Shown: piece after piece, positions 1 to 64,000 of the stretch
How the letters are laid out: the number at the start of each line of letters is the position of its first letter
How positions within the stretch are numbered: position 1 is the stretch's first letter
Origin: Tessaracoccus oleiagri
GTDB taxonomy: Bacteria > Actinomycetota > Actinomycetes > Propionibacteriales > Propionibacteriaceae
DNA: 64,000 bases
NCBI RefSeq assembly: GCF_900103275.1
Contig: NZ_FNGP01000001.1
Span: forward strand, 124,001-188,000
Direction: 5' to 3'
Notes under the pieces: generated by a model
The model's database searches: none
What the model saw: only the letters and a program-made list of their open reading frames with translations
Told to the model about the DNA's origin: nothing
Program-made: the position numbers and the translations under genes

Positions 1-750
1 GACCCCAGCTCGTCGCGCACCGGCGGCTCCATCCTGGGCGACCGCACCCGGATGGGCGAGTTCGCCGCGCTGGACGACGCCTTCGTCCGGCCCTCGCCCT
101 CCGGCGGCCACCTCGGCGGGGTCGCGCGCGCCACCCGCGAGTCGATGCTGGTCCTCGAGGCCGCGGGCTACGACGTCGTGCTGGTCGAGACGGTGGGCGT
201 CGGCCAGTCCGAAGTGGCAGTCTCCGGGATGGTCGACACGTTCCTCATGCTGCAGGTGGCCCGCACCGGCGACCAGTTGCAGGGCATCAAGCGCGGCATC
301 CTCGAACTCGCGGACGTCATCGCGGTGACGAAGGCCGACGGCGACAACGCGGGCGCGGCCAGGGTCGCGGCCCGGGAGCTCAGCATCGCGCTGAAGCTCG
401 TCACGTCGGAGGAGGACCGCCGGCGCGCGCCGGTGCTCACCTGCTCCAGCTACACCGGCGAGGGACTCGACGCGGTGTGGGACGCCGTCGTGCACCACCG
501 GGAGGAACTCGAGTCCGCCGGGGTGCTGCGCGAGCGACGCCTGGCCCAGCAGCGCGACTGGCTGTGGAACATGGTCCGCGGGGAGCTCGAGGAGGCGCTG
601 CGCACCTCCCCGAAGGTGCGCGCCGCGGCGGCCGAGGTGGAGGCCGCGCTGGCCACAGAGGAGCTGAGCGCGCTGGAGGGGGCGCAGGAGATCCTGCGGG
701 CCTTCGCGGACTCGATGTCCGACCTGCCCTGGTCCCGCGACACCTGGTGA
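1..750 (+). CDS. meaB: Methylmalonyl-CoA mutase-associated GTPase MeaB, 3' part
   Basis: The reading frame is open from the first base, so the gene is truncated by the left window edge; 249 C-terminal residues are present of a usual ~320. MeaB is a G3E P-loop GTPase that protects and reloads adenosylcobalamin-dependent methylmalonyl-CoA mutase. Visible motifs are the switch-region [10 protein letters not shown] stretch (around residue 63 of the visible part), the VTKADGDN guanine-specificity motif and the C-terminal arginine/tryptophan-rich dimerisation helix ([12 protein letters not shown]). The P-loop lies outside the window. Its partner mutase genes mutA/mutB are normally just upstream. 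This points to propionate/succinate interconversion through methylmalonyl-CoA. Family call is secure; partner genes are inferred. Confidence 0.93.
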
Positions 751-796
751 CCCGGTGGGCGGCCCCCGCGCGCCGCCCGCGTGCGAGACTCGCTCC

Positions 797-1660
797 ATGC
801 CCGAGACTCCCGAGATCCACGGCCTCTCCCGCTTCCTCGACGCGCACCTGACCGGCAAGGCCATCGCCAGCGGGACGCTGCTGACCTTCGCGGCGCTGAA
901 GACGTTCGACCCGCCGCTGGAGGCGCTGCAGGGGCTCGACGTGTCCGGCGTCGGCCACCACGGCAAGTTCGTCGACATCGACGCGCAGGGCGTCCACCTC
1001 ATCTTCCACCTCGCCCGCGCAGGCTGGCTGACCTGGCACGACGAGGTCCCCTCCACCCCCGCCCGTCCCGGCAAGTCGCCGGCCGCGCTGCGGATCGCCA
1101 TGGATGACGGCAGCGGCTTCACCCTCACCGAGGCGGGCACGCAGAAACGGCTCGCGATCTACGTCGTGGAGGACCCGCAGCAGGTGCCCGGCATCGCCGC
1201 CCTCGGCCCCGACCCGCTCGCCGAGGACTTCACCGTCGACCGGTTCGCCGCCATCCTCCACGACGCGGGCCGCGCCCAACTGAAGGGCGTGCTGCGCGAC
1301 CAGAAGGTGCTCGCGGGTATCGGCAACGCCTACTCCGACGAGATCCTGCACGCCGCCCGGCTCAGCCCGTTCACGCCGGCGTCAAGCCTGGATGACGAGG
1401 GCGTGGCGCACCTGCACCGTGTGGTCCGAGAGGTGCTCGGGGGCGCGATGGAAGCGGCCGACGGGCTGCCCCCGTCGGAATTGAAGGACGGGAAGCGCAG
1501 CACGATGCGCGTGCACGGCCGGGGGGGCGAGGCGTGCCCGGTCTGCGGCTCGACGATCGCCCAGGTGTCGTTCGCGGATTCCTCGCTGCAGTACTGTCCC
1601 GGCTGCCAGACCGGCGGCAAACTGCTCGCCGATCGGCGCATGTCGCGCCTGCTGAAGTAA
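797..1660 (+). CDS. Fpg/Nei-family DNA glycosylase/AP lyase
   Basis: 287 residues. The protein begins MPETPEIHG, the Fpg/Nei N-terminus in which Pro2 is the Schiff-base nucleophile and Glu3 the general acid, so ATG 797 must be the start. The helix-two-turn-helix region carries the LAGIGNAYSDEILHAARLSP motif, and a C-terminal zinc finger has the CPVC...CPGC cysteine pairs. It removes oxidised bases from DNA. Several actinobacterial paralogues (Fpg, Nei1, Nei2) exist; I cannot assign which one, and the central sequence is not a textbook MutM. Six bases before the ATG is a GAGACT hexamer that may be a weak leaderless -10. It lies 46 bp after meaB and is probably transcribed separately. Confidence 0.88.
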   Translation: MPETPEIHGLSRFLDAHLTGKAIASGTLLTFAALKTFDPPLEALQGLDVSGVGHHGKFVDIDAQGVHLIFHLARAGWLTWHDEVPSTPARPGKSPAALRIAMDDGSGFTLTEAGTQKRLAIYVVEDPQQVPGIAALGPDPLAEDFTVDRFAAILHDAGRAQLKGVLRDQKVLAGIGNAYSDEILHAARLSPFTPASSLDDEGVAHLHRVVREVLGGAMEAADGLPPSELKDGKRSTMRVHGRGGEACPVCGSTIAQVSFADSSLQYCPGCQTGGKLLADRRMSRLLK

Positions 1661-1723
1661 TAAGCATTCCCGGGACGTGTGGCCATATGCGCCCGCCGGG
1701 ATGGCTCACACGGCCGATCTGGG

Positions 1724-1729
1724 TAGACT
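1724..1729 (+). promoter_or_regulatory. Probable -10 element of the fhaA operon
   Basis: TAGACT hexamer 40 bases upstream of the fhaA ATG, matching the actinobacterial TANNNT -10. No convincing -35 is visible. It would give a short leader of about 34 nt that includes the GAGAGGAGG ribosome-binding site. Confidence 0.45.
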
Positions 1730-1769
1730 GACGGCGGATTTCGTGTCGGAGGCGGCGAGAGGAGGATCG

Positions 1770-2465
1770 ATGGGCGTGTTCGACAAGGCCGAGCGGAAGA
1801 TCGATTCCGTCGTGGGTAAAGTGTTCGCGCGCGCGTTCAAGGGCGACGTGCAACCCGTCGAGATCGCCGCTGGCATCCAGCGCGAGCTCGACGCCGAGGC
1901 CCGGCTGCTGAGCAAGGGCAAGAAGCTCGTCCCCAACCACTTCCTCGTGGGCCTCTCCCAGCACGACTACGACCGCCTCTACCCGTACGCCCGCACGCTG
2001 AACGCGGAGATCCTCCCCGGCATCCGCGAGCACGCCGCCGAGCAGAGCTACGTCTTCAACGGGCCCATCTCCATCGAGTACGAACTCAAGACGTCCCTGC
2101 CCACCGGGCAGTTCACCATCAAGAGCGAGGCGGTCGAGGGCAAGACCGAGAGCCGACCGCAGGAGGGCGGCCGCCTGGTGCTCGAGGTGCACGGCGTGCG
2201 CCACCCGCTGGTGCCGCCCGGCCTCGTCGTCGGCCGCGGCGCCGACGCCGACCTCCGCCTGAACGACCCCGGCGTCTCGCGTCGCCACGCGCTGATCACG
2301 GTGGCCGGGAGCCCTGACCGCCCCGTCGTCACCATCGAGGACCTCGGGTCCACCAACGGCATCGTCGTCAACGGAATGAAAGTGAGCAAGACCGCGCTCC
2401 GGGAGGGTTCTCGCATCGAACTCGGCAACACGCGCATGTTGGTGCACGCGCCGACGGAGATGTGA
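1770..2465 (+). CDS. fhaA: FHA-domain protein FhaA (DUF3662 + FHA)
   Basis: 231 residues. The N-terminal ~120 residues (start MGVFDKAERKIDSVVGKVF) are the DUF3662 domain typical of FhaA. The C-terminal ~85 residues form an FHA phosphothreonine-binding domain with the expected VGRGADADLRL, SRRHALI and LGSTNGIVVNG blocks. It acts as a cytoplasmic reader of PknB phosphorylation and, in mycobacteria, binds pseudokinase MviN to restrain peptidoglycan synthesis. First gene of the fhaA-fhaB-pstP-rodA-pbpA-pknB operon. ATG 1770 is chosen because a strong GGAGG lies 7 bases before it. It is shorter than the mycobacterial protein, which has a long low-complexity linker. Confidence 0.93.
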   Translation: MGVFDKAERKIDSVVGKVFARAFKGDVQPVEIAAGIQRELDAEARLLSKGKKLVPNHFLVGLSQHDYDRLYPYARTLNAEILPGIREHAAEQSYVFNGPISIEYELKTSLPTGQFTIKSEAVEGKTESRPQEGGRLVLEVHGVRHPLVPPGLVVGRGADADLRLNDPGVSRRHALITVAGSPDRPVVTIEDLGSTNGIVVNGMKVSKTALREGSRIELGNTRMLVHAPTEM

Positions 2466-2469
2466 CCGC

Positions 2470-2940
2470 GTGTCGGAACTCATCGTCTCGACGATCAAGA
2501 TCGTCTTCCTCGCGCTGGTCTGGCTCTTCATCCTGTTCCTCGCGTCCGTCATCCGCACCGACATGTTCGGCAAGCGGGTGCCGGCCTCGTCGCTGGCCGC
2601 CGTCCCCGCGGACCGGGGACGCCCCGACAACCACCGGCTGAGCCACGTGCCCACCCGCTTCGCGATCACGAACGGCCCCCAACAGGGCACCGCCGTGCCG
2701 GTCCAGCCGACGATCAACCTCGGCCGGTCCGCCGACTCCACCCTCGTGCTGGACGACGAGTTCGCCTCCGCGCGCCACGCACAGCTGGTGCAGACAGACC
2801 AGGAGACGTGGCTCGTCAAGGACCTGCAGTCCACCAACGGCACCTTCGTCAACGGCAAGCGCGTCGAGTCCGACCCGCTCCCGGCGACCGTGGGTGACGT
2901 CATCCGCATCGGGCGGACCCTGATGCGGCTGGAGGTGTGA
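2470..2940 (+). CDS. fhaB: FHA-domain membrane protein FhaB/FipA
   Basis: 156 residues from a GTG start four bases after fhaA. Residues ~8-28 form a single transmembrane helix (IKIVFLALVWLFILFLASV), and the C-terminal half is an FHA domain (INLGRSADSTLVL, SARHAQL, LQSTNGTFVNG). In mycobacteria the equivalent FipA is phosphorylated by PknA/PknB and bridges FtsZ and FtsQ at the septum. The stop codon overlaps the pstP start by one base (TGATG), indicating translational coupling. Confidence 0.92.
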   Translation: MSELIVSTIKIVFLALVWLFILFLASVIRTDMFGKRVPASSLAAVPADRGRPDNHRLSHVPTRFAITNGPQQGTAVPVQPTINLGRSADSTLVLDDEFASARHAQLVQTDQETWLVKDLQSTNGTFVNGKRVESDPLPATVGDVIRIGRTLMRLEV

Positions 2941-4358
2941 TGTACTCCCTCCGTTACGCGGCGCACTCGGAGGTGGGCCGCATCCGCAAGAACAACCAGG
3001 ACGCCGCCTACGCGTCCCCCACGATGCTCCTCGTCTGCGACGGCATGGGCGGTGCCGCCGCCGGTGACCTTGCGTCCGCCGTGGCCGCCACCGAGGCCAG
3101 CAAGTCGGACCGCCGGTTCGAGGACGCCGACGAGATGCTCGAGGCCATCGCGGGCATCATCACCCGCGCCAACGGCCGGCTGGGCGAGCTCGTCGAGGAG
3201 GACCTCACCATCGACGGGATGGGCACCACCTTCTGCGGGGGCATCTTCAACGGGCGCGAGATGGCCGTCGGCCACATCGGGGACTCCCGCGGCTACCTGC
3301 TCCGCGACGGGGAACTCACCCAGTTCACCCACGACCACTCGTGGGTGCAATCGCTGATCGACGAGGGCAAGATCACCCCCGAGCAGGCCGCCACCCATCC
3401 GCACCGCTCGCTCATCCTCCGGGTCCTCAACGGGCAGGAACTGTTCGAGCCAGACCTCATGACCCTGGAGCTGCAGGAGGGCGACCGCGTCCTCTTCTGC
3501 TCCGACGGCCTCTCCGGGCTGGTGCCGGACTGGAAGATCCGCGACGTGCTCGCCAGCCACGAGGACCTCGACGAGGCGATCCAGCGCCTGGCCCGCATGG
3601 CGAACCTGGCGGGCGGCCACGACAACATCACGCTGGTGGTGGGCGAGGTCGTCGCCCAGGACGACGCGCTCGATGCCCGCGCGGGGGCGCTGTACGGTTC
3701 GGCCACCGAGGTGGAGATCCCCGTCGTGGGCGCGTTGGCGGCGAAGGCCGGCAAGCCCACCGGCTACCCGGAGTCGCCGTCACCTCCCGAAGTGGTCGCC
3801 ACCGACCAGGAGCCCGAGGAGGCCGCCCGCTACGCACCGAAGGAGCAGCCGCACCGCTGGCCCGGCGTCCTGATCGCGCTGGTCGCCATCGCGCTCGTCA
3901 TCGGTGCCGGCGCCTGGGGAATCAGCTCCTACGCGCAATCCCGCTACTTCATCGCCGCAGAGTCGGGACAGGTCGCCATCTACAACGGGCTCCCGGGCAA
4001 CATCCTCGGTTATCCCCTCAACGCCATGACCGAGGGCACCGACATCCTGGTGGCCGACCTCCCCGCCTTCCACCAGAGGGCCGTCAACAACACCATCGGC
4101 GTCGCGAACCTCGAGGCCGCGCGCGCGACGACGCAGGAACTTCGCGTGATCGCGGACCGGTGCCGCGCCGTCCGTGAGGAACGCCTCAAGCCGGCCGAGC
4201 CTTCCGTCTCCCCCACGCCCACCGCCAGCGCGACGATCCCCGGCCTCCCCGCCGCGCCCGGCACCCCGCCGCTGGAGAACGTCGAGCCCGGCTACCCGAC
4301 GCAACTCGCGCCCATGACTCCCACCGCCACCGCGGAAGCCGACCCCGAGAGCTGCTGA
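2940..4358 (+). CDS. pstP: PP2C-family Ser/Thr protein phosphatase PstP
   Basis: 472 residues. The N-terminal ~240 residues are a PP2C/PPM metal-dependent phosphatase: RKNNQDA near residue 20, DGMGG near residue 34, GDSRGYLLRDG near 115 and GGHDN near 222 supply the metal-binding aspartates. A linker leads to one transmembrane helix (about residues 310-330) and a ~140-residue extracytoplasmic tail rich in Pro/Thr. It dephosphorylates PknB and its substrates at the membrane. ATG 2940 is preferred over the in-frame GTG 2937 because GGAGG sits at optimal distance and the start overlaps the fhaB stop. The rodA ATG overlaps its own stop in the same way. Confidence 0.94.
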   Translation: MYSLRYAAHSEVGRIRKNNQDAAYASPTMLLVCDGMGGAAAGDLASAVAATEASKSDRRFEDADEMLEAIAGIITRANGRLGELVEEDLTIDGMGTTFCGGIFNGREMAVGHIGDSRGYLLRDGELTQFTHDHSWVQSLIDEGKITPEQAATHPHRSLILRVLNGQELFEPDLMTLELQEGDRVLFCSDGLSGLVPDWKIRDVLASHEDLDEAIQRLARMANLAGGHDNITLVVGEVVAQDDALDARAGALYGSATEVEIPVVGALAAKAGKPTGYPESPSPPEVVATDQEPEEAARYAPKEQPHRWPGVLIALVAIALVIGAGAWGISSYAQSRYFIAAESGQVAIYNGLPGNILGYPLNAMTEGTDILVADLPAFHQRAVNNTIGVANLEAARATTQELRVIADRCRAVREERLKPAEPSVSPTPTASATIPGLPAAPGTPPLENVEPGYPTQLAPMTPTATAEADPESC

Positions 4359-5746
4359 TGAGCGTCTCGGTACAGCCAGAGGTCTCCGGCGACGTCATCG
4401 TCTACCGGCGCCGCCGGAACGTCGAACTCGCGCTGCTGCTCTTCGCGCAGGCGTTCGGCTACGGCGGCTGGATCCTCACGCACCTCAACATGTACAACGC
4501 CGTGCCCGACGGCTGGGCGGTCGTCGCCGGCCTCTGGTTCGGGCTCGGGCTGGTGGTGCACCTGGCGATCCGCGTCCGCCTGCCGTACGCCGACCCCGTC
4601 ATCCTCCCCGGGGTGTTCCTGCTCAACGGGCTCGGCCTCGCCATGCTGGCCCGCCTCGACGAGAGCTACCAGCTCAGCGACGCGAACATGCAGTTCGTCT
4701 GGACGGCGCTCGGCGCGGGGCTGCTCGTCCTCGTCGCCTTCATCCTGCCCGACCACCGCCGCCTCCAGCGGTTCCCGTACCTGCTGTTCATCTTCAGCTT
4801 CGTGCTGCTGGTGCTGCCGCTCACCCCGATCGGCGCCACCATCAACGGCGCCCGCATCTGGATCAGCGTGTTCGGGTTCAGCTTCCAGCCCGCCGAGATC
4901 GCGAAGATCACGCTCGCGATCGCGTTCGCCGCGTACTTCTACGAGAAGCGCGACGTGCTGGCGCTGGCCGGCAACAAGATCCTCGGAGTGCGCCTCCCGC
5001 GCGCCCGCGACTTCATCCCGATCGCCATCATGTGGGGCATCGCGCTCATGGTCATGGTCTTCCAGCGCGACCTGGGCATGTCGCTGCTTGTGTTCGGGCT
5101 GTTCACGGTGATGATCTACATCGCCACCCAGCGCAAGTTCTGGCCGATCCTCGCGTTCCTGCTCTTCCTCGTCGCGGGCGTGGCCGCCTACTACCTGACG
5201 CCGCACGTCTCCACCCGCGTCAACTCCTGGCTCGACCCGTTCGCGGACGTCGACAACAACTGGCAGGTCATCCAGGGCCAGTTCGGCATGGCCTGGGGCG
5301 GCCTCTTCGGCAAGGGCTGGGGCATGGGGCGCCCCACCCTGACGCCGCTGCCCCACAGCGACTTCATCGCCGCCTCGATCGGCGAGGAACTGGGCATCCT
5401 CGGCCTCATGGCCGTGGTGCTCGTGTACGCGATCATCTTCTCGCGCGGGTTGAAGGCCGCGCTCGTCTGCCCAGACGGGTTCGGCAAGCTCCTCGCGGGA
5501 GGGCTGAGCTTCGTGCTCGCGCTCCAGGTCTTCGCCATCGTCGGCGGCGTCACGCGGTTGCTGCCGCTGACCGGCCTCACGACACCGTTCATGAGCCAGG
5601 GCGGCTCGGCCATGGTGAGCAACTGGATCCTCGTCGCGATCCTCATGGTCGTCTCCCACCGGGCCCGCATGCCCCAGGCGGCGACGGCCACGCCCACCAC
5701 CCGGGCGGAGCTCGAGGACCACTCGACGGAGTTGATCGAGCGATGA
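4358..5746 (+). CDS. rodA: SEDS-family peptidoglycan polymerase (RodA/FtsW)
   Basis: 462 residues with about 12 hydrophobic helices. SEDS hallmarks are visible: INGARIWI followed by FQPAEIAKI, KFWPILAFLLF, and the C-terminal GLTTPFMSQGGSAM segment. SEDS proteins polymerise lipid II glycan strands together with a class B PBP; the next gene, pbpA, is that partner and overlaps this gene by four bases (ATGA). Position in the kinase operon matches mycobacterial rodA and Streptomyces ftsW-like genes here, so RodA is the better name, but sequence alone does not separate RodA from FtsW with certainty. Confidence 0.92.
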   Translation: MSVSVQPEVSGDVIVYRRRRNVELALLLFAQAFGYGGWILTHLNMYNAVPDGWAVVAGLWFGLGLVVHLAIRVRLPYADPVILPGVFLLNGLGLAMLARLDESYQLSDANMQFVWTALGAGLLVLVAFILPDHRRLQRFPYLLFIFSFVLLVLPLTPIGATINGARIWISVFGFSFQPAEIAKITLAIAFAAYFYEKRDVLALAGNKILGVRLPRARDFIPIAIMWGIALMVMVFQRDLGMSLLVFGLFTVMIYIATQRKFWPILAFLLFLVAGVAAYYLTPHVSTRVNSWLDPFADVDNNWQVIQGQFGMAWGGLFGKGWGMGRPTLTPLPHSDFIAASIGEELGILGLMAVVLVYAIIFSRGLKAALVCPDGFGKLLAGGLSFVLALQVFAIVGGVTRLLPLTGLTTPFMSQGGSAMVSNWILVAILMVVSHRARMPQAATATPTTRAELEDHSTELIER

Positions 5747-7173
5747 ACGGGCCCCTGCGCAAGGTGAGCATCCTCGTCGCCCTCATGATGGCGGCGCTGC
5801 TGCTCAACCTCACCTTCTTCACCGCAGTCCGGCAGGAGCCGCTGAACGAGAACCCGCTCAACCGCCGGGTCCGCGACGCCGAGTTCGCCCGCGACCGGGG
5901 CGCGATCCTCGTCGGCAACGAGGCCATCGCCATCAGCGAGCCCTCCGGCAACGCGACCGTGCCGTACGTGCGCAACTACCCCGAAGGCGAGGTGTGGGCG
6001 CCGGTGACCGGCTGGTTCACCCGCATCCACGGCGTCTCCGGGCTGGAGCGGGAGTACTCCTCCGAGCTCGCCGGCACCGCCTCCCGCCAGACGTTCAACC
6101 GGATCGTCGACGTGTTCACCGGACGCGAGAGCTCGGGCGCCAACCTGTCCACGACCCTCCACCCCGGCGCGCAACGCGCGGCCATGAACGCCCTCGGCGA
6201 CTCCCGCGGCGCCGTCGTCGCGATGAACTACGAGACCGGCGAGATCCTCGCGCTGGCCTCCACCCCCAGCTACGACCCGAACCGGCTCTCCACGCTCAAC
6301 ACCAACGACGAGATCGAGGCCTGGGACGAACTGCTCAACGCGGAGGACGAGCCCCTCAAGAACCGCGCCACCCGCGAGGTATACCCGCCCGGGTCCACCT
6401 TCAAGATCATCACCGCGGCCGCCGCCGTGGAGAACGGGATCCAGCCCGACAGCGTCATCCCGTCGCCGGCGTCGCTGCGGCTGCCGAACTCCAGCCACTC
6501 GATGGGCAACTCCACCAACTGCGGCGGCGAGGAGACCACGCTGGAACGGGCGCTGGCCACGTCGTGCAACACCGCCTTCGGGCAGCTGGGGCTCGACCTC
6601 GGCGCCGACGTGATGCTCGACATGGCGGAGCGCTTCGGGTTCAACCAGGAGCCGCAGATCGACATCCAGGCCGCGGCGTCGCGCTACCCGACCGAGGCCG
6701 ACGAGGCCCAGACGGCGCTGAGCGCCATCGGTCAGTACGAGGTCGCCGCCTCGCCGCTGCAGATGGCGCAGGTCACCGCAGCCATCGCCAACGACGGGCG
6801 CATGATGCGGCCCTACCTCGTCGACCACGTCACCACGCCCGACCTGCAGGTCATCAGCAGCACGCGGCCCGAGGAACTGTCCCGGCCGGTGTCGGAGGCC
6901 ACCGCCCGCCAGCTGCAGCAGATGATGGAGACGACGGTGAGCGAGGGCACCGGGCGCGCCGCGCGGATCGACGGGCTCACCCTGGGCGGCAAGACCGGCA
7001 CGGCGCAGTCGGATCCGAGCCGGCCGAACTACGCCTGGTTCGTGGGCTACGCGAAGGATCCCAAGGTGGCCATCGCGGTGTTCGTGGAGGACGCCGGCGT
7101 GGCCCGGGACGACATCTCGGGCGGCCGACTGGCGGCGCCGATCTTCCGTGCGGTCATGCAGGCAGTGAGATAG
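5743..7173 (+). CDS. pbpA: Class B penicillin-binding protein PbpA
   Basis: 476 residues. One N-terminal membrane anchor (about residues 8-28) is followed by a short dimerisation domain and a transpeptidase domain. The three active-site motifs are present: STFK with Ser218 as nucleophile, SCN (ATSCNTAF) and KTGTA (GGKTGTAQ). It crosslinks peptidoglycan stems in the periplasmic space with the SEDS protein encoded just upstream. Start ATG 5743 overlaps the rodA stop. A gap of 61 bp containing a purine-rich ribosome site separates it from pknB. Confidence 0.94.
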   Translation: MNGPLRKVSILVALMMAALLLNLTFFTAVRQEPLNENPLNRRVRDAEFARDRGAILVGNEAIAISEPSGNATVPYVRNYPEGEVWAPVTGWFTRIHGVSGLEREYSSELAGTASRQTFNRIVDVFTGRESSGANLSTTLHPGAQRAAMNALGDSRGAVVAMNYETGEILALASTPSYDPNRLSTLNTNDEIEAWDELLNAEDEPLKNRATREVYPPGSTFKIITAAAAVENGIQPDSVIPSPASLRLPNSSHSMGNSTNCGGEETTLERALATSCNTAFGQLGLDLGADVMLDMAERFGFNQEPQIDIQAAASRYPTEADEAQTALSAIGQYEVAASPLQMAQVTAAIANDGRMMRPYLVDHVTTPDLQVISSTRPEELSRPVSEATARQLQQMMETTVSEGTGRAARIDGLTLGGKTGTAQSDPSRPNYAWFVGYAKDPKVAIAVFVEDAGVARDDISGGRLAAPIFRAVMQAVR

Positions 7174-7234
7174 CAATGAGTTTCTGTGGCGCGAGTTTGC
7201 CAAGATGGTTGACTGTTGGAAAGGAAAGGGAGCG

Positions 7235-9133
7235 ATGACTGAGCGAGGAACCCTGCTCGGCGGCCGCTACGAGCTCGATCAGGTGATCGGCAGGGGCGGC
7301 ATGGCCGAGGTGTGGCGAGCCCGCGACACGCGCCTGCAGCGGGACGTTGCGGTGAAGCGGTTGCGACTCGACCTCGCAAGCGACCCCACGTTCCAGGCGC
7401 GCTTCCGTCGCGAGGCGCAGGCCTCGGCCGGCCTCAACCATCCCAACATCGTCGCCGTCTACGACACGGGCGAGGAGAAGGACCCCAACTCCGACGTCAT
7501 GGTGCCGTTCATCGTGATGGAGTTGATCGAGGGCGTCACGCTGCGCGAGGTGCTGCGCGGCGGCCGGAAGATCGTCCCCGAGAAGGCGCTGGAGTTCACC
7601 GCCGGCGTCCTCGACGCGCTGGCCTACAGCCACCGCGCGGGCATCATCCACCGCGACATCAAGCCTGCCAACGTCATGTTCACGCCCCCGGGCACGGTGA
7701 AGGTGATGGACTTCGGGATCGCCCGCGCCGTGGCGGACACGTCGGCGACGATGACCCAGACGGCCGCCGTCATCGGCACCGCCCAGTACCTCTCCCCCGA
7801 GCAGGCCCGCGGCGAGAAGGTCGACAACCGCTCCGACCTCTACGCCGTCGGCTGCCTCCTCTACGAACTGCTCGTCTCCGAACCCCCCTTCAAGGGCGAC
7901 TCACCGGTCTCCGTCGCCTACCAGCACGTGCGCGAGACGCCGGTCCGCCCGTCGGAGCGCGACCCGGAGATCACCTCCGACATGGACGCGATCGTCATGA
8001 AGGCGCTCGCGAAGGATCCCCGGGACCGATACCAGGACGCCACCGAGTTCCGCGATGACATCCTCCGCGCGCTCGACAACAAGCCCGTCCATGCCGGGCT
8101 GCCCCCGGTGGGTGACGCGCCGACCCAGGTCATCGCCACCGACCCCATCACCACCACCGCCCGGCGTGCCGCGATCCCCGCGGCCGTGGGCGGGGCGGCT
8201 GGCGCCATCGCCGCCTCCCCCATCACCGCGGGCGCGGGCAACACGCCCGAGGTCGTGGCGGACGAGCCGGTCGAGGAGCGACGCAACCGCGGAGCGATCA
8301 TCACGATCTCGGTGCTCGGCGGCCTGCTCCTGATCGGCCTCATCGTCGCCCTCTTCCTGCTGTTCAACGACAACAGCGCCGAGCCCGGCCCATCGCCGTC
8401 ACCGACTCCGAGCGTCGCCTCCGAATCGCCGTCCCCGTCGCCATCGGAGTCACCGAGCCCGGAGATGGAGGCTGTCCCGAGCGTGACCGGCATGGGCCAG
8501 GCGCTCGCCGAGAGCACGCTGCGCAACGCGGGCTTCGTCCCCGTGCTGGGTGGGCCCACCGAGGGCACCGCGGAGAACAACGGCCAGGTGGCCGGCACCG
8601 ACCCCGAAGCCGGCACGCAAGCCGAACGGGGCAGCGAGGTCACGATCTCCCTGTACGAGTACGAGGCCCCGGCCGAACCCGCCACCGCGACCGTCCCCGA
8701 GAACCTCCGCGGGATGACCGAGCAGGAGGCCCGCGACGAGCTCGTCGCCGCCGGCTTCGACAACAACAACATCTCCGTGACCAACGCCAATCCGGCCACC
8801 GAGCCCATCGACCTCGCGGCCGGCCAGGTGGTGGAGGCGACGCCCACCGGCGAAATCCCGGTGACGTCGACGATCACGCTCGTCCTGGCCACCGGACAGT
8901 CCACCGTGCCCGGCCTCGAGGGCATGACGGAGGACAAGGCCCGGGAGACCGCGCAGGACGCCGGCTTCGAGGTCGAGGTGGAGACGGTCGTCACCGACGC
9001 GCAGCCCGCCGGCGTGGTCTTCGAGCAGAACCCCAAGGAGAACACGACGATGTCGCGCGAGACGCCGATCACGATCCGCATCGCGGAGGCACCGGCGGAG
9101 GAGCCGACGCCGACGGAGAGCGCGACCCCCTGA
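7235..9133 (+). CDS. pknB: Transmembrane Ser/Thr kinase PknB with PASTA domains
   Basis: 632 residues. The kinase domain (residues ~10-275) has the glycine loop IGRGGMAEVW, catalytic HRDIKPAN with Asp141, DFG and an activation loop ending GTAQYLSPEQA. A juxtamembrane linker, one transmembrane helix (about residues 353-374) and a Ser/Pro-rich spacer lead to three extracellular PASTA domains (about 411-475, 482-552, 555-620) that bind muropeptides or lipid II. It phosphorylates cell-division and wall proteins and is opposed by PstP. ATG 7235 follows an AAAGGAAAGGGAG ribosome site. Only one kinase is encoded here; the pknA normally found between pbpA and pknB is missing. Convergent with pabA, four bases apart. 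Confidence 0.94.
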   Translation: MTERGTLLGGRYELDQVIGRGGMAEVWRARDTRLQRDVAVKRLRLDLASDPTFQARFRREAQASAGLNHPNIVAVYDTGEEKDPNSDVMVPFIVMELIEGVTLREVLRGGRKIVPEKALEFTAGVLDALAYSHRAGIIHRDIKPANVMFTPPGTVKVMDFGIARAVADTSATMTQTAAVIGTAQYLSPEQARGEKVDNRSDLYAVGCLLYELLVSEPPFKGDSPVSVAYQHVRETPVRPSERDPEITSDMDAIVMKALAKDPRDRYQDATEFRDDILRALDNKPVHAGLPPVGDAPTQVIATDPITTTARRAAIPAAVGGAAGAIAASPITAGAGNTPEVVADEPVEERRNRGAIITISVLGGLLLIGLIVALFLLFNDNSAEPGPSPSPTPSVASESPSPSPSESPSPEMEAVPSVTGMGQALAESTLRNAGFVPVLGGPTEGTAENNGQVAGTDPEAGTQAERGSEVTISLYEYEAPAEPATATVPENLRGMTEQEARDELVAAGFDNNNISVTNANPATEPIDLAAGQVVEATPTGEIPVTSTITLVLATGQSTVPGLEGMTEDKARETAQDAGFEVEVETVVTDAQPAGVVFEQNPKENTTMSRETPITIRIAEAPAEEPTPTESATP

Positions 9134-9137
9134 GCCG

Positions 9138-9776
9138 TCAGGCCAGGTGCGCAGCCATCAACGGAGACATGCCCTCGGCCCTGCCGGGGGCATCTTCGTC
9201 CCCACAGTCGGCGAGCCAGTTGGCGAGCATCTGGTAGCCGCCGACGGTGAGCACCGACTCGGGATGGAACTGGACGGCCTCGACGAGGTCGGTCCGGTGG
9301 CGCACGGCCATGACGACGCCCGACTCGGTACGCGCCGTCACCTCCAGCTCCTCGGGCAGGGTCGACTCCACCAGCGCGAGGGAGTGATAGCGGGTCGTGG
9401 AGACGGGCGACGGCAGACCGCGGAACACGCCCGCCCCGTCGTGGAAGACGTCGGAGACCTTGCCGTGCAGCTGCTCGGGGGCACGGTCCACCACACCCCC
9501 GTACGCCACGGCCATGGCCTGCAGGCCGAGGCACACCCCGAACAGCGGCCGCACGCCGGCGAGGCGGCGCACCACGTCGACGCACACCCCCGCGGCCTCC
9601 GGGGTGCCGGGGCCGGGCGAGATCAGCACCCCGTCGTAGGGCCCGAACCAGTCCTGGGACGCGAACCGTTCGTCGTCATTGCGCCACACCTCGACGTCGG
9701 CGCCGAGCTGCTGCAGGTACTGGACGATGTTGTAGACGAACGAGTCATAGTTGTCGATCACGAGAATGCGGGCCAC
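9138..9776 (-). CDS. pabA: Glutamine amidotransferase, aminodeoxychorismate/anthranilate synthase component II
   Basis: 212 residues. Class I glutamine amidotransferase: the nucleophilic cysteine is in FGVCLGLQAM, and the His-Glu dyad is in QFHPES. It supplies ammonia to a chorismate-using partner for folate (PabB) or tryptophan (TrpE) synthesis. The partner is not in the window; in actinobacteria the copy next to pknB is annotated trpG or pabA, so specificity stays open. GTG 9776 (MARILVIDNYDSF) is chosen as start; a CACAAT hexamer six bases upstream has leaderless geometry. A second in-frame GTG lies two codons upstream at 9782. Confidence 0.9.
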   Translation of the reverse strand: MARILVIDNYDSFVYNIVQYLQQLGADVEVWRNDDERFASQDWFGPYDGVLISPGPGTPEAAGVCVDVVRRLAGVRPLFGVCLGLQAMAVAYGGVVDRAPEQLHGKVSDVFHDGAGVFRGLPSPVSTTRYHSLALVESTLPEELEVTARTESGVVMAVRHRTDLVEAVQFHPESVLTVGGYQMLANWLADCGDEDAPGRAEGMSPLMAAHLA

Positions 9777-9849
9777 GGGCACATTGTGCCACCCTCGACC
9801 GGCTCCTCCCTCCCGATCCCTGGGCGAGCGGAGCGCGTCGACGGGCACG

Positions 9850-9855
9850 TACGAT
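9850..9855 (+). promoter_or_regulatory. Leaderless -10 element of the DUF881 gene
   Basis: TACGAT hexamer ending six bases before the ATG at 9862, so transcription should begin at or next to the start codon. No Shine-Dalgarno sequence is present, which supports leaderless translation. Confidence 0.6.
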
Positions 9856-9861
9856 GGCGGG

Positions 9862-10614
9862 ATGAACCGGTTGACGCGCCTACGGTCGCCGCTGAAGCGA
9901 CAGCAGCGCCCCCGCACCCCCGCGGGGCGCGTGACGTCGGTGCTCGTCTTCGTCGTGTCCGGCCTGTTCATCGCGGTGTCGGCGATCACTGCCCAGGGCA
10001 CGGACCTGCGCAGCGACCGCAACGTCACGCTGCGCGACCTGATCACCGAGCAGGGCCTCCTCAACTCGCAACTGCAGACGCAGATCGACGAGGTGCGGCA
10101 GGAGGTCTCCTCGCTGTCGGGGCAGGACCTGGGCCTCGGGCAGCTGCAGCGGAACCTCGACGAGGCCGCCACCGCAGCGTCGGTGCGCCCCGTCGTCGGG
10201 CCCGGACTGCGGGTAGTGCTCACGGACGCGCCCAACGACGTGAAGCCGCCCGGCGTGAGCGACGACAGCCTCGTGGTGCACCAGCAGGACATCCAGGCGG
10301 TGGTGAACGCGCTGTGGGACGGGGGCGCGGAGGCCATGACGATCCAGGGCCAGCGCGTGATCTCGACCACGGGCATCAAGTGCGTGGGCAACACCGTCGT
10401 GCTGCACGGCGTCCCTTACGCGCCGCCCTACGTGATCGAGGCGATCGGCGACCAGGACCGGATGCAGGCGAGCCTGGCGAGCGCCCCGGCGGTGCAGATC
10501 TACCGACAGTACGTCGAGGCGTACGGCCTGGGCTACAGCGAGCAGCGCCGGGACTCGATCGAGATGCCCGGTTTCGTCGGTTCGCTGGGCATCGACGTCG
10601 CGCGCCGCCCCTGA
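9862..10614 (+). CDS. DUF881 family membrane-anchored protein
   Basis: 250 residues. A basic N-terminus and one transmembrane helix (about residues 26-46) precede a coiled-coil stretch (LITEQGLLNSQLQTQIDEVRQEV) and the DUF881 domain with GPGLRVVLTDAP, DDSLVVHQQDIQAVVNALW and AEAMTIQGQRV blocks. DUF881 proteins lie next to crgA and division genes across actinobacteria; their biochemical role is unknown, though a structural role in division is suspected. ATG 9862 is chosen because a leaderless promoter points exactly at it. Transcribed divergently from pabA and towards crgA. Confidence 0.87.
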   Translation: MNRLTRLRSPLKRQQRPRTPAGRVTSVLVFVVSGLFIAVSAITAQGTDLRSDRNVTLRDLITEQGLLNSQLQTQIDEVRQEVSSLSGQDLGLGQLQRNLDEAATAASVRPVVGPGLRVVLTDAPNDVKPPGVSDDSLVVHQQDIQAVVNALWDGGAEAMTIQGQRVISTTGIKCVGNTVVLHGVPYAPPYVIEAIGDQDRMQASLASAPAVQIYRQYVEAYGLGYSEQRRDSIEMPGFVGSLGIDVARRP

Positions 10615-10646
10615 CGCGCGACTAGGAGACTTTGCGGCGGCTGAAC

Positions 10647-10652
10647 TAGGCT
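10647..10652 (+). promoter_or_regulatory. Probable -10 element of crgA
   Basis: TAGGCT hexamer 24 bases before the crgA GTG. It would give a leader of about 17 nt that carries the AAGGAGG ribosome site at 10665-10671. No clear -35 is seen. Confidence 0.5.
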
Positions 10653-10675
10653 GTCCGGCGACACAAGGAGGAAAT

Positions 10676-10960
10676 GTGCCGGAATCGCGAGTGCGCAAGA
10701 GCGCCGAGAAGAAGAAGCTGGCCAAGTCGAGGCACGAGGCGGCCGAGCAGAAGCGCGAGACCGCGCGGCTGGCCCCCGGCGGCCGCAACTGGGTGCCGTG
10801 GGTCTTCGTGCCCGTGGGCCTCCTCGGCGTCATCTGGATGGTCGTGTGGAACCTGGCGGGCCGCTCCGTCCCGTTCATGCAGGCGCTCGGCAACTGGAAC
10901 CTCGCCATCGGCATCGGCCTCATCATCGCGAGCTTCTCGCTGATGACCCTCTGGAAGTAG
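10676..10960 (+). CDS. crgA: Cell division protein CrgA
   Basis: 94 residues: a basic cytoplasmic N-terminus (VRKSAEKKKLAKSRHEAAEQKRE) and two transmembrane helices (about residues 40-60 and 72-92), the standard CrgA architecture. CrgA is a small septum protein that helps recruit PBPs and modulates FtsZ-ring dynamics. The GTG at 10676 is used because the AAGGAGG ribosome site ends four bases before it; the overlapping ATG at 10674 opens a different, non-CrgA frame. Position downstream of the kinase locus and DUF881 gene is conserved in actinobacteria. Confidence 0.95.
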   Translation: MPESRVRKSAEKKKLAKSRHEAAEQKRETARLAPGGRNWVPWVFVPVGLLGVIWMVVWNLAGRSVPFMQALGNWNLAIGIGLIIASFSLMTLWK

Positions 10961-10980
10961 CCGCCGGCCCCGTCCGGCCC

Positions 10981-11030
10981 CTCCGGTGGGAGACCTTGCA
11001 CCAAGCTCGGTGCAATCCGTCCCACCGGAG
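10981..11030. terminator. Two-step hairpin between crgA and lysS
   Basis: An 11-bp perfect outer stem (10981-10991 with 11020-11030) encloses a second 7-bp stem (TTGCACC with GGTGCAA, 10996-11002 and 11009-11015) separated by a 4x4 internal loop. There is no U-run, so it may be a rho-assisted or bidirectional terminator, or a stabilising hairpin for crgA mRNA. Confidence 0.55.
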
Positions 11031-11082
11031 ACCCCGGCCAGCCCCCCACCCGCTCGAGGGGAGGGAAACGGGCGCCACGGGA

Positions 11083-11088
11083 TAGGAT
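11083..11088 (+). promoter_or_regulatory. Leaderless -10 element of lysS
   Basis: TAGGAT hexamer ending seven bases before the GTG at 11096. The geometry favours GTG 11096 over the upstream ATG 11087, which lies inside the hexamer. Confidence 0.6.
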
Positions 11089-11095
11089 GCGACGC

Positions 11096-12601
11096 GTGAC
11101 TGAAGACCTGACCGCGCCCCTGGACTCTGAACAGACCGCCATCCGCAAGGAGAAGCGAGCCCGGATGCTCGACGCCGGGATCGAGCCCTACCCGGCCGAC
11201 CTGAAGCGCAGTCACACCCTCTCCGAGGTGCGCGAGGGCTGGAAGCACCTCGAAACCGGCGAGGAGACCGACGACGTCGTCACCATCGGCGGCCGCGTCG
11301 TCTTCATCCGCAACACCGGCAAGCTCGCGTTCGCGACGCTGCAGGACGGCTTCACCCCCGAGAGCAACGGGGAGCGGCTCCAGGTCATGCTGTCGCTGGC
11401 CGAGGTCGGTGAGGAGGCCTTGGCCGCGTGGAAGTCCGACGTCGACCTGGGCGACCACGTGTGGGTCCAGGGCCGCGTGATCGTCTCCAAGCGAGGCGAG
11501 CTGTCGGTGATGGCCGGCGAGTGGAAGATGGCGTCGAAGGCGCTCCGGCCCCTTCCGGTCCTGCACAAGGACCTCTCCGAGGAGGCCCGGGTCCGACGGC
11601 GCTACGTCGACCTCATCGTCCGCGACGAGGCCCGCGACATGGTGCGCAAGCGCTCCGCCATCACGCGCTCGGTCCGCGAGACGCTCTACGCCCAGGGCTA
11701 CATGGAGGTGGAGACCCCGATCCTCCAGCTGATGCACGGCGGCGCCGCGGCACGCCCCTTCGGCACCCACATCAACGCCTTCGACATCGACGTGACCCTG
11801 CGGATCGCGCTCGAGCTGCACCTCAAGCGCACCATGGTGGGCGGCGCCGACCGGATCTTCGAGCTGGGACGGGTGTTCCGCAACGAGGGCATCGACTCGT
11901 CGCACTCCCCCGAGTTCACCATGCTGGAGGCGTACCAGGCGTGGGGCGACCAGGTGACGATCGCCCAACTCACCAAGGACATCTTCCTCGCCGCGGCCGA
12001 CACCGTCGGGACCCGCCAGATCGAGACCCCGAAGGGCGTCATCGACCTGGACGGCGAGTGGAAGTGGCTGCCGGTGTTCCCGGCGCTGTCCGACGAGCTC
12101 GGCACCGAGATCACCGTCGACACCCCCGTCGAGGAGCTGCAGCGGCTCGCGGAGCAGCGTGAGGTCGAGTACGACCCCAAGTGGGAGCCCGGCAAGCTGG
12201 TCATGGAGCTGTTCGGCGAGCTCGTCGAGCCGCAGCTGATCCAGCCGACGTTCGTGTGCGACTACCCGAAGAATGCGCAACCGCTCGCCCGGATCAACAA
12301 GGAGGACCCGGGCAAGGTGCTCGCGTGGGACCTGATCGTCGGGGGCATGGAACGTGGCACGGGCTTCACCGAGCTCGTCGACCCGGTGATCCAGCGGGAG
12401 GTGCTCACCGAGCAGTCGCTGAAGGCCGCGGCCGGCGACCCCGAGGCGATGCGCCTCGACAACGACTTCATCGAGGCGCTCGAGTACGGCGTGCCGCCAA
12501 TGGGCGGCCTCGGTATCGGCATCGACCGCCTGATGATGTTGCTCACCGGCGTGGGGATCAGGGAGACGATCCTCTACCCGCTGCTGCGCCCGGGCCACTA
12601 A
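11096..12601 (+). CDS. lysS: Lysyl-tRNA synthetase, class II
   Basis: 501 residues from GTG 11096 (MTEDLTAPLDSEQTAIRKEK). An N-terminal OB-fold anticodon-binding domain (about residues 55-170) precedes the class II core with motif 2 around FRNEGIDSSHSPEFTMLEAY and motif 3 GLGIGIDRLMMLLTG at the C-terminus. It charges tRNA-Lys. The GTG start is selected because TAGGAT seven bases upstream gives a leaderless transcript. Stands alone between crgA and the sugar ABC operon, with no tRNA gene nearby. Confidence 0.95.
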   Translation: MTEDLTAPLDSEQTAIRKEKRARMLDAGIEPYPADLKRSHTLSEVREGWKHLETGEETDDVVTIGGRVVFIRNTGKLAFATLQDGFTPESNGERLQVMLSLAEVGEEALAAWKSDVDLGDHVWVQGRVIVSKRGELSVMAGEWKMASKALRPLPVLHKDLSEEARVRRRYVDLIVRDEARDMVRKRSAITRSVRETLYAQGYMEVETPILQLMHGGAAARPFGTHINAFDIDVTLRIALELHLKRTMVGGADRIFELGRVFRNEGIDSSHSPEFTMLEAYQAWGDQVTIAQLTKDIFLAAADTVGTRQIETPKGVIDLDGEWKWLPVFPALSDELGTEITVDTPVEELQRLAEQREVEYDPKWEPGKLVMELFGELVEPQLIQPTFVCDYPKNAQPLARINKEDPGKVLAWDLIVGGMERGTGFTELVDPVIQREVLTEQSLKAAAGDPEAMRLDNDFIEALEYGVPPMGGLGIGIDRLMMLLTGVGIRETILYPLLRPGH

Positions 12602-12615
12602 AGCCGCCCCCCTTA

Positions 12616-12644
12616 TTGCCACGTCACCCGCATCTGTGTACTGT
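12616..12644 (+). promoter_or_regulatory. Promoter of the beta-glucoside ABC operon
   Basis: A -35 TTGCCA (12616-12621) and -10 TACTGT (12639-12644) are separated by exactly 17 bp. Predicted start of transcription is near 12651, directly before the first LacI operator, so repressor binding would block elongation or promoter clearance. Confidence 0.75.
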
Positions 12645-12657
12645 GGTGCACACCCAA

Positions 12658-12671
12658 TGAGAGCGCTCTCA
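12658..12671. promoter_or_regulatory. LacI-family operator 1
   Basis: Perfect 14-bp palindrome TGAGAGCGCTCTCA just downstream of the predicted transcription start. It carries the central CG step typical of LacI operators and resembles the CebR box (TGGGAGCGCTCCCA) with A/T substituted at the third position of each arm. Confidence 0.85.
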
Positions 12672-12688
12672 GCTTCGGCTGACAAGAA

Positions 12689-12702
12689 TGAGAGCGCTCT
12701 CG
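12689..12702. promoter_or_regulatory. LacI-family operator 2
   Basis: Second copy, TGAGAGCGCTCTCG, starting 31 bp after the first (three helical turns). The last base departs from symmetry. Both boxes lie between promoter and ribosome site of the binding-protein gene; the likely ligand is the LacI protein encoded at 17347-18351. Confidence 0.82.
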
Positions 12703-12724
12703 CACACAGACAAAGGAGTTAACC

Positions 12725-14029
12725 GTGCGTCGCACCTTCCGAACCCTCGCCGCCCTCGCAAGCGCCGGGGCCCTACTCGCGGGCTGCTCCGGCAGCAACA
12801 CCACCGACCCCGACGCGGAGGGTTCCGCGACCGGTGCCGCAGGCGGCGAGCAGATCACGCTGTCCGTCGCCACCTTCAACGAGTTCGGCTACGAGGAACT
12901 CGTCGAGGAGTACATGGACCTGAACCCGGGCATCAAGGTCGAGCACAAGAAGGCGGCCACCTCCAACGAGGCCCGCGACAACATGAACACCCGGCTCGCC
13001 GCCGGCTCCGGGCTCGCCGACGTGGAGGCCATCGAGGTCGACTGGCTGCCCGAGCTCATGCAGTACCCCGACCAGTTCGTCGACCTCGCCAGCCCTGACG
13101 TGGAAGGTCGCTGGCTCGACTGGAAGACCGAGGCTGCCACCGTCGACGGGAAGCTGATCGGCTACGGCACCGACATCGGCCCCGAGGCCGTGTGCTACCG
13201 CGCCGACCTCTTCGAGGCGGCCGGCCTGCCCAGCGACCGCGAGGAGGTGGCCTCCCTGCTCGAGGGCGACTGGGACACCTACTTCGAGGTCGGCAAGGAC
13301 TTCGTCGCCAAGTCCCGCGGCGTGGCCTGGTTCGACTCCGCCGGCGCCACCTACCAGGGCATGATCAACCAGCTCGACACCCCGTTCGAGAACACCGACG
13401 GCACCCCGATCCCGCTCGAGGAGAACGAGGCCATCAAGGACGTCTACTCGCGCGTGCTCCAGGCCTCCGTCGACGAAGGCCTCTCCGCCGGGCTCGCCCA
13501 GTGGAGCGAGGACTGGACCAACGGGTTCCAGTCCGACAAGTTCGCGACGATGCTCTGCCCCGGCTGGATGCTGGGCGTCATCGAGGGCAACGCCAAGGGC
13601 GTCGAGGGCTGGGACATCGCCAACGTCTTCCCGGGCGGCGGCGGCAACTGGGGCGGCTCCTACCTCACCGTCCCCGCCCAGGGCGAGCACCCCGAGGAGG
13701 CCAAGGCCCTCGCCGCCTGGCTGACCGCCCCCGAGCAGCAGATCAAGGCGTTCCAGGCGAAGGGCACGTTCCCGTCGCAGGTCGAGGCGCTGGAGAGCCC
13801 CGAGCTGCTGGGCGCCACCAACGAGTTCTTCAACGACGCGCCCGTCGGCGAGATCCTCGCCGAGCGCGCCAACGCCGTCTCGGTCACCCCGTTCAAGGGC
13901 CCGAACTTCTTCGCCATCACCACGATCGTCACCGACGCGCTGACCCGCGTGGACGTCGATGGCACGGACGACGCCGACTCCTCCTGGCAGAAGGCGCTCG
14001 AGTCCTACTCGGCGCTCGGCCTGAGCTGA
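12725..14029 (+). CDS. Sugar ABC transporter substrate-binding lipoprotein (CebE-like)
   Basis: 434 residues. A lipoprotein signal with lipobox LAGC places the lipidated cysteine at residue 21, followed by a Ser/Thr/Asp-rich tether and a family 1 extracellular solute-binding fold (ITLSVATFNEFGYEELVEEYMDLNPGIKVE). It captures oligosaccharide outside the membrane. GTG 12725 follows an AAAGGAG ribosome site. The downstream permeases, beta-glucosidase and LacI repressor match the Streptomyces cebEFG-bglC-cebR set, so cellobiose or another beta-glucoside is the probable ligand. No ATPase gene is present; a shared MsiK-type ATPase elsewhere is likely. Confidence 0.9.
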   Translation: MRRTFRTLAALASAGALLAGCSGSNTTDPDAEGSATGAAGGEQITLSVATFNEFGYEELVEEYMDLNPGIKVEHKKAATSNEARDNMNTRLAAGSGLADVEAIEVDWLPELMQYPDQFVDLASPDVEGRWLDWKTEAATVDGKLIGYGTDIGPEAVCYRADLFEAAGLPSDREEVASLLEGDWDTYFEVGKDFVAKSRGVAWFDSAGATYQGMINQLDTPFENTDGTPIPLEENEAIKDVYSRVLQASVDEGLSAGLAQWSEDWTNGFQSDKFATMLCPGWMLGVIEGNAKGVEGWDIANVFPGGGGNWGGSYLTVPAQGEHPEEAKALAAWLTAPEQQIKAFQAKGTFPSQVEALESPELLGATNEFFNDAPVGEILAERANAVSVTPFKGPNFFAITTIVTDALTRVDVDGTDDADSSWQKALESYSALGLS

Positions 14030-14034
14030 TCCCG

Positions 14035-14071
14035 TCGGGGGTGGCGACGGGTACACCGTCGCCACCCCCGA
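14035..14071 (+). terminator. Intercistronic hairpin after the binding-protein gene
   Basis: A perfect 16-bp stem (14035-14050 with 14056-14071) with a 5-nt loop begins five bases after the stop codon and is followed by the next ribosome site, without a U-run. Such hairpins typically stabilise the binding-protein message or attenuate read-through so that the receptor exceeds the permeases. Confidence 0.8.
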
Positions 14072-14088
14072 TCCAACTAGGAGTGAAC

Positions 14089-15018
14089 GTGCAGAGCTTG
14101 ACCTGGCGCCAGCGGCTGAGCCGCCTCGACGTGAAGTTGTCGCCCTACCTCTACATCAGCCCCTTCTTCCTGCTGTTCTTCGTCGTCGGACTCTTCCCCC
14201 TGCTCTACACGGCCTGGGTGTCCCTCCACGACTGGCACCTCATCGGCGGCCAGGGCGAGATGATCGGGTTCGCCAACTACGTGGCGGTGTTCGACCAGCC
14301 CAACTTCTACCGGGCGCTGCGGAACACCTTCTCGATCTTCATCCTGTCGTCGGTGCCGCAGATCATCGCGGCGATCCTCATCGCCTACTTCCTCGACACC
14401 AACCTGCGGGCGAAGACCTTCTGGCGGATGGGCGTGCTGCTGCCCTACGTCGTCGCCCCGGTGGCGGTGTCGATGATCTTCTCGAAGATCTTCGCCGACC
14501 AGTCGGGTGCCGCGAACGCGCTCCTGGCGATGTTCGGCGCCGACCCGATCGGCTGGCACGCGGACCCGTTCTGGGCCCACGTCGCCATCGCGACGATGGT
14601 GAACTTCCGCTGGACGGGCTACAACGCCCTGATCTTCCTCGCGGCGATGCAGGCCATCCCGCGCGAGGTCTACGAGGCGGCCATAGTCGACGGCGCGCGT
14701 CGCTGGCGGACGTTCTTCTCGGTGACCGTGCCGATGCTCAAGCCCACGATCATCTTCGTCGTCATCACCTCGACGATCGGCGGCCTGCAGATCTTCGACG
14801 AGCCGAGAATGTTCGACACCATGGGCACCGGCGGCGCCGACAAGCAGTGGCTCACGCTCACCATGTACATCTACGAGCTCGGCTGGGGCGCACAGAAGAG
14901 CTTCGGCCGCGCGGCCGCCGTCTCGTGGATCCTGTTCGCGATCATCGTCGTGATCGGCGCCATCAACTTCTTCATCACGCGACGAATCGCGTCGTCCGGC
15001 GGCAAGGGGGACCTCTGA
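14089..15018 (+). CDS. Sugar ABC transporter permease (MalF/CebF-like)
   Basis: 309 residues with six predicted transmembrane helices and the EAA-loop signature YEAAIVDGARRWRTFFSVTVPMLKP that docks on the ATPase. Start GTG 14089 is five bases after AGGAG; an in-frame GTG two codons upstream is too close to that site. The stop overlaps the ATG of the next permease gene by one base. It forms the membrane channel with the 15018 permease for uptake of a probable beta-glucoside. Confidence 0.9.
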   Translation: MQSLTWRQRLSRLDVKLSPYLYISPFFLLFFVVGLFPLLYTAWVSLHDWHLIGGQGEMIGFANYVAVFDQPNFYRALRNTFSIFILSSVPQIIAAILIAYFLDTNLRAKTFWRMGVLLPYVVAPVAVSMIFSKIFADQSGAANALLAMFGADPIGWHADPFWAHVAIATMVNFRWTGYNALIFLAAMQAIPREVYEAAIVDGARRWRTFFSVTVPMLKPTIIFVVITSTIGGLQIFDEPRMFDTMGTGGADKQWLTLTMYIYELGWGAQKSFGRAAAVSWILFAIIVVIGAINFFITRRIASSGGKGDL

Positions 15019-15932
15019 TGTCCAGAATGTCTGGCCCGATGGCCCAACAGCTGGTGGGCAAGGGCGCCGCACGCGCCATCCACCGTCGCGAGCGTCAGTC
15101 CTTCGGGGTGAACAAGCGCCCGTCGTGGACCACCTACGCGGTTCTCGTGGCCGTGCTCCTCGTCTCCATCTACCCGATCTACTTCACGGTCCTCCTGGCC
15201 TCCTCGGACGCCGCGACGATCGCCCGCAACCCGATCCCCTCCCTGGTCCCGGGCCCCAACTTCTTCGACAACGTCTCCCGCGTCCTGGGGTCGGACATCA
15301 AGTTCTGGACCGCGCTCGCCAACTCGACCATCGTCGCCGTCGTCACGTCGGTGTCCGTCGTGTTCTTCGCCACGCTCGCCGGCTTCGCCTTCTCCAAGCT
15401 GCGGTTCCGCGGTCGCAACGGGCTCTTGGTCTTCGTGATCGCGACGATGGCCGTGCCGACCCAGTTGGGCGTGGTGCCGCTGTTCATCCTCATGAGCGAA
15501 CTCGGCTGGGTGGGCAAGCTGCAGGCGGTCATCGTGCCCGGCATGGTGACGGCGTTCGGCGTGTTCTGGATGACCCAGTACCTGCGCGACGCGCTGCCGT
15601 TCGAGCTCATCGAGGCGGCCCGGGTGGACGGGGCGTCGATGATCCGCACCTTCTGGTCGGTGGCGCTGCCGGCGGCAAAGCCTGCCGCCGCGATGCTGGC
15701 GCTGTTCACGTTCGTCGGTTCGTGGACCAACTTCTTCTGGCCGTTCATCATCCTCGGATCGGCCAACCCGACGCTGCCGGTGGCGCTCCAACTCCTCCAG
15801 GCGTCGTACTTCAAGGACTACTCACTCATCATGGCGGGCGTGGTCGTCGCGACCCTGCCGCTCATCGCCGTGTTCGTCGTCGCCGGACGCCAACTCGTCG
15901 CCGGCATCATGCAAGGAGCTGTAAAGGGATGA
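15018..15932 (+). CDS. Sugar ABC transporter permease (MalG/CebG-like)
   Basis: 304 residues. After a ~40-residue basic cytoplasmic N-terminus come six transmembrane helices; the EAA loop is IEAARVDGASMIRTFWSVALPAAKP. It pairs with the preceding permease. Start ATG 15018 overlaps the upstream stop (TGATG), and its own stop overlaps the beta-glucosidase ATG by three bases, so the operon is tightly coupled. Confidence 0.9.
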   Translation: MSRMSGPMAQQLVGKGAARAIHRRERQSFGVNKRPSWTTYAVLVAVLLVSIYPIYFTVLLASSDAATIARNPIPSLVPGPNFFDNVSRVLGSDIKFWTALANSTIVAVVTSVSVVFFATLAGFAFSKLRFRGRNGLLVFVIATMAVPTQLGVVPLFILMSELGWVGKLQAVIVPGMVTAFGVFWMTQYLRDALPFELIEAARVDGASMIRTFWSVALPAAKPAAAMLALFTFVGSWTNFFWPFIILGSANPTLPVALQLLQASYFKDYSLIMAGVVVATLPLIAVFVVAGRQLVAGIMQGAVKG

Positions 15933-17338
15933 CCATCCACCGATTTCCGCAGGACTTCCTCTGGGGAAGCGCGACCGCCGCGTTCCAGATCGAGGGCGCA
16001 GCACTCGAGGACGGCCGGAGGGACTCCATCTGGGACACGTTCTGCCGGGTCCCGGGCGCGATCGTGAACGGCGACGACGGGTCCGTGGCGTGCGACCACT
16101 ACCACCGGATGCCGCAGGACGTCGCGCTCATGAAGGAGCTCGGGCTGCAGGTCTACCGCTTCTCGAGCTCGTGGGCGCGTGTCCGGCCCGACGACCGCGA
16201 GTTCAACCCCGCCGGGCTCGACTTCTACTCCCGCCTGGTCGACGAGCTGCTCGGCGCGGGCATCCGCCCCTGGATCACGCTGTACCACTGGGACCTCCCG
16301 GCCGCGATCCCCGGCGGCTGGACCAACCGCGACACCGCCCACCGGTTCGTCGAGTACGCCGAGAAGATGGCGGAGACCCTGGGCGACCGCGTACAGGACT
16401 GGACGACGCTGAACGAGCCGTGGTGCTCGTCGCTGCTCTCCTACGCCGGCGGCGAGCACGCCCCCGGCCACACGGACCCGCGCGAGGCGGTCGCGGCCGT
16501 CCACCACCTCCACCTCGCCCACGGCCTGGCCACGCGCCGACTGCGCGAGGTGCTGCCCGATGACGCCAGCGTCGGCCTGACGCTGAACTTCACGGTCGCC
16601 GACCCGGTGGACCCGGACTCACCCACCGACCGGGAGGCTGCCCGCCGGATCGACGGCCTGCAGAACCGGCTCTTCCTCGACCCGATCTTCCGCGGCGCCT
16701 ATCCGGACGACGTGCTCGCGGACCTTAATGGGCTCGGGCTCGAGTCGCACATCCGCGACGGCGACCTCGAGACGATCAGCACCCCGATCGACTGGCTGGG
16801 CGTCAACTACTACAACGGTGCCGCCGTCACCGGCAGCCCGGACAACGGCCCCGCGCCGTCGCCGGAGGCCAACGGGCGCCGCGTCGGCAACCCGAACATC
16901 GGCTCGGAATGGGTGGAGTTCGTCCCCCGGGGCCTCCCGGTGACGGACATGGGATGGGAGATCCAGCCCGACGGGCTCCGCCGCCTCCTCGAGCGCCTGC
17001 ACGTCGAGTACACCGGCCCCGCCGATATCGGGATGTACGTCACCGAGAACGGCTGCGCGATGCCCGACCGGGCGGACGAGGACGGCTTCGTCGACGACCA
17101 GGACCGCATCGGCTACCTTCGCGGGCACTTCATCGCCGTCGAGGAGGCAATCGCGCAGGGCGCCGACGTCCGCGGCTACTTCGTCTGGTCCCTGCTGGAC
17201 AATTTCGAATGGGCGTGGGGATACGACAAGCGATTCGGTATCGTTCGCGTGGACTACGAGACGCTGGAGCGCACGCCCAAGGCGTCGGCCCTGTTCTACC
17301 GAGACGTCATCGCCGCCAACGCGGTCGAGGAGGAGTGA
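15929..17338 (+). CDS. GH1 beta-glucosidase (BglC-like)
   Basis: 469 residues, full length for glycoside hydrolase family 1. The N-terminus FPQDFLWGSATAAFQIEGA is diagnostic; acid/base Glu163 lies in TLNEPW and nucleophile Glu373 in YVTENGCA. No signal peptide, so it cleaves imported cellobiose or beta-glucosides in the cytoplasm. The start overlaps the permease stop, and an AAAGGG ribosome site precedes it. Substrate preference among gluco/galacto/fucosides cannot be read from sequence. Confidence 0.94.
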   Translation: MTIHRFPQDFLWGSATAAFQIEGAALEDGRRDSIWDTFCRVPGAIVNGDDGSVACDHYHRMPQDVALMKELGLQVYRFSSSWARVRPDDREFNPAGLDFYSRLVDELLGAGIRPWITLYHWDLPAAIPGGWTNRDTAHRFVEYAEKMAETLGDRVQDWTTLNEPWCSSLLSYAGGEHAPGHTDPREAVAAVHHLHLAHGLATRRLREVLPDDASVGLTLNFTVADPVDPDSPTDREAARRIDGLQNRLFLDPIFRGAYPDDVLADLNGLGLESHIRDGDLETISTPIDWLGVNYYNGAAVTGSPDNGPAPSPEANGRRVGNPNIGSEWVEFVPRGLPVTDMGWEIQPDGLRRLLERLHVEYTGPADIGMYVTENGCAMPDRADEDGFVDDQDRIGYLRGHFIAVEEAIAQGADVRGYFVWSLLDNFEWAWGYDKRFGIVRVDYETLERTPKASALFYRDVIAANAVEEE

Positions 17339-17346
17339 CCCAGCCC

Positions 17347-18351
17347 ATGCATCGCCCGACGCTGGAGGACGTGGCGCGCGCAGCCGGAGTCTCGCGCGCC
17401 ACGGTCTCCCGCGTCGTCCGCGGCGACGTCGGCACGGCCACCCGCACCATCGAGCGCGTGGAGCGGGCGGTGCGCGAACTCGGCTACGTGCCCAACAGCG
17501 CCGCGCGGGTGCTGGCCTCGGGACGCCCGAACACCATCGCGATCGTCGTCCCCGAGCCGGACGAACGCATCTTCTCCGATCCGTTCTTCGGCCTCGCCAC
17601 ATCCGGCGTATCAGAGCGGATCAGCGGCACCGACATGCAGCTCGTCATGGCGTTCGCCCCCACCTCCGGGCGCCCCACGGCGACGATCCAGTTCCTGCTC
17701 GCCGGCGGCGTCGCGGGAGTGATCGTGATGTCGCACCACCGCTCCGACGGCCTGACGCGCGCCGCGCTCGAGCTACCGCTGCCAACCGTCTTCCTGGGCG
17801 CCCCACTGCTGAACGGCGACTCCGAGCCGGCCCGCGCCCACGTCGTCGACACCGACAACGAGCACGGCGGCCGCATCGCCGGTGACCGGCTCGCCGAGGT
17901 GGGGGTCCGCAACCCGGCCACCATCACCGGGCCCATGGACATGCACGCAGCCGTGGCCCGCCTGGACGGCTGGCGAGAGGCGATGGGGCAGGCGGGGCTC
18001 TCCTTCAGCACCTTCGAGGGCGACTTCACCGAGGAGTCCGGCCGGCTGGGAGTGGCGACGCTGCTCGACCGGGACCCCGGGATCGATGGCATCTTCGCAG
18101 CCTCCGACCTGATGGCGGTGGGCGCGTTCAAGGAGCTCGAGCGGCGTGGCATCACGCCCGGCCGCGAGGTGAGACTGATCGGATTCGACGACTTCGCCGC
18201 AGCGGACGCCTTGGGGCTCACCACCGTGCGGAACCCCGCGGTAGACCTCGGCCGCCAAGCGGTCGCGATGCTCACCGAACTCATCACCACCGGCGAGGCC
18301 GAGGAGTCCCGGGTGCTGCCCGTCGAGCTGGTCGTCCGCGAGACCGCCTGA
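17347..18351 (+). CDS. LacI-family repressor (CebR-like)
   Basis: 334 residues. The N-terminal helix-turn-helix TLEDVARAAGVSRATVSRVVRG is followed by the hinge (YVPNSAARVLASGR) and a periplasmic-binding-protein-like effector domain. It is the last gene of the beta-glucoside operon and the evident ligand of the two palindromes at 12658 and 12689, giving negative feedback. ATG 17347 is used; an alternative GTG at 17335 would overlap the bglC stop but is abutted directly by the purine run. In Streptomyces the homologue releases DNA on binding cellobiose; here the inducer is inferred. Confidence 0.9.
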   Translation: MHRPTLEDVARAAGVSRATVSRVVRGDVGTATRTIERVERAVRELGYVPNSAARVLASGRPNTIAIVVPEPDERIFSDPFFGLATSGVSERISGTDMQLVMAFAPTSGRPTATIQFLLAGGVAGVIVMSHHRSDGLTRAALELPLPTVFLGAPLLNGDSEPARAHVVDTDNEHGGRIAGDRLAEVGVRNPATITGPMDMHAAVARLDGWREAMGQAGLSFSTFEGDFTEESGRLGVATLLDRDPGIDGIFAASDLMAVGAFKELERRGITPGREVRLIGFDDFAAADALGLTTVRNPAVDLGRQAVAMLTELITTGEAEESRVLPVELVVRETA

Positions 18352-18385
18352 TCGTCCCAGAGTCGCCGCGCCACAGCCCAGTGCC

Positions 18386-18391
18386 TAGACT
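18386..18391 (+). promoter_or_regulatory. Leaderless -10 element of the DUF1707 gene
   Basis: TAGACT hexamer ending six bases before ATG 18398. No ribosome site is present upstream of the ATG. Confidence 0.6.
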
Positions 18392-18397
18392 GTCGGC

Positions 18398-19024
18398 ATG
18401 GCCGACTCCGAGCCCACCGCACGTCTCCGCGCCGGCGACGCCGACCGGGACGCCACCCTCGAGGTCCTCCAGGACGCCCACGCCGCCGGACGCCTCACCA
18501 TCGACGAGGTCAACGAGCGGCAGGACCGAGCCCTCGCCGCGAAGTACGTCGACGAGCTCGGCGCGCTGGTGTGTGACCTCCCCGAGGGTCTGTCCCGGCA
18601 TGAGCTTGCCCCGCCGCGCCACCACCTGCCCGCGCCCGCACCGTCGCGCGCCGACGTGCCGACCCGGTTCGACGATGACCGACCCTTCAGCGTCGCGATC
18701 ATGGGCGGGCGCGACGTGGCGCTCGCGCCGGGCTCCCCCGGCATGCGCGACTTCGCGTGGTGGGGCGGCCACGACATCCACCTGACCGACGCCATGGGCC
18801 CGGGCGCGGTCGTCGTCCTCGAGCTGAACGCGATCATGGGCGGACACGACATCTACGTCCCGCCGGGCGTGCGGATCGTCGACGAATCGGTGGCCATCAT
18901 GGCGGGCAACGACATCGATCGCGACGCCCACGGCGACGGGTCGAACGGCACCCTGATCCTCCGCGGATTCCTGTTCTGGGCGGGCAGCGACGTCCACCTT
19001 GACAAGCGCTTCAAGCAACGCTGA
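18398..19024 (+). CDS. DUF1707 / LiaF-like C-terminal domain protein
   Basis: 208 residues. The N-terminal ~55 residues are the DUF1707 (SHOCT-like) helical motif (RAGDADRDATLEVLQDAHAAGRL, VNERQDRALAA). The C-terminal ~110 residues show the repeated beta-strand pattern of the LiaF/DUF2154 domain (FSVAIMGGRDV, LNAIMGGHDIYVPPGV, VAIMAGNDI). No transmembrane helix is apparent, so it is probably cytoplasmic or membrane-associated by partners. LiaF domains modulate envelope-stress histidine kinases in Firmicutes; the actinobacterial role is unknown. Translation starts directly at the mRNA end. Confidence 0.8.
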   Translation: MADSEPTARLRAGDADRDATLEVLQDAHAAGRLTIDEVNERQDRALAAKYVDELGALVCDLPEGLSRHELAPPRHHLPAPAPSRADVPTRFDDDRPFSVAIMGGRDVALAPGSPGMRDFAWWGGHDIHLTDAMGPGAVVVLELNAIMGGHDIYVPPGVRIVDESVAIMAGNDIDRDAHGDGSNGTLILRGFLFWAGSDVHLDKRFKQR

Positions 19025-19100
19025 ACCACGGCCACCCGCAGCCGAGGCGAGCCGCAGCAGTCAGCGTCGCATTCATCTTCAATCATTAGCAAACAATCCC

Positions 19101-19130
19101 TTGCGGCTTCGAACAGAACCGGCTTACGTT
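19101..19130 (+). promoter_or_regulatory. Promoter of the PIG-L exoprotein gene
   Basis: -35 TTGCGG (19101-19106) and -10 TACGTT (19125-19130) with an 18-bp spacer. Start near 19137 would give a ~60-nt leader ending in the AGGAGG ribosome site at 19186-19191. The rest of the 171-bp gap upstream holds nothing else I recognise. Confidence 0.55.
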
Positions 19131-19195
19131 GTGCCTACTCCGGGACACGGATGTTCAACGACGAGTGAACGATGCAGTTTCGCTTAGGAGGATTC

Positions 19196-22192
19196 ATGAG
19201 GCGCTTCAGACGCAGGGCGCTGGCCACGGCCGGCGCCCTTGTGCTGGGCCTGACGCTGGCCGTCCCGGCCACGGGTCAGGAACACAGCCTGGAAGTGGGC
19301 AAGGAAAGTCAGGCGACCAAGGTGTCGCCCACCGACCTGGATGTGCTCGGCATCTGGGCACACCCGGACGACGACGCCAGCTTCGTCACCCCGTGCGGCG
19401 TGTGGCACGACCGCTACGACGTCGACTGCGGCATCGTCATGCTGACGCGCGGCGAGGGCGGCTCCAACTCCGTCGGCGACGAGGCCGGCCCCGACCTGGG
19501 CCTGCGTCGCGAGAACGAGGACCGGGCGTCGCACTACCGCTCCGGCACCGTCGACATCTACAACATCGACGCCGTCGACTTCTTCTACAACACCAGCTCG
19601 GCCCTCACCGAGGTGGTGTGGGGCTCCGAGCGCATCCAGCGCCAGGTGGTCCACGTGATCCGCCAGACCCAGCCGGAGATCATCATGGGCTTCGGGCCCG
19701 CACCGGCCGGCCACGGCAACCACCAGTACGCCGGCCGCGTCGTGTGGGAGGCGGCGCAGATGGCCGCCGACCCGCAGGCCTTCCCGGAGCAACTCTCGGG
19801 CCCGAACGCCGTCGATCCGTGGCAGGTGAAGGTGATCACCGCCGGGGCGTCGACGCAGGGCACCGGCGGCACCGTCGCGCCGGACCAGTGCCAGGTGGGC
19901 TTCACGCCCGCGGCGAACAACCCGTTCACCGTCGTCGGCACGTACAGCGGTTACGACTCGCCGTACACCTGGTTCGAGGGCAATGTCCAAGGCATGGAGG
20001 CGGGCTCGCCGATGAGTTGGGCGCAGGTCGGCCGCGAGGGCTTCCTCTCGCACCCGACGCAGGCGCGCAGCAAGCTCACCGGCACCTTCGCACCGCAGTG
20101 CCTTCGCTATGGCATCTCGGAGTCCGTGGTGCCGTTCCAGCCGAACGGCTCCCCCGACAACGCCCGCGACGACGCGATCCTCTTCGGCGCCGTGATCGCC
20201 GATCCCGGTGGCATGCCGCTCGGATCGACCTACGCGATCGAGGTGGACGACTACTTCCAGGCGCCGGGCGTGCCGTTCGACGTCACCATCCGCGCGCGCT
20301 CGGGCAAGGAGACGATCCAGCCCGGTGACGTCACGCTGAAGGTGCCCGACGGCTGGAGCGTCTCGGGCAACGCCAAGCTCGGCCCCATCAACAGCGGCCG
20401 GGAGAGCTCCGTCACGCTCACCGTGACGCCGGCCGCCGGAGCCACACTCGACCGCTACAAGATCGAGGCGCACTTCGACAACGGCAAGGTCACGGCGTAC
20501 AACGACACCCGCATCGAGCTCGTCGCGGGCGTCGAGGGCCGGTTCGAGCGCTGGGGCAACTTCTCGGAGTACGAGGAGTGGGCCGAGCAGTACACCTGGA
20601 TCGCTCGACGCTCCCCCGCGCACAAGCAGATCGGCGCCGGCGAGTCCGTGACCATCCCGGTCATCGTGACGAACCGCACCAACGACACCGCCGACGGCGA
20701 GGTCTCGATCACCGCACCCGCACCGTTCGTGCTGGACGCGGCGAGCAAGTCGTTCACCGGGCTGGCGCCGGGCGAGGAGACCGTGGTCGACTTCGTCCTC
20801 ACGCACACGGACCTGGTGGACCTGGGCGGTCGCGTCGTCGAAGCGACGATCGCCACCTCGTCCGGCGGTGTGACCGCCACCGAGACGCTGTCGCTCTACG
20901 CGGTGCCGTCGACGGTGATCCCGCAGGCGACCACCGCTCCGACGGTCGACGGCGCGGCCGACGACTCCTACGGCCCGGCGCTCGACATCGGCCGGCGCTG
21001 GGAGGGACGCGAGTGCGACCCGAACGGCGTCGACTGCGGCGCGGGCAGCACCGTACGGCTCGCCTGGTCGGGCGACGACCTCTACGCAGTGGCGTACGTC
21101 GTCGACGACAAGGCCAGCGCCGCGGCCACGATCGAGCGCTGCTTCGGTCACTGGCTGGTGGACAGCGTGGAGGTCCTGCTCGACCCCATGGGCGGCTCGC
21201 GTGACACGTCGACGACGTTCAAGTCCGGCATCATGCCGTTCACGGACGACCCGACGAACGAGGGCGGAAACGGTGTCGACGGCCCCTGCTGGAGCCGCGA
21301 CGCCGACAACCACCAGGGCTTCTCGTCGGGTCCGCTCGCGGACACGATCGAGCAGGCGCCGAACTCGCCCGGCCAGGAGGTCGCGGTGGACGTCACCCGC
21401 AACGCGGACGGCACCTACGCCGGCGGTGGCTACACCGTCGAGGTGAAGATCCCGTTGGCGAACCTGCCCGCGGCGGTCGTCACGGACGCCGCCCCCACGG
21501 GCGACGCCGCTACGAACGTGGTCGATCCGGACTACCTGGGCCTCAACGTCACGCCGTACGACTCGGACGTGCTGACCTTCATCGGCAAGACGCGCACCGC
21601 GTGGTCGCCGTTCGGCAGCCAGCAGTCGGAGCCCTACCGGTGGGGTCACGCGTACCTCGACGGCTACCAGGCCCCGGCGGACCGCTCCACGGAGCCGGCC
21701 GACCCGATCATCCCCGACACCGCGCTGAAGGGCGTCGAGTCGCCGCAGACGATCCACCAGTCCGCGACGCGTGGCGTCACGATCTCGGGTCTGCCGGCGA
21801 GCCGCGCGCTGCAGGTGCAGAAGGTGACCTTCGACGAGGCCGGCGCCACCATCGCCGTCCGCGCCAAGGAGGCCGGCACCATCCGGGCGTACGCCTGGAG
21901 CGGCATGTTCGGCATGGTGCCGGTCTGGGTGTCGAGCTGCGAGGGCGATGACCTCGGGTTCTCCACCTGTGTCCTCCCCGACGATGCCGCCGCGGCACCG
22001 TGGGGCGACGACATGGGCGGCCACCTGCAGGGCAGCGTCGTGGCGGACGTGGGTGCGGGCACCAGCAGCGTCGGACTCGAACTCGACGATGACGCACGGG
22101 CCGCGCTCGCGCAGGACGGCTCCCTGGTGATCTCCTGGGAGGCTGCGTCCGGCGGCGTGGACGCCTGGCACTACCCCGTGGTGGCCGGCTGA
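19196..22192 (+). CDS. Secreted PIG-L (LmbE) family deacetylase with NEW3 and CBM9-like domains
   Basis: 998 residues. A signal peptide (MRRFRRRALATAGALVLGLTL) indicates export. Residues ~45-330 form a PIG-L/LmbE zinc N-deacetylase: zinc motif HPDDD starts at His56 and the GHGNHQY pair gives His173 and His176. The middle (about 350-590) contains two beta-sandwich, NEW3-like repeats (VPDGWSV..., VTNRTNDTADGEVSI...). Residues ~600-835 resemble the CBM9-like carbohydrate-binding domain (TAPTVDGAADDSYGPALDI), and ~150 residues follow as an unidentified tail. Substrate is probably an acetylated extracellular glycan. ATG 19196 is chosen over 19172 for its AGGAGG site and signal peptide. A strong terminator follows. 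Confidence 0.82.
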   Translation: MRRFRRRALATAGALVLGLTLAVPATGQEHSLEVGKESQATKVSPTDLDVLGIWAHPDDDASFVTPCGVWHDRYDVDCGIVMLTRGEGGSNSVGDEAGPDLGLRRENEDRASHYRSGTVDIYNIDAVDFFYNTSSALTEVVWGSERIQRQVVHVIRQTQPEIIMGFGPAPAGHGNHQYAGRVVWEAAQMAADPQAFPEQLSGPNAVDPWQVKVITAGASTQGTGGTVAPDQCQVGFTPAANNPFTVVGTYSGYDSPYTWFEGNVQGMEAGSPMSWAQVGREGFLSHPTQARSKLTGTFAPQCLRYGISESVVPFQPNGSPDNARDDAILFGAVIADPGGMPLGSTYAIEVDDYFQAPGVPFDVTIRARSGKETIQPGDVTLKVPDGWSVSGNAKLGPINSGRESSVTLTVTPAAGATLDRYKIEAHFDNGKVTAYNDTRIELVAGVEGRFERWGNFSEYEEWAEQYTWIARRSPAHKQIGAGESVTIPVIVTNRTNDTADGEVSITAPAPFVLDAASKSFTGLAPGEETVVDFVLTHTDLVDLGGRVVEATIATSSGGVTATETLSLYAVPSTVIPQATTAPTVDGAADDSYGPALDIGRRWEGRECDPNGVDCGAGSTVRLAWSGDDLYAVAYVVDDKASAAATIERCFGHWLVDSVEVLLDPMGGSRDTSTTFKSGIMPFTDDPTNEGGNGVDGPCWSRDADNHQGFSSGPLADTIEQAPNSPGQEVAVDVTRNADGTYAGGGYTVEVKIPLANLPAAVVTDAAPTGDAATNVVDPDYLGLNVTPYDSDVLTFIGKTRTAWSPFGSQQSEPYRWGHAYLDGYQAPADRSTEPADPIIPDTALKGVESPQTIHQSATRGVTISGLPASRALQVQKVTFDEAGATIAVRAKEAGTIRAYAWSGMFGMVPVWVSSCEGDDLGFSTCVLPDDAAAAPWGDDMGGHLQGSVVADVGAGTSSVGLELDDDARAALAQDGSLVISWEAASGGVDAWHYPVVAG

Positions 22193-22206
22193 GCCCTTTG
22201 ACCACG

Positions 22207-22253
22207 GACAAGGCAGGCCCGTCTCCTCTCGGGGGCGGGCCTGCCCCCTTGTC
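22207..22253 (+). terminator. Terminator after the PIG-L gene
   Basis: Long stem of 22207-22221 with 22236-22253 (one small bulge), rich in G+C, ending CCCCCTTGTC. It separates the deacetylase gene from the FGase-DUF1704-ATP-grasp unit. Confidence 0.8.
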
Positions 22254-22327
22254 AGGGCAAGAATGACCCGCCGTCGGTGCTCGTGAATGGACCCGGGCTG
22301 ACTTGCTGCTCTGCTAGACATGGACCC

Positions 22328-23128
22328 ATGAGCATCGAGCGACCCGCGTTCTTCCTGACCGGCGACTGGTCGGGGCAGCTGATCGCCACCGCGATCCACA
22401 ACGGCCACGACCTCCGCCCGGCCACGCAGCAGCAGGTGGTCCTCGACGAGGCGACGCGCCTGATGGAGGAGGACCCCTTCACCGACGTGATCGGCGCCGC
22501 CGCCCCGGCCCGCGTCGTGGTGAACCGCTCCCGCTTCGAGGTGGACCTCAACCGGCCCCGCGACGAGGCCGTCTACCGGCGGCCGGAGGACTGCTGGGGC
22601 CTCGAGGTGTGGCGCGACAACCCGCTGCCGGACGACATCGTCGAGGGAAGCCTCGCCGTCTACGACGAGTTCTATGCCGAGCTGGGCCGCCGGCTCGACG
22701 AGGTGGCCGCCCGCGGCCCCTTCGTCGTCTACGACGTGCACTCCTACAACCACCGCAGGAACGGCGCCGACGCCGAGCCCGGGCCGGTGGAGGAGAATCC
22801 GGAGGTCAATCTCGGCACCGGCACCGTGGACCGCGAGGTGTTCGGTGGGGTCGTGGAGGCGTTCCGCACGAGCCTGTCGGCGCAGCGCACGGACGATGGC
22901 CCGATCGACGTACGCGAGAACGTGAAGTTCAAGGGCCGCGCCCTGTCGTGGTGGGTCCACGAGCGCTACGCCGGCGTCGGTGTCTGTCTCGCGCTGGAGT
23001 TCAAGAAGACGTTCATGGACGAGTGGACCGGCGAGCCCGACCACCGGCGCCTCGAGCAGTTGCAGGCCGCCCTCGCAGCCACCCACGCCCCGGTCCTCGA
23101 CGCGCTGGCGAGGGTGCGCACGCCATGA
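22328..23128 (+). CDS. N-formylglutamate amidohydrolase family protein
   Basis: 266 residues. Family motifs: metal-binding AIHNGHDLRP near the N-terminus, NRSRFEVDLNRPRDEAVY in the middle and VYDVHSYNHRR. Members are zinc hydrolases of small acyl-amino acids or amide bonds. No histidine-degradation genes are nearby, so a role in N-formylglutamate breakdown is not supported. ATG 22328 is chosen as the first plausible start; a TAGACA hexamer seven bases before it may be a weak leaderless -10. The stop overlaps the next gene by four bases (ATGA), making a three-gene unit with DUF1704 and ATP-grasp proteins. Confidence 0.8.
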   Translation: MSIERPAFFLTGDWSGQLIATAIHNGHDLRPATQQQVVLDEATRLMEEDPFTDVIGAAAPARVVVNRSRFEVDLNRPRDEAVYRRPEDCWGLEVWRDNPLPDDIVEGSLAVYDEFYAELGRRLDEVAARGPFVVYDVHSYNHRRNGADAEPGPVEENPEVNLGTGTVDREVFGGVVEAFRTSLSAQRTDDGPIDVRENVKFKGRALSWWVHERYAGVGVCLALEFKKTFMDEWTGEPDHRRLEQLQAALAATHAPVLDALARVRTP

Positions 23129-24318
23129 CCGCGGCCGACGTCGAGCGGCTCTCGCCCGACGACCTCGCGGTGGACCAGCAGCTCGCCGGGCTCTCGGGGA
23201 GCGTGCGGTTCCTGCTCGAGATCACCCCGCTGAACGCCGATGAGGCCCGTCACCGCTTCCTCTCGGGGGAGGAGAAGGAGCCGCGCTTCGAGTACCGCGA
23301 CCTCTCCGTCGACCCCGACGTGGCCGAGGCCGCGCTGGACAGGATCGATGTGGGCGCGGTGGAGGACACCACGCTCGGCCACCTGCTGCGCGCCAAGCAC
23401 CGCGAGATGAAGCTGCAGCTCGACATGTTGCGCACCCGCGGCACCGACGACTTCCGCCAGCTCTCCGTCGAGCTCTACGGCGGCGTCAGCCCCGGCCTCC
23501 TGGAGCGGGCACAAGACCTGCTCTCGCGCGTGGAGGTGCCGGCGGTGAGCCAGGCGCGGCTCGACGCCGAGACCTTCCTGAAGCTGGCCGAGAAGGAGAT
23601 CGAGGCCTACCGCGAGGTGGACCCCGACGTCGGCATCCGCGCGGAGATCCGGTCCGACGTGTCCGGCGTCCTCTGCGAGGGCACGGCGCTGTTGATCAGC
23701 GAGCACGCGAAGGTGTTCCGCCACCGCGCGGAGGCGCTGCTGCAGCACGAGGTGGGCACGCACCTCGTCACCCAGGTCAACGGCTCCGCCCAGCCGGTGA
23801 AGACGATGGGCACGGGGCTGGCGCGCTACGACGAGACGCAGGAGGGGCTCGCCGTGCTGGCAGAGATCGCGGTCGGGGGGCTGACGTCGTTCCGGCTGCG
23901 CCAGCTCGCCGCCCGGGTCGTCACCGCCCACAGCATGCTCACGGGCGCCACCTTCGCGGAGGCGCACGCCGAGCTCGCGGACGCGGGGGTCCCCGTCGGC
24001 ACCGCGTTCTCGACGGTGATGCGCGTCTACCGGGCGGGCGGCTTCATGAAGGACGCGATCTACCTCCGCGGCCTGCTGGAACTGCTGGAGCACGTGCGCG
24101 ACGGCGGCTCACTCGACCTCTTCTACCTGGGCAAGTTCTCGCTCGAGGACCTGCCGCTCATCGAGGACCTGCACAAGCGCGGCCTCACCGAACCCCCTTG
24201 CGTCTCCCCTCGCTACCTCGCCGACCCGAGGGCCTTCGCCCGCATCCGCGAGGCCGCCGAGGCCGAGGACCTCACGACGCTGGTCAACGACCCACCGCCC
24301 ACCGACCCCACCAACTGA
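23125..24318 (+). CDS. DUF1704 (QEGLA-motif, MATCAP-type) metallopeptidase
   Basis: 397 residues. Matches the family named flavohemoglobin expression-modulating QEGLA motif protein. The zinc motif is HEVGTH (His208, Glu209, His213), an HExxxH arrangement, and the name-giving QEGLA is at residues 239-243. The same domain in eukaryotes is the tubulin tyrosine carboxypeptidase MATCAP, so a carboxypeptidase acting on a protein or peptide C-terminus is plausible. ATG 23125 overlaps the upstream stop; nine bases separate it from the ATP-grasp gene. Substrate unknown. Confidence 0.85.
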   Translation: MTAADVERLSPDDLAVDQQLAGLSGSVRFLLEITPLNADEARHRFLSGEEKEPRFEYRDLSVDPDVAEAALDRIDVGAVEDTTLGHLLRAKHREMKLQLDMLRTRGTDDFRQLSVELYGGVSPGLLERAQDLLSRVEVPAVSQARLDAETFLKLAEKEIEAYREVDPDVGIRAEIRSDVSGVLCEGTALLISEHAKVFRHRAEALLQHEVGTHLVTQVNGSAQPVKTMGTGLARYDETQEGLAVLAEIAVGGLTSFRLRQLAARVVTAHSMLTGATFAEAHAELADAGVPVGTAFSTVMRVYRAGGFMKDAIYLRGLLELLEHVRDGGSLDLFYLGKFSLEDLPLIEDLHKRGLTEPPCVSPRYLADPRAFARIREAAEAEDLTTLVNDPPPTDPTN

Positions 24319-24327
24319 AGGATCCCG

Positions 24328-25371
24328 ATGAAGATTGGCTTTGTCGTCAACGACGTGGCGACCGAGAAGTCCACCTACACCACCACGCGCCTCGCGATGA
24401 GCGCCGTCAACCAGGGCCACGACGTGTGGCTGCTGGGAATGGGCGACTTCGGCTACGAGCCCGACGGGACGCTCAGCGCGCACGCAAGGGCAGGCGGGGA
24501 GAAGAAGTACCGCTCGCTCGAGCGCTACCTGGCCGACGTGCAGCGTCCCGAGGCGGACAAGCGCATCGCGCTCGACCAGTTCGACGTGGTGATGCTGCGC
24601 AGCGACCCCGCGGACGACGCCGGCAGCGCCGCGTGGGCGAACAACGCGGGTGTCGCGTTCGGCCAGCTCATCGCGGGCAGCGGCGTCCTCGTCGTGAACG
24701 ACCCCGCTTCGCTGGCGAACGCCCTCTCGAAGGCGTACTTCCAGCACTTCCCCGAGGCGGTCCGCCCCCGGACTCTGATCTCCCGGGACCAGGAACGCAT
24801 CTCCGAGTTCGTGAAGGAGCTCGGCAACAAGGCGGTCCTCAAGCCCCTGCAGGGCTCCGGCGGGTCGGGTGTGTTCATGGTCAACTCGAAGGAGCTGCCC
24901 AACCTCTCGCAGATCATCGAGGCCATCGCCCGCGACGGGTACGTGGTGGCCCAGGAGTACCTCCCGGAGGCGAAGAACGGCGACGTGCGGATGTTCGTCA
25001 TGAACGGCAAACCGCTCAAGGTCGACGGACACTACGCGGCCTTCCGTCGTCGCAGCACCACCGAGGACATCCGATCCAACATGTCCGCCGGCGGCAAGGC
25101 GGAGAAGGCGAACGTCACCGACGAGATGCTCGGCCTGGTCGACGCGGTTCGGCCCAAGCTCGTCGCCGACGGCATGTTCCTCGTCGGCCTCGACATCGTG
25201 GGCGACAAGCTCATGGAGGTCAACGTCTTCAGCCCGGGCGGGCTCGGCAGCTGCCAGCAGCTCTACGGGGTCGACTTCGCGCCGGCGATCATCGAGGACC
25301 TCGAGCACAAGGTGGGCATGCGTCGGCACTACGGCCGCCAGCTGCCCAACATGGCGCTCGCGACGATGTAG
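24328..25371 (+). CDS. Glutathione-synthetase-like ATP-grasp ligase
   Basis: 347 residues. N-terminal pre-ATP-grasp fold (MKIGFVVNDVATEKSTYTTT) and an ATP-grasp core with VLKPLQGSGGSGVFMV, VVAQEYLP, GDVRMFVMNGKPL and metal-binding DIVGDKLMEVNVFSPGG. It joins a carboxylate to an amine with ATP. It resembles bacterial GshB, but no gamma-glutamylcysteine ligase is nearby and actinobacteria usually rely on mycothiol, so glutathione synthesis is unlikely. Co-transcribed with two hydrolases; it may build the bond that one of them breaks. AAGGATC supplies the ribosome site. Confidence 0.82.
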   Translation: MKIGFVVNDVATEKSTYTTTRLAMSAVNQGHDVWLLGMGDFGYEPDGTLSAHARAGGEKKYRSLERYLADVQRPEADKRIALDQFDVVMLRSDPADDAGSAAWANNAGVAFGQLIAGSGVLVVNDPASLANALSKAYFQHFPEAVRPRTLISRDQERISEFVKELGNKAVLKPLQGSGGSGVFMVNSKELPNLSQIIEAIARDGYVVAQEYLPEAKNGDVRMFVMNGKPLKVDGHYAAFRRRSTTEDIRSNMSAGGKAEKANVTDEMLGLVDAVRPKLVADGMFLVGLDIVGDKLMEVNVFSPGGLGSCQQLYGVDFAPAIIEDLEHKVGMRRHYGRQLPNMALATM

Positions 25372-25408
25372 CCGGCCTCGAGCCGGACGGCCGGACAGGC
25401 GAAACGCA

Positions 25409-25442
25409 GAGCGGCCCGCCCCCACCAGGGGACGGGCCGCTC
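25409..25442. terminator. Bidirectional terminator between ATP-grasp gene and katA
   Basis: Perfect 10-bp GC stem (GAGCGGCCCG with CGGGCCGCTC) and 14-nt loop in the gap between two convergent genes. Confidence 0.8.
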
Positions 25443-25451
25443 ATCGTTGGA

Positions 25452-26939
25452 TCAGGCGGACGTGCCGACCAGCTCGGTCTCGCGCTCGTCGTCGCCGGCG
25501 TTGTACTTGTCCTGGATGGCCTGGCCGACCTCCTGGTCGATGTTCTTCCAGTACTCGAACACGCGGGAGAGCACGGGCTCCACGACGCCGTCGAGGGAGC
25601 CCACGACGGTGTCGACGAGGCGGGCGCGCTGCTCGTCGTCGTAGACGCCGCGGACGAGGTTGTGAGCCTGAACCCAGTCGCTGTCCTCGGCGTGCAGCGT
25701 GTAGGCCGAACGCACGAGTTCGCCGTCGGCCTCCCATCCGTTCTCCACCACGCCCTCGGACTGGTAGCTACGGCCGTACGAGTTCGGCGCGTACACCGGG
25801 GCGTCGCCGCTGTGGTGGTACTGCATGAACCCCTCCTTGTCGTAGGAGTTCACTGCGTTGATGGGCTGGTTCACCGGCAGCTGGTTGTAGTTGGTGCCGA
25901 TGCGGTGGCGCTGCGCGTCCGGGTAGGAGAACACGCGGGCGAGCAGCATCTTGTCGGGCGAGACGCCGGTGCCGGGCACGGTGTTCGACGGCGAGAACGC
26001 CGCCTGCTCGATCTGCGCGTAGTGGTTGACCGGGTTCTCGTTGAGCGTGTACTTGCCCACCTCGATGCGCGGGTAGTCCGCCTTCGGCCACACCTTGGTG
26101 AGGTCAAACGGGTTGAAGCGGTACGTCTTGGCGTCCTCGTACGGCATGACCTGCACGTGCAGCGTCCAGCTCGGGTACTCGCCGCGCTGGATGGCCTCGA
26201 AGAGGTCGCGACGGTGGAAGTCGGCATCCTCGCCCGCGAGGCGGGTGGCCTCCTCGCCCGACATGTTCTCGACGCCCTGGTCGCTCAGGAAGTGGTACTT
26301 CACGAAGAACCGCTCACCCTGCGCGTTGACCCACATGTAGGTGTGCGAGGAGTAGCCGTTCATGGTGCGCCAGCTGCGGGGCAGGCCGCGGTCACCCATG
26401 AGGTAGGAGACCTGGTGGGCGGATTCGGGCGAGAGGGTCCAGAAGTCCCACTGCATGTTCGCCGAGCGGAGGCCGGAGTCCGGCGTGCGCTTCTGCGAGT
26501 GGATGAAGTCGGGGAACTTCATGGGGTCGCGGACGAAGAAGACCGGCGTGTTGTTGCCGACGATGTCGAGGTTGCCCTCGTCGGTGTAGAAGCGGGCGGC
26601 GAAGCCGCGCACGTCGCGCCAGGTGTCCGGGGAGCCGAGCTCGCCCGCGACGGTGGAGAAGCGGTGCAGGGTGCGGACCTTCGCGCCGGGCTGGAAGACG
26701 GACGCCTTGGTGTAGGCGGTGACGTCGCCGGTGACCTCGAAGGTGCCGAAGGCGCCCGAGCCCTTGGCGTGCGGGCTGCGCTCGGGGACGCGCTCGCGGT
26801 CGAAGCGGGCCAGCTTCTGCACCAGGTTGACGTCGTGGAGCAGCAGGGGCCCATTGGGGCCGACGCTCAGCGACAGCGCGTCGGACTCGCGGCGCTCACC
26901 GCTCTCGGTGGTGGACGGGACGTTCGGATCGAACTTCAT
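25452..26939 (-). CDS. katA: Heme catalase, clade 3-type
   Basis: 495 residues, small-subunit monofunctional catalase. The distal-side region [21 protein letters not shown] carries the catalytic His, and [28 protein letters not shown] and the proximal heme-ligand helix [23 protein letters not shown] are all present. It detoxifies hydrogen peroxide in the cytoplasm. ATG 26939 has AGGAG seven bases upstream. It follows the Fur-family gene by ten bases and is surely co-transcribed, indicating peroxide- or iron-responsive control. Confidence 0.96.
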
Positions 26940-26949
26940 GTGTTTCTCC

Positions 26950-27402
26950 TCACTTGGACGGTTCGGCAGCGTTACGTTCTGCGCGGGCCCGGCAGTCGGC
27001 GCACAGGCCCCTGAAGATGACCTCGGCGACTTCGATGCTGAAGCCGTGGTCGTCGGTGGGCGGCACCATGCAGGGCGCCTCCCCCACCGGGCAGGGGACA
27101 TCCTCCAGTCGGCCGCATCCGGTGCAGACGATGTGGTGGTGGTTGTCCCCGAGCTCGAGTTCGTACTGCGCGCCGCGGCCATCCACCGCGACACGTCGAA
27201 GGATCCCGGCATCGGTGAGCGCCCCGAGGACGTCGTAGATGGCCTGCTTCGAGACGGACCCGAGCCGGTCCCGCACTTCCCCGGCGATCTCCTCCGCGGT
27301 GGCGTGCGGACGTTCCTTGACCACCGCGATGGTGGCCAACCGGGGTGCGGTGACGCGCAGGCTAGCGTCCCGGAGGGAGGCTGAGTGCTGCTCGTTGTTC
27401 AC
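26950..27402 (-). CDS. Fur-family regulator (FurA/CatR/PerR-like)
   Basis: 150 residues. Winged-helix N-terminus ([47 protein letters not shown]), then the metal-binding [12 protein letters not shown] motif and a C-terminal CADC pair for structural zinc. Next to a catalase gene, this is most likely a peroxide sensor repressing its own operon, like FurA-KatG of mycobacteria and CatR-CatA of Streptomyces. GTG 27402 is the start because TATTCT ends six bases upstream. Confidence 0.9.
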
Positions 27403-27408
27403 GCCCCC

Positions 27409-27437
27409 AGAATACCGAAGAATCTGGACTTGATCAA
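27409..27437 (-). promoter_or_regulatory. Leaderless promoter of the fur-katA operon
   Basis: On the minus strand, -35 TTGATC (27437-27432), 17-bp spacer and -10 TATTCT (27414-27409), then six bases to GTG 27402. A run of seven adenines on the plus strand lies just upstream. I see no perfect Fur box, but the regulator probably binds here. Confidence 0.75.
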
Positions 27438-27464
27438 AAAAACGTCAGTGTATGAAAAAGACTC

Positions 27465-28598
27465 TCAGAGGTTCACGACATCGGCGAAGCGCGCCTCCAC
27501 GGTGAGCTCCGCCACCCCCTTCATGGGCGACACCACCGCGGAGACGAGCTCGGCCCGGGCGAGGTGCGCCGCCCCCAGCGCGACCGCGAACTGGTCCAGT
27601 TCCGAGATGACCACCGCGGGTGGGTGCTGCAACCGTCGCGCGAGCGCCTCCTCCACCGCGGCGATGTCCAGGTCCGCCATTTCGACGAACCCGCCTCCAA
27701 GCACCAGGACCTCCGGATCGACGACGGCGGTGGCGAGCACGAGACCGGGGATGGCCTCCCGCATGTATTCCTTCGCGCGCTCGGTGGCGCTCGCGTCGCC
27801 GGCCAGCGCCGCCGAGACCACGTCGTGGATGTCCTGCGCCTCACCGGCGCGCGCCCCTGGCAACAGGTTCTCCCAGGTGAGGTCCCCCGCGGCGCCGTGA
27901 GCACCGAGCCTCGGCTGCCCGGCGAGCAGGAGGCCGAGGGTGGGACGCCAACCGAGGTGCACGAGCAGGACGTCGTCGTGCCCGCTGGCCGCGCCGTCGA
28001 TGTGCTCCGCCCAAGTGGCGGCTTGCGCGTCGCCGTAGACGATCCACGGGCTGGGCATGACCTGCGCCGCGATCTCGCGCACCGGCTTGTCCATACCCTC
28101 CAGCACGGCGCCATCCTCCATGAGTGCCTCGCTCAGACGCCGCGAGGCCGCGACGCCGCTCAGCCAGACGGGCTCCCCCGAGACGTCGGCGAGCACGTCG
28201 TCGAGCAGCGCCCGCACGTCCTCGACCCGCTCTTCGACGGGCCGGTCGGCCTCGAACAGGGCCTCCCCCCGAGCGGCGACCTCTCCCTGCACGGTCATCC
28301 GTACCGCTCGGGCGGCATGTCCGCCGAGCTCTATCCCGAGCACCGAACCGGGCTGCTCGCGCAGCATGTACACCTGGGCCGGGCGGCCGCGTCGCTGCTC
28401 CTCCGCCCCGTGCGAGTCCACCCAACCCTTCGACTCGAGGCCCTTCAGCACCTGGCCGAGCGAGGCGGCGGTGAGCCCTGTGGCTTTGGCCAGATCCGAG
28501 ACCCGCATGGGCGCGGCCGCTTCTCTGAGTGCGTCGAAGACGACGTACTCGTTCCACTGCCGGATGAATCTTGGATCCGCGCTGCGCGGAATGGTCAC
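27465..28598 (-). CDS. ROK-family transcriptional regulator (NagC/XylR type)
   Basis: 377 residues. N-terminal winged helix (MRVSDLAKATGLTAASLGQVLKGLESKGWVDS) is joined to a ROK sugar-kinase-like domain (VLGIELGGHAARAVRM, LVLATAVVDPEVLVLGGGFVE). The canonical ROK zinc signature CxCGxxGC is not present in the stretch where it is expected (LGAHGAAGDLTWENLLPG), so metal binding and kinase activity are unlikely. GTG 28598 follows a GGGGGAA ribosome site. It stands alone with no sugar genes adjacent; target and effector are unknown. Confidence 0.85.
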   Translation of the reverse strand: MTIPRSADPRFIRQWNEYVVFDALREAAAPMRVSDLAKATGLTAASLGQVLKGLESKGWVDSHGAEEQRRGRPAQVYMLREQPGSVLGIELGGHAARAVRMTVQGEVAARGEALFEADRPVEERVEDVRALLDDVLADVSGEPVWLSGVAASRRLSEALMEDGAVLEGMDKPVREIAAQVMPSPWIVYGDAQAATWAEHIDGAASGHDDVLLVHLGWRPTLGLLLAGQPRLGAHGAAGDLTWENLLPGARAGEAQDIHDVVSAALAGDASATERAKEYMREAIPGLVLATAVVDPEVLVLGGGFVEMADLDIAAVEEALARRLQHPPAVVISELDQFAVALGAAHLARAELVSAVVSPMKGVAELTVEARFADVVNL

Positions 28599-28746
28599 AG
28601 TTCCCCCTTGACCCCGTGGCCGAGCATCCCCCCTCGGTCTAAGTAAAGAGTAGGGCGTATTTCCCGTTCCCAAAAGGGCCGACGCCGTTTTGATGCGAAT
28701 CCGTATCCGGCCGCGCACCCCATCCGGCCGGTTGAATCCCGCGACT

Positions 28747-28752
28747 TACAGT
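28747..28752 (+). promoter_or_regulatory. Possible leaderless -10 of the P-type ATPase gene
   Basis: TACAGT hexamer ending six bases before ATG 28759. GGAGG in between is too close to act as a ribosome site, so a leaderless start is plausible. The 160-bp divergent gap to the ROK gene holds nothing else clear. Confidence 0.45.
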
Positions 28753-28758
28753 GGAGGT

Positions 28759-31536
28759 ATGGAAACCTCCCCAGCACTTCGACGCTCCCACCCGAGCCAA
28801 GTCGACGCGGGGACCATCGCCGAAGAGCTCGGGGTGGACCCCGACCAAGGGCTGACCAAGCACCGGGCCCAGGAGTTGATGGAGGTCCACGGCCCCAACG
28901 AGCTGCGGGCGAAGCCCCCCGTGCCGCTGTGGCGCAAGATCCTGAAGCAGTTCCAGGACCCGCTGATCTACCTGCTCTTCGTGGCCATGCTGATCTCGCT
29001 CGTCGCCTGGCTGTTCGAGGGCGCGACGGGTGCGCCCATCGACGTCATCGTGATCGGCGCAATCGTCATCCTCAACGCCCTCATCGGGCTCGCCCAGGAG
29101 TCGAAGGCCGAGGGCGCCGTCGCCGCCCTCTCGCGCATGACCGCCGCCACGTCCACGGTCCTGCGCGACGGATCGCTCGCCTCGGTCCCGTCGAGCGAAC
29201 TCGTCCCCGGCGACATCCTCGTCCTGGCCGAGGGCGACGCCGTCGGCGCCGACGCCCGTCTCGTGACGGCCACCGGCCTGCGCGTGCAGGAGTCGTCGCT
29301 CACCGGCGAGTCCGAGGCCACGACGAAAGAGCCCGCCACGCTCCACGCGGAGGCCTCCATCGGCGACCGCCACAACATGGTGCACAAGGGCACCGCGGTG
29401 GTGCAGGGGGTGGGCCGCGCCGTCGTCACGGCCACCGGCATGGACACCGAGATGGGCGCCATCGCCGACATGCTCGACTCCACCGAGGAGGACGAGGCAC
29501 CACTGACGAAGGAGATCAACAAGGTCTCCAAGCTGCTGGGCCTCCTCGTCATCGGCATCGCCGTGGTGGTCATGGGCGCGCTGTTCCTGCTCAACGGGGT
29601 CACCAGCGTGGCCGATGCCGTCGAGATCCTGCTGCTCGGTGTATCCCTCGCGGTCGCCGCGGTGCCCGAGGGGCTGCCGGCGATCCTGTCCCTCGTCCTC
29701 GCGCTCGGGGTCCAGTCGCTGGCGAAGCGCAACGCGGTGATGAAGAACCTGCACTCCGTCGAGACGCTGGGGTCCGCGTCGGTGATCGCCTCGGACAAGA
29801 CCGGCACCCTCACGCGCAACGAGATGACCCTGCGACGAGTGGTCACCGCCTCCGGCGAGATCGGCCTGAGCGGCACCGGCTACGAGCCCAGCGGCGAGGT
29901 CGCCACCGACGCCGACGACGCCACGCTGGAGGAGGCACGACTGGTCCTCGGGGGCGGATCCATCGCCAACAACGCCCAACTCACCAACGCCGACGAGGGT
30001 TGGACGATCCAGGGCGACCCGACGGAGGCGGCGTTCCTCGTCGCGCAGCACAAGCTGGAAGGCATCGTCGAGCGCGCCCAGGGCTTCCAGCGGCACGCGG
30101 AGGTGCCGTTCACGTCCGATCGCAAGATGATGTCCGTTGCCGGCTACTCCCCCTACGTCGACCGGCACGTGCTGTTCACCAAGGGCGCACCCGACGTGCT
30201 GCTCGACCACTGCACCCGCCAGCGGGTCGGGGAGGACACCGTCGAACTCGACGACGCGCGGCGCGCGCGCATCCTGACCGACGTGGAGCGGCTGTCTGCC
30301 GAGGGCTACCGGACGCTCGGGGTGGCCTACAAGCACCTGCCCGAGCGGTTCGACGAACTCGGCGAGGAGGCCGAGGACGAGCTCGTCTTCGGCGGCGTCG
30401 TCGGCATCATCGACCCGCCGCGTGACGAGGCCCGCGGCGCCATCCGCGAGGCCCACCGGGCCGGTATCCGCACGGTGATGATCACCGGCGACCACCCCCG
30501 GACCGCCGCCAGCATCGCCGCCGACCTCGGCATCACCGGGCAAGACGCTCGCGCGCTCACCGGCCAGGAGCTCGACCGGCTCACCGACGCGGAGTTCCAG
30601 GAGGCCACCCGCGAGGTCGACGTGTACGCCCGCGTCGCCCCCGAGCACAAGCTGCGCATCGTCGACGCGCTGCAGGCCGACGGCAACGTCGTCGCCATGA
30701 CGGGCGACGGCGTCAACGACGCCCCCGCCCTGAAGACCGCCGACATCGGCATCGCCATGGGCATCACCGGCACCGAGGTCACCAAGGAGTCGGCCCGGAT
30801 GATCCTCGCCGACGACAACTACGCGACGATCGTCGCCGCCGTCCGCCAGGGCCGGGGAATCTTCGACAACATCAGGAAGTTCCTCCGCTTCCTGCTGTCG
30901 TCCAACATGGGCGAGGTGGTCACCGTGTTCTTCGGCGTCGTCCTGGCCGGCGTCATCGGCCTCTCGGACCCCGACGGGGGACTCGCCGTCCCGCTGCTGG
31001 CCACCCAGATCCTCTGGATCAACCTCATCACGGACTCGGGGCCCGCGCTCGCCATGGGTGTGGACCCCGACGACGGCGACCTCATGGCCCGCAAGCCCCG
31101 CCGCCTGGACGACGCGATCATCGACCGCCACATGTGGGGCCGCGTCCTGTTCATCGGCCTCGTGATGGGGGCCGTGACGCTGCTGACGATCGACATGTTC
31201 CTGCCCGGCGGCCTCATCGAGGGCAGCGACAGCCTCGAGGTCGCGCGCACCGCCGGCTTCACCACGCTTGTGTTCGCCCAGCTGTTCAACGCGTTCAACG
31301 CCCGGTCCGACGACCGTTCCGCCTTCCGCGGCATGTTCGCCAACAAGTGGTTGTGGGGTGCGGTGGGGCTCGCGGCGGTCCTGCAGGTCGCCGTGGTGCA
31401 CGTGCCGTTCATGCAGACCGCGTTCGGCACCGTCGACCTCGACCTCGCGCACTGGGGAGTCTCCGTGGCGATGGCGTCGCTGGTGCTTTGGACGGAGGAG
31501 CTCGCCAAGCTGCTGCGACGTCTGTCTGCGCGATGA
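28759..31536 (+). CDS. Cation-transporting P-type ATPase, calcium (PMCA/SERCA) type
   Basis: 925 residues with a P2-type layout: N-terminal cation-ATPase domain, TM helices 1-4, phosphorylation motif DKTGTLT at Asp346, a nucleotide-binding domain with KGAPDVLL, hinge TGDGVNDAPAL, and six C-terminal helices. TM4 VAAVPEGLPA and TM6 WINLITDSGPALAMGVDP are typical of bacterial Ca2+ (or Ca/Mn) pumps rather than heavy-metal or potassium pumps. It probably exports calcium. ATG 28759 is used because homologues start with the LxxHRAQELMEVHGPNEL region shortly after. Confidence 0.88.
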   Translation: METSPALRRSHPSQVDAGTIAEELGVDPDQGLTKHRAQELMEVHGPNELRAKPPVPLWRKILKQFQDPLIYLLFVAMLISLVAWLFEGATGAPIDVIVIGAIVILNALIGLAQESKAEGAVAALSRMTAATSTVLRDGSLASVPSSELVPGDILVLAEGDAVGADARLVTATGLRVQESSLTGESEATTKEPATLHAEASIGDRHNMVHKGTAVVQGVGRAVVTATGMDTEMGAIADMLDSTEEDEAPLTKEINKVSKLLGLLVIGIAVVVMGALFLLNGVTSVADAVEILLLGVSLAVAAVPEGLPAILSLVLALGVQSLAKRNAVMKNLHSVETLGSASVIASDKTGTLTRNEMTLRRVVTASGEIGLSGTGYEPSGEVATDADDATLEEARLVLGGGSIANNAQLTNADEGWTIQGDPTEAAFLVAQHKLEGIVERAQGFQRHAEVPFTSDRKMMSVAGYSPYVDRHVLFTKGAPDVLLDHCTRQRVGEDTVELDDARRARILTDVERLSAEGYRTLGVAYKHLPERFDELGEEAEDELVFGGVVGIIDPPRDEARGAIREAHRAGIRTVMITGDHPRTAASIAADLGITGQDARALTGQELDRLTDAEFQEATREVDVYARVAPEHKLRIVDALQADGNVVAMTGDGVNDAPALKTADIGIAMGITGTEVTKESARMILADDNYATIVAAVRQGRGIFDNIRKFLRFLLSSNMGEVVTVFFGVVLAGVIGLSDPDGGLAVPLLATQILWINLITDSGPALAMGVDPDDGDLMARKPRRLDDAIIDRHMWGRVLFIGLVMGAVTLLTIDMFLPGGLIEGSDSLEVARTAGFTTLVFAQLFNAFNARSDDRSAFRGMFANKWLWGAVGLAAVLQVAVVHVPFMQTAFGTVDLDLAHWGVSVAMASLVLWTEELAKLLRRLSAR

Positions 31537-31547
31537 GGGCGTCACAG

Positions 31548-31697
31548 CGCGGACGAGCAGGTGGTGATCACCGGCGGTCGGGCCGACAGGTGGTGGGGTC
31601 GGCGGCCCCTGGCCGTCACCTTCGGAGGGCAGCCCCGGGAACGCCGTGCCGCGGTTTTCCTATCAGGGCCGCCGACCCCACCACCTGCTCGTCCGCG
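31548..31697. repeat. 150-bp inverted-repeat element
   Basis: The right arm (31666-31697) is complementary to two separate blocks on the left: 31587-31608 (perfect 22 bp with 31666-31687) and 31548-31566 (perfect 19 bp with 31679-31697). The left arm looks like a perfect ~32-bp terminal repeat interrupted by a 29-bp insertion that duplicates CAGGTGGTG. No target-site duplication or ORF is visible. It may be a MITE-like remnant or a large terminator/attenuator after the ATPase gene. Confidence 0.8.
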
Positions 31698-31727
31698 ACC
31701 TACCCACCGGTCGCCGACGGTCGCGCG

Positions 31728-31733
31728 TAAGAT
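31728..31733 (+). promoter_or_regulatory. Leaderless -10 element
   Basis: TAAGAT hexamer ending seven bases before ATG 31741; there is no ribosome site. It fixes the start of the small unknown gene. Confidence 0.6.
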
Positions 31734-31740
31734 CCGTGGC

Positions 31741-32262
31741 ATGGACGAGCCATTGCACCCCGACCTGGAGTTGGCAAGGTACGGCGGCGCGAGGGGGAAG
31801 CAGGACAAGTTCCTCGGGTTCTGGCTGCACCTCGTCGTGGACAGCCGGCAGCACGGCGACCCGCGCAGCCTCGCCAAGCTCGTGAAGCGCTTCTTCGAGG
31901 GTCGGGAGATGGCGGCCGCGGTGGCGTCCGCAGGAGCGCCCGCCGTGCAGGCGGAACTCACCGACGCCGCGCGGCTCTTCTTCGAGTCCAGCCTGAACGA
32001 CTCCCAGTACTCCTCCTCCCTCTTCGGGCTCAAGCGGCTCACTCCCGACGCCGTCCGGGCCAAGGCCGCAGGCGACGCGGCGCGCCTCGTCGCGCTCCTC
32101 GCCCGCGGCGGCCCGCTCGACGGGGCGGCCGAGCCGCTGCCGCGCCTGTTCGTCGACGGTTACCTGGCCGCGATGGCGCCGCACGGGGCGCACGAGTTGC
32201 GGGAGGCCGTCGAGCACCACCCGGCGGCGGGCGACATCATCCGGAGCCTGTTCGAGGACTGA
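31741..32262 (+). CDS. Conserved-looking protein of unknown function
   Basis: 173 residues, no recognised family. It is alpha-helical in appearance, without signal peptide or membrane helix, and has a basic patch FLGFWLHLVVDSRQHGD followed by a segment KRLTPDAVRAKAAGDAARLVALLARGG. Codon use is typical of neighbours, with high third-position GC, so it is a real gene. The start is set by the leaderless promoter; longer upstream in-frame sequence runs into the inverted-repeat element and is not coding-like. Lies 56 bp upstream of the TetR operon. Confidence 0.65.
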   Translation: MDEPLHPDLELARYGGARGKQDKFLGFWLHLVVDSRQHGDPRSLAKLVKRFFEGREMAAAVASAGAPAVQAELTDAARLFFESSLNDSQYSSSLFGLKRLTPDAVRAKAAGDAARLVALLARGGPLDGAAEPLPRLFVDGYLAAMAPHGAHELREAVEHHPAAGDIIRSLFED

Positions 32263-32281
32263 TCCCCGGCCACTAGGGCGT

Positions 32282-32310
32282 TTGGGAAGTGAGTGCTCAC
32301 TCACTAGTAT
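32282..32310 (+). promoter_or_regulatory. Promoter of the TetR-ABC exporter operon
   Basis: -35 TTGGGA (32282-32287) and -10 TAGTAT (32305-32310) with a 17-bp spacer, eight bases before GTG 32319. The spacer is filled exactly by a palindromic operator. Confidence 0.78.
32288..32305. promoter_or_regulatory. TetR-family operator
   Basis: Perfect inverted repeat AGTGAGTG-CT-CACTCACT between -35 and -10. A TGAGTG/CACTCA dyad is common for TetR regulators of efflux genes; repressor binding would exclude polymerase, giving autoregulation. Confidence 0.85.
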
Positions 32311-32318
32311 TGGCGGAC

Positions 32319-32900
32319 GTGACACGAGCCGCACCCATGCCCCGCGAAGAGCGCCGGGCCGCCATCGTCGAGGCGACGATGCCGCTGCTGGAGGAGCACG
32401 GCCTCCAGCTCACCACCAAGCAGGTCGCCGACGCGGCCGGCGTCGCGGAGGGCACCATCTTCCGCGCCTTCGAGTCGCTGCAGGACGTCGTCGACGCCAC
32501 GATTCGCGAGTCGCTCTCCTCCGGCAGGCTGACCCGCCTGCTCGACCAGCAGGAGTTCCCCGGCGACCTCGAGGGCGACACCGCGGCCGCGGTGGAGGCG
32601 ATCGGCCGCCACTACGAGGCCATCAAGACCATGGTCCACCTCGCCCACACCTCCCCCACCGAGGCCCGCAACTGCGCCCGGGAGGGGTTCTTCGAGCGCT
32701 ACCGCGAACTGCTCGCCTTCCTCGAGGCGCGTTTCACGACCCACGCCGACGAACTCACCATCGGCCCCAGGGAGTTCGCGCAGTTGCTCCTCGTCGTCAC
32801 CGGCGGACAGCACACGCACGCCCGGCTGGGGGTCACCTCCCTGCCCAACGACGCACTCGTCGATCTGGCGCTCCACGGCGCCCGGAAGGAACCGCGATGA
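32319..32900 (+). CDS. TetR-family repressor of the ABC exporter
   Basis: 193 residues. The N-terminal helix-turn-helix is LTTKQVADAAGVAEGTIFRAFESLQDVV; the rest is an all-helical ligand domain. GTG 32319 is supported by the promoter; ATG 32337 (MPREERRAA) is an alternative. The stop overlaps the first exporter gene by four bases (ATGA), so the repressor is co-expressed with the pump it presumably controls. Confidence 0.88.
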   Translation: MTRAAPMPREERRAAIVEATMPLLEEHGLQLTTKQVADAAGVAEGTIFRAFESLQDVVDATIRESLSSGRLTRLLDQQEFPGDLEGDTAAAVEAIGRHYEAIKTMVHLAHTSPTEARNCAREGFFERYRELLAFLEARFTTHADELTIGPREFAQLLLVVTGGQHTHARLGVTSLPNDALVDLALHGARKEPR

Positions 32901-34639
32901 TCCGGGATCTCGGGCGGCTCATCAACCGCTACATCCGCCCCTACGCCGGCCTGCTCGCCATCGTCGTGGTCCTGCAGACCGTCGCGACCATCATGAGCCT
33001 CTACCTGCCCACCCTCAACGCACGCATCATCGACCTGGGCGTCGTCCGGGGCGACATCGACTACATCTGGCGCACCGGCATGCTGATGCTCGGGTTCTCG
33101 GTCGTGCAGGTCCTCGCCCAGGTCGGCGCGGTGTGGGCCGGGGCCAACACCTCGATGCAGTTCGGGCGCGACGTCCGGGCCGCCGTCTTCGGCCGGGCCC
33201 TCGGCTTCTCCCAGCAGGAGCTCGGCAAGTTCGGTGCCCCCAGCCTCATCACCCGCACCACCAACGACGTGCAGCAGGTGCAGATGCTCGTCCACATGAC
33301 CGCCATCATGCTGATCGGCGCACCCATCACCATGGCGGGCGGCGTGTTCATGGCCGTGCGGGAGGACTTCGGGCTCACCTGGATCATCCTCGTCGCCGTG
33401 ATCATCCTCGGCGTCGGGATCGTGCTGCTCATCACGTTCATGGGGCCGCTGTTCCAGGTCATGCAGAAGCGGATCGACAACCTCAACCGCGTGCTGCGGG
33501 AGCAGATCACCGGCATCCGGGTGGTGCGGGCGTTCGTCCGCGAGGAGCACGAGGCGAAGCGCTTCGACGTCGCCAACGCCGAACTCACCGACACCACGCT
33601 CAAGGTGGGGCGCCTGATGGTGTTCCTGTTCCCGTTCGTGGGGTTCGTGATGAACCTCTCCACCGTCGGCGTGATGTGGTTCGGCGCCCACCGGATCGCC
33701 GACGGGCAGCTCGAGATCGGGCAGCTGACCGCCTTCATCGCCTACCTCATGCAGATCCTGATCTCCGTGATGATGACGACGATGCTGCTCGTCATGGCGC
33801 CGCGCGCGGCCGTGTGTGCCGACCGCATCCTGGAGGTGCTGGAGACGGAGTCGTCGGTGAAGGACCCCGCGGTGCCCGCGGAGGCGCCCGCGGCCGGCGG
33901 CCTCGTCGAGTTCCGCGACGTGACCTTCTCGTACCCCGGGGCGGAGGCGCCGGTGCTGAGGAACATCAGCTTCACCGCCCGGCCGGGCGAGACGACGGCG
34001 ATCGTCGGCTCCACCGGCGCCGGCAAGTCGACCCTGGTGAGCCTCATCCCGCGCCTGTTCGACGTGACCGGCGGGCAGCTCCTCGTCGACGGCGTCGACG
34101 TGCGCGACTACGAGGCCGACGACCTCTGGGCCCGCATCGGCCTGGTGCCGCAGAAGCCGTACCTGTTCACCGGCTCGGTGGCGGGCAACCTGCGTTACGG
34201 CCGGCCCGAGGCCAGCGACGAGGAGATGTGGGACGCGCTGCGCGTGGCGCAGGCGGAGGGGTTCGTGCGGGAGAAGGAGCACCAGCTCGAGATGGACGTC
34301 TCCCAGGGCGGCACCAACGTCTCCGGCGGCCAGCGGCAGCGCATCGCGATTGCCCGGGCGCTGGTGAAGAAGCCCAAGATCTACATCTTCGACGACTCCT
34401 TCTCCGCCCTCGACGTGGCCACCGACGCCCGGTTGCGTGCGGCGCTGAAGCCCGAGACGGCGGACGCGGCGGTCATCGTCGTGGCGCAGCGGGTCTCCAC
34501 GATCCGGTCCGCGGACCAGATCATCGTGCTCGACCACGGCGAGATCGTCGGCATCGGCACCCATGACGAACTGCTCGTCGACAACTCCACCTACCAGGAG
34601 ATCGTCGAGTCCCAGCTGAGCGCGGAGGCCGCGGCATGA
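32897..34639 (+). CDS. ABC exporter half-transporter A, degenerate nucleotide site
   Basis: 580 residues: type IV exporter with six transmembrane helices (residues ~1-310) fused to an ATPase domain. Walker A GSTGAGKST, signature VSGGQRQR, and Walker B IYIFDDSFSALD, in which the catalytic glutamate is replaced by aspartate. This is the TM287/BmrC-like subunit of heterodimeric multidrug exporters with one weak ATP site. Start and stop both overlap neighbours by four bases. Confidence 0.92.
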   Translation: MIRDLGRLINRYIRPYAGLLAIVVVLQTVATIMSLYLPTLNARIIDLGVVRGDIDYIWRTGMLMLGFSVVQVLAQVGAVWAGANTSMQFGRDVRAAVFGRALGFSQQELGKFGAPSLITRTTNDVQQVQMLVHMTAIMLIGAPITMAGGVFMAVREDFGLTWIILVAVIILGVGIVLLITFMGPLFQVMQKRIDNLNRVLREQITGIRVVRAFVREEHEAKRFDVANAELTDTTLKVGRLMVFLFPFVGFVMNLSTVGVMWFGAHRIADGQLEIGQLTAFIAYLMQILISVMMTTMLLVMAPRAAVCADRILEVLETESSVKDPAVPAEAPAAGGLVEFRDVTFSYPGAEAPVLRNISFTARPGETTAIVGSTGAGKSTLVSLIPRLFDVTGGQLLVDGVDVRDYEADDLWARIGLVPQKPYLFTGSVAGNLRYGRPEASDEEMWDALRVAQAEGFVREKEHQLEMDVSQGGTNVSGGQRQRIAIARALVKKPKIYIFDDSFSALDVATDARLRAALKPETADAAVIVVAQRVSTIRSADQIIVLDHGEIVGIGTHDELLVDNSTYQEIVESQLSAEAAA

Positions 34640-36603
34640 GCGAGAAGGTAGTTGCGAACGAACGGCCGAAGCACGGGCCCCAGCGGATGGGCGGCCCCGG
34701 CGGTGGCGGCCCGCACGGCATGGGCGGCACCGGCGAGAAGGCGGCGAACTTCGGCGTGAGCGCGCGCCGGCTGCTCAGGGCCCTGCGCCCGGAGCGGGCG
34801 GTCGTGATCGTCTCGGTGCTGCTCACCGCCGCGTCGGTGGCGCTCACCGTCGTGGGCCCGAAGATCCTGGGGCATGCCACGGACCTGCTCCTCGAGGGGA
34901 TCGTCGGCGCCCAGATGCCGGCCGGGGTGACGAAGGAGCAGATCGTCGCGCAGGCGGAACGGGACAACCCGCAGTTCGCCGACCTGCTGCGCAACCTGAA
35001 CTTCGAGCCGGGCGTCGGCATCGACTTCCGGGCCATCGGCATGGTGCTGCTGCTGGTGCTCGCGCTGTACGTCGTGGCGTTCGTGTTCTCGGCGATCCAG
35101 GGCTGGGTGCTGAACGGCGCCATCCAGCGAACGGTCTACCGGATGCGGAAGGAGGTGGCGAAGAAGATCGAGTCGCTGCCGCTGTCGTACTTCGACAAGC
35201 AGCCGCGCGGCGAGCTCCTGTCGCGCGTCACCAACGACATCGACAACGTCTCCCAGACCCTGCAGCAGACGCTGATGCAGCTGCTCAACTCGCTGCTGCT
35301 CGTGATCGGCGTGCTGTTCATGATGTTCTACATCTCGCCCACGCTGGCGCTCGTGGCGCTGGTGAGCGTCCCCGTCGGCATGGCGGTGGTGGGCGTGATC
35401 GGGAAGCGTTCGCAGAAGCTGTTCAAGGAGAACTGGGCCGCCACCGGCGACCTCAACGCGCACATCGAGGAGGCCTACACCGGGCACGCGCTGGTGAAGG
35501 TCTTCGGCCGCAAGCGCGAGGTCGAGGCCGAGTTCGCGGAGCGCAACGAGCGCCTCTACCGGGCCGGCTTCGGGGCCCAGTTCATCTCCGGCCTGATCAT
35601 GCCGATCATGTTCTTCGTCGGGAACCTGAACTACGTCGTGATCGCCGTCCTCGGCGGGCTCCGCGTCGCGTCCGGCACGATGAACATCGGCGACGTGCAG
35701 GCGTTCATCCAGTACTCGCGCCAGTTCACGCAGCCGCTGACGCAGGTGGCGTCGATGGCGAACCTGCTGCAGTCGGGCGTCGCGTCCGCCGAGCGGGTCT
35801 TCGAGCTGCTGGATGCCGACGAGATGTCCCCCGAGCCGGAGGGGCACCTCCCCGCGCCGGTCGAGGGGCGCATCGAGTTCGAGGGCGTCGACTTCTCCTA
35901 CAAGCCCGATGTCGAGCTCATCCGCGACCTCAACCTGGCCGCCGCGCCAGGCCAGACGATCGCGATCGTCGGCCCCACCGGCGCCGGCAAGACCACGCTC
36001 GTCAACCTGATCATGCGGTTCTACGACCTCGACTCCGGCCGCATCACCGTCGACGGGGTCGACATCGCGACGGTGCCGCGCGGCGAGGCCCGCCGGTCGA
36101 TGGGCATGGTGCTGCAGGACACCTGGCTGTTCGGCGGCACGATCCGCGACAACATCGCCTACGGCCGGCCGGGCGCGACGGAGGAGGAGATCCTCGACGC
36201 GGCCAGGGCCACGTTCGTCGACCGGTTCGTGCACTCGCTGCCCGACGGCTACGACACGGTGATCGACGAGGAGGGCTCCAACATCTCCGCGGGCGAGAAG
36301 CAGCTCATCACCATCGCGCGGGCGTTCCTGTCGGACCCTGCGGTGCTGATCCTCGACGAGGCGACCAGCTCCGTCGACACCCGCACCGAGCTGCTGCTGC
36401 AGCACGCGATGGCGACGCTGCGGACCGGGCGCACGTCGTTCGTCATCGCGCACCGGCTGTCGACCATCCGCGACGCGGACGTGATCCTCGTCATGGAGGA
36501 CGGCCGCATCGTCGAGCAGGGCAACCACCACCAGCTGCTCGACGCTCGCGGGGCCTACTACGAGCTCTACCAGTCGCAGTTCGCGGCGGCGATCACGGAG
36601 TAG
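34636..36603 (+). CDS. ABC exporter half-transporter B, catalytic nucleotide site
   Basis: 655 residues. An N-terminal Gly/Pro-rich cytoplasmic extension (GPQRMGGPGGGGPHGMGG) precedes six transmembrane helices; an insertion of ~50 residues between TM1 and TM2 (VTKEQIVAQAERDNPQFADLL) is probably extracytoplasmic, as in TM288-type subunits. The ATPase has Walker A GPTGAGKTT, signature ISAGEKQL and intact Walker B VLILDEAT with the catalytic Glu. It forms the heterodimer with the preceding subunit; substrate is probably a drug or lipid. Followed by two palindromes, the second with a T-run. Confidence 0.92.
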   Translation: MSEKVVANERPKHGPQRMGGPGGGGPHGMGGTGEKAANFGVSARRLLRALRPERAVVIVSVLLTAASVALTVVGPKILGHATDLLLEGIVGAQMPAGVTKEQIVAQAERDNPQFADLLRNLNFEPGVGIDFRAIGMVLLLVLALYVVAFVFSAIQGWVLNGAIQRTVYRMRKEVAKKIESLPLSYFDKQPRGELLSRVTNDIDNVSQTLQQTLMQLLNSLLLVIGVLFMMFYISPTLALVALVSVPVGMAVVGVIGKRSQKLFKENWAATGDLNAHIEEAYTGHALVKVFGRKREVEAEFAERNERLYRAGFGAQFISGLIMPIMFFVGNLNYVVIAVLGGLRVASGTMNIGDVQAFIQYSRQFTQPLTQVASMANLLQSGVASAERVFELLDADEMSPEPEGHLPAPVEGRIEFEGVDFSYKPDVELIRDLNLAAAPGQTIAIVGPTGAGKTTLVNLIMRFYDLDSGRITVDGVDIATVPRGEARRSMGMVLQDTWLFGGTIRDNIAYGRPGATEEEILDAARATFVDRFVHSLPDGYDTVIDEEGSNISAGEKQLITIARAFLSDPAVLILDEATSSVDTRTELLLQHAMATLRTGRTSFVIAHRLSTIRDADVILVMEDGRIVEQGNHHQLLDARGAYYELYQSQFAAAITE

Positions 36604-36617
36604 GGCGCCGGGGGCGC

Positions 36618-36647
36618 GGTTGACCTGCCGGATCCGGCAGGTCAACC
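36618..36647. repeat. 30-bp perfect palindrome
   Basis: A 15+15 bp perfect dyad centred on GGATCC with core ACCTGCCGGATCCGGCAGGT. The same 20-bp core recurs at 36672-36691. It may be a terminator stem for the ABC operon or a protein-binding site. Confidence 0.85.
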
Positions 36648-36663
36648 AAGGCACCTGCCTGAC

Positions 36664-36699
36664 TGCGAATAACCTGCCGGATCCGGCAGGTTTTTCGCA
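36664..36699 (+). terminator. Rho-independent terminator of the TetR-ABC operon
   Basis: A 36-base dyad with a single mismatch pair (TGCGAA...TTCGCA arms around the 20-bp core), with TTTTT immediately after the core stem. Reading with the operon, the core stem plus T-run forms a standard intrinsic terminator. Confidence 0.75.
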
Positions 36700-36770
36700 T
36701 TCTGGCTGGTCAACGGCTCGGCCGCGACGGACCGCCAAGACTCAGGAAACCCCTTGGATTGGCCGTCCTC

Positions 36771-36776
36771 TACTCT
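36771..36776 (+). promoter_or_regulatory. Leaderless -10 element of treY
   Basis: TACTCT hexamer ending seven bases before GTG 36784. No ribosome site precedes the GTG. Confidence 0.6.
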
Positions 36777-36783
36777 GGGGCAG

Positions 36784-39336
36784 GTGAACACACCGGCATC
36801 CACGTACAGGCTCCAGCTCCACGCGGGCTACACGTTCGACGACGCGGTGGCGCAGGTGCCGTACTTCGCGTCGCTGGGCGTGACGCACCTGTTCTGCTCG
36901 CCGATCCTGCAGGCCGCGCCCGGCTCGACGCACGGCTACGACGTCGTCGACCACTCGCACATCTCCGCCGACCTCGGCGGCGAGGAGGGGTTCCGGCGCT
37001 TGGCCGCGGCCGCGCACCAGCACGGGCTGGGGCTGATCGTCGACGTGGTCCCGAACCACATGTCGGTGCCCACCCCGCTGTGGCACAACCACGCCCTGTG
37101 GGAAGTCATGCGCACGGGTGCGGACTCGGAGTACGCCCACTGGTTCGACATGGACCTCTCCGGCGACCAGGCCATCCTCATGCCCGTGCTGGGCGAGAAG
37201 ATCGGCAAGGAGCTCGCGGCCGGCAACATCCGCCTGGAGATCCGCGACGTGCCGCACGCGGGCGGGTCGTCGCCGCAGCCCGTGGTGGTCTACTTCGACC
37301 ACGTCTTCCCCGTCCGGCCGGGCACGGAGGAGCTGCCGATCGAGCAGCTGCTGGAGCAGCAGTGGTACCGGCTCGCGTACTGGCGGGTCGGCGCCGACGA
37401 GCTCAACTACCGCCGATTCTTCGACGTGGACACGCTCGCCGCGGTGCGCGTGGAGGACCCGAGCGTGTTCGAGGCGACCCACCGCCTGCTGCTCGACCTG
37501 CACCGCGAGGGACTGATCGACGGGTTCCGCATCGACCACATCGACGGGCTCGCCAACCCCCGCGGCTACCTGGCGGACCTGCAGCGCGCGACGGGCGGCT
37601 GTTGGGTCGTCGCCGAGAAGATCCTCGAGTACGACGAGGTGCTGCCGGACGACTTCGAGGCTGCGGGCACCACCGGCTACGACGCCCTCCTGCGCATCAT
37701 GGGCCTGTTCCACGACCCCGCGGCGCTGCCGCGGCTCAACGACATCTGGGAGCGCGCGGCCGACGCCGCGCAGGGCTTCCAGGCGGAGCTGTTGAAGGCG
37801 AAGGGCGAGGTGGTGAGCAACCTGCTGTTCACGGAGGTGAACCGGCTCACCTCGATCGTCGTGAAGATCTGCGACGGGGACATCCGGCTCCGCGACCACA
37901 CCCGTCGGCAGATTTACCGCGCGATCACCGAGTTGCTGCTCGGCATGGACCGCTACCGCGCCTACTTCGAGCCCGGCCGCCCCGCCTCCGACGCCGACCG
38001 GGAGGTGCTCGAGGAGGCGGCCGAGCGCGCCCGCCCGTACCTCGCGGCCGACGAGCTCGACACCCTGGAGCTCATCGTCGCCCTCGCGTCTGGCGACCCG
38101 GGCACCGGCGAGGAGGGGCAGGGCGCGGAGACGCTCCCCACCGTCGCCGACGAGGAGGTCACCACCCAGCTTCCCGATGAGCGGGACGACTCGCGGGTGC
38201 TGCGGGCGGAGTTCATGATCCGCTTCGCGCAGACCTGCGGGCCGGTGATGGCCAAGTCCAAGGAGGACACCGCCTTCTACCGCTGGAACCGTTTCCTCGC
38301 GGTCAACGAGGTGGGCACCGAACCGACGATCATCGGCCTCTCCCCCGACGTGTTCCACGACTTCAGCGAGTTCCTCGGCCAGCAATGGCCCGACACGATG
38401 ACCACGTTGTCGACGCACGACACCAAGCGCTCCGAGGACGTCCGCGCCCGGCTGGCCGCGCTCACCGAGTACCGGCGCGAGTGGGAGACGTGCCTGCAGG
38501 AACTGCGGGCCGCCACCGCGGAGGACCGCAGCGAGCTCGTCGACGGGGCCACGGAGCTGTTCATGTGGCAGACGCTCGCCGCCACATGGAGCCTGCCCGG
38601 CACGCACGCGGGGACCGCACCCATCTCGCCCGAGCGGCTGTCGGCCTACCTGACGAAGGCGATGCGCGAGGCGAAGACCCACACCAACTGGACCGAGCCG
38701 AACGATCACTACGAGGAGGCCATCCTCGGGCTGGCGACGTCGGCGCTCACCAACGAGCGGGTCGTCGCCGCGCTGGATGACTACACGCGGCTCACGTACG
38801 AGTCCGTCCGGGCCACGGTGCTCGGCCAGAAGCTGATCCAGCTGACTATGCCCGGGGTCCCCGACGTCTACCAGGGCTGCGAGGTCGTCGACTTCTCGCT
38901 GGTCGACCCCGACAACCGCCGTCCTGTCGACTTCTACCGCCAGGCGGGGATGCTGAGCGCCATCGACGCGGGCGTGGTGGCCGACCTCGACGCGGAGAAG
39001 TTGCTGGTAACCAGCCGGGCGCTGCGGCATCGTCGGGAGCACGCGGACGCGTACCGCGGAGCCCGCGCCGCGTACCGTCGCATCGCCGCCACCACCGGGC
39101 ACGTCGTCGCGTTCGGCCGCGGCGTCGACGACGACATCGCCTCCATCACCATTGCGACGAGGCTGCTCAACTCCGTCGGCGACGGCTGGGGCGACCACAC
39201 GGTCTTCCTCCCCGACGGCGAGTTCCGCGACCTGTTCACGGGCCGCGTCGTCCCCGGCGGGCAGACGCCGCTGGCGGACATCCTCGCCGACCACCCCGTC
39301 GCGCTGCTGGTGCCCGCGGACGCCGAGCTGGACTGA
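36784..39336 (+). CDS. treY: Maltooligosyltrehalose synthase TreY
   Basis: 850 residues. GH13 enzyme converting the reducing end of a maltodextrin to a trehalose unit. Family features: start VNTPASTYRLQL, YFASLGVTHLFCSPIL, HGYDVVDHSHI, VVPNHMS, catalytic-region DGFRIDHIDGL, VVAEKILEYDEVLP, and a C-terminal MPGVPDVYQGCEV motif. Length matches actinobacterial TreY. GTG 36784 is set by a leaderless promoter. TreZ follows after 21 bp, so the two act in sequence on glycogen or maltodextrin. The debranching enzyme TreX that often accompanies them is not in the window. Confidence 0.94.
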   Translation: MNTPASTYRLQLHAGYTFDDAVAQVPYFASLGVTHLFCSPILQAAPGSTHGYDVVDHSHISADLGGEEGFRRLAAAAHQHGLGLIVDVVPNHMSVPTPLWHNHALWEVMRTGADSEYAHWFDMDLSGDQAILMPVLGEKIGKELAAGNIRLEIRDVPHAGGSSPQPVVVYFDHVFPVRPGTEELPIEQLLEQQWYRLAYWRVGADELNYRRFFDVDTLAAVRVEDPSVFEATHRLLLDLHREGLIDGFRIDHIDGLANPRGYLADLQRATGGCWVVAEKILEYDEVLPDDFEAAGTTGYDALLRIMGLFHDPAALPRLNDIWERAADAAQGFQAELLKAKGEVVSNLLFTEVNRLTSIVVKICDGDIRLRDHTRRQIYRAITELLLGMDRYRAYFEPGRPASDADREVLEEAAERARPYLAADELDTLELIVALASGDPGTGEEGQGAETLPTVADEEVTTQLPDERDDSRVLRAEFMIRFAQTCGPVMAKSKEDTAFYRWNRFLAVNEVGTEPTIIGLSPDVFHDFSEFLGQQWPDTMTTLSTHDTKRSEDVRARLAALTEYRREWETCLQELRAATAEDRSELVDGATELFMWQTLAATWSLPGTHAGTAPISPERLSAYLTKAMREAKTHTNWTEPNDHYEEAILGLATSALTNERVVAALDDYTRLTYESVRATVLGQKLIQLTMPGVPDVYQGCEVVDFSLVDPDNRRPVDFYRQAGMLSAIDAGVVADLDAEKLLVTSRALRHRREHADAYRGARAAYRRIAATTGHVVAFGRGVDDDIASITIATRLLNSVGDGWGDHTVFLPDGEFRDLFTGRVVPGGQTPLADILADHPVALLVPADAELD

Positions 39337-39357
39337 GCGTCTGGAAAGGTGGCACGC

Positions 39358-41085
39358 ATGCGAGACATCACCCGACCGGAAGTGTGGGCGCCGAACGCCG
39401 AGCGCGTCGAGCTGTCCGTGAACGCCGGGATGCGGTCCATGGAGCGAGGTGCGGGCGGCTGGTGGCGGGCCGAGCCCCTGGCGCCGGGGGACCGGTACGG
39501 CTTCCGCCTTGACGGTGGGCCGGTGCGCCCCGACCCGCGGTCGCTGCACCAACCCGACGGCCCGCACGGCGAGAGCCGCATCGTCGACCCCGCGGTCTTC
39601 GACCGCCCCCGCTGGGAGGGCGTCGAACTGCGCGGCAAGGCGCTGTACGAGCTGCACGTCGGCACCTTCACCGCTGGGGGCACCTTCGACGACGCGATCG
39701 GGCAGCTGGACCACCTCGTCGAACTGGGGGTGGGTGGCGTCGAGCTGCTGCCGGTGAACGACTTCGCCGGCCGCCGCGGCTGGGGCTACGACGGTGTCGG
39801 GCAGTACGCCACGCACGACGCGTACGGCGGCCCGGAGGCGTTCGTGCGGTTCGTCGACGCCTGCCACGCGCGCGGGCTGGGGGTCGTGCTCGACGTCGTG
39901 TACAACCACTTCGGGCCCGAGGGCAACTACCTGGCCGAGTTCGGGCCGTACTTCACCGACCGCCACGAGACGCCCTGGGGCCCGGCGGTGAACCTGGACG
40001 ACGAGGGGTCGCGCGAGGTGCGGGACTTCCTGCTGGGCGCGATGCACCAGTGGGTGTTCCTGTTCGGCATCGACGGGTTCCGCATCGACGCGGTTCACGC
40101 GTTCCAAGACGACTCCGACTACCACTTCCTCGCGGAGATCGCGGACCGGGCGCGGGAGTGGGAGGCCCAGTTGGGGCGTCCGCTGTTCGTGACCGCGGAG
40201 TCCGACCTCAACCAGCCGGCCATGGTCTCCCCCACCGGGTCCTCCCCCGACGCGCGCGGGATGGACGCGCAGTGGGCCGACGACGTGCACCACGCGCTGC
40301 ACAGCTTCTTCACGGGCGAGCGGCAGGGCTACTACGTCGACTTCGGCTCCGTCGACGTGCTCGCGAAGGCGCTCACCGAGGTGTTCGTCCACGACGGCGG
40401 CCACTCGACCTTCCGCGACAAGGCATGGGGCACGCCGGTCGACCGCGACAGCGACCTCTACGACGGGCACTCCTTCGTCGTGTTCATCCAGAACCACGAC
40501 CAGGTGGGCAACCGCGCGGTCGGCGACCGCGTGGGGCAGTCGCTCGAGCCCGGCGCCTACGCGGCCGCGGCGGCGCTGTACCTGCTCGGTCCGTTCACGC
40601 CGCTGGTCTTCATGGGCGAGGAGTGGAACGCGACGAGCCGCTTCCCCTTCTTCAGCCACCTCGGCCCGGAGCTGGGCCCGCACGTCACCGCCGGCCGGGC
40701 GCGCGAGTTCGAGGCGATGGGCTGGGCGGACACCGTGCCCGACCCGCAGGCGGAGTCGACGTTCATCAACTCGAAGCTGCGCTGGGAGGAGGTGTCGCAA
40801 CGCTCCCACCAGCGCGTCTTCGACTGGTACCGCACCCTGCTGCGCCTGCGCCGGGAGCTGCCCGGCGCCATGGACCCGAGCCTGAGCGCCACCCACGCGG
40901 AGATCGTCGACGACGACACCCTGGTCCTGCACCGGCCGGGCTTCGCCGTCGCCGTCACGCGGGCCGAGCGCGAGGTCGACGTGCCGCTCACCGGCGACGT
41001 GCTCGCCGCCTGGGACGAGCCCCGTCGCCTCGACGACGGCCGCCTCGCCATCCCCGGCCCGGGAGTCGTCATCGTCGCCGAGTAG
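39358..41085 (+). CDS. treZ: Maltooligosyltrehalose trehalohydrolase TreZ
   Basis: 575 residues. An N-terminal beta-sandwich (EVWAPNAERVELSV) is followed by a GH13 barrel with WGYDGVGQYATHDAYGGPE, VVYNHFGPEGNY, GIDGFRIDAVHAF, TAESDLNQP and IQNHDQVGNR, the usual TreZ blocks. It releases free trehalose from the TreY product, an osmotic and stress protectant. ATG 39358 with AAAGGTGG upstream is preferred; a GTG three codons earlier is possible. Ends before a pair of REP-like repeats. Confidence 0.94.
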   Translation: MRDITRPEVWAPNAERVELSVNAGMRSMERGAGGWWRAEPLAPGDRYGFRLDGGPVRPDPRSLHQPDGPHGESRIVDPAVFDRPRWEGVELRGKALYELHVGTFTAGGTFDDAIGQLDHLVELGVGGVELLPVNDFAGRRGWGYDGVGQYATHDAYGGPEAFVRFVDACHARGLGVVLDVVYNHFGPEGNYLAEFGPYFTDRHETPWGPAVNLDDEGSREVRDFLLGAMHQWVFLFGIDGFRIDAVHAFQDDSDYHFLAEIADRAREWEAQLGRPLFVTAESDLNQPAMVSPTGSSPDARGMDAQWADDVHHALHSFFTGERQGYYVDFGSVDVLAKALTEVFVHDGGHSTFRDKAWGTPVDRDSDLYDGHSFVVFIQNHDQVGNRAVGDRVGQSLEPGAYAAAAALYLLGPFTPLVFMGEEWNATSRFPFFSHLGPELGPHVTAGRAREFEAMGWADTVPDPQAESTFINSKLRWEEVSQRSHQRVFDWYRTLLRLRRELPGAMDPSLSATHAEIVDDDTLVLHRPGFAVAVTRAEREVDVPLTGDVLAAWDEPRRLDDGRLAIPGPGVVIVAE

Positions 41086-41097
41086 TCCAACCCCACC

Positions 41098-41137
41098 GGC
41101 CCCTGAGGAGGGAGCGAAGCGACCGTCTCGAAGGGCC
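41098..41137. repeat. REP-like imperfect palindrome
   Basis: GGCCCCTGAGGAGG...CTCGAAGGGCC: GGCCC(C)T/AGGGCC arms around a GAAGCGACC centre. The CCCTGAG...TCGAAGGG pattern is common in intergenic repeats of high-GC actinobacteria. Located between convergent treZ and TetR genes. Confidence 0.55.
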
Positions 41138-41153
41138 TTGGCCGACCCCCGAT

Positions 41154-41197
41154 GATTGAGCGCGCGCCGGACGGAGTCCTGCGCGCTGGTCGAAATC
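41154..41197. repeat. Second REP-like palindrome
   Basis: Nested arms GATT/AATC, AGCGCGC/GCGCGCT and GGAC/GTCC form a long imperfect hairpin next to the first repeat. Could also act as a bidirectional terminator. Confidence 0.6.
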
Positions 41198-41213
41198 ACC
41201 GCCAGCGGCGCAG

Positions 41214-41786
41214 TCAGCCCAAGTGTTCGACGGCGTCCGTGAGCGCGGCACGGCAGGCCTCGGGTGAGAGGTGACCGGCCCTGCCGAGCTCAGCGAGCCC
41301 GTGGGCGATGCCCCAGAGGGAGGCGACGCGCGCCTGGAGTTCGCGCTCACCGGCCTCGCGCATCATCGCCCTGGCCGCCCGGTACAGGATCTGCTCCTGC
41401 TCCTCGATGAGCGGCGCCATCGTCGCCGTCGGGGAACCGGGGACGCAGATGGTGGGGTCGTAGATCGCGGCGAACGCGTGCGGTCTCTCCAGCGCGAAGT
41501 CGATGTAGTCGAGCCCCAGTCGCAGCGCCTGCTCTCGCGGTTCCAGCCCCTTCTCCTCTATGGCCCGCTGCCCCGCCACCAGGTCGGCCATCGACCGCTC
41601 CGCCAGCACCTTGAGCAGCTGCGTTCGGTCCCCGAAGTGGTGGTAGGGCGCGTTGTGGCTCACCCCGGCGCGACGCGCGACCTCGCGCAGGCTGATGGAG
41701 GCCGCCGGCTGCTCGGCCAACAGGGCCATGGCGGCCGCCTCCAACGCGTGGGCGAGGTCGCCATGGTGATAGCTCGATCTTGACAC
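41214..41786 (-). CDS. TetR-family regulator
   Basis: 190 residues starting VSRSSYHHGDLAHALEAAAMALL. The helix-turn-helix is ISLREVARRAGVSHNAPYHHFGDRTQLL; the C-terminal TetR_C domain is of the WHG type (VASLWGIAHGLAEL). It is divergent from a quinone reductase gene and probably controls it. GTG 41786 is chosen because TACGAT ends seven bases upstream on the minus strand; ATG 41795 is inside that hexamer. Confidence 0.86.
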   Translation of the reverse strand: MSRSSYHHGDLAHALEAAAMALLAEQPAASISLREVARRAGVSHNAPYHHFGDRTQLLKVLAERSMADLVAGQRAIEEKGLEPREQALRLGLDYIDFALERPHAFAAIYDPTICVPGSPTATMAPLIEEQEQILYRAARAMMREAGERELQARVASLWGIAHGLAELGRAGHLSPEACRAALTDAVEHLG

Positions 41787-41793
41787 ACGCAAC

Positions 41794-41799
41794 ATCGTA
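41794..41799 (-). promoter_or_regulatory. Leaderless -10 element of the divergent TetR gene
   Basis: TACGAT on the minus strand, seven bases before GTG 41786. Confidence 0.55.
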
Positions 41800-41813
41800 C
41801 GGCAACGTTCTCG

Positions 41814-41839
41814 TGTGGACGATCTTGGCACTGTCCACA
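41814..41839. promoter_or_regulatory. Inverted repeat in the TetR/quinone-reductase divergent gap
   Basis: TGTGGAC (41814-41820) and GTCCACA (41833-41839) form a perfect 7-bp dyad with a 12-bp spacer midway between the two divergent genes, a plausible TetR operator. A TTGACAC direct repeat flanks it (41780 and 41843). Confidence 0.55.
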
Positions 41840-41874
41840 TTCTTGACACCGCCCACTTCAATCCAGGAGCGACC

Positions 41875-42516
41875 ATGACCACCCTCGTCATCGACGGCCA
41901 CCCGAACCCCGAATCCCTGTGCGCAGCACTCGCCGCCAGGTACGTCGCCGGCAACCCATCGGCCGACCTTCTGGCCGTCCGGGACCTGCACTTCGACCCC
42001 TCACTGAGCCTCGGGCTCACCGGCCCCGATGACCTCGAGCCGGACCTGGTCGACGCGCGGCAGCGCATCCTCGCGGCGAGCCACCTCGTCGTGGTCACTC
42101 CCACCTGGTGGGCCTCGATGCCGGCCATCCTGAAGGGGTTCTTCGACCGCGTCTTCGCTCGGCACTGGGCGTACCGCTACAACCCGCTCCCGCCGGCGCT
42201 GGCCAGGCTCGGGGTCCGCGGCGGCATCCCGGAGGGGCTGCTGGCCGGCCGCACCGGGCGACTCCTGATCACCTCGGACACGCCCGACTGGATGCTCCGC
42301 CTCACCGGCGACCACCCGTCGAAGGTCATCGCGAGGCACATCCTCGGCTTCAGCGGCATCAAGCCGGTGCGTGTGACCCGGTTCGGCGGCGTGGACTGGA
42401 GCGACGACGCAACGCGCGCGGGCTGGCTGGCGAAGGCCGAGACGCTGGGCGTGACGGACGTCGCCCGGCACACCAGCCTGAGCACCGAGCGGATCCCAGC
42501 CATGTTGAATAGTTGA
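41875..42516 (+). CDS. NAD(P)H-dependent oxidoreductase / quinone reductase (flavodoxin-like fold)
   Basis: 213 residues. The flavodoxin_2 family start VIDGHPNPESLCAALAARY binds FMN/FAD, and VVVTPTWWASMPAILKGFFDRVF is characteristic of MdaB/KefF/NQO1 proteins. It reduces quinones or similar electrophiles by two electrons. AGGAGC precedes ATG 41875. The final 12 bases hold the -35 of the next gene. Divergent TetR regulator and downstream VOC and aldo/keto reductase genes suggest an electrophile-response cluster. Confidence 0.86.
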   Translation: MTTLVIDGHPNPESLCAALAARYVAGNPSADLLAVRDLHFDPSLSLGLTGPDDLEPDLVDARQRILAASHLVVVTPTWWASMPAILKGFFDRVFARHWAYRYNPLPPALARLGVRGGIPEGLLAGRTGRLLITSDTPDWMLRLTGDHPSKVIARHILGFSGIKPVRVTRFGGVDWSDDATRAGWLAKAETLGVTDVARHTSLSTERIPAMLNS

Positions 42517-42533
42517 AACTTAAACTGTATGAT
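42505..42533 (+). promoter_or_regulatory. Promoter with spacer palindrome for the VOC gene
   Basis: -35 TTGAAT (42505-42510), 17-bp spacer, -10 TATGAT (42528-42533), then six bases to ATG 42540. The spacer contains AGTTGAAACTTAAACT (42511-42526), symmetrical at 12 of 16 positions, a likely repressor site. The -35 lies inside the 3' end of the quinone reductase gene. Confidence 0.8.
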
Positions 42534-42539
42534 GGAGGC

Positions 42540-43382
42540 ATGAGTCTTGCAGCAGATACCCGCATGGGCCGCCTCGAACTCCGTGTCCGTGACATGGGCA
42601 CTCTGTTCGACTACTACACCAAGGGCATCGGCCTGACGCCGATCAGCGAGGACAAGGGCGCGGCGACGCTCGGCCTCCACGGCACGCCGGTGGTGCGCCT
42701 CACCGAGGCCAAGGACCTCCGTCCCGCCCCGCGCGGCTCGGCCGGCCTCTTCCACACCGCCGTGCTCTACCAGGAGCAGGCCGGGCTGGCCGGTGCCATC
42801 GAGCGCATGGCCCGCCACTTCCCGCACACCTACACCGGCGCCGGCGACCACCTCGTCAGCCAGGCGTTCTACTTCACCGACCCGGAGGGCAACGGCGTCG
42901 AGCTGTACCACGACCGCCCCCGGGAGCAGTGGAACTGGGTGAACGGCCAGGTCCAGATGGACACCCTCTACGTCGACCCCAACGAGTACATGGTCACCCA
43001 CCTCAGCGACGCATCGCACCAGGAGGCCAAGGGCGAGCTCGGCCACGTGCATCTGCAGGTCGGGGACATCCCCACCGCCCGCAAGTTCTACGTCGACGAC
43101 CTCGGCTTCGACCAGACCTTCCTCATGGGCGGCCAGGCGCTGTTCGTCTCCGCGGGCGGCTACCACCACCACATGGCGATGAACGTATGGAACTCCCGCG
43201 GCGCCAACCCCCGCTCGTCGACGCTCGGCATGGGCGTCGTCGACATCCTGGTGCCGACGAAGGAGGAGCTGGACACCACCGCGGCCCGCCTGCGCGGCGC
43301 CGGCCACCAGCCGACCTTCGACGGCCAGACGCTCAGCGTCATGGACCCCTGGAACAACGAGATCCGCCTCTCGGTCGGCTGA
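42540..43382 (+). CDS. VOC-family protein, CatE/MhqO-like two-module dioxygenase fold
   Basis: 280 residues, two tandem vicinal-oxygen-chelate modules (residues ~10-130 and ~165-278). Metal-ligand-like positions are seen in GLFHTAVLY, GNGVELYHDRP, GHVHLQV and GGYHHHMAMNVW. Homologues such as MhqO/CatE are hydroquinone/catechol-responsive ring-cleavage enzymes. It probably removes a catechol or reactive carbonyl formed with the neighbouring quinone reductase. Start is set by a strong leaderless promoter. A second in-frame ATG lies 27 bases upstream, in front of the -10. Confidence 0.85.
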   Translation: MSLAADTRMGRLELRVRDMGTLFDYYTKGIGLTPISEDKGAATLGLHGTPVVRLTEAKDLRPAPRGSAGLFHTAVLYQEQAGLAGAIERMARHFPHTYTGAGDHLVSQAFYFTDPEGNGVELYHDRPREQWNWVNGQVQMDTLYVDPNEYMVTHLSDASHQEAKGELGHVHLQVGDIPTARKFYVDDLGFDQTFLMGGQALFVSAGGYHHHMAMNVWNSRGANPRSSTLGMGVVDILVPTKEELDTTAARLRGAGHQPTFDGQTLSVMDPWNNEIRLSVG

Positions 43383-43413
43383 CCGACCCGTCGGGCGAGG
43401 CCCCAGCGCAAGC

Positions 43414-43475
43414 CACCTGCCTCCGGTGCGATTCCCCTGCCTACCTAGACGGGTGAATCAGACCGGAGGCAGGTG
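43414..43475. terminator. Large imperfect hairpin after the VOC gene
   Basis: Perfect 14-bp arms CACCTGCCTCCGGT (43414-43427) and ACCGGAGGCAGGTG (43462-43475) enclose a further GATTC/GAATC pair. A third copy of GGAGGCAGGT follows at 43484-43493. The left arm and following bases resemble the sequence at 36651-36678 (CACCTGCCT...TGCGA.T..CCTGCC), so this may be a dispersed repeat as well as a terminator. Confidence 0.7.
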
Positions 43476-43519
43476 CCTTCTACGGAGGCAGGTAAACCCC
43501 GCCGCGGCCCGCTCGCGAC

Positions 43520-43525
43520 TAGGCT
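43520..43525 (+). promoter_or_regulatory. Leaderless -10 element of the aldo/keto reductase gene
   Basis: TAGGCT hexamer ending seven bases before ATG 43533. Confidence 0.58.
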
Positions 43526-43532
43526 GGCCAGC

Positions 43533-44552
43533 ATGAAGTATCGCTACGCAGGCAACTCCGGGTTCAAGATCTCCGAGATCACGTACGGCAACTGGCTGAC
43601 CCACGGGTCGCAGGTGGAGAACGATGTCGCGACGGCGTGCGTCCGCGCCGCGCTCGATGCCGGCATCACCAGCTTCGACACCGCCGACGTCTACGCGAAC
43701 ACCGTCGCGGAATCCGTCCTCGGCGAGGCGCTGAAGGGCGAGCGCCGCGAGTCGCTGGAGATCTTCACCAAGGTCTTCAACGCCATCGGCCCCAAGGGCC
43801 CGAACGACGTCGGTCTCTCCCGGAAGCACATCATGGAGGGCATCAACGGCTCGCTGCAGCGGCTCCAGACCGACTACGTCGACATCTACCAGGCCCACCG
43901 CTACGACTACGAGACCCCCCTCGAGGAGACGATGCAGGCGTTCGCCGACATCGTCCGTCAGGGCAAGGCGCTCTACATCGGCGTCAGCGAGTGGACGTCG
44001 GAGCAGCTTCGCGAGGCGCACCAGCTGGCCCGCCAGCTCGGCATCCAGCTCGTCACCAACCAGCCGCAGTACTCGGCGCTGTGGCGGGTCATCGAGGAGA
44101 AGATCGTCCCCACCTCCGAGGAACTGGGCATCTCCCAGATCGTGTTCTCCCCCGTCGCGCAGGGCGTGCTCACCGGCAAGTACAAGCCGGGCGAGCCGTA
44201 CCCCGAGGGCTCCCGCGCCACCGACTCCAAGGGCGGCGCCAGCATGATCAAGAACACGCTTGCCCAGGAGGAGACGCTCGTCGCGGTGCAGAAGCTGCAG
44301 CCCATCGCCGACGAGGCGGGCCTCAGCATGGTCCAGCTGTCGCTGGCGTGGGTCCTGCACAACCCCAACGTCGCCTCCGCCATCATCGGTGCCTCCCGCC
44401 CCGAGCAGGTGGCCGAGAATGTGAAGGCCATCGAGAAGCCGCTGAGCGACGACCTCTGGGACGCCGTCAACGAGACCCTCGCCGGCGTCGCGGTCACCGA
44501 CGCAGAGCGCACCTACCAGATGTCGCCGAAGCAGCGCCCCGGCACCAACTGA
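43533..44552 (+). CDS. Aldo/keto reductase (Kv-beta/YghZ-like)
   Basis: 339 residues. The catalytic tetrad is visible as Asp and Tyr in FDTADVYANT, Lys in IFTKVFN and His in YQAHRYDYETP. NADPH-binding C-terminal blocks are FSPVAQGVLTGKY and IIGASRPEQVAENV. It reduces aldehydes or ketones, by analogy to YghZ including methylglyoxal or glyceraldehyde-3-phosphate. Leaderless start at ATG 43533; a strong hairpin follows. Confidence 0.91.
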   Translation: MKYRYAGNSGFKISEITYGNWLTHGSQVENDVATACVRAALDAGITSFDTADVYANTVAESVLGEALKGERRESLEIFTKVFNAIGPKGPNDVGLSRKHIMEGINGSLQRLQTDYVDIYQAHRYDYETPLEETMQAFADIVRQGKALYIGVSEWTSEQLREAHQLARQLGIQLVTNQPQYSALWRVIEEKIVPTSEELGISQIVFSPVAQGVLTGKYKPGEPYPEGSRATDSKGGASMIKNTLAQEETLVAVQKLQPIADEAGLSMVQLSLAWVLHNPNVASAIIGASRPEQVAENVKAIEKPLSDDLWDAVNETLAGVAVTDAERTYQMSPKQRPGTN

Positions 44553-44560
44553 TCCAAACC

Positions 44561-44600
44561 CACTCGGCCGCGACGATCCACCGATCGCCGCGGCCGAGTG
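44561..44600 (+). terminator. Terminator after the aldo/keto reductase gene
   Basis: Perfect 12-bp stem CACTCGGCCGCG/CGCGGCCGAGTG with a 16-nt loop, followed by CCGTTT. It insulates the polycysteine-leader promoter downstream. Confidence 0.8.
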
Positions 44601-44617
44601 CCGTTTCCGAGACGACC

Positions 44618-44646
44618 TTGGCCGTCGATGGTTGAACACGTAACAT
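44618..44646 (+). promoter_or_regulatory. Promoter of the polycysteine leader and DUF4395-thioredoxin operon
   Basis: -35 TTGGCC (44618-44623), 17-bp spacer, -10 TAACAT (44641-44646), seven bases before ATG 44654. The spacing implies that transcription starts at the leader ATG. Confidence 0.78.
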
Positions 44647-44653
44647 TCTCGGC

Positions 44654-44725
44654 ATGACCCAGTACCGGCAGACCGCGACGAGCATCGTCGACGCGCGCCG
44701 GTGCTGTTGTTCGTGTTGTCGCTGA
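44654..44725 (+). CDS. Leaderless polycysteine attenuator peptide
   Basis: A 23-codon ORF, MTQYRQTATSIVDAR then RCCCSCCR and TGA: five cysteine codons within six positions just before the stop. It has no ribosome site and starts where a good promoter predicts the mRNA 5' end. Mycobacteria use leaderless polycysteine ORFs of this kind upstream of DUF4395/sulfurtransferase operons as cysteine-responsive attenuators: ribosome stalling at Cys codons when Cys-tRNA is low opens the downstream ribosome site. The following operon here is also DUF4395 plus thioredoxin. The 100-nt gap to that gene contains GAGGC/GCCTC (44747-44759) whose CCTCC could alternatively pair with the GAGGAG ribosome site at 44814. 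Confidence 0.82.
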   Translation: MTQYRQTATSIVDARRCCCSCCR

Positions 44726-44825
44726 GCGACGACCCCGAGAGCTGTCGAGGCCACGCCTCCGGCTCGCCACCGAACGTCCACGGGCGCACTGCGCCCCACC
44801 GTCGCCGCCTCCCGAGGAGACCACC

Positions 44826-45272
44826 ATGGCTGCCGCCACTTTCCAACCCATCGATCCCCGCGGCCCCCGTTTCGGCGCCGCAGTAACCGCCGTCCTGCTG
44901 GGCGTCGCACTCGTCCTCGGCCCGGCCGCTGGGCTCTGGCTGCTCGTCGTCCAGACCATCGCCTTCGCCGCCGGCGCCCTGCTCGGGCTGAAGTACCAGC
45001 CCTGGGGCTGGCTCTACGCCCGGTTCGTCCGCCCGCGCCTGCGTCCCCCCACCGACCTCGAGGACCCCCGCCCGCCGCGGTTCGCGCAGGCCGTCGGCCT
45101 GGGCTTCGCGGTTCTCGCCCTCGTCGGAGCGCTCGCCGGCGTCGCGTGGCTGTTCTACGTCGCCGTCGGGCTCGCCCTCGCGGCGGCGCTCCTCAACGCC
45201 GTCTTCGACTTCTGCCTCGGCTGCGAGCTCTACCTGCTCGGGCGGCGGCTGGGCGCGAAGGCAGCGGCATGA
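44826..45272 (+). CDS. DUF4395 family membrane protein
   Basis: 148 residues with four hydrophobic segments (about 18-35, 37-55, 88-108, 110-130). The DUF4395 signature is visible as FQPIDPRGPRFGAAV, DLEDPRPPRFAQAVGLGF and LLNAVFDFCLGCELYLL, with a conserved CLGC cysteine pair in the last helix. DUF4395 genes commonly sit with thioredoxins and sulfurtransferases, suggesting membrane thiol or sulfur-transfer chemistry; function is not established. GAGGAG lies six bases before the ATG. Its stop overlaps the thioredoxin start (ATGA). Confidence 0.88.
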   Translation: MAAATFQPIDPRGPRFGAAVTAVLLGVALVLGPAAGLWLLVVQTIAFAAGALLGLKYQPWGWLYARFVRPRLRPPTDLEDPRPPRFAQAVGLGFAVLALVGALAGVAWLFYVAVGLALAAALLNAVFDFCLGCELYLLGRRLGAKAAA

Positions 45273-45685
45273 CGGGGCTCTGGGTGCTGCTGGCCGTGGT
45301 CGCGCTGGTGGCGGCGTTCGGCGTCCACCGGACGCTCACCGACGGACGGGCGCGCGCCGTCGCCGCCCGGGACGCGACGGCGCCCTCACACTTCGGCCCG
45401 CACTTGGGCGAGCGGGCGACCTTCGTGCAGTTCTCGTCGGAGTTCTGCGCCCCCTGCAAGTCGGTGCGCCGGGTCCTCGGCGAGATCTCCGGAGCGGAAG
45501 AGGGCGTGGCGCACCTCGAGGTCGACGTGGCCGAGCGGCTCGACCTCGCCGACCTCTACGGCATCACCCGCACGCCCACCGTGCTGGTCGTCGACGGCGG
45601 CGGGCGGGTGCTGAGCCGGCTCGTCGGTGCCGTGCGCCCCGCGCAGGCGCGGGAGGCGCTCGCCTCGGTGGGCGTTCCCGGGTAG
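45269..45685 (+). CDS. Membrane-anchored thioredoxin-like protein
   Basis: 138 residues. An N-terminal helix (LWVLLAVVALVAAFGV) anchors a thioredoxin fold with active site CAPC (FSSEFCAPCKSVRRVL) and cis-Pro loop ITRTPTVLVVDGGG. It probably exchanges disulfides with the CLGC pair of the co-transcribed DUF4395 protein. Expression is expected to respond to cysteine supply through the upstream leader ORF. Confidence 0.9.
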   Translation: MTGLWVLLAVVALVAAFGVHRTLTDGRARAVAARDATAPSHFGPHLGERATFVQFSSEFCAPCKSVRRVLGEISGAEEGVAHLEVDVAERLDLADLYGITRTPTVLVVDGGGRVLSRLVGAVRPAQAREALASVGVPG

Positions 45686-45688
45686 GGA

Positions 45689-46159
45689 TCAGCCCACCTG
45701 GCCCCTGATCTCGCCGCCCGGATTGGCGACGGTGTGCACGTTGACATAGGCGTCACCGGACTCGATGAGCGCGACGAGGTCCTCCAGCGTCATCCCCGCG
45801 AGCGGACCGACGAGGTCCTCGTCGGTGATGGTGCCGGTGGCGAGGACGCCGTTCTGGGTGCCGCCGTCGGCCGACGGACCATGGAGCCACGCGACGAAGG
45901 GGCCATTCACACCCACCGCGCCGACGTGGATGTGCGCCATCGTCACGTCATCGATGTTGGAGGCGACCAGGCGGTACTTAAGCTCGGTGCCGTCGGCGGA
46001 GAGCTGCAGTACTGCCACGCCACGAGCGCGGGTGACGACGGGGTTCGCCTCGTTCGCCCCGCTGAGCTGGGCGGTGTAGGTGGTGACGGCGTGGGCGGGT
46101 CCGACGAGTCCGAGACTCAGCAGGACTGCCATGAGGGCAAGCAAGCGGAAACGTGTCAT
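45689..46159 (-). CDS. Secreted CHRD-domain protein
   Basis: 156 residues. A signal peptide (MTRFRLLALMAVLLSLGLVGPAHA, cleavage after Ala24) precedes one CHRD domain: TYTAQLSGANEANPV, MAHIHVGAVGVNGPFVAWLHG, DAYVNVHTVANPGGEIRGQV. CHRD proteins are extracellular beta-sandwiches of unclear function. ATG 46159 follows GGAGG at good distance. It ends three bases from the thioredoxin gene, which is convergent. Confidence 0.9.
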   Translation of the reverse strand: MTRFRLLALMAVLLSLGLVGPAHAVTTYTAQLSGANEANPVVTRARGVAVLQLSADGTELKYRLVASNIDDVTMAHIHVGAVGVNGPFVAWLHGPSADGGTQNGVLATGTITDEDLVGPLAGMTLEDLVALIESGDAYVNVHTVANPGGEIRGQVG

Positions 46160-46214
46160 TTCGGCCTCCAGGCTTCTTGGCCGGAGCCGGGCGGGTCCGC
46201 AGCCCCGGATTCTC

Positions 46215-46243
46215 ACGGTAAGTCGGGCCTCCGGGGCAGTCAA
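46215..46243 (-). promoter_or_regulatory. Promoter of the CHRD gene
   Basis: Minus strand: -35 TTGACT (46243-46238), 17-bp spacer, -10 TACCGT (46220-46215). Leader of about 50 nt with a GGAGG site. One of the closest matches to a consensus promoter in the window. Confidence 0.75.
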
Positions 46244-46310
46244 TGTGCCGAATCGCCAAGTTATCGCCCTTTGCCTGCGGATGACCCGAACAGTTGGTGA
46301 AGTAGTGCCC

Positions 46311-46820
46311 ATGAGAGACCCATACGCAGGCATCGATGGTGGCGCCGAGTTGAGCGTCACGAGCGAAGACTTCTCCGACGGCGGCAAGCTGCCGCTCGAG
46401 TCCACGGCCGAGTTCGTCGGCAACGGCGGCAAGGACGTGTCGCCCCAGCTGTCGTGGTCCGAGGTACCGGAGGGCACGAAGTCGATCTACCTCCACGTGT
46501 TCGACCCCGACGCCCCCACCCCCGCCGGCTGGTGGCATTGGTCGGTGATCAACCTGCCCTCGGACCTCCGCTCCCTCGAGCGGGGCGCCTCCACGGCGCT
46601 GCCCGACGGGGCGATCACGCTCCGGCACGACGGCGGCGGCCACGGTTACCTGGGCTCCGCACCGCCGGAGGGACACGGCCCGCACCGCTACTTCTTCACG
46701 GTGCACGCGCTCGACACCGTCCTGGACCTCGACGAGAACGCCACCGCGACGATGGCCGCCTTCTGCACCCGCGGACACGTGCTGGCCCGGGGCTACACCG
46801 TCGGCACCTGGGAAAACTGA
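46311..46820 (+). CDS. YbhB/YbcL family (PEBP-like) protein
   Basis: 169 residues. Phosphatidylethanolamine-binding-protein fold: GGKDVSPQLSWSEVPEGTKSI, VFDPDAPTPAGWWHWSVINLP, GPHRYFFTVHALD. Bacterial members are cytoplasmic, function unknown; they are called Raf-kinase-inhibitor-like by homology only. ATG 46311 is chosen; an in-frame ATG at 46281 would add ten residues. Eleven bases separate it from the PPK2 gene, so they probably form an operon. Confidence 0.87.
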   Translation: MRDPYAGIDGGAELSVTSEDFSDGGKLPLESTAEFVGNGGKDVSPQLSWSEVPEGTKSIYLHVFDPDAPTPAGWWHWSVINLPSDLRSLERGASTALPDGAITLRHDGGGHGYLGSAPPEGHGPHRYFFTVHALDTVLDLDENATATMAAFCTRGHVLARGYTVGTWEN

Positions 46821-46831
46821 CGGACACGCAC

Positions 46832-47887
46832 ATGAGCACCTGGACCACCGACCCGCGCGAGGCCCTGCGCGCCGGACCCGACTTCGACCTCGCCCTGTTC
46901 GACCCCGGCGGCACCCCCGTCTTCGACGGCGACAAGAAGGACGGCGAATCGCTGATGGAGCAGCGCGGCGAGCTGCTGAGCGAGTTGCAGGAGCGCCTCT
47001 ACGCGGAGGGCCGGTCCGGCGGGACGCGGTCGGTGCTGTGCGTCGTGCAGGGCCTCGACACGGCCGGCAAGGGCGGCGTGGCCCGGCACGTCATGGGGAT
47101 GGTCGACCCCCAGGGCGTGGAGCTGCGCAGCTTCGGTGTGCCGACGGAGGAGGAGGCGGCCAACCACTTCCTCTGGCGCATCCGCAAGGCGCTGCCCAGG
47201 GCCGGCCGCATCGGAGTGTTCGACCGCTCCCACTATGAGGACGTCCTCGTCCAGCGCGTGGACAGCATCGTGCCCGAGGAGGTGTGGCGCGGCCGCTACG
47301 ACGAGATCAACCAGTTCGAGAAGGAACTCGTCGACGGCGGGACGACCGTGTTGAAGTTCGCGCTCATGGTGAGCTACGACGAGCAGGGCAAGCGGCTCAT
47401 GGAGCGCCTCGACCGCCCCGACAAGTACTGGAAGTACTCCCCCGGCGACCTCGACACCCGCTCGAAATGGCACCAGTACCAGGCCGCCTACGCCGACGTG
47501 TTCCGCCTCACGAGCACGGAGCACGCGCCCTGGTACGTGATCCCCGCCGACCGCAAGTGGTACTCCCGGGTGGCCATCACCGAGATCATCACCCGCGCGA
47601 TGGTTGACCTCGGCGCCCGCTGGCCCGAGGCGGACTTCGACGTCGCCCAGCAGCGGGCGGCGCTCGCGGCGACGATGTCCACCGAGGCCCTGCGCGAGTC
47701 CCTCGACGAGACCGAGGACAACGTGCGGGAGGCGATGGAGAAGTCGGTGGAGATCCGGGAGGAGGCCTTGGAACTGCACAGCGGCGAGCCGCCCAGGGAC
47801 AACGCCGAGCAACAGCGGAAGCGCTGGGAGGCGGTCCTCGAGGAGGCCCTGGCGCAGAAGCGGCAGCTGTTGGAGGAGCGCGACTAG
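46832..47887 (+). CDS. ppk2: Polyphosphate kinase 2 family protein
   Basis: 351 residues. PPK2 motifs: Walker A-like VVQGLDTAGKGGVARHVMG, base-binding FGVPTEEEAANHFLWR, Walker B FDRSHYEDVLVQRV and lid-helix KRLMERLDRPDKYWKYSPGDLDTR. It transfers phosphate between polyphosphate and nucleotides; class (NDP versus NMP) is not decided here. A charged coiled-coil tail of ~50 residues follows. Its stop TAG forms, with the preceding C, a CTAG palindrome that is also the stop of the convergent BlaI-type gene. Confidence 0.9.
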   Translation: MSTWTTDPREALRAGPDFDLALFDPGGTPVFDGDKKDGESLMEQRGELLSELQERLYAEGRSGGTRSVLCVVQGLDTAGKGGVARHVMGMVDPQGVELRSFGVPTEEEAANHFLWRIRKALPRAGRIGVFDRSHYEDVLVQRVDSIVPEEVWRGRYDEINQFEKELVDGGTTVLKFALMVSYDEQGKRLMERLDRPDKYWKYSPGDLDTRSKWHQYQAAYADVFRLTSTEHAPWYVIPADRKWYSRVAITEIITRAMVDLGARWPEADFDVAQQRAALAATMSTEALRESLDETEDNVREAMEKSVEIREEALELHSGEPPRDNAEQQRKRWEAVLEEALAQKRQLLEERD

Positions 47888-48228
47888 CTCGCGTGCAGGG
47901 CCGCGCGGTCCTCGTCGGAGAGGGACTTGGAGAGCTCGACGAGCGCCTCGGTCCGAACGGCGGGCCTCAGCCCGGCGAGCAGCGCCGCCATCTCGCGGGC
48001 CACGACGGCGTGTTGCGGGTCGGCCGGCTCGTACTGCCAGGCGCGATTGACCAGTTCGCGGCGGGCCAGGCCCTTCTTGGCGAGCCGGTCGAGGACGGTC
48101 ATGACCGTCGTGTAGGCGAGCTCCCGCTCCTCGTTCATGATGGCGTGCACGTCGGCAACGGAGCGTGACTCGGAGGATTCCCAGAGGATCTCCATCACCC
48201 GTTGTTCCAGTTCACCGCGCGAGACCAT
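47884..48228 (-). CDS. BlaI/MecI/CopY-family repressor
   Basis: 114 residues. A winged helix (RGELEQRVMEILWESSESRSVADVHAIMNEERELAYTTVMTVLDRLAKKGL) and a C-terminal dimerisation helix typify the family. The usual BlaR1 sensor peptidase gene is absent; the divergent neighbour is cydA. A leaderless TATGAT lies six bases before ATG 48228. It may regulate the cyd genes or respond to a sensor encoded elsewhere; that is inference. Confidence 0.88.
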   Translation of the reverse strand: MVSRGELEQRVMEILWESSESRSVADVHAIMNEERELAYTTVMTVLDRLAKKGLARRELVNRAWQYEPADPQHAVVAREMAALLAGLRPAVRTEALVELSKSLSDEDRAALHAS

Positions 48229-48234
48229 GGGGAC

Positions 48235-48240
48235 ATCATA
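48235..48240 (-). promoter_or_regulatory. Leaderless -10 element of the BlaI-type gene
   Basis: TATGAT on the minus strand, six bases before ATG 48228. Confidence 0.6.
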
Positions 48241-48322
48241 GGGAGACAAACCGGCCTGCGGGCCATCCGCAGCCACACGCGGACGCGCCCCCGACCGCTT
48301 AGGCCGACCCCCCGGTTGGCCT

Positions 48323-48346
48323 CCACACGACTTGTGGTAGTACCGT
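48323..48346 (+). promoter_or_regulatory. cydA promoter region with a dyad
   Basis: The -10 TACCGT (48341-48346) ends seven bases before ATG 48354. A perfect dyad CCACA-cgact-TGTGG (48323-48337) sits just upstream where a repressor would block polymerase; TTGGCC at 48316 could be a -35 with a long 19-bp spacer. Candidate site for the divergent BlaI-type repressor or a redox regulator. Confidence 0.55.
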
Positions 48347-48353
48347 GCTGGTC

Positions 48354-49883
48354 ATGGACGCAGTGACGCTTGCGCGGTGGCAGTTCGGGATCACCACCGT
48401 GTATCACTACTTGTTTGTCCCGATCACCATCGCCATGTCGATGCTGGTCGCGATTCTCCAGACCGTCTGGGTGAAGACCGGCAAGGACCGATTCCTCCAG
48501 CTCACGAAGTTCTTCGGGAAGCTGTTCCTCATCAACTTCGCCCTGGGCATCGTCACCGGCATCGTGCAGGAGTTCCAGTTCGGCATGAACTGGTCCGAGT
48601 ACTCACGGTTCGTCGGCGACATCTTCGGCGCCCCGCTGGCGCTCGAGGCCCTGCTCGCCTTCTTCCTCGAGTCCACCTTCATCGGCCTCTGGATCTTCGG
48701 TTGGGACCGCCTGCCCAAGAAGGTCCACCTCGCAACCATCTACGCGGCCGCGTTCGGCACCATGCTGTCGGCGGTGTTCATCCTCGCCGCCAACTCGTGG
48801 ATGCAGAACCCCGTCGGCTCGGTGTTCAACGTCGAGACCGGCCGGGCGGAGATCGACGGCGTGAGCGGCTTCCTCGCGCTGTTCAGCAACCCGGTGTTCC
48901 TCGCCACCTTCCCGCACACCATCGCCGCGGCCTACATGGTGGGCGGTGGCGTCGTCGCGGGCGTCTCGTTCTGGCACCTCGCACGGCTCAACAAGCAGAT
49001 CGCCGACGGGGTCACCACCGACGAGGAGAACCACGTCGCGAGCTGGCGCTGGGCGTCGAAGCTCGGCGCCTGGGTCCTGCTCATCTCGGGCCTGTTCGTC
49101 GTCATCACCGGCGACATGCAGTCCAAGGCGATGACCGAGGCCCAGCCCATGAAGATGGCCGCGGCGGAGGGCCTGTTCGACACCGAGACCAACGCGTCCT
49201 TCTCGGTGCTGACGATCGGCGCGCTCGATGGCCGGTCGGGCGTCCACCTCATCCGGGTGCCGGGGCTGCTCAGCATCCTCGCCGGCCACGACACCGTCCA
49301 GGGCATCAACGACCTCGAGGAGCAGTACCGCACCGAGGGGTTCCGCATGAACGACGGCTCCCAGCAGGCGCTGCAGGCCGCGGTCGCCGCCGCCATCGAG
49401 CGCGGCGAGATCAGCCCCGAGATCCAGCGGTCCTTCATGGACCTCGACCCGGTGCCCAACGTGGCGATCAGCTACTGGACGTTCCGCCTGATGATGGGCG
49501 CGGGCTTCGCGGCGATGGGCATCGCCGCGGTGATGTTGCTCTGGCTGCGCAAGGGCAGCCCGAAGCCGGCCTGGTGGCTGACGCTCGGCGCCTGGGGGCT
49601 GCCGCTCCTGCCGCTGGCGGGCAACGCGTTCGGCTGGATCTTCACCGAGATGGGCCGCCAGCCCTGGATCGTCGCGGGCGTGCTGCCCACGGCCACCGCC
49701 GTCTCGCCGACGGTGTCGCCCAGCGCGGTGATCTTCTCCATGGTCGTCTACACGCTCCTCTACGGCGGGCTCGCCGTCCTCGAGCTGTGGCTCTTCCTGA
49801 AGTACACGAAGGCAGGCCTGCCCGAGGTGCAGAAGGTGGAAGTCGTGGACGATCCCGACCAGCCGATGTCGTTCGCGTACTGA
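48354..49883 (+). CDS. cydA: Cytochrome bd ubiquinol/menaquinol oxidase subunit I
   Basis: 509 residues. Nine transmembrane helices with the subunit I hallmarks: LARWQFGITTVYHYLFVPITIAMS at the N-terminus with a heme-ligand His, GRQPWIV near the C-terminus and a short Q-loop. It oxidises quinol and reduces oxygen with high affinity through hemes b558, b595 and d. Followed after 13 bp by cydB. A leaderless start at ATG 48354. Confidence 0.95.
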   Translation: MDAVTLARWQFGITTVYHYLFVPITIAMSMLVAILQTVWVKTGKDRFLQLTKFFGKLFLINFALGIVTGIVQEFQFGMNWSEYSRFVGDIFGAPLALEALLAFFLESTFIGLWIFGWDRLPKKVHLATIYAAAFGTMLSAVFILAANSWMQNPVGSVFNVETGRAEIDGVSGFLALFSNPVFLATFPHTIAAAYMVGGGVVAGVSFWHLARLNKQIADGVTTDEENHVASWRWASKLGAWVLLISGLFVVITGDMQSKAMTEAQPMKMAAAEGLFDTETNASFSVLTIGALDGRSGVHLIRVPGLLSILAGHDTVQGINDLEEQYRTEGFRMNDGSQQALQAAVAAAIERGEISPEIQRSFMDLDPVPNVAISYWTFRLMMGAGFAAMGIAAVMLLWLRKGSPKPAWWLTLGAWGLPLLPLAGNAFGWIFTEMGRQPWIVAGVLPTATAVSPTVSPSAVIFSMVVYTLLYGGLAVLELWLFLKYTKAGLPEVQKVEVVDDPDQPMSFAY

Positions 49884-49896
49884 GAGGTTTCCAGAC

Positions 49897-50973
49897 ATGT
49901 TCCCCTTGCTCGAAACCACCGTCCCGACCTTCGTCCTGGTCTGGTACCTGCTGATCGCCGTCCTCTGGATCGGCTTCTTCTTCCTCGAGGGCTTCGACTT
50001 CGGCGTCGCCATGCTCCTGCCCATCCTGGGCAAGAACGACAAGGAACGCCGCGTCATGGTCAACACCATCGGACCCACGTGGGACGGCAACGAGGTGTGG
50101 CTGATCACGGCGGGCGGCGCCATGTTCGCGGCCTTCCCCGGCTGGTACGCGACGCTGTTCTCCGGCCTCTACCTGCCGCTGCTGCTCGTCCTCGTCGGCC
50201 TCATCCTCCGGGGCGTCGCCTTCGAGTACCGCAGCAAGCACCACACGTCGCGCTACCGCAACATGCTCGACTGGTTCGCGATCGTCGGCTCGTTCCTGCC
50301 GTCGCTGGTGCTCGGCGTCGGCTTCGCCAACTTCATCATCGGCATGCCCAACGACGGCCTCCTCTTCGATGGCTCCTTCTGGGGCCTGTTCAGCCCGTTC
50401 GCCCTCCTGGGTGGCGTGCTGTTCCTGGCGCTGTTCGTGCAGCACGGGTCGGCGTTCCTCGCGCTGAAGACGTCCGGCACGATGCACGAGAGGGCGAAGG
50501 CGTTCGGCACGAAGGTCGGCTGGGTGGCCGTCGCGCTGCTGGCCGTGTTCGTCGTCTGGCAGAACCTCGCGTACCCGGCGACCTCCGAGTTCGGCGACTT
50601 CACCGTCCTCACCTGGGCCGTCGGCATCATCTCGGTGGCCGCGCTGGCCGCGTCGGTGGTGCTCGTCACGAAGGAGCGCGACGGTTGGGCGTTCATCGCG
50701 ACGGGGCTCAGCATCGTGACGCTGTTCGTCGGCATCTTCCTCAAGATGTACGGCAATCTCGGCTTCGCGCAGGACACCTCGGTGCCCGTCGGCGACCGCC
50801 TCAACATGCTCACCGCCGCCTCGTCGGAGACGACGCTGCAGATCATGTCGGTGGCCGCGGTGGTCTTCGTGCCGCTGGTGCTCGGTTACCAGGCGTGGAG
50901 CTACTGGGTCTTCCGGAAGCGGCTCAGCACGAAGTCCATCCCAGAGGACAAGCTCGCCTCGATGGCGGCCTGA
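49897..50973 (+). CDS. cydB: Cytochrome bd oxidase subunit II
   Basis: 358 residues, eight to nine transmembrane helices. Family blocks: WIGFFFLEGFDFGVAMLLP, GPTWDGNEVWLITAGGAMFAAFP and GLYLPLLLVLVGLILRGVAFEYR. It is the structural partner of CydA. GAGAGG precedes ATG 49897. A strong terminator follows the stop, before cydDC. Confidence 0.95.
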   Translation: MFPLLETTVPTFVLVWYLLIAVLWIGFFFLEGFDFGVAMLLPILGKNDKERRVMVNTIGPTWDGNEVWLITAGGAMFAAFPGWYATLFSGLYLPLLLVLVGLILRGVAFEYRSKHHTSRYRNMLDWFAIVGSFLPSLVLGVGFANFIIGMPNDGLLFDGSFWGLFSPFALLGGVLFLALFVQHGSAFLALKTSGTMHERAKAFGTKVGWVAVALLAVFVVWQNLAYPATSEFGDFTVLTWAVGIISVAALAASVVLVTKERDGWAFIATGLSIVTLFVGIFLKMYGNLGFAQDTSVPVGDRLNMLTAASSETTLQIMSVAAVVFVPLVLGYQAWSYWVFRKRLSTKSIPEDKLASMAA

Positions 50974-50984
50974 CCAACCATCTC

Positions 50985-51018
50985 AAGGGGCGCGGCGTCG
51001 GAAGGCGCCGCGCCCCTT
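50985..51018 (+). terminator. Terminator between cydB and cydD
   Basis: Perfect 13-bp stem (50985-50997 with 51006-51018), 8-nt loop, followed by CCCATTTTCC. Suggests that cydAB message is made in excess over cydDC. Confidence 0.82.
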
Positions 51019-51051
51019 CCCATTTTCCGCACGGTGAGAGACTGAGAGGCG

Positions 51052-52662
51052 ATGACCGGACCGATCCACCCCCGCTTGTTCAGGCGCGCCCGGGCCACGC
51101 GGCGCTACCTGCTCGCCTCCGTCCTCGTCGGCATCCTCACCGCGGTGCTGATCATCCTCCAGGCGTGGCTGATCGCCGACGGGGTGACCGCCACCTTCGC
51201 CGTCGGCCGGCTCCCGCAGGGCTGGCCGGTGCTGCTGCTGGCGCTCGGCGGCGTGTTCCTCGCGCGGGCCGGGCTCGGTTGGCTCAACTCCTGGCTGTCG
51301 CACCGGTCCGCCGCCGCGGTGAAGTCGCAGTTGCGGCGCGACGTGCTCGCGGCCCACCTCGCCACCCCCGTCGGGGCCGCGAGCTCCTCGTCGCTGATCC
51401 GGATCGTCACCCGCGGCCTGGACGACCTCGACGGTTACTTCTCGAAGTACCTCCCCCAGCTGGGCCTGGCGGCGACGGTGCCGTTCCTCGTCGGCGGGCT
51501 GGTGCTGTTGCTGGACTGGCCGTCGGCGTTCATCATCGCGTTCACGCTGCCGCTCATCCCGATCTTCATGGTGCTGATCGGCTGGACGACGGAGAAGGCC
51601 ACGAAGCGCTCGTTCGCGGTGGCGGACCGGCTCGCGAACCACTTCGCCGACCTCATCGCCGGCCTCCCGACGCTCCAGGCCTTCGCCCGGGCCCGCGCGC
51701 AGAAGCGGGGCGTGGACCTCAACGAGGAGCGCTACCGCGGCGCGACGATGAAGGTGCTGACGGTGTCGTTCATCTCGTCGCTGGCGCTGGAACTGCTGGC
51801 GTCGCTGTCGGTGGCGGTGGTGGCGGTGACGATCGGCTTCCGGCTCGTCTACGGGCAGGTGGACTTCTTCACGGCCCTGTTCGTGCTCATCCTGGCGCCC
51901 GAAGCCTTCCTGCCGGTGCGGCAGGTGGGCACGCACTTCCATGACTCGGTCGACGGGATGGCCGCGGCCGACGCGGCGTTCGACATCATCGACGCTGCCC
52001 CGTCGCACGGCGGCACCCGCCCGGCCCCGACCGGCGGCGCGCTGCGGTTCGAGGGGGTGGGCTACGCCTACCCCGGGACGGACCGCCGGGTGCTGGACGG
52101 CTTCCGGCTCGAGGTGGCGCCGGGCGAGGTCGTCGCCCTGTCGGGGGCCTCGGGTGGCGGGAAGTCGACGGCCCTCGCGATGGCGATGGGCTTTCTCGCC
52201 CCCGACGAGGGGCGCGTCACCGTCGACGGCGTGAGCCTGGCCGAGCTCGACCTCGCGTCCTGGCGCGCGCAGGTCGCCTACGTGGCCCAGAACCCCGGGT
52301 TGGTACGCGGCACCGTCGCGGACAACGTGCGGCTCGGCGCCCCGGACGCCACCGACGAGGAGATCGCCGCCGCCCTCGCCACCGCGGGGGCCGACTTCGG
52401 GCCGGGCAAGCCGATCGCCGACGACGGCGAGGGCCTGTCCGCCGGCGAACGGCGACGGGTGGCGCTGGCAAGGGCGCTGCGGCGGATCCGGCACGGGGCC
52501 AGATTGCTTGTGCTCGACGAGCCCACCGCCGGCCTCGATTCGGACCGCGAGGCGCTCGTGATCGCGGCGGTGCGCGACTCCGGGGCGTCGGCACTCATCG
52601 TCTCCCACCGGCCGGCCGTGCTGGCGGCCGCGGACCGCGTCGTCGAGTGGGCGGGCGTCTGA
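51052..52662 (+). CDS. cydD: Thiol reductant ABC exporter subunit CydD
   Basis: 536 residues. Type IV ABC exporter half: six helices, then an ATPase with Walker A SGASGGGKST, signature LSAGERRRVALAR (Ala at the third position) and Walker B LLVLDEPTAG. With CydC it exports cysteine/thiols or handles heme needed for cytochrome bd assembly. ATG 51052 is preceded by GAGAGG. The stop overlaps the cydC ATG by one base. Confidence 0.92.
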   Translation: MTGPIHPRLFRRARATRRYLLASVLVGILTAVLIILQAWLIADGVTATFAVGRLPQGWPVLLLALGGVFLARAGLGWLNSWLSHRSAAAVKSQLRRDVLAAHLATPVGAASSSSLIRIVTRGLDDLDGYFSKYLPQLGLAATVPFLVGGLVLLLDWPSAFIIAFTLPLIPIFMVLIGWTTEKATKRSFAVADRLANHFADLIAGLPTLQAFARARAQKRGVDLNEERYRGATMKVLTVSFISSLALELLASLSVAVVAVTIGFRLVYGQVDFFTALFVLILAPEAFLPVRQVGTHFHDSVDGMAAADAAFDIIDAAPSHGGTRPAPTGGALRFEGVGYAYPGTDRRVLDGFRLEVAPGEVVALSGASGGGKSTALAMAMGFLAPDEGRVTVDGVSLAELDLASWRAQVAYVAQNPGLVRGTVADNVRLGAPDATDEEIAAALATAGADFGPGKPIADDGEGLSAGERRRVALARALRRIRHGARLLVLDEPTAGLDSDREALVIAAVRDSGASALIVSHRPAVLAAADRVVEWAGV

Positions 52663-54218
52663 TGCGCAAACTTGTCCTCGAACTCCTCGACGCCGTACCG
52701 AAGGGCCGGGCGCGGTTCGCGCTGGCGACCTTCCTTGCCGCCGCCGCGTCGGCCTCCTCCGTGGCGCTGATGGGCGTGTCCGCGTGGCTGATCTCCCGGG
52801 CCGCGGAGTTCCCGCCGGTGCTGTACCTGCAGGTGGCCGCCGTGGGCGTGCGCACGTTCGGCATCAGCCGAGGCGCGTTCCGCTACGTCGAGCGGCTCGT
52901 CGGGCACGACCTCGCGCTGCGGATGCAGTCGGTCCTGCGCTCGCGCACGTACGACAAGCTCTCCCGCACCACCCTCATCGGGCGGCGGCAGGGCGACCTC
53001 CTCACGCGGATCGTCCAGGACGTCGCCGCGGTGCAGGACCTCGTGGTGCGCGTCGCGATCCCGGCGCTGTCGGCGTCGCTGGTGATCCTCGGCACCACGG
53101 TGATGCTCGCGCGGTTCAACGTCGCCAGCTCGCTGGTGCTCCTGCTGAGCGCGATCCTCGCGGGCGTCCTGGTGCCGTGGTGGGCACAACGCGCATCGCT
53201 GCGGGTGGACCGGGAGTCGGTGGCGGACCGCGGCGCGCTCGCCGACGGGGCGCGCGAGCTCGCGCTCGCCGGCCCGGACCTGCTCGCCAACGGGGCCGAC
53301 GGCGCCGCGCTGGGCCGGCTGCTGGAGGTCGACGACCGGCTGCGCCGGCAGGAGCAGCGCGGCGCCTGGGTCCGCGGCGTGGCGACCGCGGCCCAGATCC
53401 TGGCCGCCGGCATCGCCGTCGTGGCCGCCCTCTGGATCGGCGGCAACGCGGTGGCGGCGGGCGACCTCGGCCCCCGCCTCCTCGCCGTCCTCGTCCTCAC
53501 CCCGCTCGCGCTGCACGAGGTGTTCCAGGACTTCGCGAAGGCGGCGCAGACGTTCACCCGCAGCCAAGCGGCCATGTCCCGCGTCCGTGAGGTGCTCGAC
53601 GCCGACCCCGTCGGCACCGGCGACGTGGAACCCGGCGAAGGGGTCGCGGTGCAGCTCGCGGACGCGACCGTCGGCTGGCCCGGCGGGGCTCCGGTGCAGG
53701 AGGGGCTGGACCTCATCGTCGCCCCGGGCGAGAAGGTGGCGCTCGTCGGGCCCTCGGGTGTCGGCAAGACCACCGTCGCCGCCACCCTCATGGGGCTCAT
53801 CCCGCCGCTCGCCGGCGAGGTGGAGCGCGCCGGCCGGGTCGGCTACCTGGCGCAGGACGCGCACATCTTCGCCACGAGCGTCGCCGAGAACGTGCGGATC
53901 GGCAACAAGGACGCCACCGACGAGCAGGTCGCCGACGCGCTGCGCCGGGCGGGGCTCGACCTGCCGCTCGACCGCGTGATCGGCGAGGCCGGCTCGACGC
54001 TGTCGGGTGGCGAGCGGCGGCGCCTCGCGCTGGCGCGGGTCCTCGTCGGCGAGCGCGACCTGCTCATCCTCGACGAGCCCACCGAGCACCTCGACCACGA
54101 CACCGCCGCGGCCCTCATGCGCGACGTGTGGGCCGCCGCCGAAGGGCTCCGGACGTTGGTGATCACGCACGACGAGTCGGTGGCCGCCGCGTGCGATCGC
54201 GTGGTCGAGCTCCGCTGA
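52662..54218 (+). CDS. cydC: Thiol reductant ABC exporter subunit CydC
   Basis: 518 residues. Six transmembrane helices (SSVALMGVSAWLISRAAEFP near the start is CydC-like), Walker A GPSGVGKTT, signature LSGGERRRLALAR and Walker B LLILDEPTEHLD. Partner of CydD. The ATG 52662 overlaps the cydD stop (TGATG); an upstream in-frame ATG at 52647 is inside cydD and unlikely. Confidence 0.92.
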   Translation: MRKLVLELLDAVPKGRARFALATFLAAAASASSVALMGVSAWLISRAAEFPPVLYLQVAAVGVRTFGISRGAFRYVERLVGHDLALRMQSVLRSRTYDKLSRTTLIGRRQGDLLTRIVQDVAAVQDLVVRVAIPALSASLVILGTTVMLARFNVASSLVLLLSAILAGVLVPWWAQRASLRVDRESVADRGALADGARELALAGPDLLANGADGAALGRLLEVDDRLRRQEQRGAWVRGVATAAQILAAGIAVVAALWIGGNAVAAGDLGPRLLAVLVLTPLALHEVFQDFAKAAQTFTRSQAAMSRVREVLDADPVGTGDVEPGEGVAVQLADATVGWPGGAPVQEGLDLIVAPGEKVALVGPSGVGKTTVAATLMGLIPPLAGEVERAGRVGYLAQDAHIFATSVAENVRIGNKDATDEQVADALRRAGLDLPLDRVIGEAGSTLSGGERRRLALARVLVGERDLLILDEPTEHLDHDTAAALMRDVWAAAEGLRTLVITHDESVAAACDRVVELR

Positions 54219-54227
54219 CCCGGTGTC

Positions 54228-54257
54228 TTGGAGATCGACCCCGCCGCTTGTTACGAT
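54228..54257 (+). promoter_or_regulatory. Promoter of the MFS exporter gene
   Basis: -35 TTGGAG (54228-54233) and -10 TACGAT (54252-54257), 18-bp spacer. Transcription should begin near 54264, leaving a ~170-nt leader before ATG 54435. Confidence 0.62.
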
Positions 54258-54264
54258 CCTCCGC

Positions 54265-54276
54265 GTGATCCACTGA
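54265..54276 (+). other. Possible leaderless mini-ORF in the MFS leader
   Basis: GTG-ATC-CAC-TGA begins exactly seven bases after the -10, the leaderless position. A three-codon ORF at the 5' end of a long leader before an efflux gene is reminiscent of ribosome-stalling leaders, but this could be chance. Confidence 0.35.
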
Positions 54277-54434
54277 CACGCGTGCCCCAAGGGGTCCGCA
54301 CGCCGGGTGACCGAGGCCGCGCCGAGCGCGTGACCCCGCCCGCGTGCGTCGAAACCAAGTCCATTCCGAGCCGGGTGCGCGTGCGTCCTCAGCGATCGCC
54401 AGCCCGCTCCCCCTCCAGAACCTCGAGGCTCCGC

Positions 54435-55901
54435 ATGCCCAGAACCGAACAAGCCATCGACCAGGAAGCGCGCGCCGACACGGTAGAGACGGGCGGCCGC
54501 GTCATCTGGCTCCTGCTGGCGGCCGCGTTCGTCGCCATCCTCAACGAGACGACGATGGGTGTGGCGATCCCTCACCTGATCGCCGACCTCGGCATCACCT
54601 ACCGCACCGCGCAGTGGCTCACCACCGCCTTCATGCTCACCATGGCCATCGTCATCCCGACGACCGGCTTCCTCATCCAGCGGTTCACCACCCGCCAGGT
54701 GTTCGTCGCCGCCATGATCCTGTTCTCCACGGGAACGACGATGGCGATGCTCGCCCCGGCCTGGCCGGTGCTCATCGCGGCCCGGGTCGTCCAGGCCTCC
54801 GGCACCGCCATGATGCTGCCGCTGCTGATGACCACGATCATGATGCTCGTGCCGGCCCACCGGCGCGGCGCCATGATGGGCCGCGTCAGCATCGTCATCG
54901 CGTTCGCGCCCGCCATCGGCCCGGTGCTGTCGGGCTTCGTCCTCGACGTGCTCAGCTGGCGCTGGATCTTCGCCATCGTCCTGCCGATCGCGCTGACCGC
55001 GCTCGCGGTCGGCGCGCGTTGGATCCGCAACGTCGGCAGGACCACTGACGCGCCGCTCGACGTGCCGTCGGTCATCCTGTCCGCGTTCGGGTTCGGTGGC
55101 CTGGTGTTCGCGCTCAGCCAGATCAGCGGCGCGGAGTCCGGCGGCGCGGCGGCGGACGTCGCCCTCGCCCGGCTCACGCTCGCCATCTCGCTCGCGGTCG
55201 GCGCGGTCGCGCTCGTCCTGTTCGTGTGGCGCCAGATCCGGCTGCAGCGCGACGACCGGGCGCTGCTCGACCTCAGGGTGTTCCAGAACACCAACTTCGC
55301 GCTCTCCATGGCCCAGTTCGCGGTGATGTCGTTCGCGTTCTTCGGTGCGATCACCGTCGTGCCGCTGTACCTGCAGGAGGTGCACGGGCTGAGCGCGCTG
55401 CAGTCCGGGCTCGTGGTGCTGCCCGGCTCGATTGCGATGGGCCTCGCCGGCCCGATCATCGGCAACGTCTACGACCGCTGGGGCACCCGCGTGCTGTTGA
55501 TGCCCGGTGCGGTGCTGGTCACCGCCATGCTGTGGTTCTACACCACCCTCGACGCCGACACCGCGGTGCCGGTCATCGTCGTGGCGCAGACGCTCCTCGC
55601 GGTCGGGCTGGCGATGTCCTTCACCCCACTGTCGACGGCGGCGCTCGCGTCGCTGACCCGCAACCACTACTCCCACGGCAGCGCGGTGCTCGGCACGGTG
55701 CAGCAGGTGGCGGGAGCGGCGGGGGTCGCGGTGATGGTGACCGTGGCGGCGGCGGCCTCCGGCGGCGGGGGCACGCTGACGTCGGACGGCACGCAGACGG
55801 CGTTCCTGTTCTCGGCAGTCGCCGCGACGCCGCTGGTGCTGGGCGCCTGGCTGATCCGCAAGCCCGCCGACGACGCGGGGCCGATCATCGCCGCGCACTG
55901 A
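54435..55901 (+). CDS. MFS multidrug exporter, DHA2 (14-TM) family
   Basis: 488 residues with 14 predicted helices. Early motif ILNETTMGVAIPHLIADLGITYRTAQWLTTAFMLTMA and motif C-like AFAPAIGPVLSGFVLDVLSWRWIFAI mark a DHA2 drug:proton antiporter. The C-terminal half contains PLYLQEVHGLSALQSGLVVLPGS. ATG 54435 follows GAGG; an in-frame, Arg/Pro-rich upstream extension lacks a good start and lies in the leader. Substrate unknown. Confidence 0.88.
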   Translation: MPRTEQAIDQEARADTVETGGRVIWLLLAAAFVAILNETTMGVAIPHLIADLGITYRTAQWLTTAFMLTMAIVIPTTGFLIQRFTTRQVFVAAMILFSTGTTMAMLAPAWPVLIAARVVQASGTAMMLPLLMTTIMMLVPAHRRGAMMGRVSIVIAFAPAIGPVLSGFVLDVLSWRWIFAIVLPIALTALAVGARWIRNVGRTTDAPLDVPSVILSAFGFGGLVFALSQISGAESGGAAADVALARLTLAISLAVGAVALVLFVWRQIRLQRDDRALLDLRVFQNTNFALSMAQFAVMSFAFFGAITVVPLYLQEVHGLSALQSGLVVLPGSIAMGLAGPIIGNVYDRWGTRVLLMPGAVLVTAMLWFYTTLDADTAVPVIVVAQTLLAVGLAMSFTPLSTAALASLTRNHYSHGSAVLGTVQQVAGAAGVAVMVTVAAAASGGGGTLTSDGTQTAFLFSAVAATPLVLGAWLIRKPADDAGPIIAAH

Positions 55902-55934
55902 CGCGAGCCGGGGCGGGGGTGGAAGAATGTCGGC

Positions 55935-56906
55935 ATGGTCGACGCCGCCCCCAACCTGGACCCGCCGCAACCCGACGTGCTCGGTGAGCCGTGGGTCCAG
56001 CGCCGCATCCCGCTGCGCCCCTCCCGTCGGTACGGTCGTGAGCCCCAAGCGGTTCTTGTGCACCGCAGCGACGCCGGCGCCCAGCCGCGCGCGGTGCTCT
56101 ACTTCCACGGCTTCACCGACTACTTCTTCCACCCGGCGCACGCCGAGCGGTGGCGCGCGGCCGGCTTCGACTTCTACGCCCTCGACCTGCGCCTGAACGG
56201 CCGTTCCCTCCGCGAGGGCGAACGCCCCGGCGCCATCCGCGACGTCCGCGACCACGACGAGGAGATCGGCATCGCGCTCGCCGCCATCCGCGCCGCGGGT
56301 CACCAGCAGGTCGTGCTGCTGGGGCACTCCACCGGCGGCCTCATGGCGGCCGGCTGGGCGCACCGCCACCCCGGCGAGGTCGACGTCATCGTCCTCAACA
56401 GCCCGTGGTTCGATCACAACGGCCCCTGGTTCGAGCGGCGGCTGCTGACGCCGCTGGTCCGGCTGCTGGCGCGCGTGGCGCCCGGAGTCGTCGTCGGGAA
56501 GCTGCAGGAGGGTTACGGCCGCTTCCTCCACTCCTCCACCGGCGGCGAGTGGACCTACGAGCTCGGGTGGAAGCCCTTTGCCGGCTTCCCCGTCCGGGCC
56601 GGGTTGTTCGCCAGCGTCCGCCGCGAGCAGGCACGGCTCGCCCGGGGCCTCGACGTCCGGGAGCCCGTCCTGCTGTGCTGCTCGGCACGCTCCGGGCCCG
56701 TGAAACGGCCCACCGCCGAGGACCTGCGCGCCAGCGACTGCGTGCTCGACGTCGACGACATGGTGCGGCTCGCGCCGCACGTCGGCCGGGACGTCACCGT
56801 CGAACGCATCGACGGCGGCATCCACGACCTCGCGCTCTCGCCGCGGCCGGCCCGCGACCGCTACGAGGAGGCGGCGATCGCGTGGGCGACGGCGCGGCTG
56901 GCCTAG
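55935..56906 (+). CDS. Alpha/beta hydrolase (serine aminopeptidase S33 / monoacylglycerol-lipase-like)
   Basis: 323 residues. Oxyanion-region VLYFHGFTDYFFHPAHAERW, nucleophile elbow LLGHSTGGL, and a late GGIHDLALS supplying the His. Resembles S33/lysophospholipase-like lipases of actinobacteria. AAGAAT ends six bases before ATG 55935, a near-match to the leaderless -10. It lies upstream of the glycosyltransferase gene, which has its own promoter. Substrate unknown. Confidence 0.85.
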   Translation: MVDAAPNLDPPQPDVLGEPWVQRRIPLRPSRRYGREPQAVLVHRSDAGAQPRAVLYFHGFTDYFFHPAHAERWRAAGFDFYALDLRLNGRSLREGERPGAIRDVRDHDEEIGIALAAIRAAGHQQVVLLGHSTGGLMAAGWAHRHPGEVDVIVLNSPWFDHNGPWFERRLLTPLVRLLARVAPGVVVGKLQEGYGRFLHSSTGGEWTYELGWKPFAGFPVRAGLFASVRREQARLARGLDVREPVLLCCSARSGPVKRPTAEDLRASDCVLDVDDMVRLAPHVGRDVTVERIDGGIHDLALSPRPARDRYEEAAIAWATARLA

Positions 56907-56934
56907 CCTCATCACGCAGCACGGGGAGTTTCGA

Positions 56935-56940
56935 TATTGT
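56935..56940 (+). promoter_or_regulatory. Leaderless -10 element of the glycosyltransferase gene
   Basis: TATTGT hexamer ending six bases before GTG 56947. Confidence 0.58.
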
Positions 56941-56946
56941 GACGAC

Positions 56947-58212
56947 GTGACGCGTCCATTGAAGGTTGCCCAGTTCACGGACAACTACGGCCCCGGCAGC
57001 AACGGCCTCATGGTGGCGGTGCAGCAGCTGGAGGGCAACCTGCTGGACGCCGGCCACGAGGTCATCGTCGTGGCGCCCGCGGCCAAGGGGGTCAACCCGC
57101 ACCACGGCCGCGAGGGGCGCACCGAGATCCGGCTCCCGTCGGTGCGCGTGCCCCGGCTCCCGACGAACGTCGCGAACGGCCGCCACTTCGAGCGCACCAT
57201 CGAGCAGTTGGCCACGATCAGGCCGGACGTCATGCACGTGCACGGCTTCGGCACCGTCGGCGCACTCGGCATGTGGGCCGCGGCCCGCCTGCGCATCCCC
57301 ATGATGGTCACCTGGCACACCGACTTCGACGCCTACGCCGACCACTACGCCGCCGTCCTGCCGCTCCTGACCGGCGTGCTGCGCGCGTTCGCGCGGATGA
57401 GCAAGGGCGGCATCATCGACCACAAGGCCATGAAGGACGCGGAGATCCGCTACGAGGACCGCGGCCGCTCCACCGCGTCGCTGCTCGGGTTGTGCGCGAA
57501 GATGCTGGAGTCGGCCGACCTGGTGACCACCCCGTCGCCGAAGACGGTCAACCGCGCCCTGCAACTCGCGCCGAACGCGAACATCATCTGCGTGCCCAAC
57601 GGGGTCGACCCGCTGCCCCCCGGCCCGCCGCCCATGCCGCGCGGCGAGGGCCCACTCATCCTCTACGCCGGCAGGATCGCCCCCGAGAAGGGGCTGCCGC
57701 TGCTGCTGCAGGCCTTCGAGCTCGTCCGTGCGCAGCGGCCCGACGCGCAGCTCATGGTGGTCGGCGACTGGCAGCGCTACCCGAAGATCAAGAAGGCCCT
57801 CGCCGCGGCCCGCGACCGGCTGGGCGTCATCCTCCCCGGCGAGCAGAAGCGGGAGGCCCTGGGCGCGTTCTACGGCATGGCGGACCTCTTCGCGTTCCCC
57901 AGCCAGACCGACACGCAGGCGCTCGTGCTGCACGAGGCCGCGCTCGCCGGGCTGCCGATCGTCGCCGTCGACCACGAGCTCCAACTCGTCCTGGAGCCGG
58001 GGGTGAACGGCGAGCTCGCGAGGCCGACCCCGGCGTCGTTCGCGTCAGCTATCATGCGCGTGCTGAGGGCCGACGACGAGTGGCGCGCCAACGCGACGAA
58101 GCGATCCATCGAGCTCGCGTCCCAGTGGACCGTGCAGTCGCAGGCCGACGAGATGCTCCGGCTCTACCAGTTGGTGGCGGAGGGCCGCGGGGCCGACCTC
58201 CGGCCCCGCTAG
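56947..58212 (+). CDS. GT4-family glycosyltransferase
   Basis: 421 residues. GT-B fold: N-terminal FTDNYGPGSNGLMVAVQQLEGNLLDAGHEVIVVAP, acceptor-side HVHGFGTVGALG and TWHTDFDAYADHY; donor domain LILYAGRIAPEKGLPLLLQAF, LFAFPSQTDTQALVLHEAALAGLPIVAVD with the E-x7-E-like loop. It resembles mannosyl/glucosyltransferases acting on membrane lipids (PimB or diglucosyldiacylglycerol-synthase type). No membrane helices. Leaderless GTG start. Convergent with ligA, three bases between stops. Confidence 0.87.
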   Translation: MTRPLKVAQFTDNYGPGSNGLMVAVQQLEGNLLDAGHEVIVVAPAAKGVNPHHGREGRTEIRLPSVRVPRLPTNVANGRHFERTIEQLATIRPDVMHVHGFGTVGALGMWAAARLRIPMMVTWHTDFDAYADHYAAVLPLLTGVLRAFARMSKGGIIDHKAMKDAEIRYEDRGRSTASLLGLCAKMLESADLVTTPSPKTVNRALQLAPNANIICVPNGVDPLPPGPPPMPRGEGPLILYAGRIAPEKGLPLLLQAFELVRAQRPDAQLMVVGDWQRYPKIKKALAAARDRLGVILPGEQKREALGAFYGMADLFAFPSQTDTQALVLHEAALAGLPIVAVDHELQLVLEPGVNGELARPTPASFASAIMRVLRADDEWRANATKRSIELASQWTVQSQADEMLRLYQLVAEGRGADLRPR

Positions 58213-58215
58213 CCG

Positions 58216-61744
<3,529 letters not shown>

Positions 61745-61787
61745 CTCTTGATCTCCAAAACTGTGTCGGTTTAACCGGACAGCCGCT

Positions 61788-61816
61788 AGCTTAAGAGATT
61801 CCTGAGAGATTCCCAA
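61788..61816 (-). promoter_or_regulatory. Promoter of the rpf-like gene with direct repeats
   Basis: Minus strand -35 TTGGGA (61816-61811), 17-bp spacer, -10 TAAGCT (61793-61788). On the plus strand the 9-bp repeat AGAGATTCC occurs at 61794 and 61805, one helical turn apart and spanning the spacer; AATCT pairs at 61821 and 61829 lie further upstream. Probably a regulator-binding array. Confidence 0.68.
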
Positions 61817-61848
61817 GTCGAATCTGAGAATCTTTCACTTGTTGCCGT

Positions 61849-61867
61849 GCGCGGGGCCCTCCCGCGC
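61849..61867 (-). terminator. Short GC hairpin after the copper ATPase gene
   Basis: GCGCGGG/CCCGCGC perfect 7-bp stem with 5-nt loop, 16 bases after the ATPase stop on the minus strand. There is no T-run, so termination strength is uncertain. Confidence 0.45.
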
Positions 61868-61882
61868 CAGACTTCCGGCGCG

Positions 61883-64000
61883 CTACCGCTTGGTGGGCTG
61901 GAAGAACTTCAGCGTCAGCGAGTTGAGGACCACGAAGACCGAACTGAAGGCCATGGCCGCGCCCGCGATGATCGGGGTGAGGAAGCCCAGCGCCGCCAGC
62001 GGGATCGCCGCGGTGTTGTAGGCGAAGGCCCAGACGAGGTTCGACTTGATCTTGTTCAGCGTCGCGCGCGAGAGGCGCACGGCGTCGACTGCGGCCATGA
62101 GGTCGTGGCGCATCAGCGTGATGTCGCCGGCCGCGATCGCCGCGTCGGTGCCGGAGCCCATCGCGATGCCGAGATCGGCCTGGGCGAGGGCTGCGGCGTC
62201 GTTCACGCCGTCGCCGACCATCGCCACCTGCTTGCCGCCGGCCTGGAACTCCTTGATGGCGTCCACCTTGCCCTGCGGGGTCACGCCGGCGCGGACGTCG
62301 TCGATGCCCACCTCTGCGGCCACCGCGCGGGCGGTCTTCTCGTTGTCGCCGGAGAGCAGCACCGGGGTCAGCCCCAGCCGCTTCAACTCGGAGATGACCT
62401 GGCGCGCGTTCTCCTTGAGGGTGTCGGCGACGACGATGCGGCCGAGCACGCGCGTGTCGGTGGCCACCCACACCTCGGAGCCGATGACGTCGCGCCTGCG
62501 CTCGGGCAGCGCGAGGCCGAGTTCGGCGATCAGCGCCGGGGAACCGGCGTAGGTCTGGATGCCGTCGACGAGGCCCTTGACGCCCCTGCCCGGCAGGTTC
62601 TCGAACTCCGTCAACTGGCCCGTCTCGACGACCTCCACCAGCGCGCGGGCGATCGGGTGCTCCGAGGCCGACTCGACGGTGGCGGCCGCGCGGAGCAGCA
62701 CCTCATCGGACACGCCGTCGACGGGTTCGGTGGCCGCCACGGACATGGCACCGGTGGTGATGGTGCCGGTCTTGTCGAAGACGATCGTGGAGACCTTGCG
62801 CGCCCGTTCGAGGACCTGCGGGCCGCGGATGATGATGCCGAGCTGGGCGCCGCGGCCGGTGCCCACCATCAGCGCCGACGGGGTCGCGAGACCGAGGGCG
62901 CAGGGGCAGGCGATGATCAGGACCGCGATGGCGGCGGACAGGGAGAACGTCAGGCCCGAGCCCATAAGCAGGTGGACAAAGAGCGCGAGCACCGAGATGA
63001 CGATGACAGTCGGCACGAAGATGGTGGTGACCTTGTCGGCCAGGCGCTGCACGTCGGCCTTGCCGGTCTGCGCCTCCTCCACGAGCCGGGCCATGTGGGC
63101 GAGCTGGGAGTCCTCGCCGACGGCGGTGGCGCGGACCAGCAGCCGGCCGGTGGTGTTGACGGCGCCGCCGACGACGTGCGAACCCGGCTCCACCTCGACG
63201 GGCAGCGACTCACCGGTGATGATCGACTGGTCCACGGCGGATCGCCCCTCGACGACCTCCCCGTCAGCCGCGACCTTCTCGCCGGGGCGTACGACGATCT
63301 CGTCGCCCACCCTGAGCAAGCGGACGTCGACCTCCTGCTCCACACCGTTCACGAGGCGACGGGCGCGCTTGGCCCCCACCTGGAGCAGCTCACGCATCGC
63401 CTTGCCCGACTCCACCTTGGCCTTCGCCTCGATGTAGCGGCCGAGCAGCAGGAAGGCGATGATCGCGACCGCGGCCTCGAAGTAGACGAAGCCGAGCGCG
63501 TCCTGGCGGGAGAGGGTCAGCTCGAACTCGTGCTTCATGCCGATCATGCCGGCGTGGCCGAAGAGCATCGCGAAGATGGACCAGGCCATCGCGGTGACGG
63601 TGCCCAGCGAGACCAGGGTGTCCATCGTCGTGCTGCCGTGGCGCAGGTTGGTCCAGGCGGCCTGGTGGAAGCTGCGGCCGGTCCAGAACACGACGACGAC
63701 CGACAACACCATCGCCAGCCACTGCCACCCGGGGAACTGCAGTGCGGGCACCATCGAGAGCGCGACGACGGGGATGCCGAGCGCGAACGCCAGGACCAGC
63801 CGTGGCCGGAGCTTCGAGGCTTCGTCGTTGGTGGGTGCGTCGGGCTCCGGCAGTCGGGCGCCGTAGCCGGCCTGCTCGACGACGGCGATGAGTTCGGCCG
63901 TCGTGAGCGAGTCGGGGGCCTCCACCGTCGCGCGTTCCGTGGCGTAGTTGACGCTCGCCTCGACGCCGTCGACCTTGTTGAGCTTCTTCTCGATCCGCGC
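61883..64000 (-). CDS. copA: Copper-translocating P1B-type ATPase, 5'-truncated by window edge
   Basis: 706 C-terminal residues; the frame is open to base 64000, so the start lies beyond the window. The visible N-terminus is the end of an HMA metal-binding domain (KLNKVDGVEASVNYATERATVEAP). Then come the membrane helices, the CPx motif IIACPCALGLATPSA, phosphorylation DKTGTITTG, the P1B hallmark SEHPIARALV and GDGVNDAAAL. CPCALGLATPSA and the C-terminal YNTAAIPLAA...SLTLKFF indicate Cu(I) export. The GTG-initiated sub-frame at 63925 is not the true start. Confidence 0.93.
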   Translation of the reverse strand, partial: ARIEKKLNKVDGVEASVNYATERATVEAPDSLTTAELIAVVEQAGYGARLPEPDAPTNDEASKLRPRLVLAFALGIPVVALSMVPALQFPGWQWLAMVLSVVVVFWTGRSFHQAAWTNLRHGSTTMDTLVSLGTVTAMAWSIFAMLFGHAGMIGMKHEFELTLSRQDALGFVYFEAAVAIIAFLLLGRYIEAKAKVESGKAMRELLQVGAKRARRLVNGVEQEVDVRLLRVGDEIVVRPGEKVAADGEVVEGRSAVDQSIITGESLPVEVEPGSHVVGGAVNTTGRLLVRATAVGEDSQLAHMARLVEEAQTGKADVQRLADKVTTIFVPTVIVISVLALFVHLLMGSGLTFSLSAAIAVLIIACPCALGLATPSALMVGTGRGAQLGIIIRGPQVLERARKVSTIVFDKTGTITTGAMSVAATEPVDGVSDEVLLRAAATVESASEHPIARALVEVVETGQLTEFENLPGRGVKGLVDGIQTYAGSPALIAELGLALPERRRDVIGSEVWVATDTRVLGRIVVADTLKENARQVISELKRLGLTPVLLSGDNEKTARAVAAEVGIDDVRAGVTPQGKVDAIKEFQAGGKQVAMVGDGVNDAAALAQADLGIAMGSGTDAAIAAGDITLMRHDLMAAVDAVRLSRATLNKIKSNLVWAFAYNTAAIPLAALGFLTPIIAGAAMAFSSVFVVLNSLTLKFFQPTKR

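Follow-up and report, generated by a model that had tools for sequence, protein, structure and literature searches.

An open reading frame (ORF) of 23 codons that precedes a DUF4395 gene in the window, the 64,000-nt stretch of Tessaracoccus oleiagri DNA analyzed here, is highly likely to encode a cysteine-responsive leader peptide. Most likely, it represents a real but lineage-divergent cysteine leader of a regulator type known in mycobacteria and other actinobacteria. We observed the anatomy of such a leader, its class-wide recurrence before DUF4395 genes, an enrichment of Cys codons, and another leader elsewhere in this genome. Probable cysteine-sensing leaders of DUF4395 operons extend to lineages whose leaders are not named by the NCBIfam models, and the presumed sensor persists across changes in its peptide as well as in the genes it would control.

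A sequence-only reading of the window had described a promoter, a leaderless ORF, and a downstream DUF4395 gene with a thioredoxin-like partner. The hexamers, their spacing, the 23-codon ORF, the absent ribosome site, and the gap of 100 bases from the leader stop to the DUF4395 start codon at 44826 were all found again in the sequence, and profile searches assigned both genes as claimed (Table 1). The -35 and -10 elements are separated by 17 bp in the window and in its sister locus, L164, alike. No purine-rich ribosome site is present in the sequence 5' of the ORF, and the predicted peptide ends in CCCSCCR followed by the stop codon, with five Cys among the final seven residues. A simple promoter scan requiring 9 matches of 12 to the sigma-70 consensus reported no site at the leader promoter, because the hexamers match at four of six positions each and, with 8 of 12 in total, remain under the threshold. 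Support for the putative promoter is comparative, coming from a 23-base block shared with L164 and from the TAnnnT box that lies 6 to 8 nt before the start in 105 of 105 leaders, a set selected for 5 to 8 nt. Likewise, the predicted start of the leader has a -10 box 7 nt upstream, and this box is kept in the sister.

Table 1. Features of the leader locus in the window and the second leader of the same genome
Feature	Position	Strand	Basis and remarks
-35 element TTGGCC	44618..44623	+	sequence; 4/6 vs TTGACA; TTGGCG in sister L164
-10 element TAACAT	44641..44646	+	ends 7 nt 5' of ATG; identical in sister L164
Predicted leaderless Cys leader ORF, MTQYRQTATSIVDARRCCCSCCR	44654..44725	+	ATG at 44654, 23 codons, stop TGA
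Cys tract TGC TGT TGT TCG TGT TGT	44702..44719	+	5 Cys codons, 4 of them UGU
C-rich, G-poor intergenic stretch, candidate switch region	44726..44813	+	43 C and 25 G of 88
Shine-Dalgarno GAGGAG of DUF4395 gene	44814..44819	+	sequence and folding
DUF4395 gene (PF14340)	44826..45272	+	E 1.7e-41; 142 bits vs gathering cut-off 24.5
Thioredoxin-like gene (PF00085)	45269..45685	+	ATG at 45269; E 7.6e-9; CAPC motif, hydrophobic N terminus
Second leader, MKTTRVQDLVSRPHVDLARVASAMCLGN (L244)	contig C1:570241-570291	-	TAGCGT 7 nt before ATG; one Cys

To place the ORF in a wider context, we considered the DUF4395 genes of related genomes. A DUF4395 match was found in 57 of 147 genomes of the family, 176 of 245 of the order, 220 of 296 of the class, and nine of 39 of the genus. 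Part of these matches were fetched, and 80 further DUF4395 loci were taken from named contigs. Of the resulting 243 loci, 242 could be oriented and 220 were used for the leader count; the others were dropped because their upstream sequence was shorter than 330 bases, contained runs of N, or shared its last 200 bases with another locus. A leader was called where TAnnnT stood 5 to 8 nt before an ATG or GTG opening an ORF of 12 to 45 codons with at least two Cys in the last 14. Such leaders were found at 105 of the 220 loci. The controls gave one among the 220 reverse strands, nine among 4,400 dinucleotide-shuffled sequences, and two among 3,640 other stretches. The 105 loci are not independent: family f2 alone contributes 26 of them, whose peptides closely resemble one another. 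With at least three Cys, the count was 52 of 220 loci vs. no reverse strands, three shuffles, and two other stretches, and with at least four it was 30 of 220 vs. 0 of 220, 0 of 4,400, and 0 of 3,640, respectively. The distance from the box to the start, selected for 5 to 8 nt, was 7 nt in 58 leaders, 6 nt in 45, and 8 nt in 2. For 27 of the 115 loci that lack a direct leader, one was recovered with relaxed criteria or at a greater upstream distance, and in the remaining 88 of the 220 no leader was found even so; the chance controls given above apply to the strict criteria. As the recurrence far exceeds the strand, shuffle, and other-stretch controls, the leader before DUF4395 is not due to chance. 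That the window ORF is a fortuitous frame in GC-rich DNA is consistent with its short length and with its peptide matching no Pfam or NCBIfam model, but the complete lack of leaders with at least four Cys and a leaderless box among the controls makes the probability of this negligible.

Within the Propionibacteriaceae, where the sequence-only reading had proposed a search as a check of conservation, 22 of the 57 fetched loci (L001–L057) have a leader directly upstream of DUF4395 (21 by the strict count plus L006), and 5 more have one further upstream (L026, L036, L038, L044, and L050). No leader was detected in 27, and 3 loci (L045, L055, and L057) were left out of the count. The proposal that a nonmycobacterial actinobacterium has a leaderless poly-Cys ORF like those of mycobacteria, here heading DUF4395 and its thioredoxin-like partner, was supported, and the arrangement recurs in the family. 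In four of the loci with distant leaders (L036, L038, L044, and L050), the leader begins 663 to 730 nt upstream of DUF4395, indicating that it tracks the start of the operon; as read from the locus, L044 encodes a CAPC-containing thioredoxin-like protein between leader and DUF4395. No leader was found in the other eight DUF4395 genomes of the window's genus (L028, L034, L046, L104, L159, L161, L162, and L163). As a side observation, a thioredoxin-like gene precedes DUF4395 in two of these, L028 and L104, as read from the loci, and neither has a detectable leader.

The closest comparison is provided by the sister locus, whose DUF4395 is 88% identical to that of the window and whose leader, MRQNERVATMTLDARARRCACCR, is likewise 23 codons long. 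The two loci share an identical block of 23 bases that runs from GATGG to TTCT and includes the -10 element. Between start and stop, by comparison, 13 of 22 codons differ and 12 of the differences alter the residue; two of these 12 affect Cys codons of the window, leaving L164 with three Cys codons vs. five. The shared elements at the leader end are TGT, TGT-TGT, CGC, and TGA, retaining the C.CCR end. At the sequence level, the frame and the Cys-rich end are thus conserved between the two loci, while the remaining peptide drifts. This pattern bears on the idea that the ORF encodes a small trans-acting protein, such as a peptide that binds metals or thiols: its Cys-rich end, with five Cys among seven residues, and its probable translation would suit such a product, but the body is unconserved against an 88% identical sister, with 12 of 13 codon changes altering the residue, and the leaders of the family share little besides the Cys run. 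We consider a trans-acting peptide very unlikely. The sister locus comes from a metagenome contig, DOWQ01000463.1, labelled Streptomyces; this label looks wrong, Propionibacteriaceae being expected.

The window peptide matches no NCBIfam leader model at E values up to 10, and specifically fails NF042933 (the Ms5788A leader, cut-off 45 bits) and NF042934 (cis_reg_atten, cut-off 27 bits). The same was found for 10 other leaders of the window type (L006, L007, L010, L018, L019, L023, L031, L038, L164, and L165), none of which matches an NCBIfam leader model, and the leader of the family locus L051 matches three of them, each below its cut-off. A named leader is nevertheless found at the equivalent position. 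In mycobacterium-like genomes (f7; L137–L139), the leader VSARLEPMLTKRRAVDLCRVAGCCCCCCSC stands directly before DUF4395, and the peptide of L138 passes NF042933 with 56.3 bits (cut-off 45). The leaders of family f3, which we infer to be the Nocardioidaceae, resemble MFSTWLTKRRAVDHCRVRSSLCR and are present in 18 of the 19 f3 loci fetched; a peptide of this type scored 37 bits against NF042933, below the cut-off of 45. Given that the Ms5788A leader directly precedes DUF4395 in the mycobacterium-like genomes, the window ORF is its positional counterpart, and the two have in common the leaderless start, predicted in the window, and the C-terminal Cys run. Unlike the Ms5788A leader, however, the window peptide is without the LTKRRAVDLCRV body, and its operon continues with a thioredoxin-like gene in place of rhodanese and DUF1416. 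An ungapped alignment made by eye had placed an Asp at residue 13 in both the window peptide and the RR.VD leaders; the homology was dropped because a comparison of the profile with shuffles gave p 0.35. The window leader is probably a functional counterpart of the Ms5788A leader and not a sequence member of its group.

The same genome contains one match to NF042934 over the cut-off (E 3.4e-8). Three more matches, with E values from 0.07 to 5.5, are at the level of noise, as 10 of 14 control genomes likewise gave matches below the cut-off in this search. The strong match is the second leader, MKTTRVQDLVSRPHVDLARVASAMCLGN, a canonical leaderless leader that lies upstream of a sulfite/nitrite reductase gene (PF01077, PF03460). 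It belongs with the cis_reg_atten and Ms4527A leaders (NF042934 and NF042936), neither of which the window leader matches, and has one Cys where the window leader has five. Across the family, 14 of the 57 genomes searched have NF042934 matches at E 0.001 or less.

The Cys codons of the leaders show an unusual composition. UGU is decoded through wobble pairing by a single tRNA-Cys (GCA). In the 105 leaders, TGT and TGC are found at a ratio of 169:147, compared with 8:202 in the DUF4395 genes behind them, and for other twofold NNY codons of the leaders the T-ending form makes up 4 to 18%. The difference holds in a set of 47 dereplicated leaders, with TGT:TGC at 89:71 for Cys vs. 18:82 for other NNY codons (Fisher p 1.4e-9) and vs. 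5:87 for Cys in DUF4395 (p 2.5e-17). The UGU bias in the leaders is specific to Cys codons; the window leader has TGT at four of its five. We found no report of this bias in searches of an open-licence library, and it makes codon choice in the Cys sensor directly testable.

Very likely, the leader senses cysteine by ribosome stalling, by analogy with the mycobacterial systems from which both the stalling and the direction of the response are taken. RNA polymerase would start at or next to A44654, and ribosomes would initiate on the 5'-terminal AUG and translate the leader ORF during RNA synthesis. When charged tRNA-Cys is scarce, the ribosome would stall within the C-terminal tract (UGC-UGU-UGU-UCG-UGU-UGU), which adjoins the stop codon, and expression of the DUF4395-thioredoxin operon would rise; with ample cysteine, the ribosome would complete the leader and expression would remain low. 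Two ways of coupling the stall to the operon were weighed against the folding and the base composition of the region, and a third, the trp-type attenuator, lacks its intrinsic terminator: none was found between leader and gene, and the one terminator-like site in 44500–44900 is at 44686–44703, within the leader ORF.

The first is translational attenuation, in which the stalled ribosome prevents leader RNA from pairing with the ribosome-binding site (RBS) of DUF4395. Such unmasking of an RBS by a Cys leader was reportedly described for Mycobacterium smegmatis by Canestrari in 2020. PMC13236596 terms the mechanism translation attenuation, and in L138 and L139 the best duplex is that of the Cys tract with the RBS. 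For the window, the sequence-only reading had suggested that CCTCC at 44756–44760, between leader stop and DUF4395, could mask GAGGAG. This was not supported: the summed pairing probability is 0.0003 in free RNA and at most 0.016 with a ribosome placed on the leader, and CCTCC is not conserved in L164. On these two grounds the mask was rejected for the window. At every ribosome position modeled, the window RBS pairs locally with 44809–44812, and its accessibility is 0.57 whether the ribosome sits at the first Cys or at the stop. Folding was extended to 98 of the 105 leaders, the DUF4395 start being unassignable in L051, L052, L092, L096, L097, L103, and L105. Across the 98, stalling brought no gain in RBS accessibility (0.42 at the first Cys, 0.44 at the stop, and 0.40 in free RNA), the value at the first Cys being more than 0.1 higher in 8 leaders and lower in 21. 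This ribosome-position approach has low power, because the mycobacterial leaders are also inconsistent, with accessibility going up in L137 and down in L138 and L139. Duplexes between leader and RBS barely beat shuffled sequences (mean z -0.32, n = 98, three below -2), and we regard RBS unmasking in the window as doubtful.

Duplexes of the Cys tract with the intergenic region were similarly close to shuffles (mean z -0.31 in 64 RR.VD leaders and -0.02 in 34 others). The whole window leader folds somewhat better than its shuffles (z -2.33; 4 of 200), a signal that could not be assigned to a switch. Separately, we noted repeats of the Cys tract, GACAACACG, and GUGUUGUC in seven sequences of a related genus (L010, L012, L015, L019, L020, L021, and L033). 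GACAACACG lies just after the leader stop and GUGUUGUC before the RBS, and the two could pair with the Cys tract in a mutually exclusive manner as a possible attenuator switch; the pairing is visible in most of the seven and is clearest in L019, L020, L021, and L033. This alternative pairing was not found in the window.

The second way is Rho-dependent transcription attenuation of the tna type: a ribosome on the Cys tract would hide a C-rich Rho loading site, and with ample cysteine Rho would terminate the transcript ahead of DUF4395. The C-rich intergenic RNA behind the Cys tract fits such a model. The stretch from leader stop to RBS is C-rich and G-poor, with C minus G averaging +0.150 in the 98 leaders and +0.20 in the window, compared with +0.004 upstream of the leader promoters and +0.086 in the 115 loci with no direct leader (p 7e-6). 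In addition, the Cys run abuts the stop codon, and no terminator-like site lies between the leader ORF and the DUF4395 gene. C-richness is a weak predictor, however, and is partly present without a leader. Seliverstov 2005 (PMC1262725) proposes Rho for the Cys leaders of Propionibacterium acnes, mycobacteria, and Bifidobacterium longum, while grading its own prediction as rather weak. We consider Rho-dependent attenuation a realistic possibility, if somewhat short of probable.

Cys leaders, whichever switch they would act through, have precedents. PMC9031893 and PMC13236596 describe experiments on mycobacterial Cys leaders, and Shell 2015 (PMC4633059) leaderless Cys ORFs in mycobacteria. The leaders in Seliverstov 2005 belong to cys operons in Mycobacterium and P. 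acnes and to cbs in B. longum; they resemble the window leader as short ORFs with a Cys run near the stop and no conserved terminator hairpin, and set a propionibacterial precedent, but for other operons. According to PMC8632094, the uORFC-8-2 motif of cysS in Rhodobacterales similarly has tandem Cys codons in an upstream ORF as the presumed sensor, but differs by its intrinsic terminator, dominance of UGC, and occurrence in alphaproteobacteria. By its title, Lyubetsky 2014 (Comput Biol Chem 49:7-13, cited in PMC4833913) ties the regulation of PF14340 genes, the same family as DUF4395, to sulfur metabolism, and would thus deduce a part in sulfur biology from regulation, as we do here. To judge from this title, a link between Cys leaders and DUF4395 seems to be already in print. 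Otherwise, little literature was found on DUF4395 in the library searched, with two papers for the name and two for the Pfam accession.

The genes behind the leader differ among lineages. In f2, f3, and f7, the majority of loci with a leader have ORFs after DUF4395 that begin like rhodanese and DUF1416 (PF07210), and a rhodanese-like fragment of L097 matches PF00581. In 11 family loci (L007, L010, L012, L013, L019–L024, and L027), the second ORF after DUF4395 begins like cysK. The first ORF has a thioredoxin-type CxPC in 7 of these 11, the other 4 having been taken in a different frame by a crude script. The cysK of L168 (Propionicicella superfundia) was confirmed by TIGR01139 with 417.5 bits. 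In the window and in L164, the thioredoxin-like gene stands alone after DUF4395. The DUF4395 stop and the thioredoxin-like start overlap as ATGA in the window, where the operon ends with the latter gene, the next gene-like long ORF (45689–46477) being on the opposite strand. The window's thioredoxin-like protein matches five NCBIfam models, all under the curated cut-off. Its DUF4395 protein is modeled with six helices at high confidence, for which no informative fold match was found, and has a CLGC near the C terminus that is invariant across 44 aligned sequences.

Taken jointly, these observations allow a more speculative reading, on the unlikely side as a whole. The DUF4395 leader of the Propionibacteriaceae may have become a pure codon sensor that has lost the LTKRRAVDLCRV body and is left with the C-terminal Cys run, mostly of rare UGU codons that would heighten stalling. 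This sensor would have been kept while the operon behind it exchanged rhodanese-DUF1416 for thioredoxin, in some cases joined by cysK. DUF4395, which carries the invariant CLGC, would act as a thiol protein in the membrane and supply whichever partner is present with sulfur in reduced or sulfane form, as thiosulfate or persulfide. We met no report of such rewiring behind the leader in our literature searches, and the exchange of one partner set (rhodanese-DUF1416) for the other (thioredoxin-cysK) under a single cysteine sensor points to a role of DUF4395 in sulfur supply that can be tested. Finally, the DUF4395 genes of L008 and L009, which have no leader, are preceded by an AT-rich promoter region in which an imperfect palindrome might serve as a repressor site in place of a leader.
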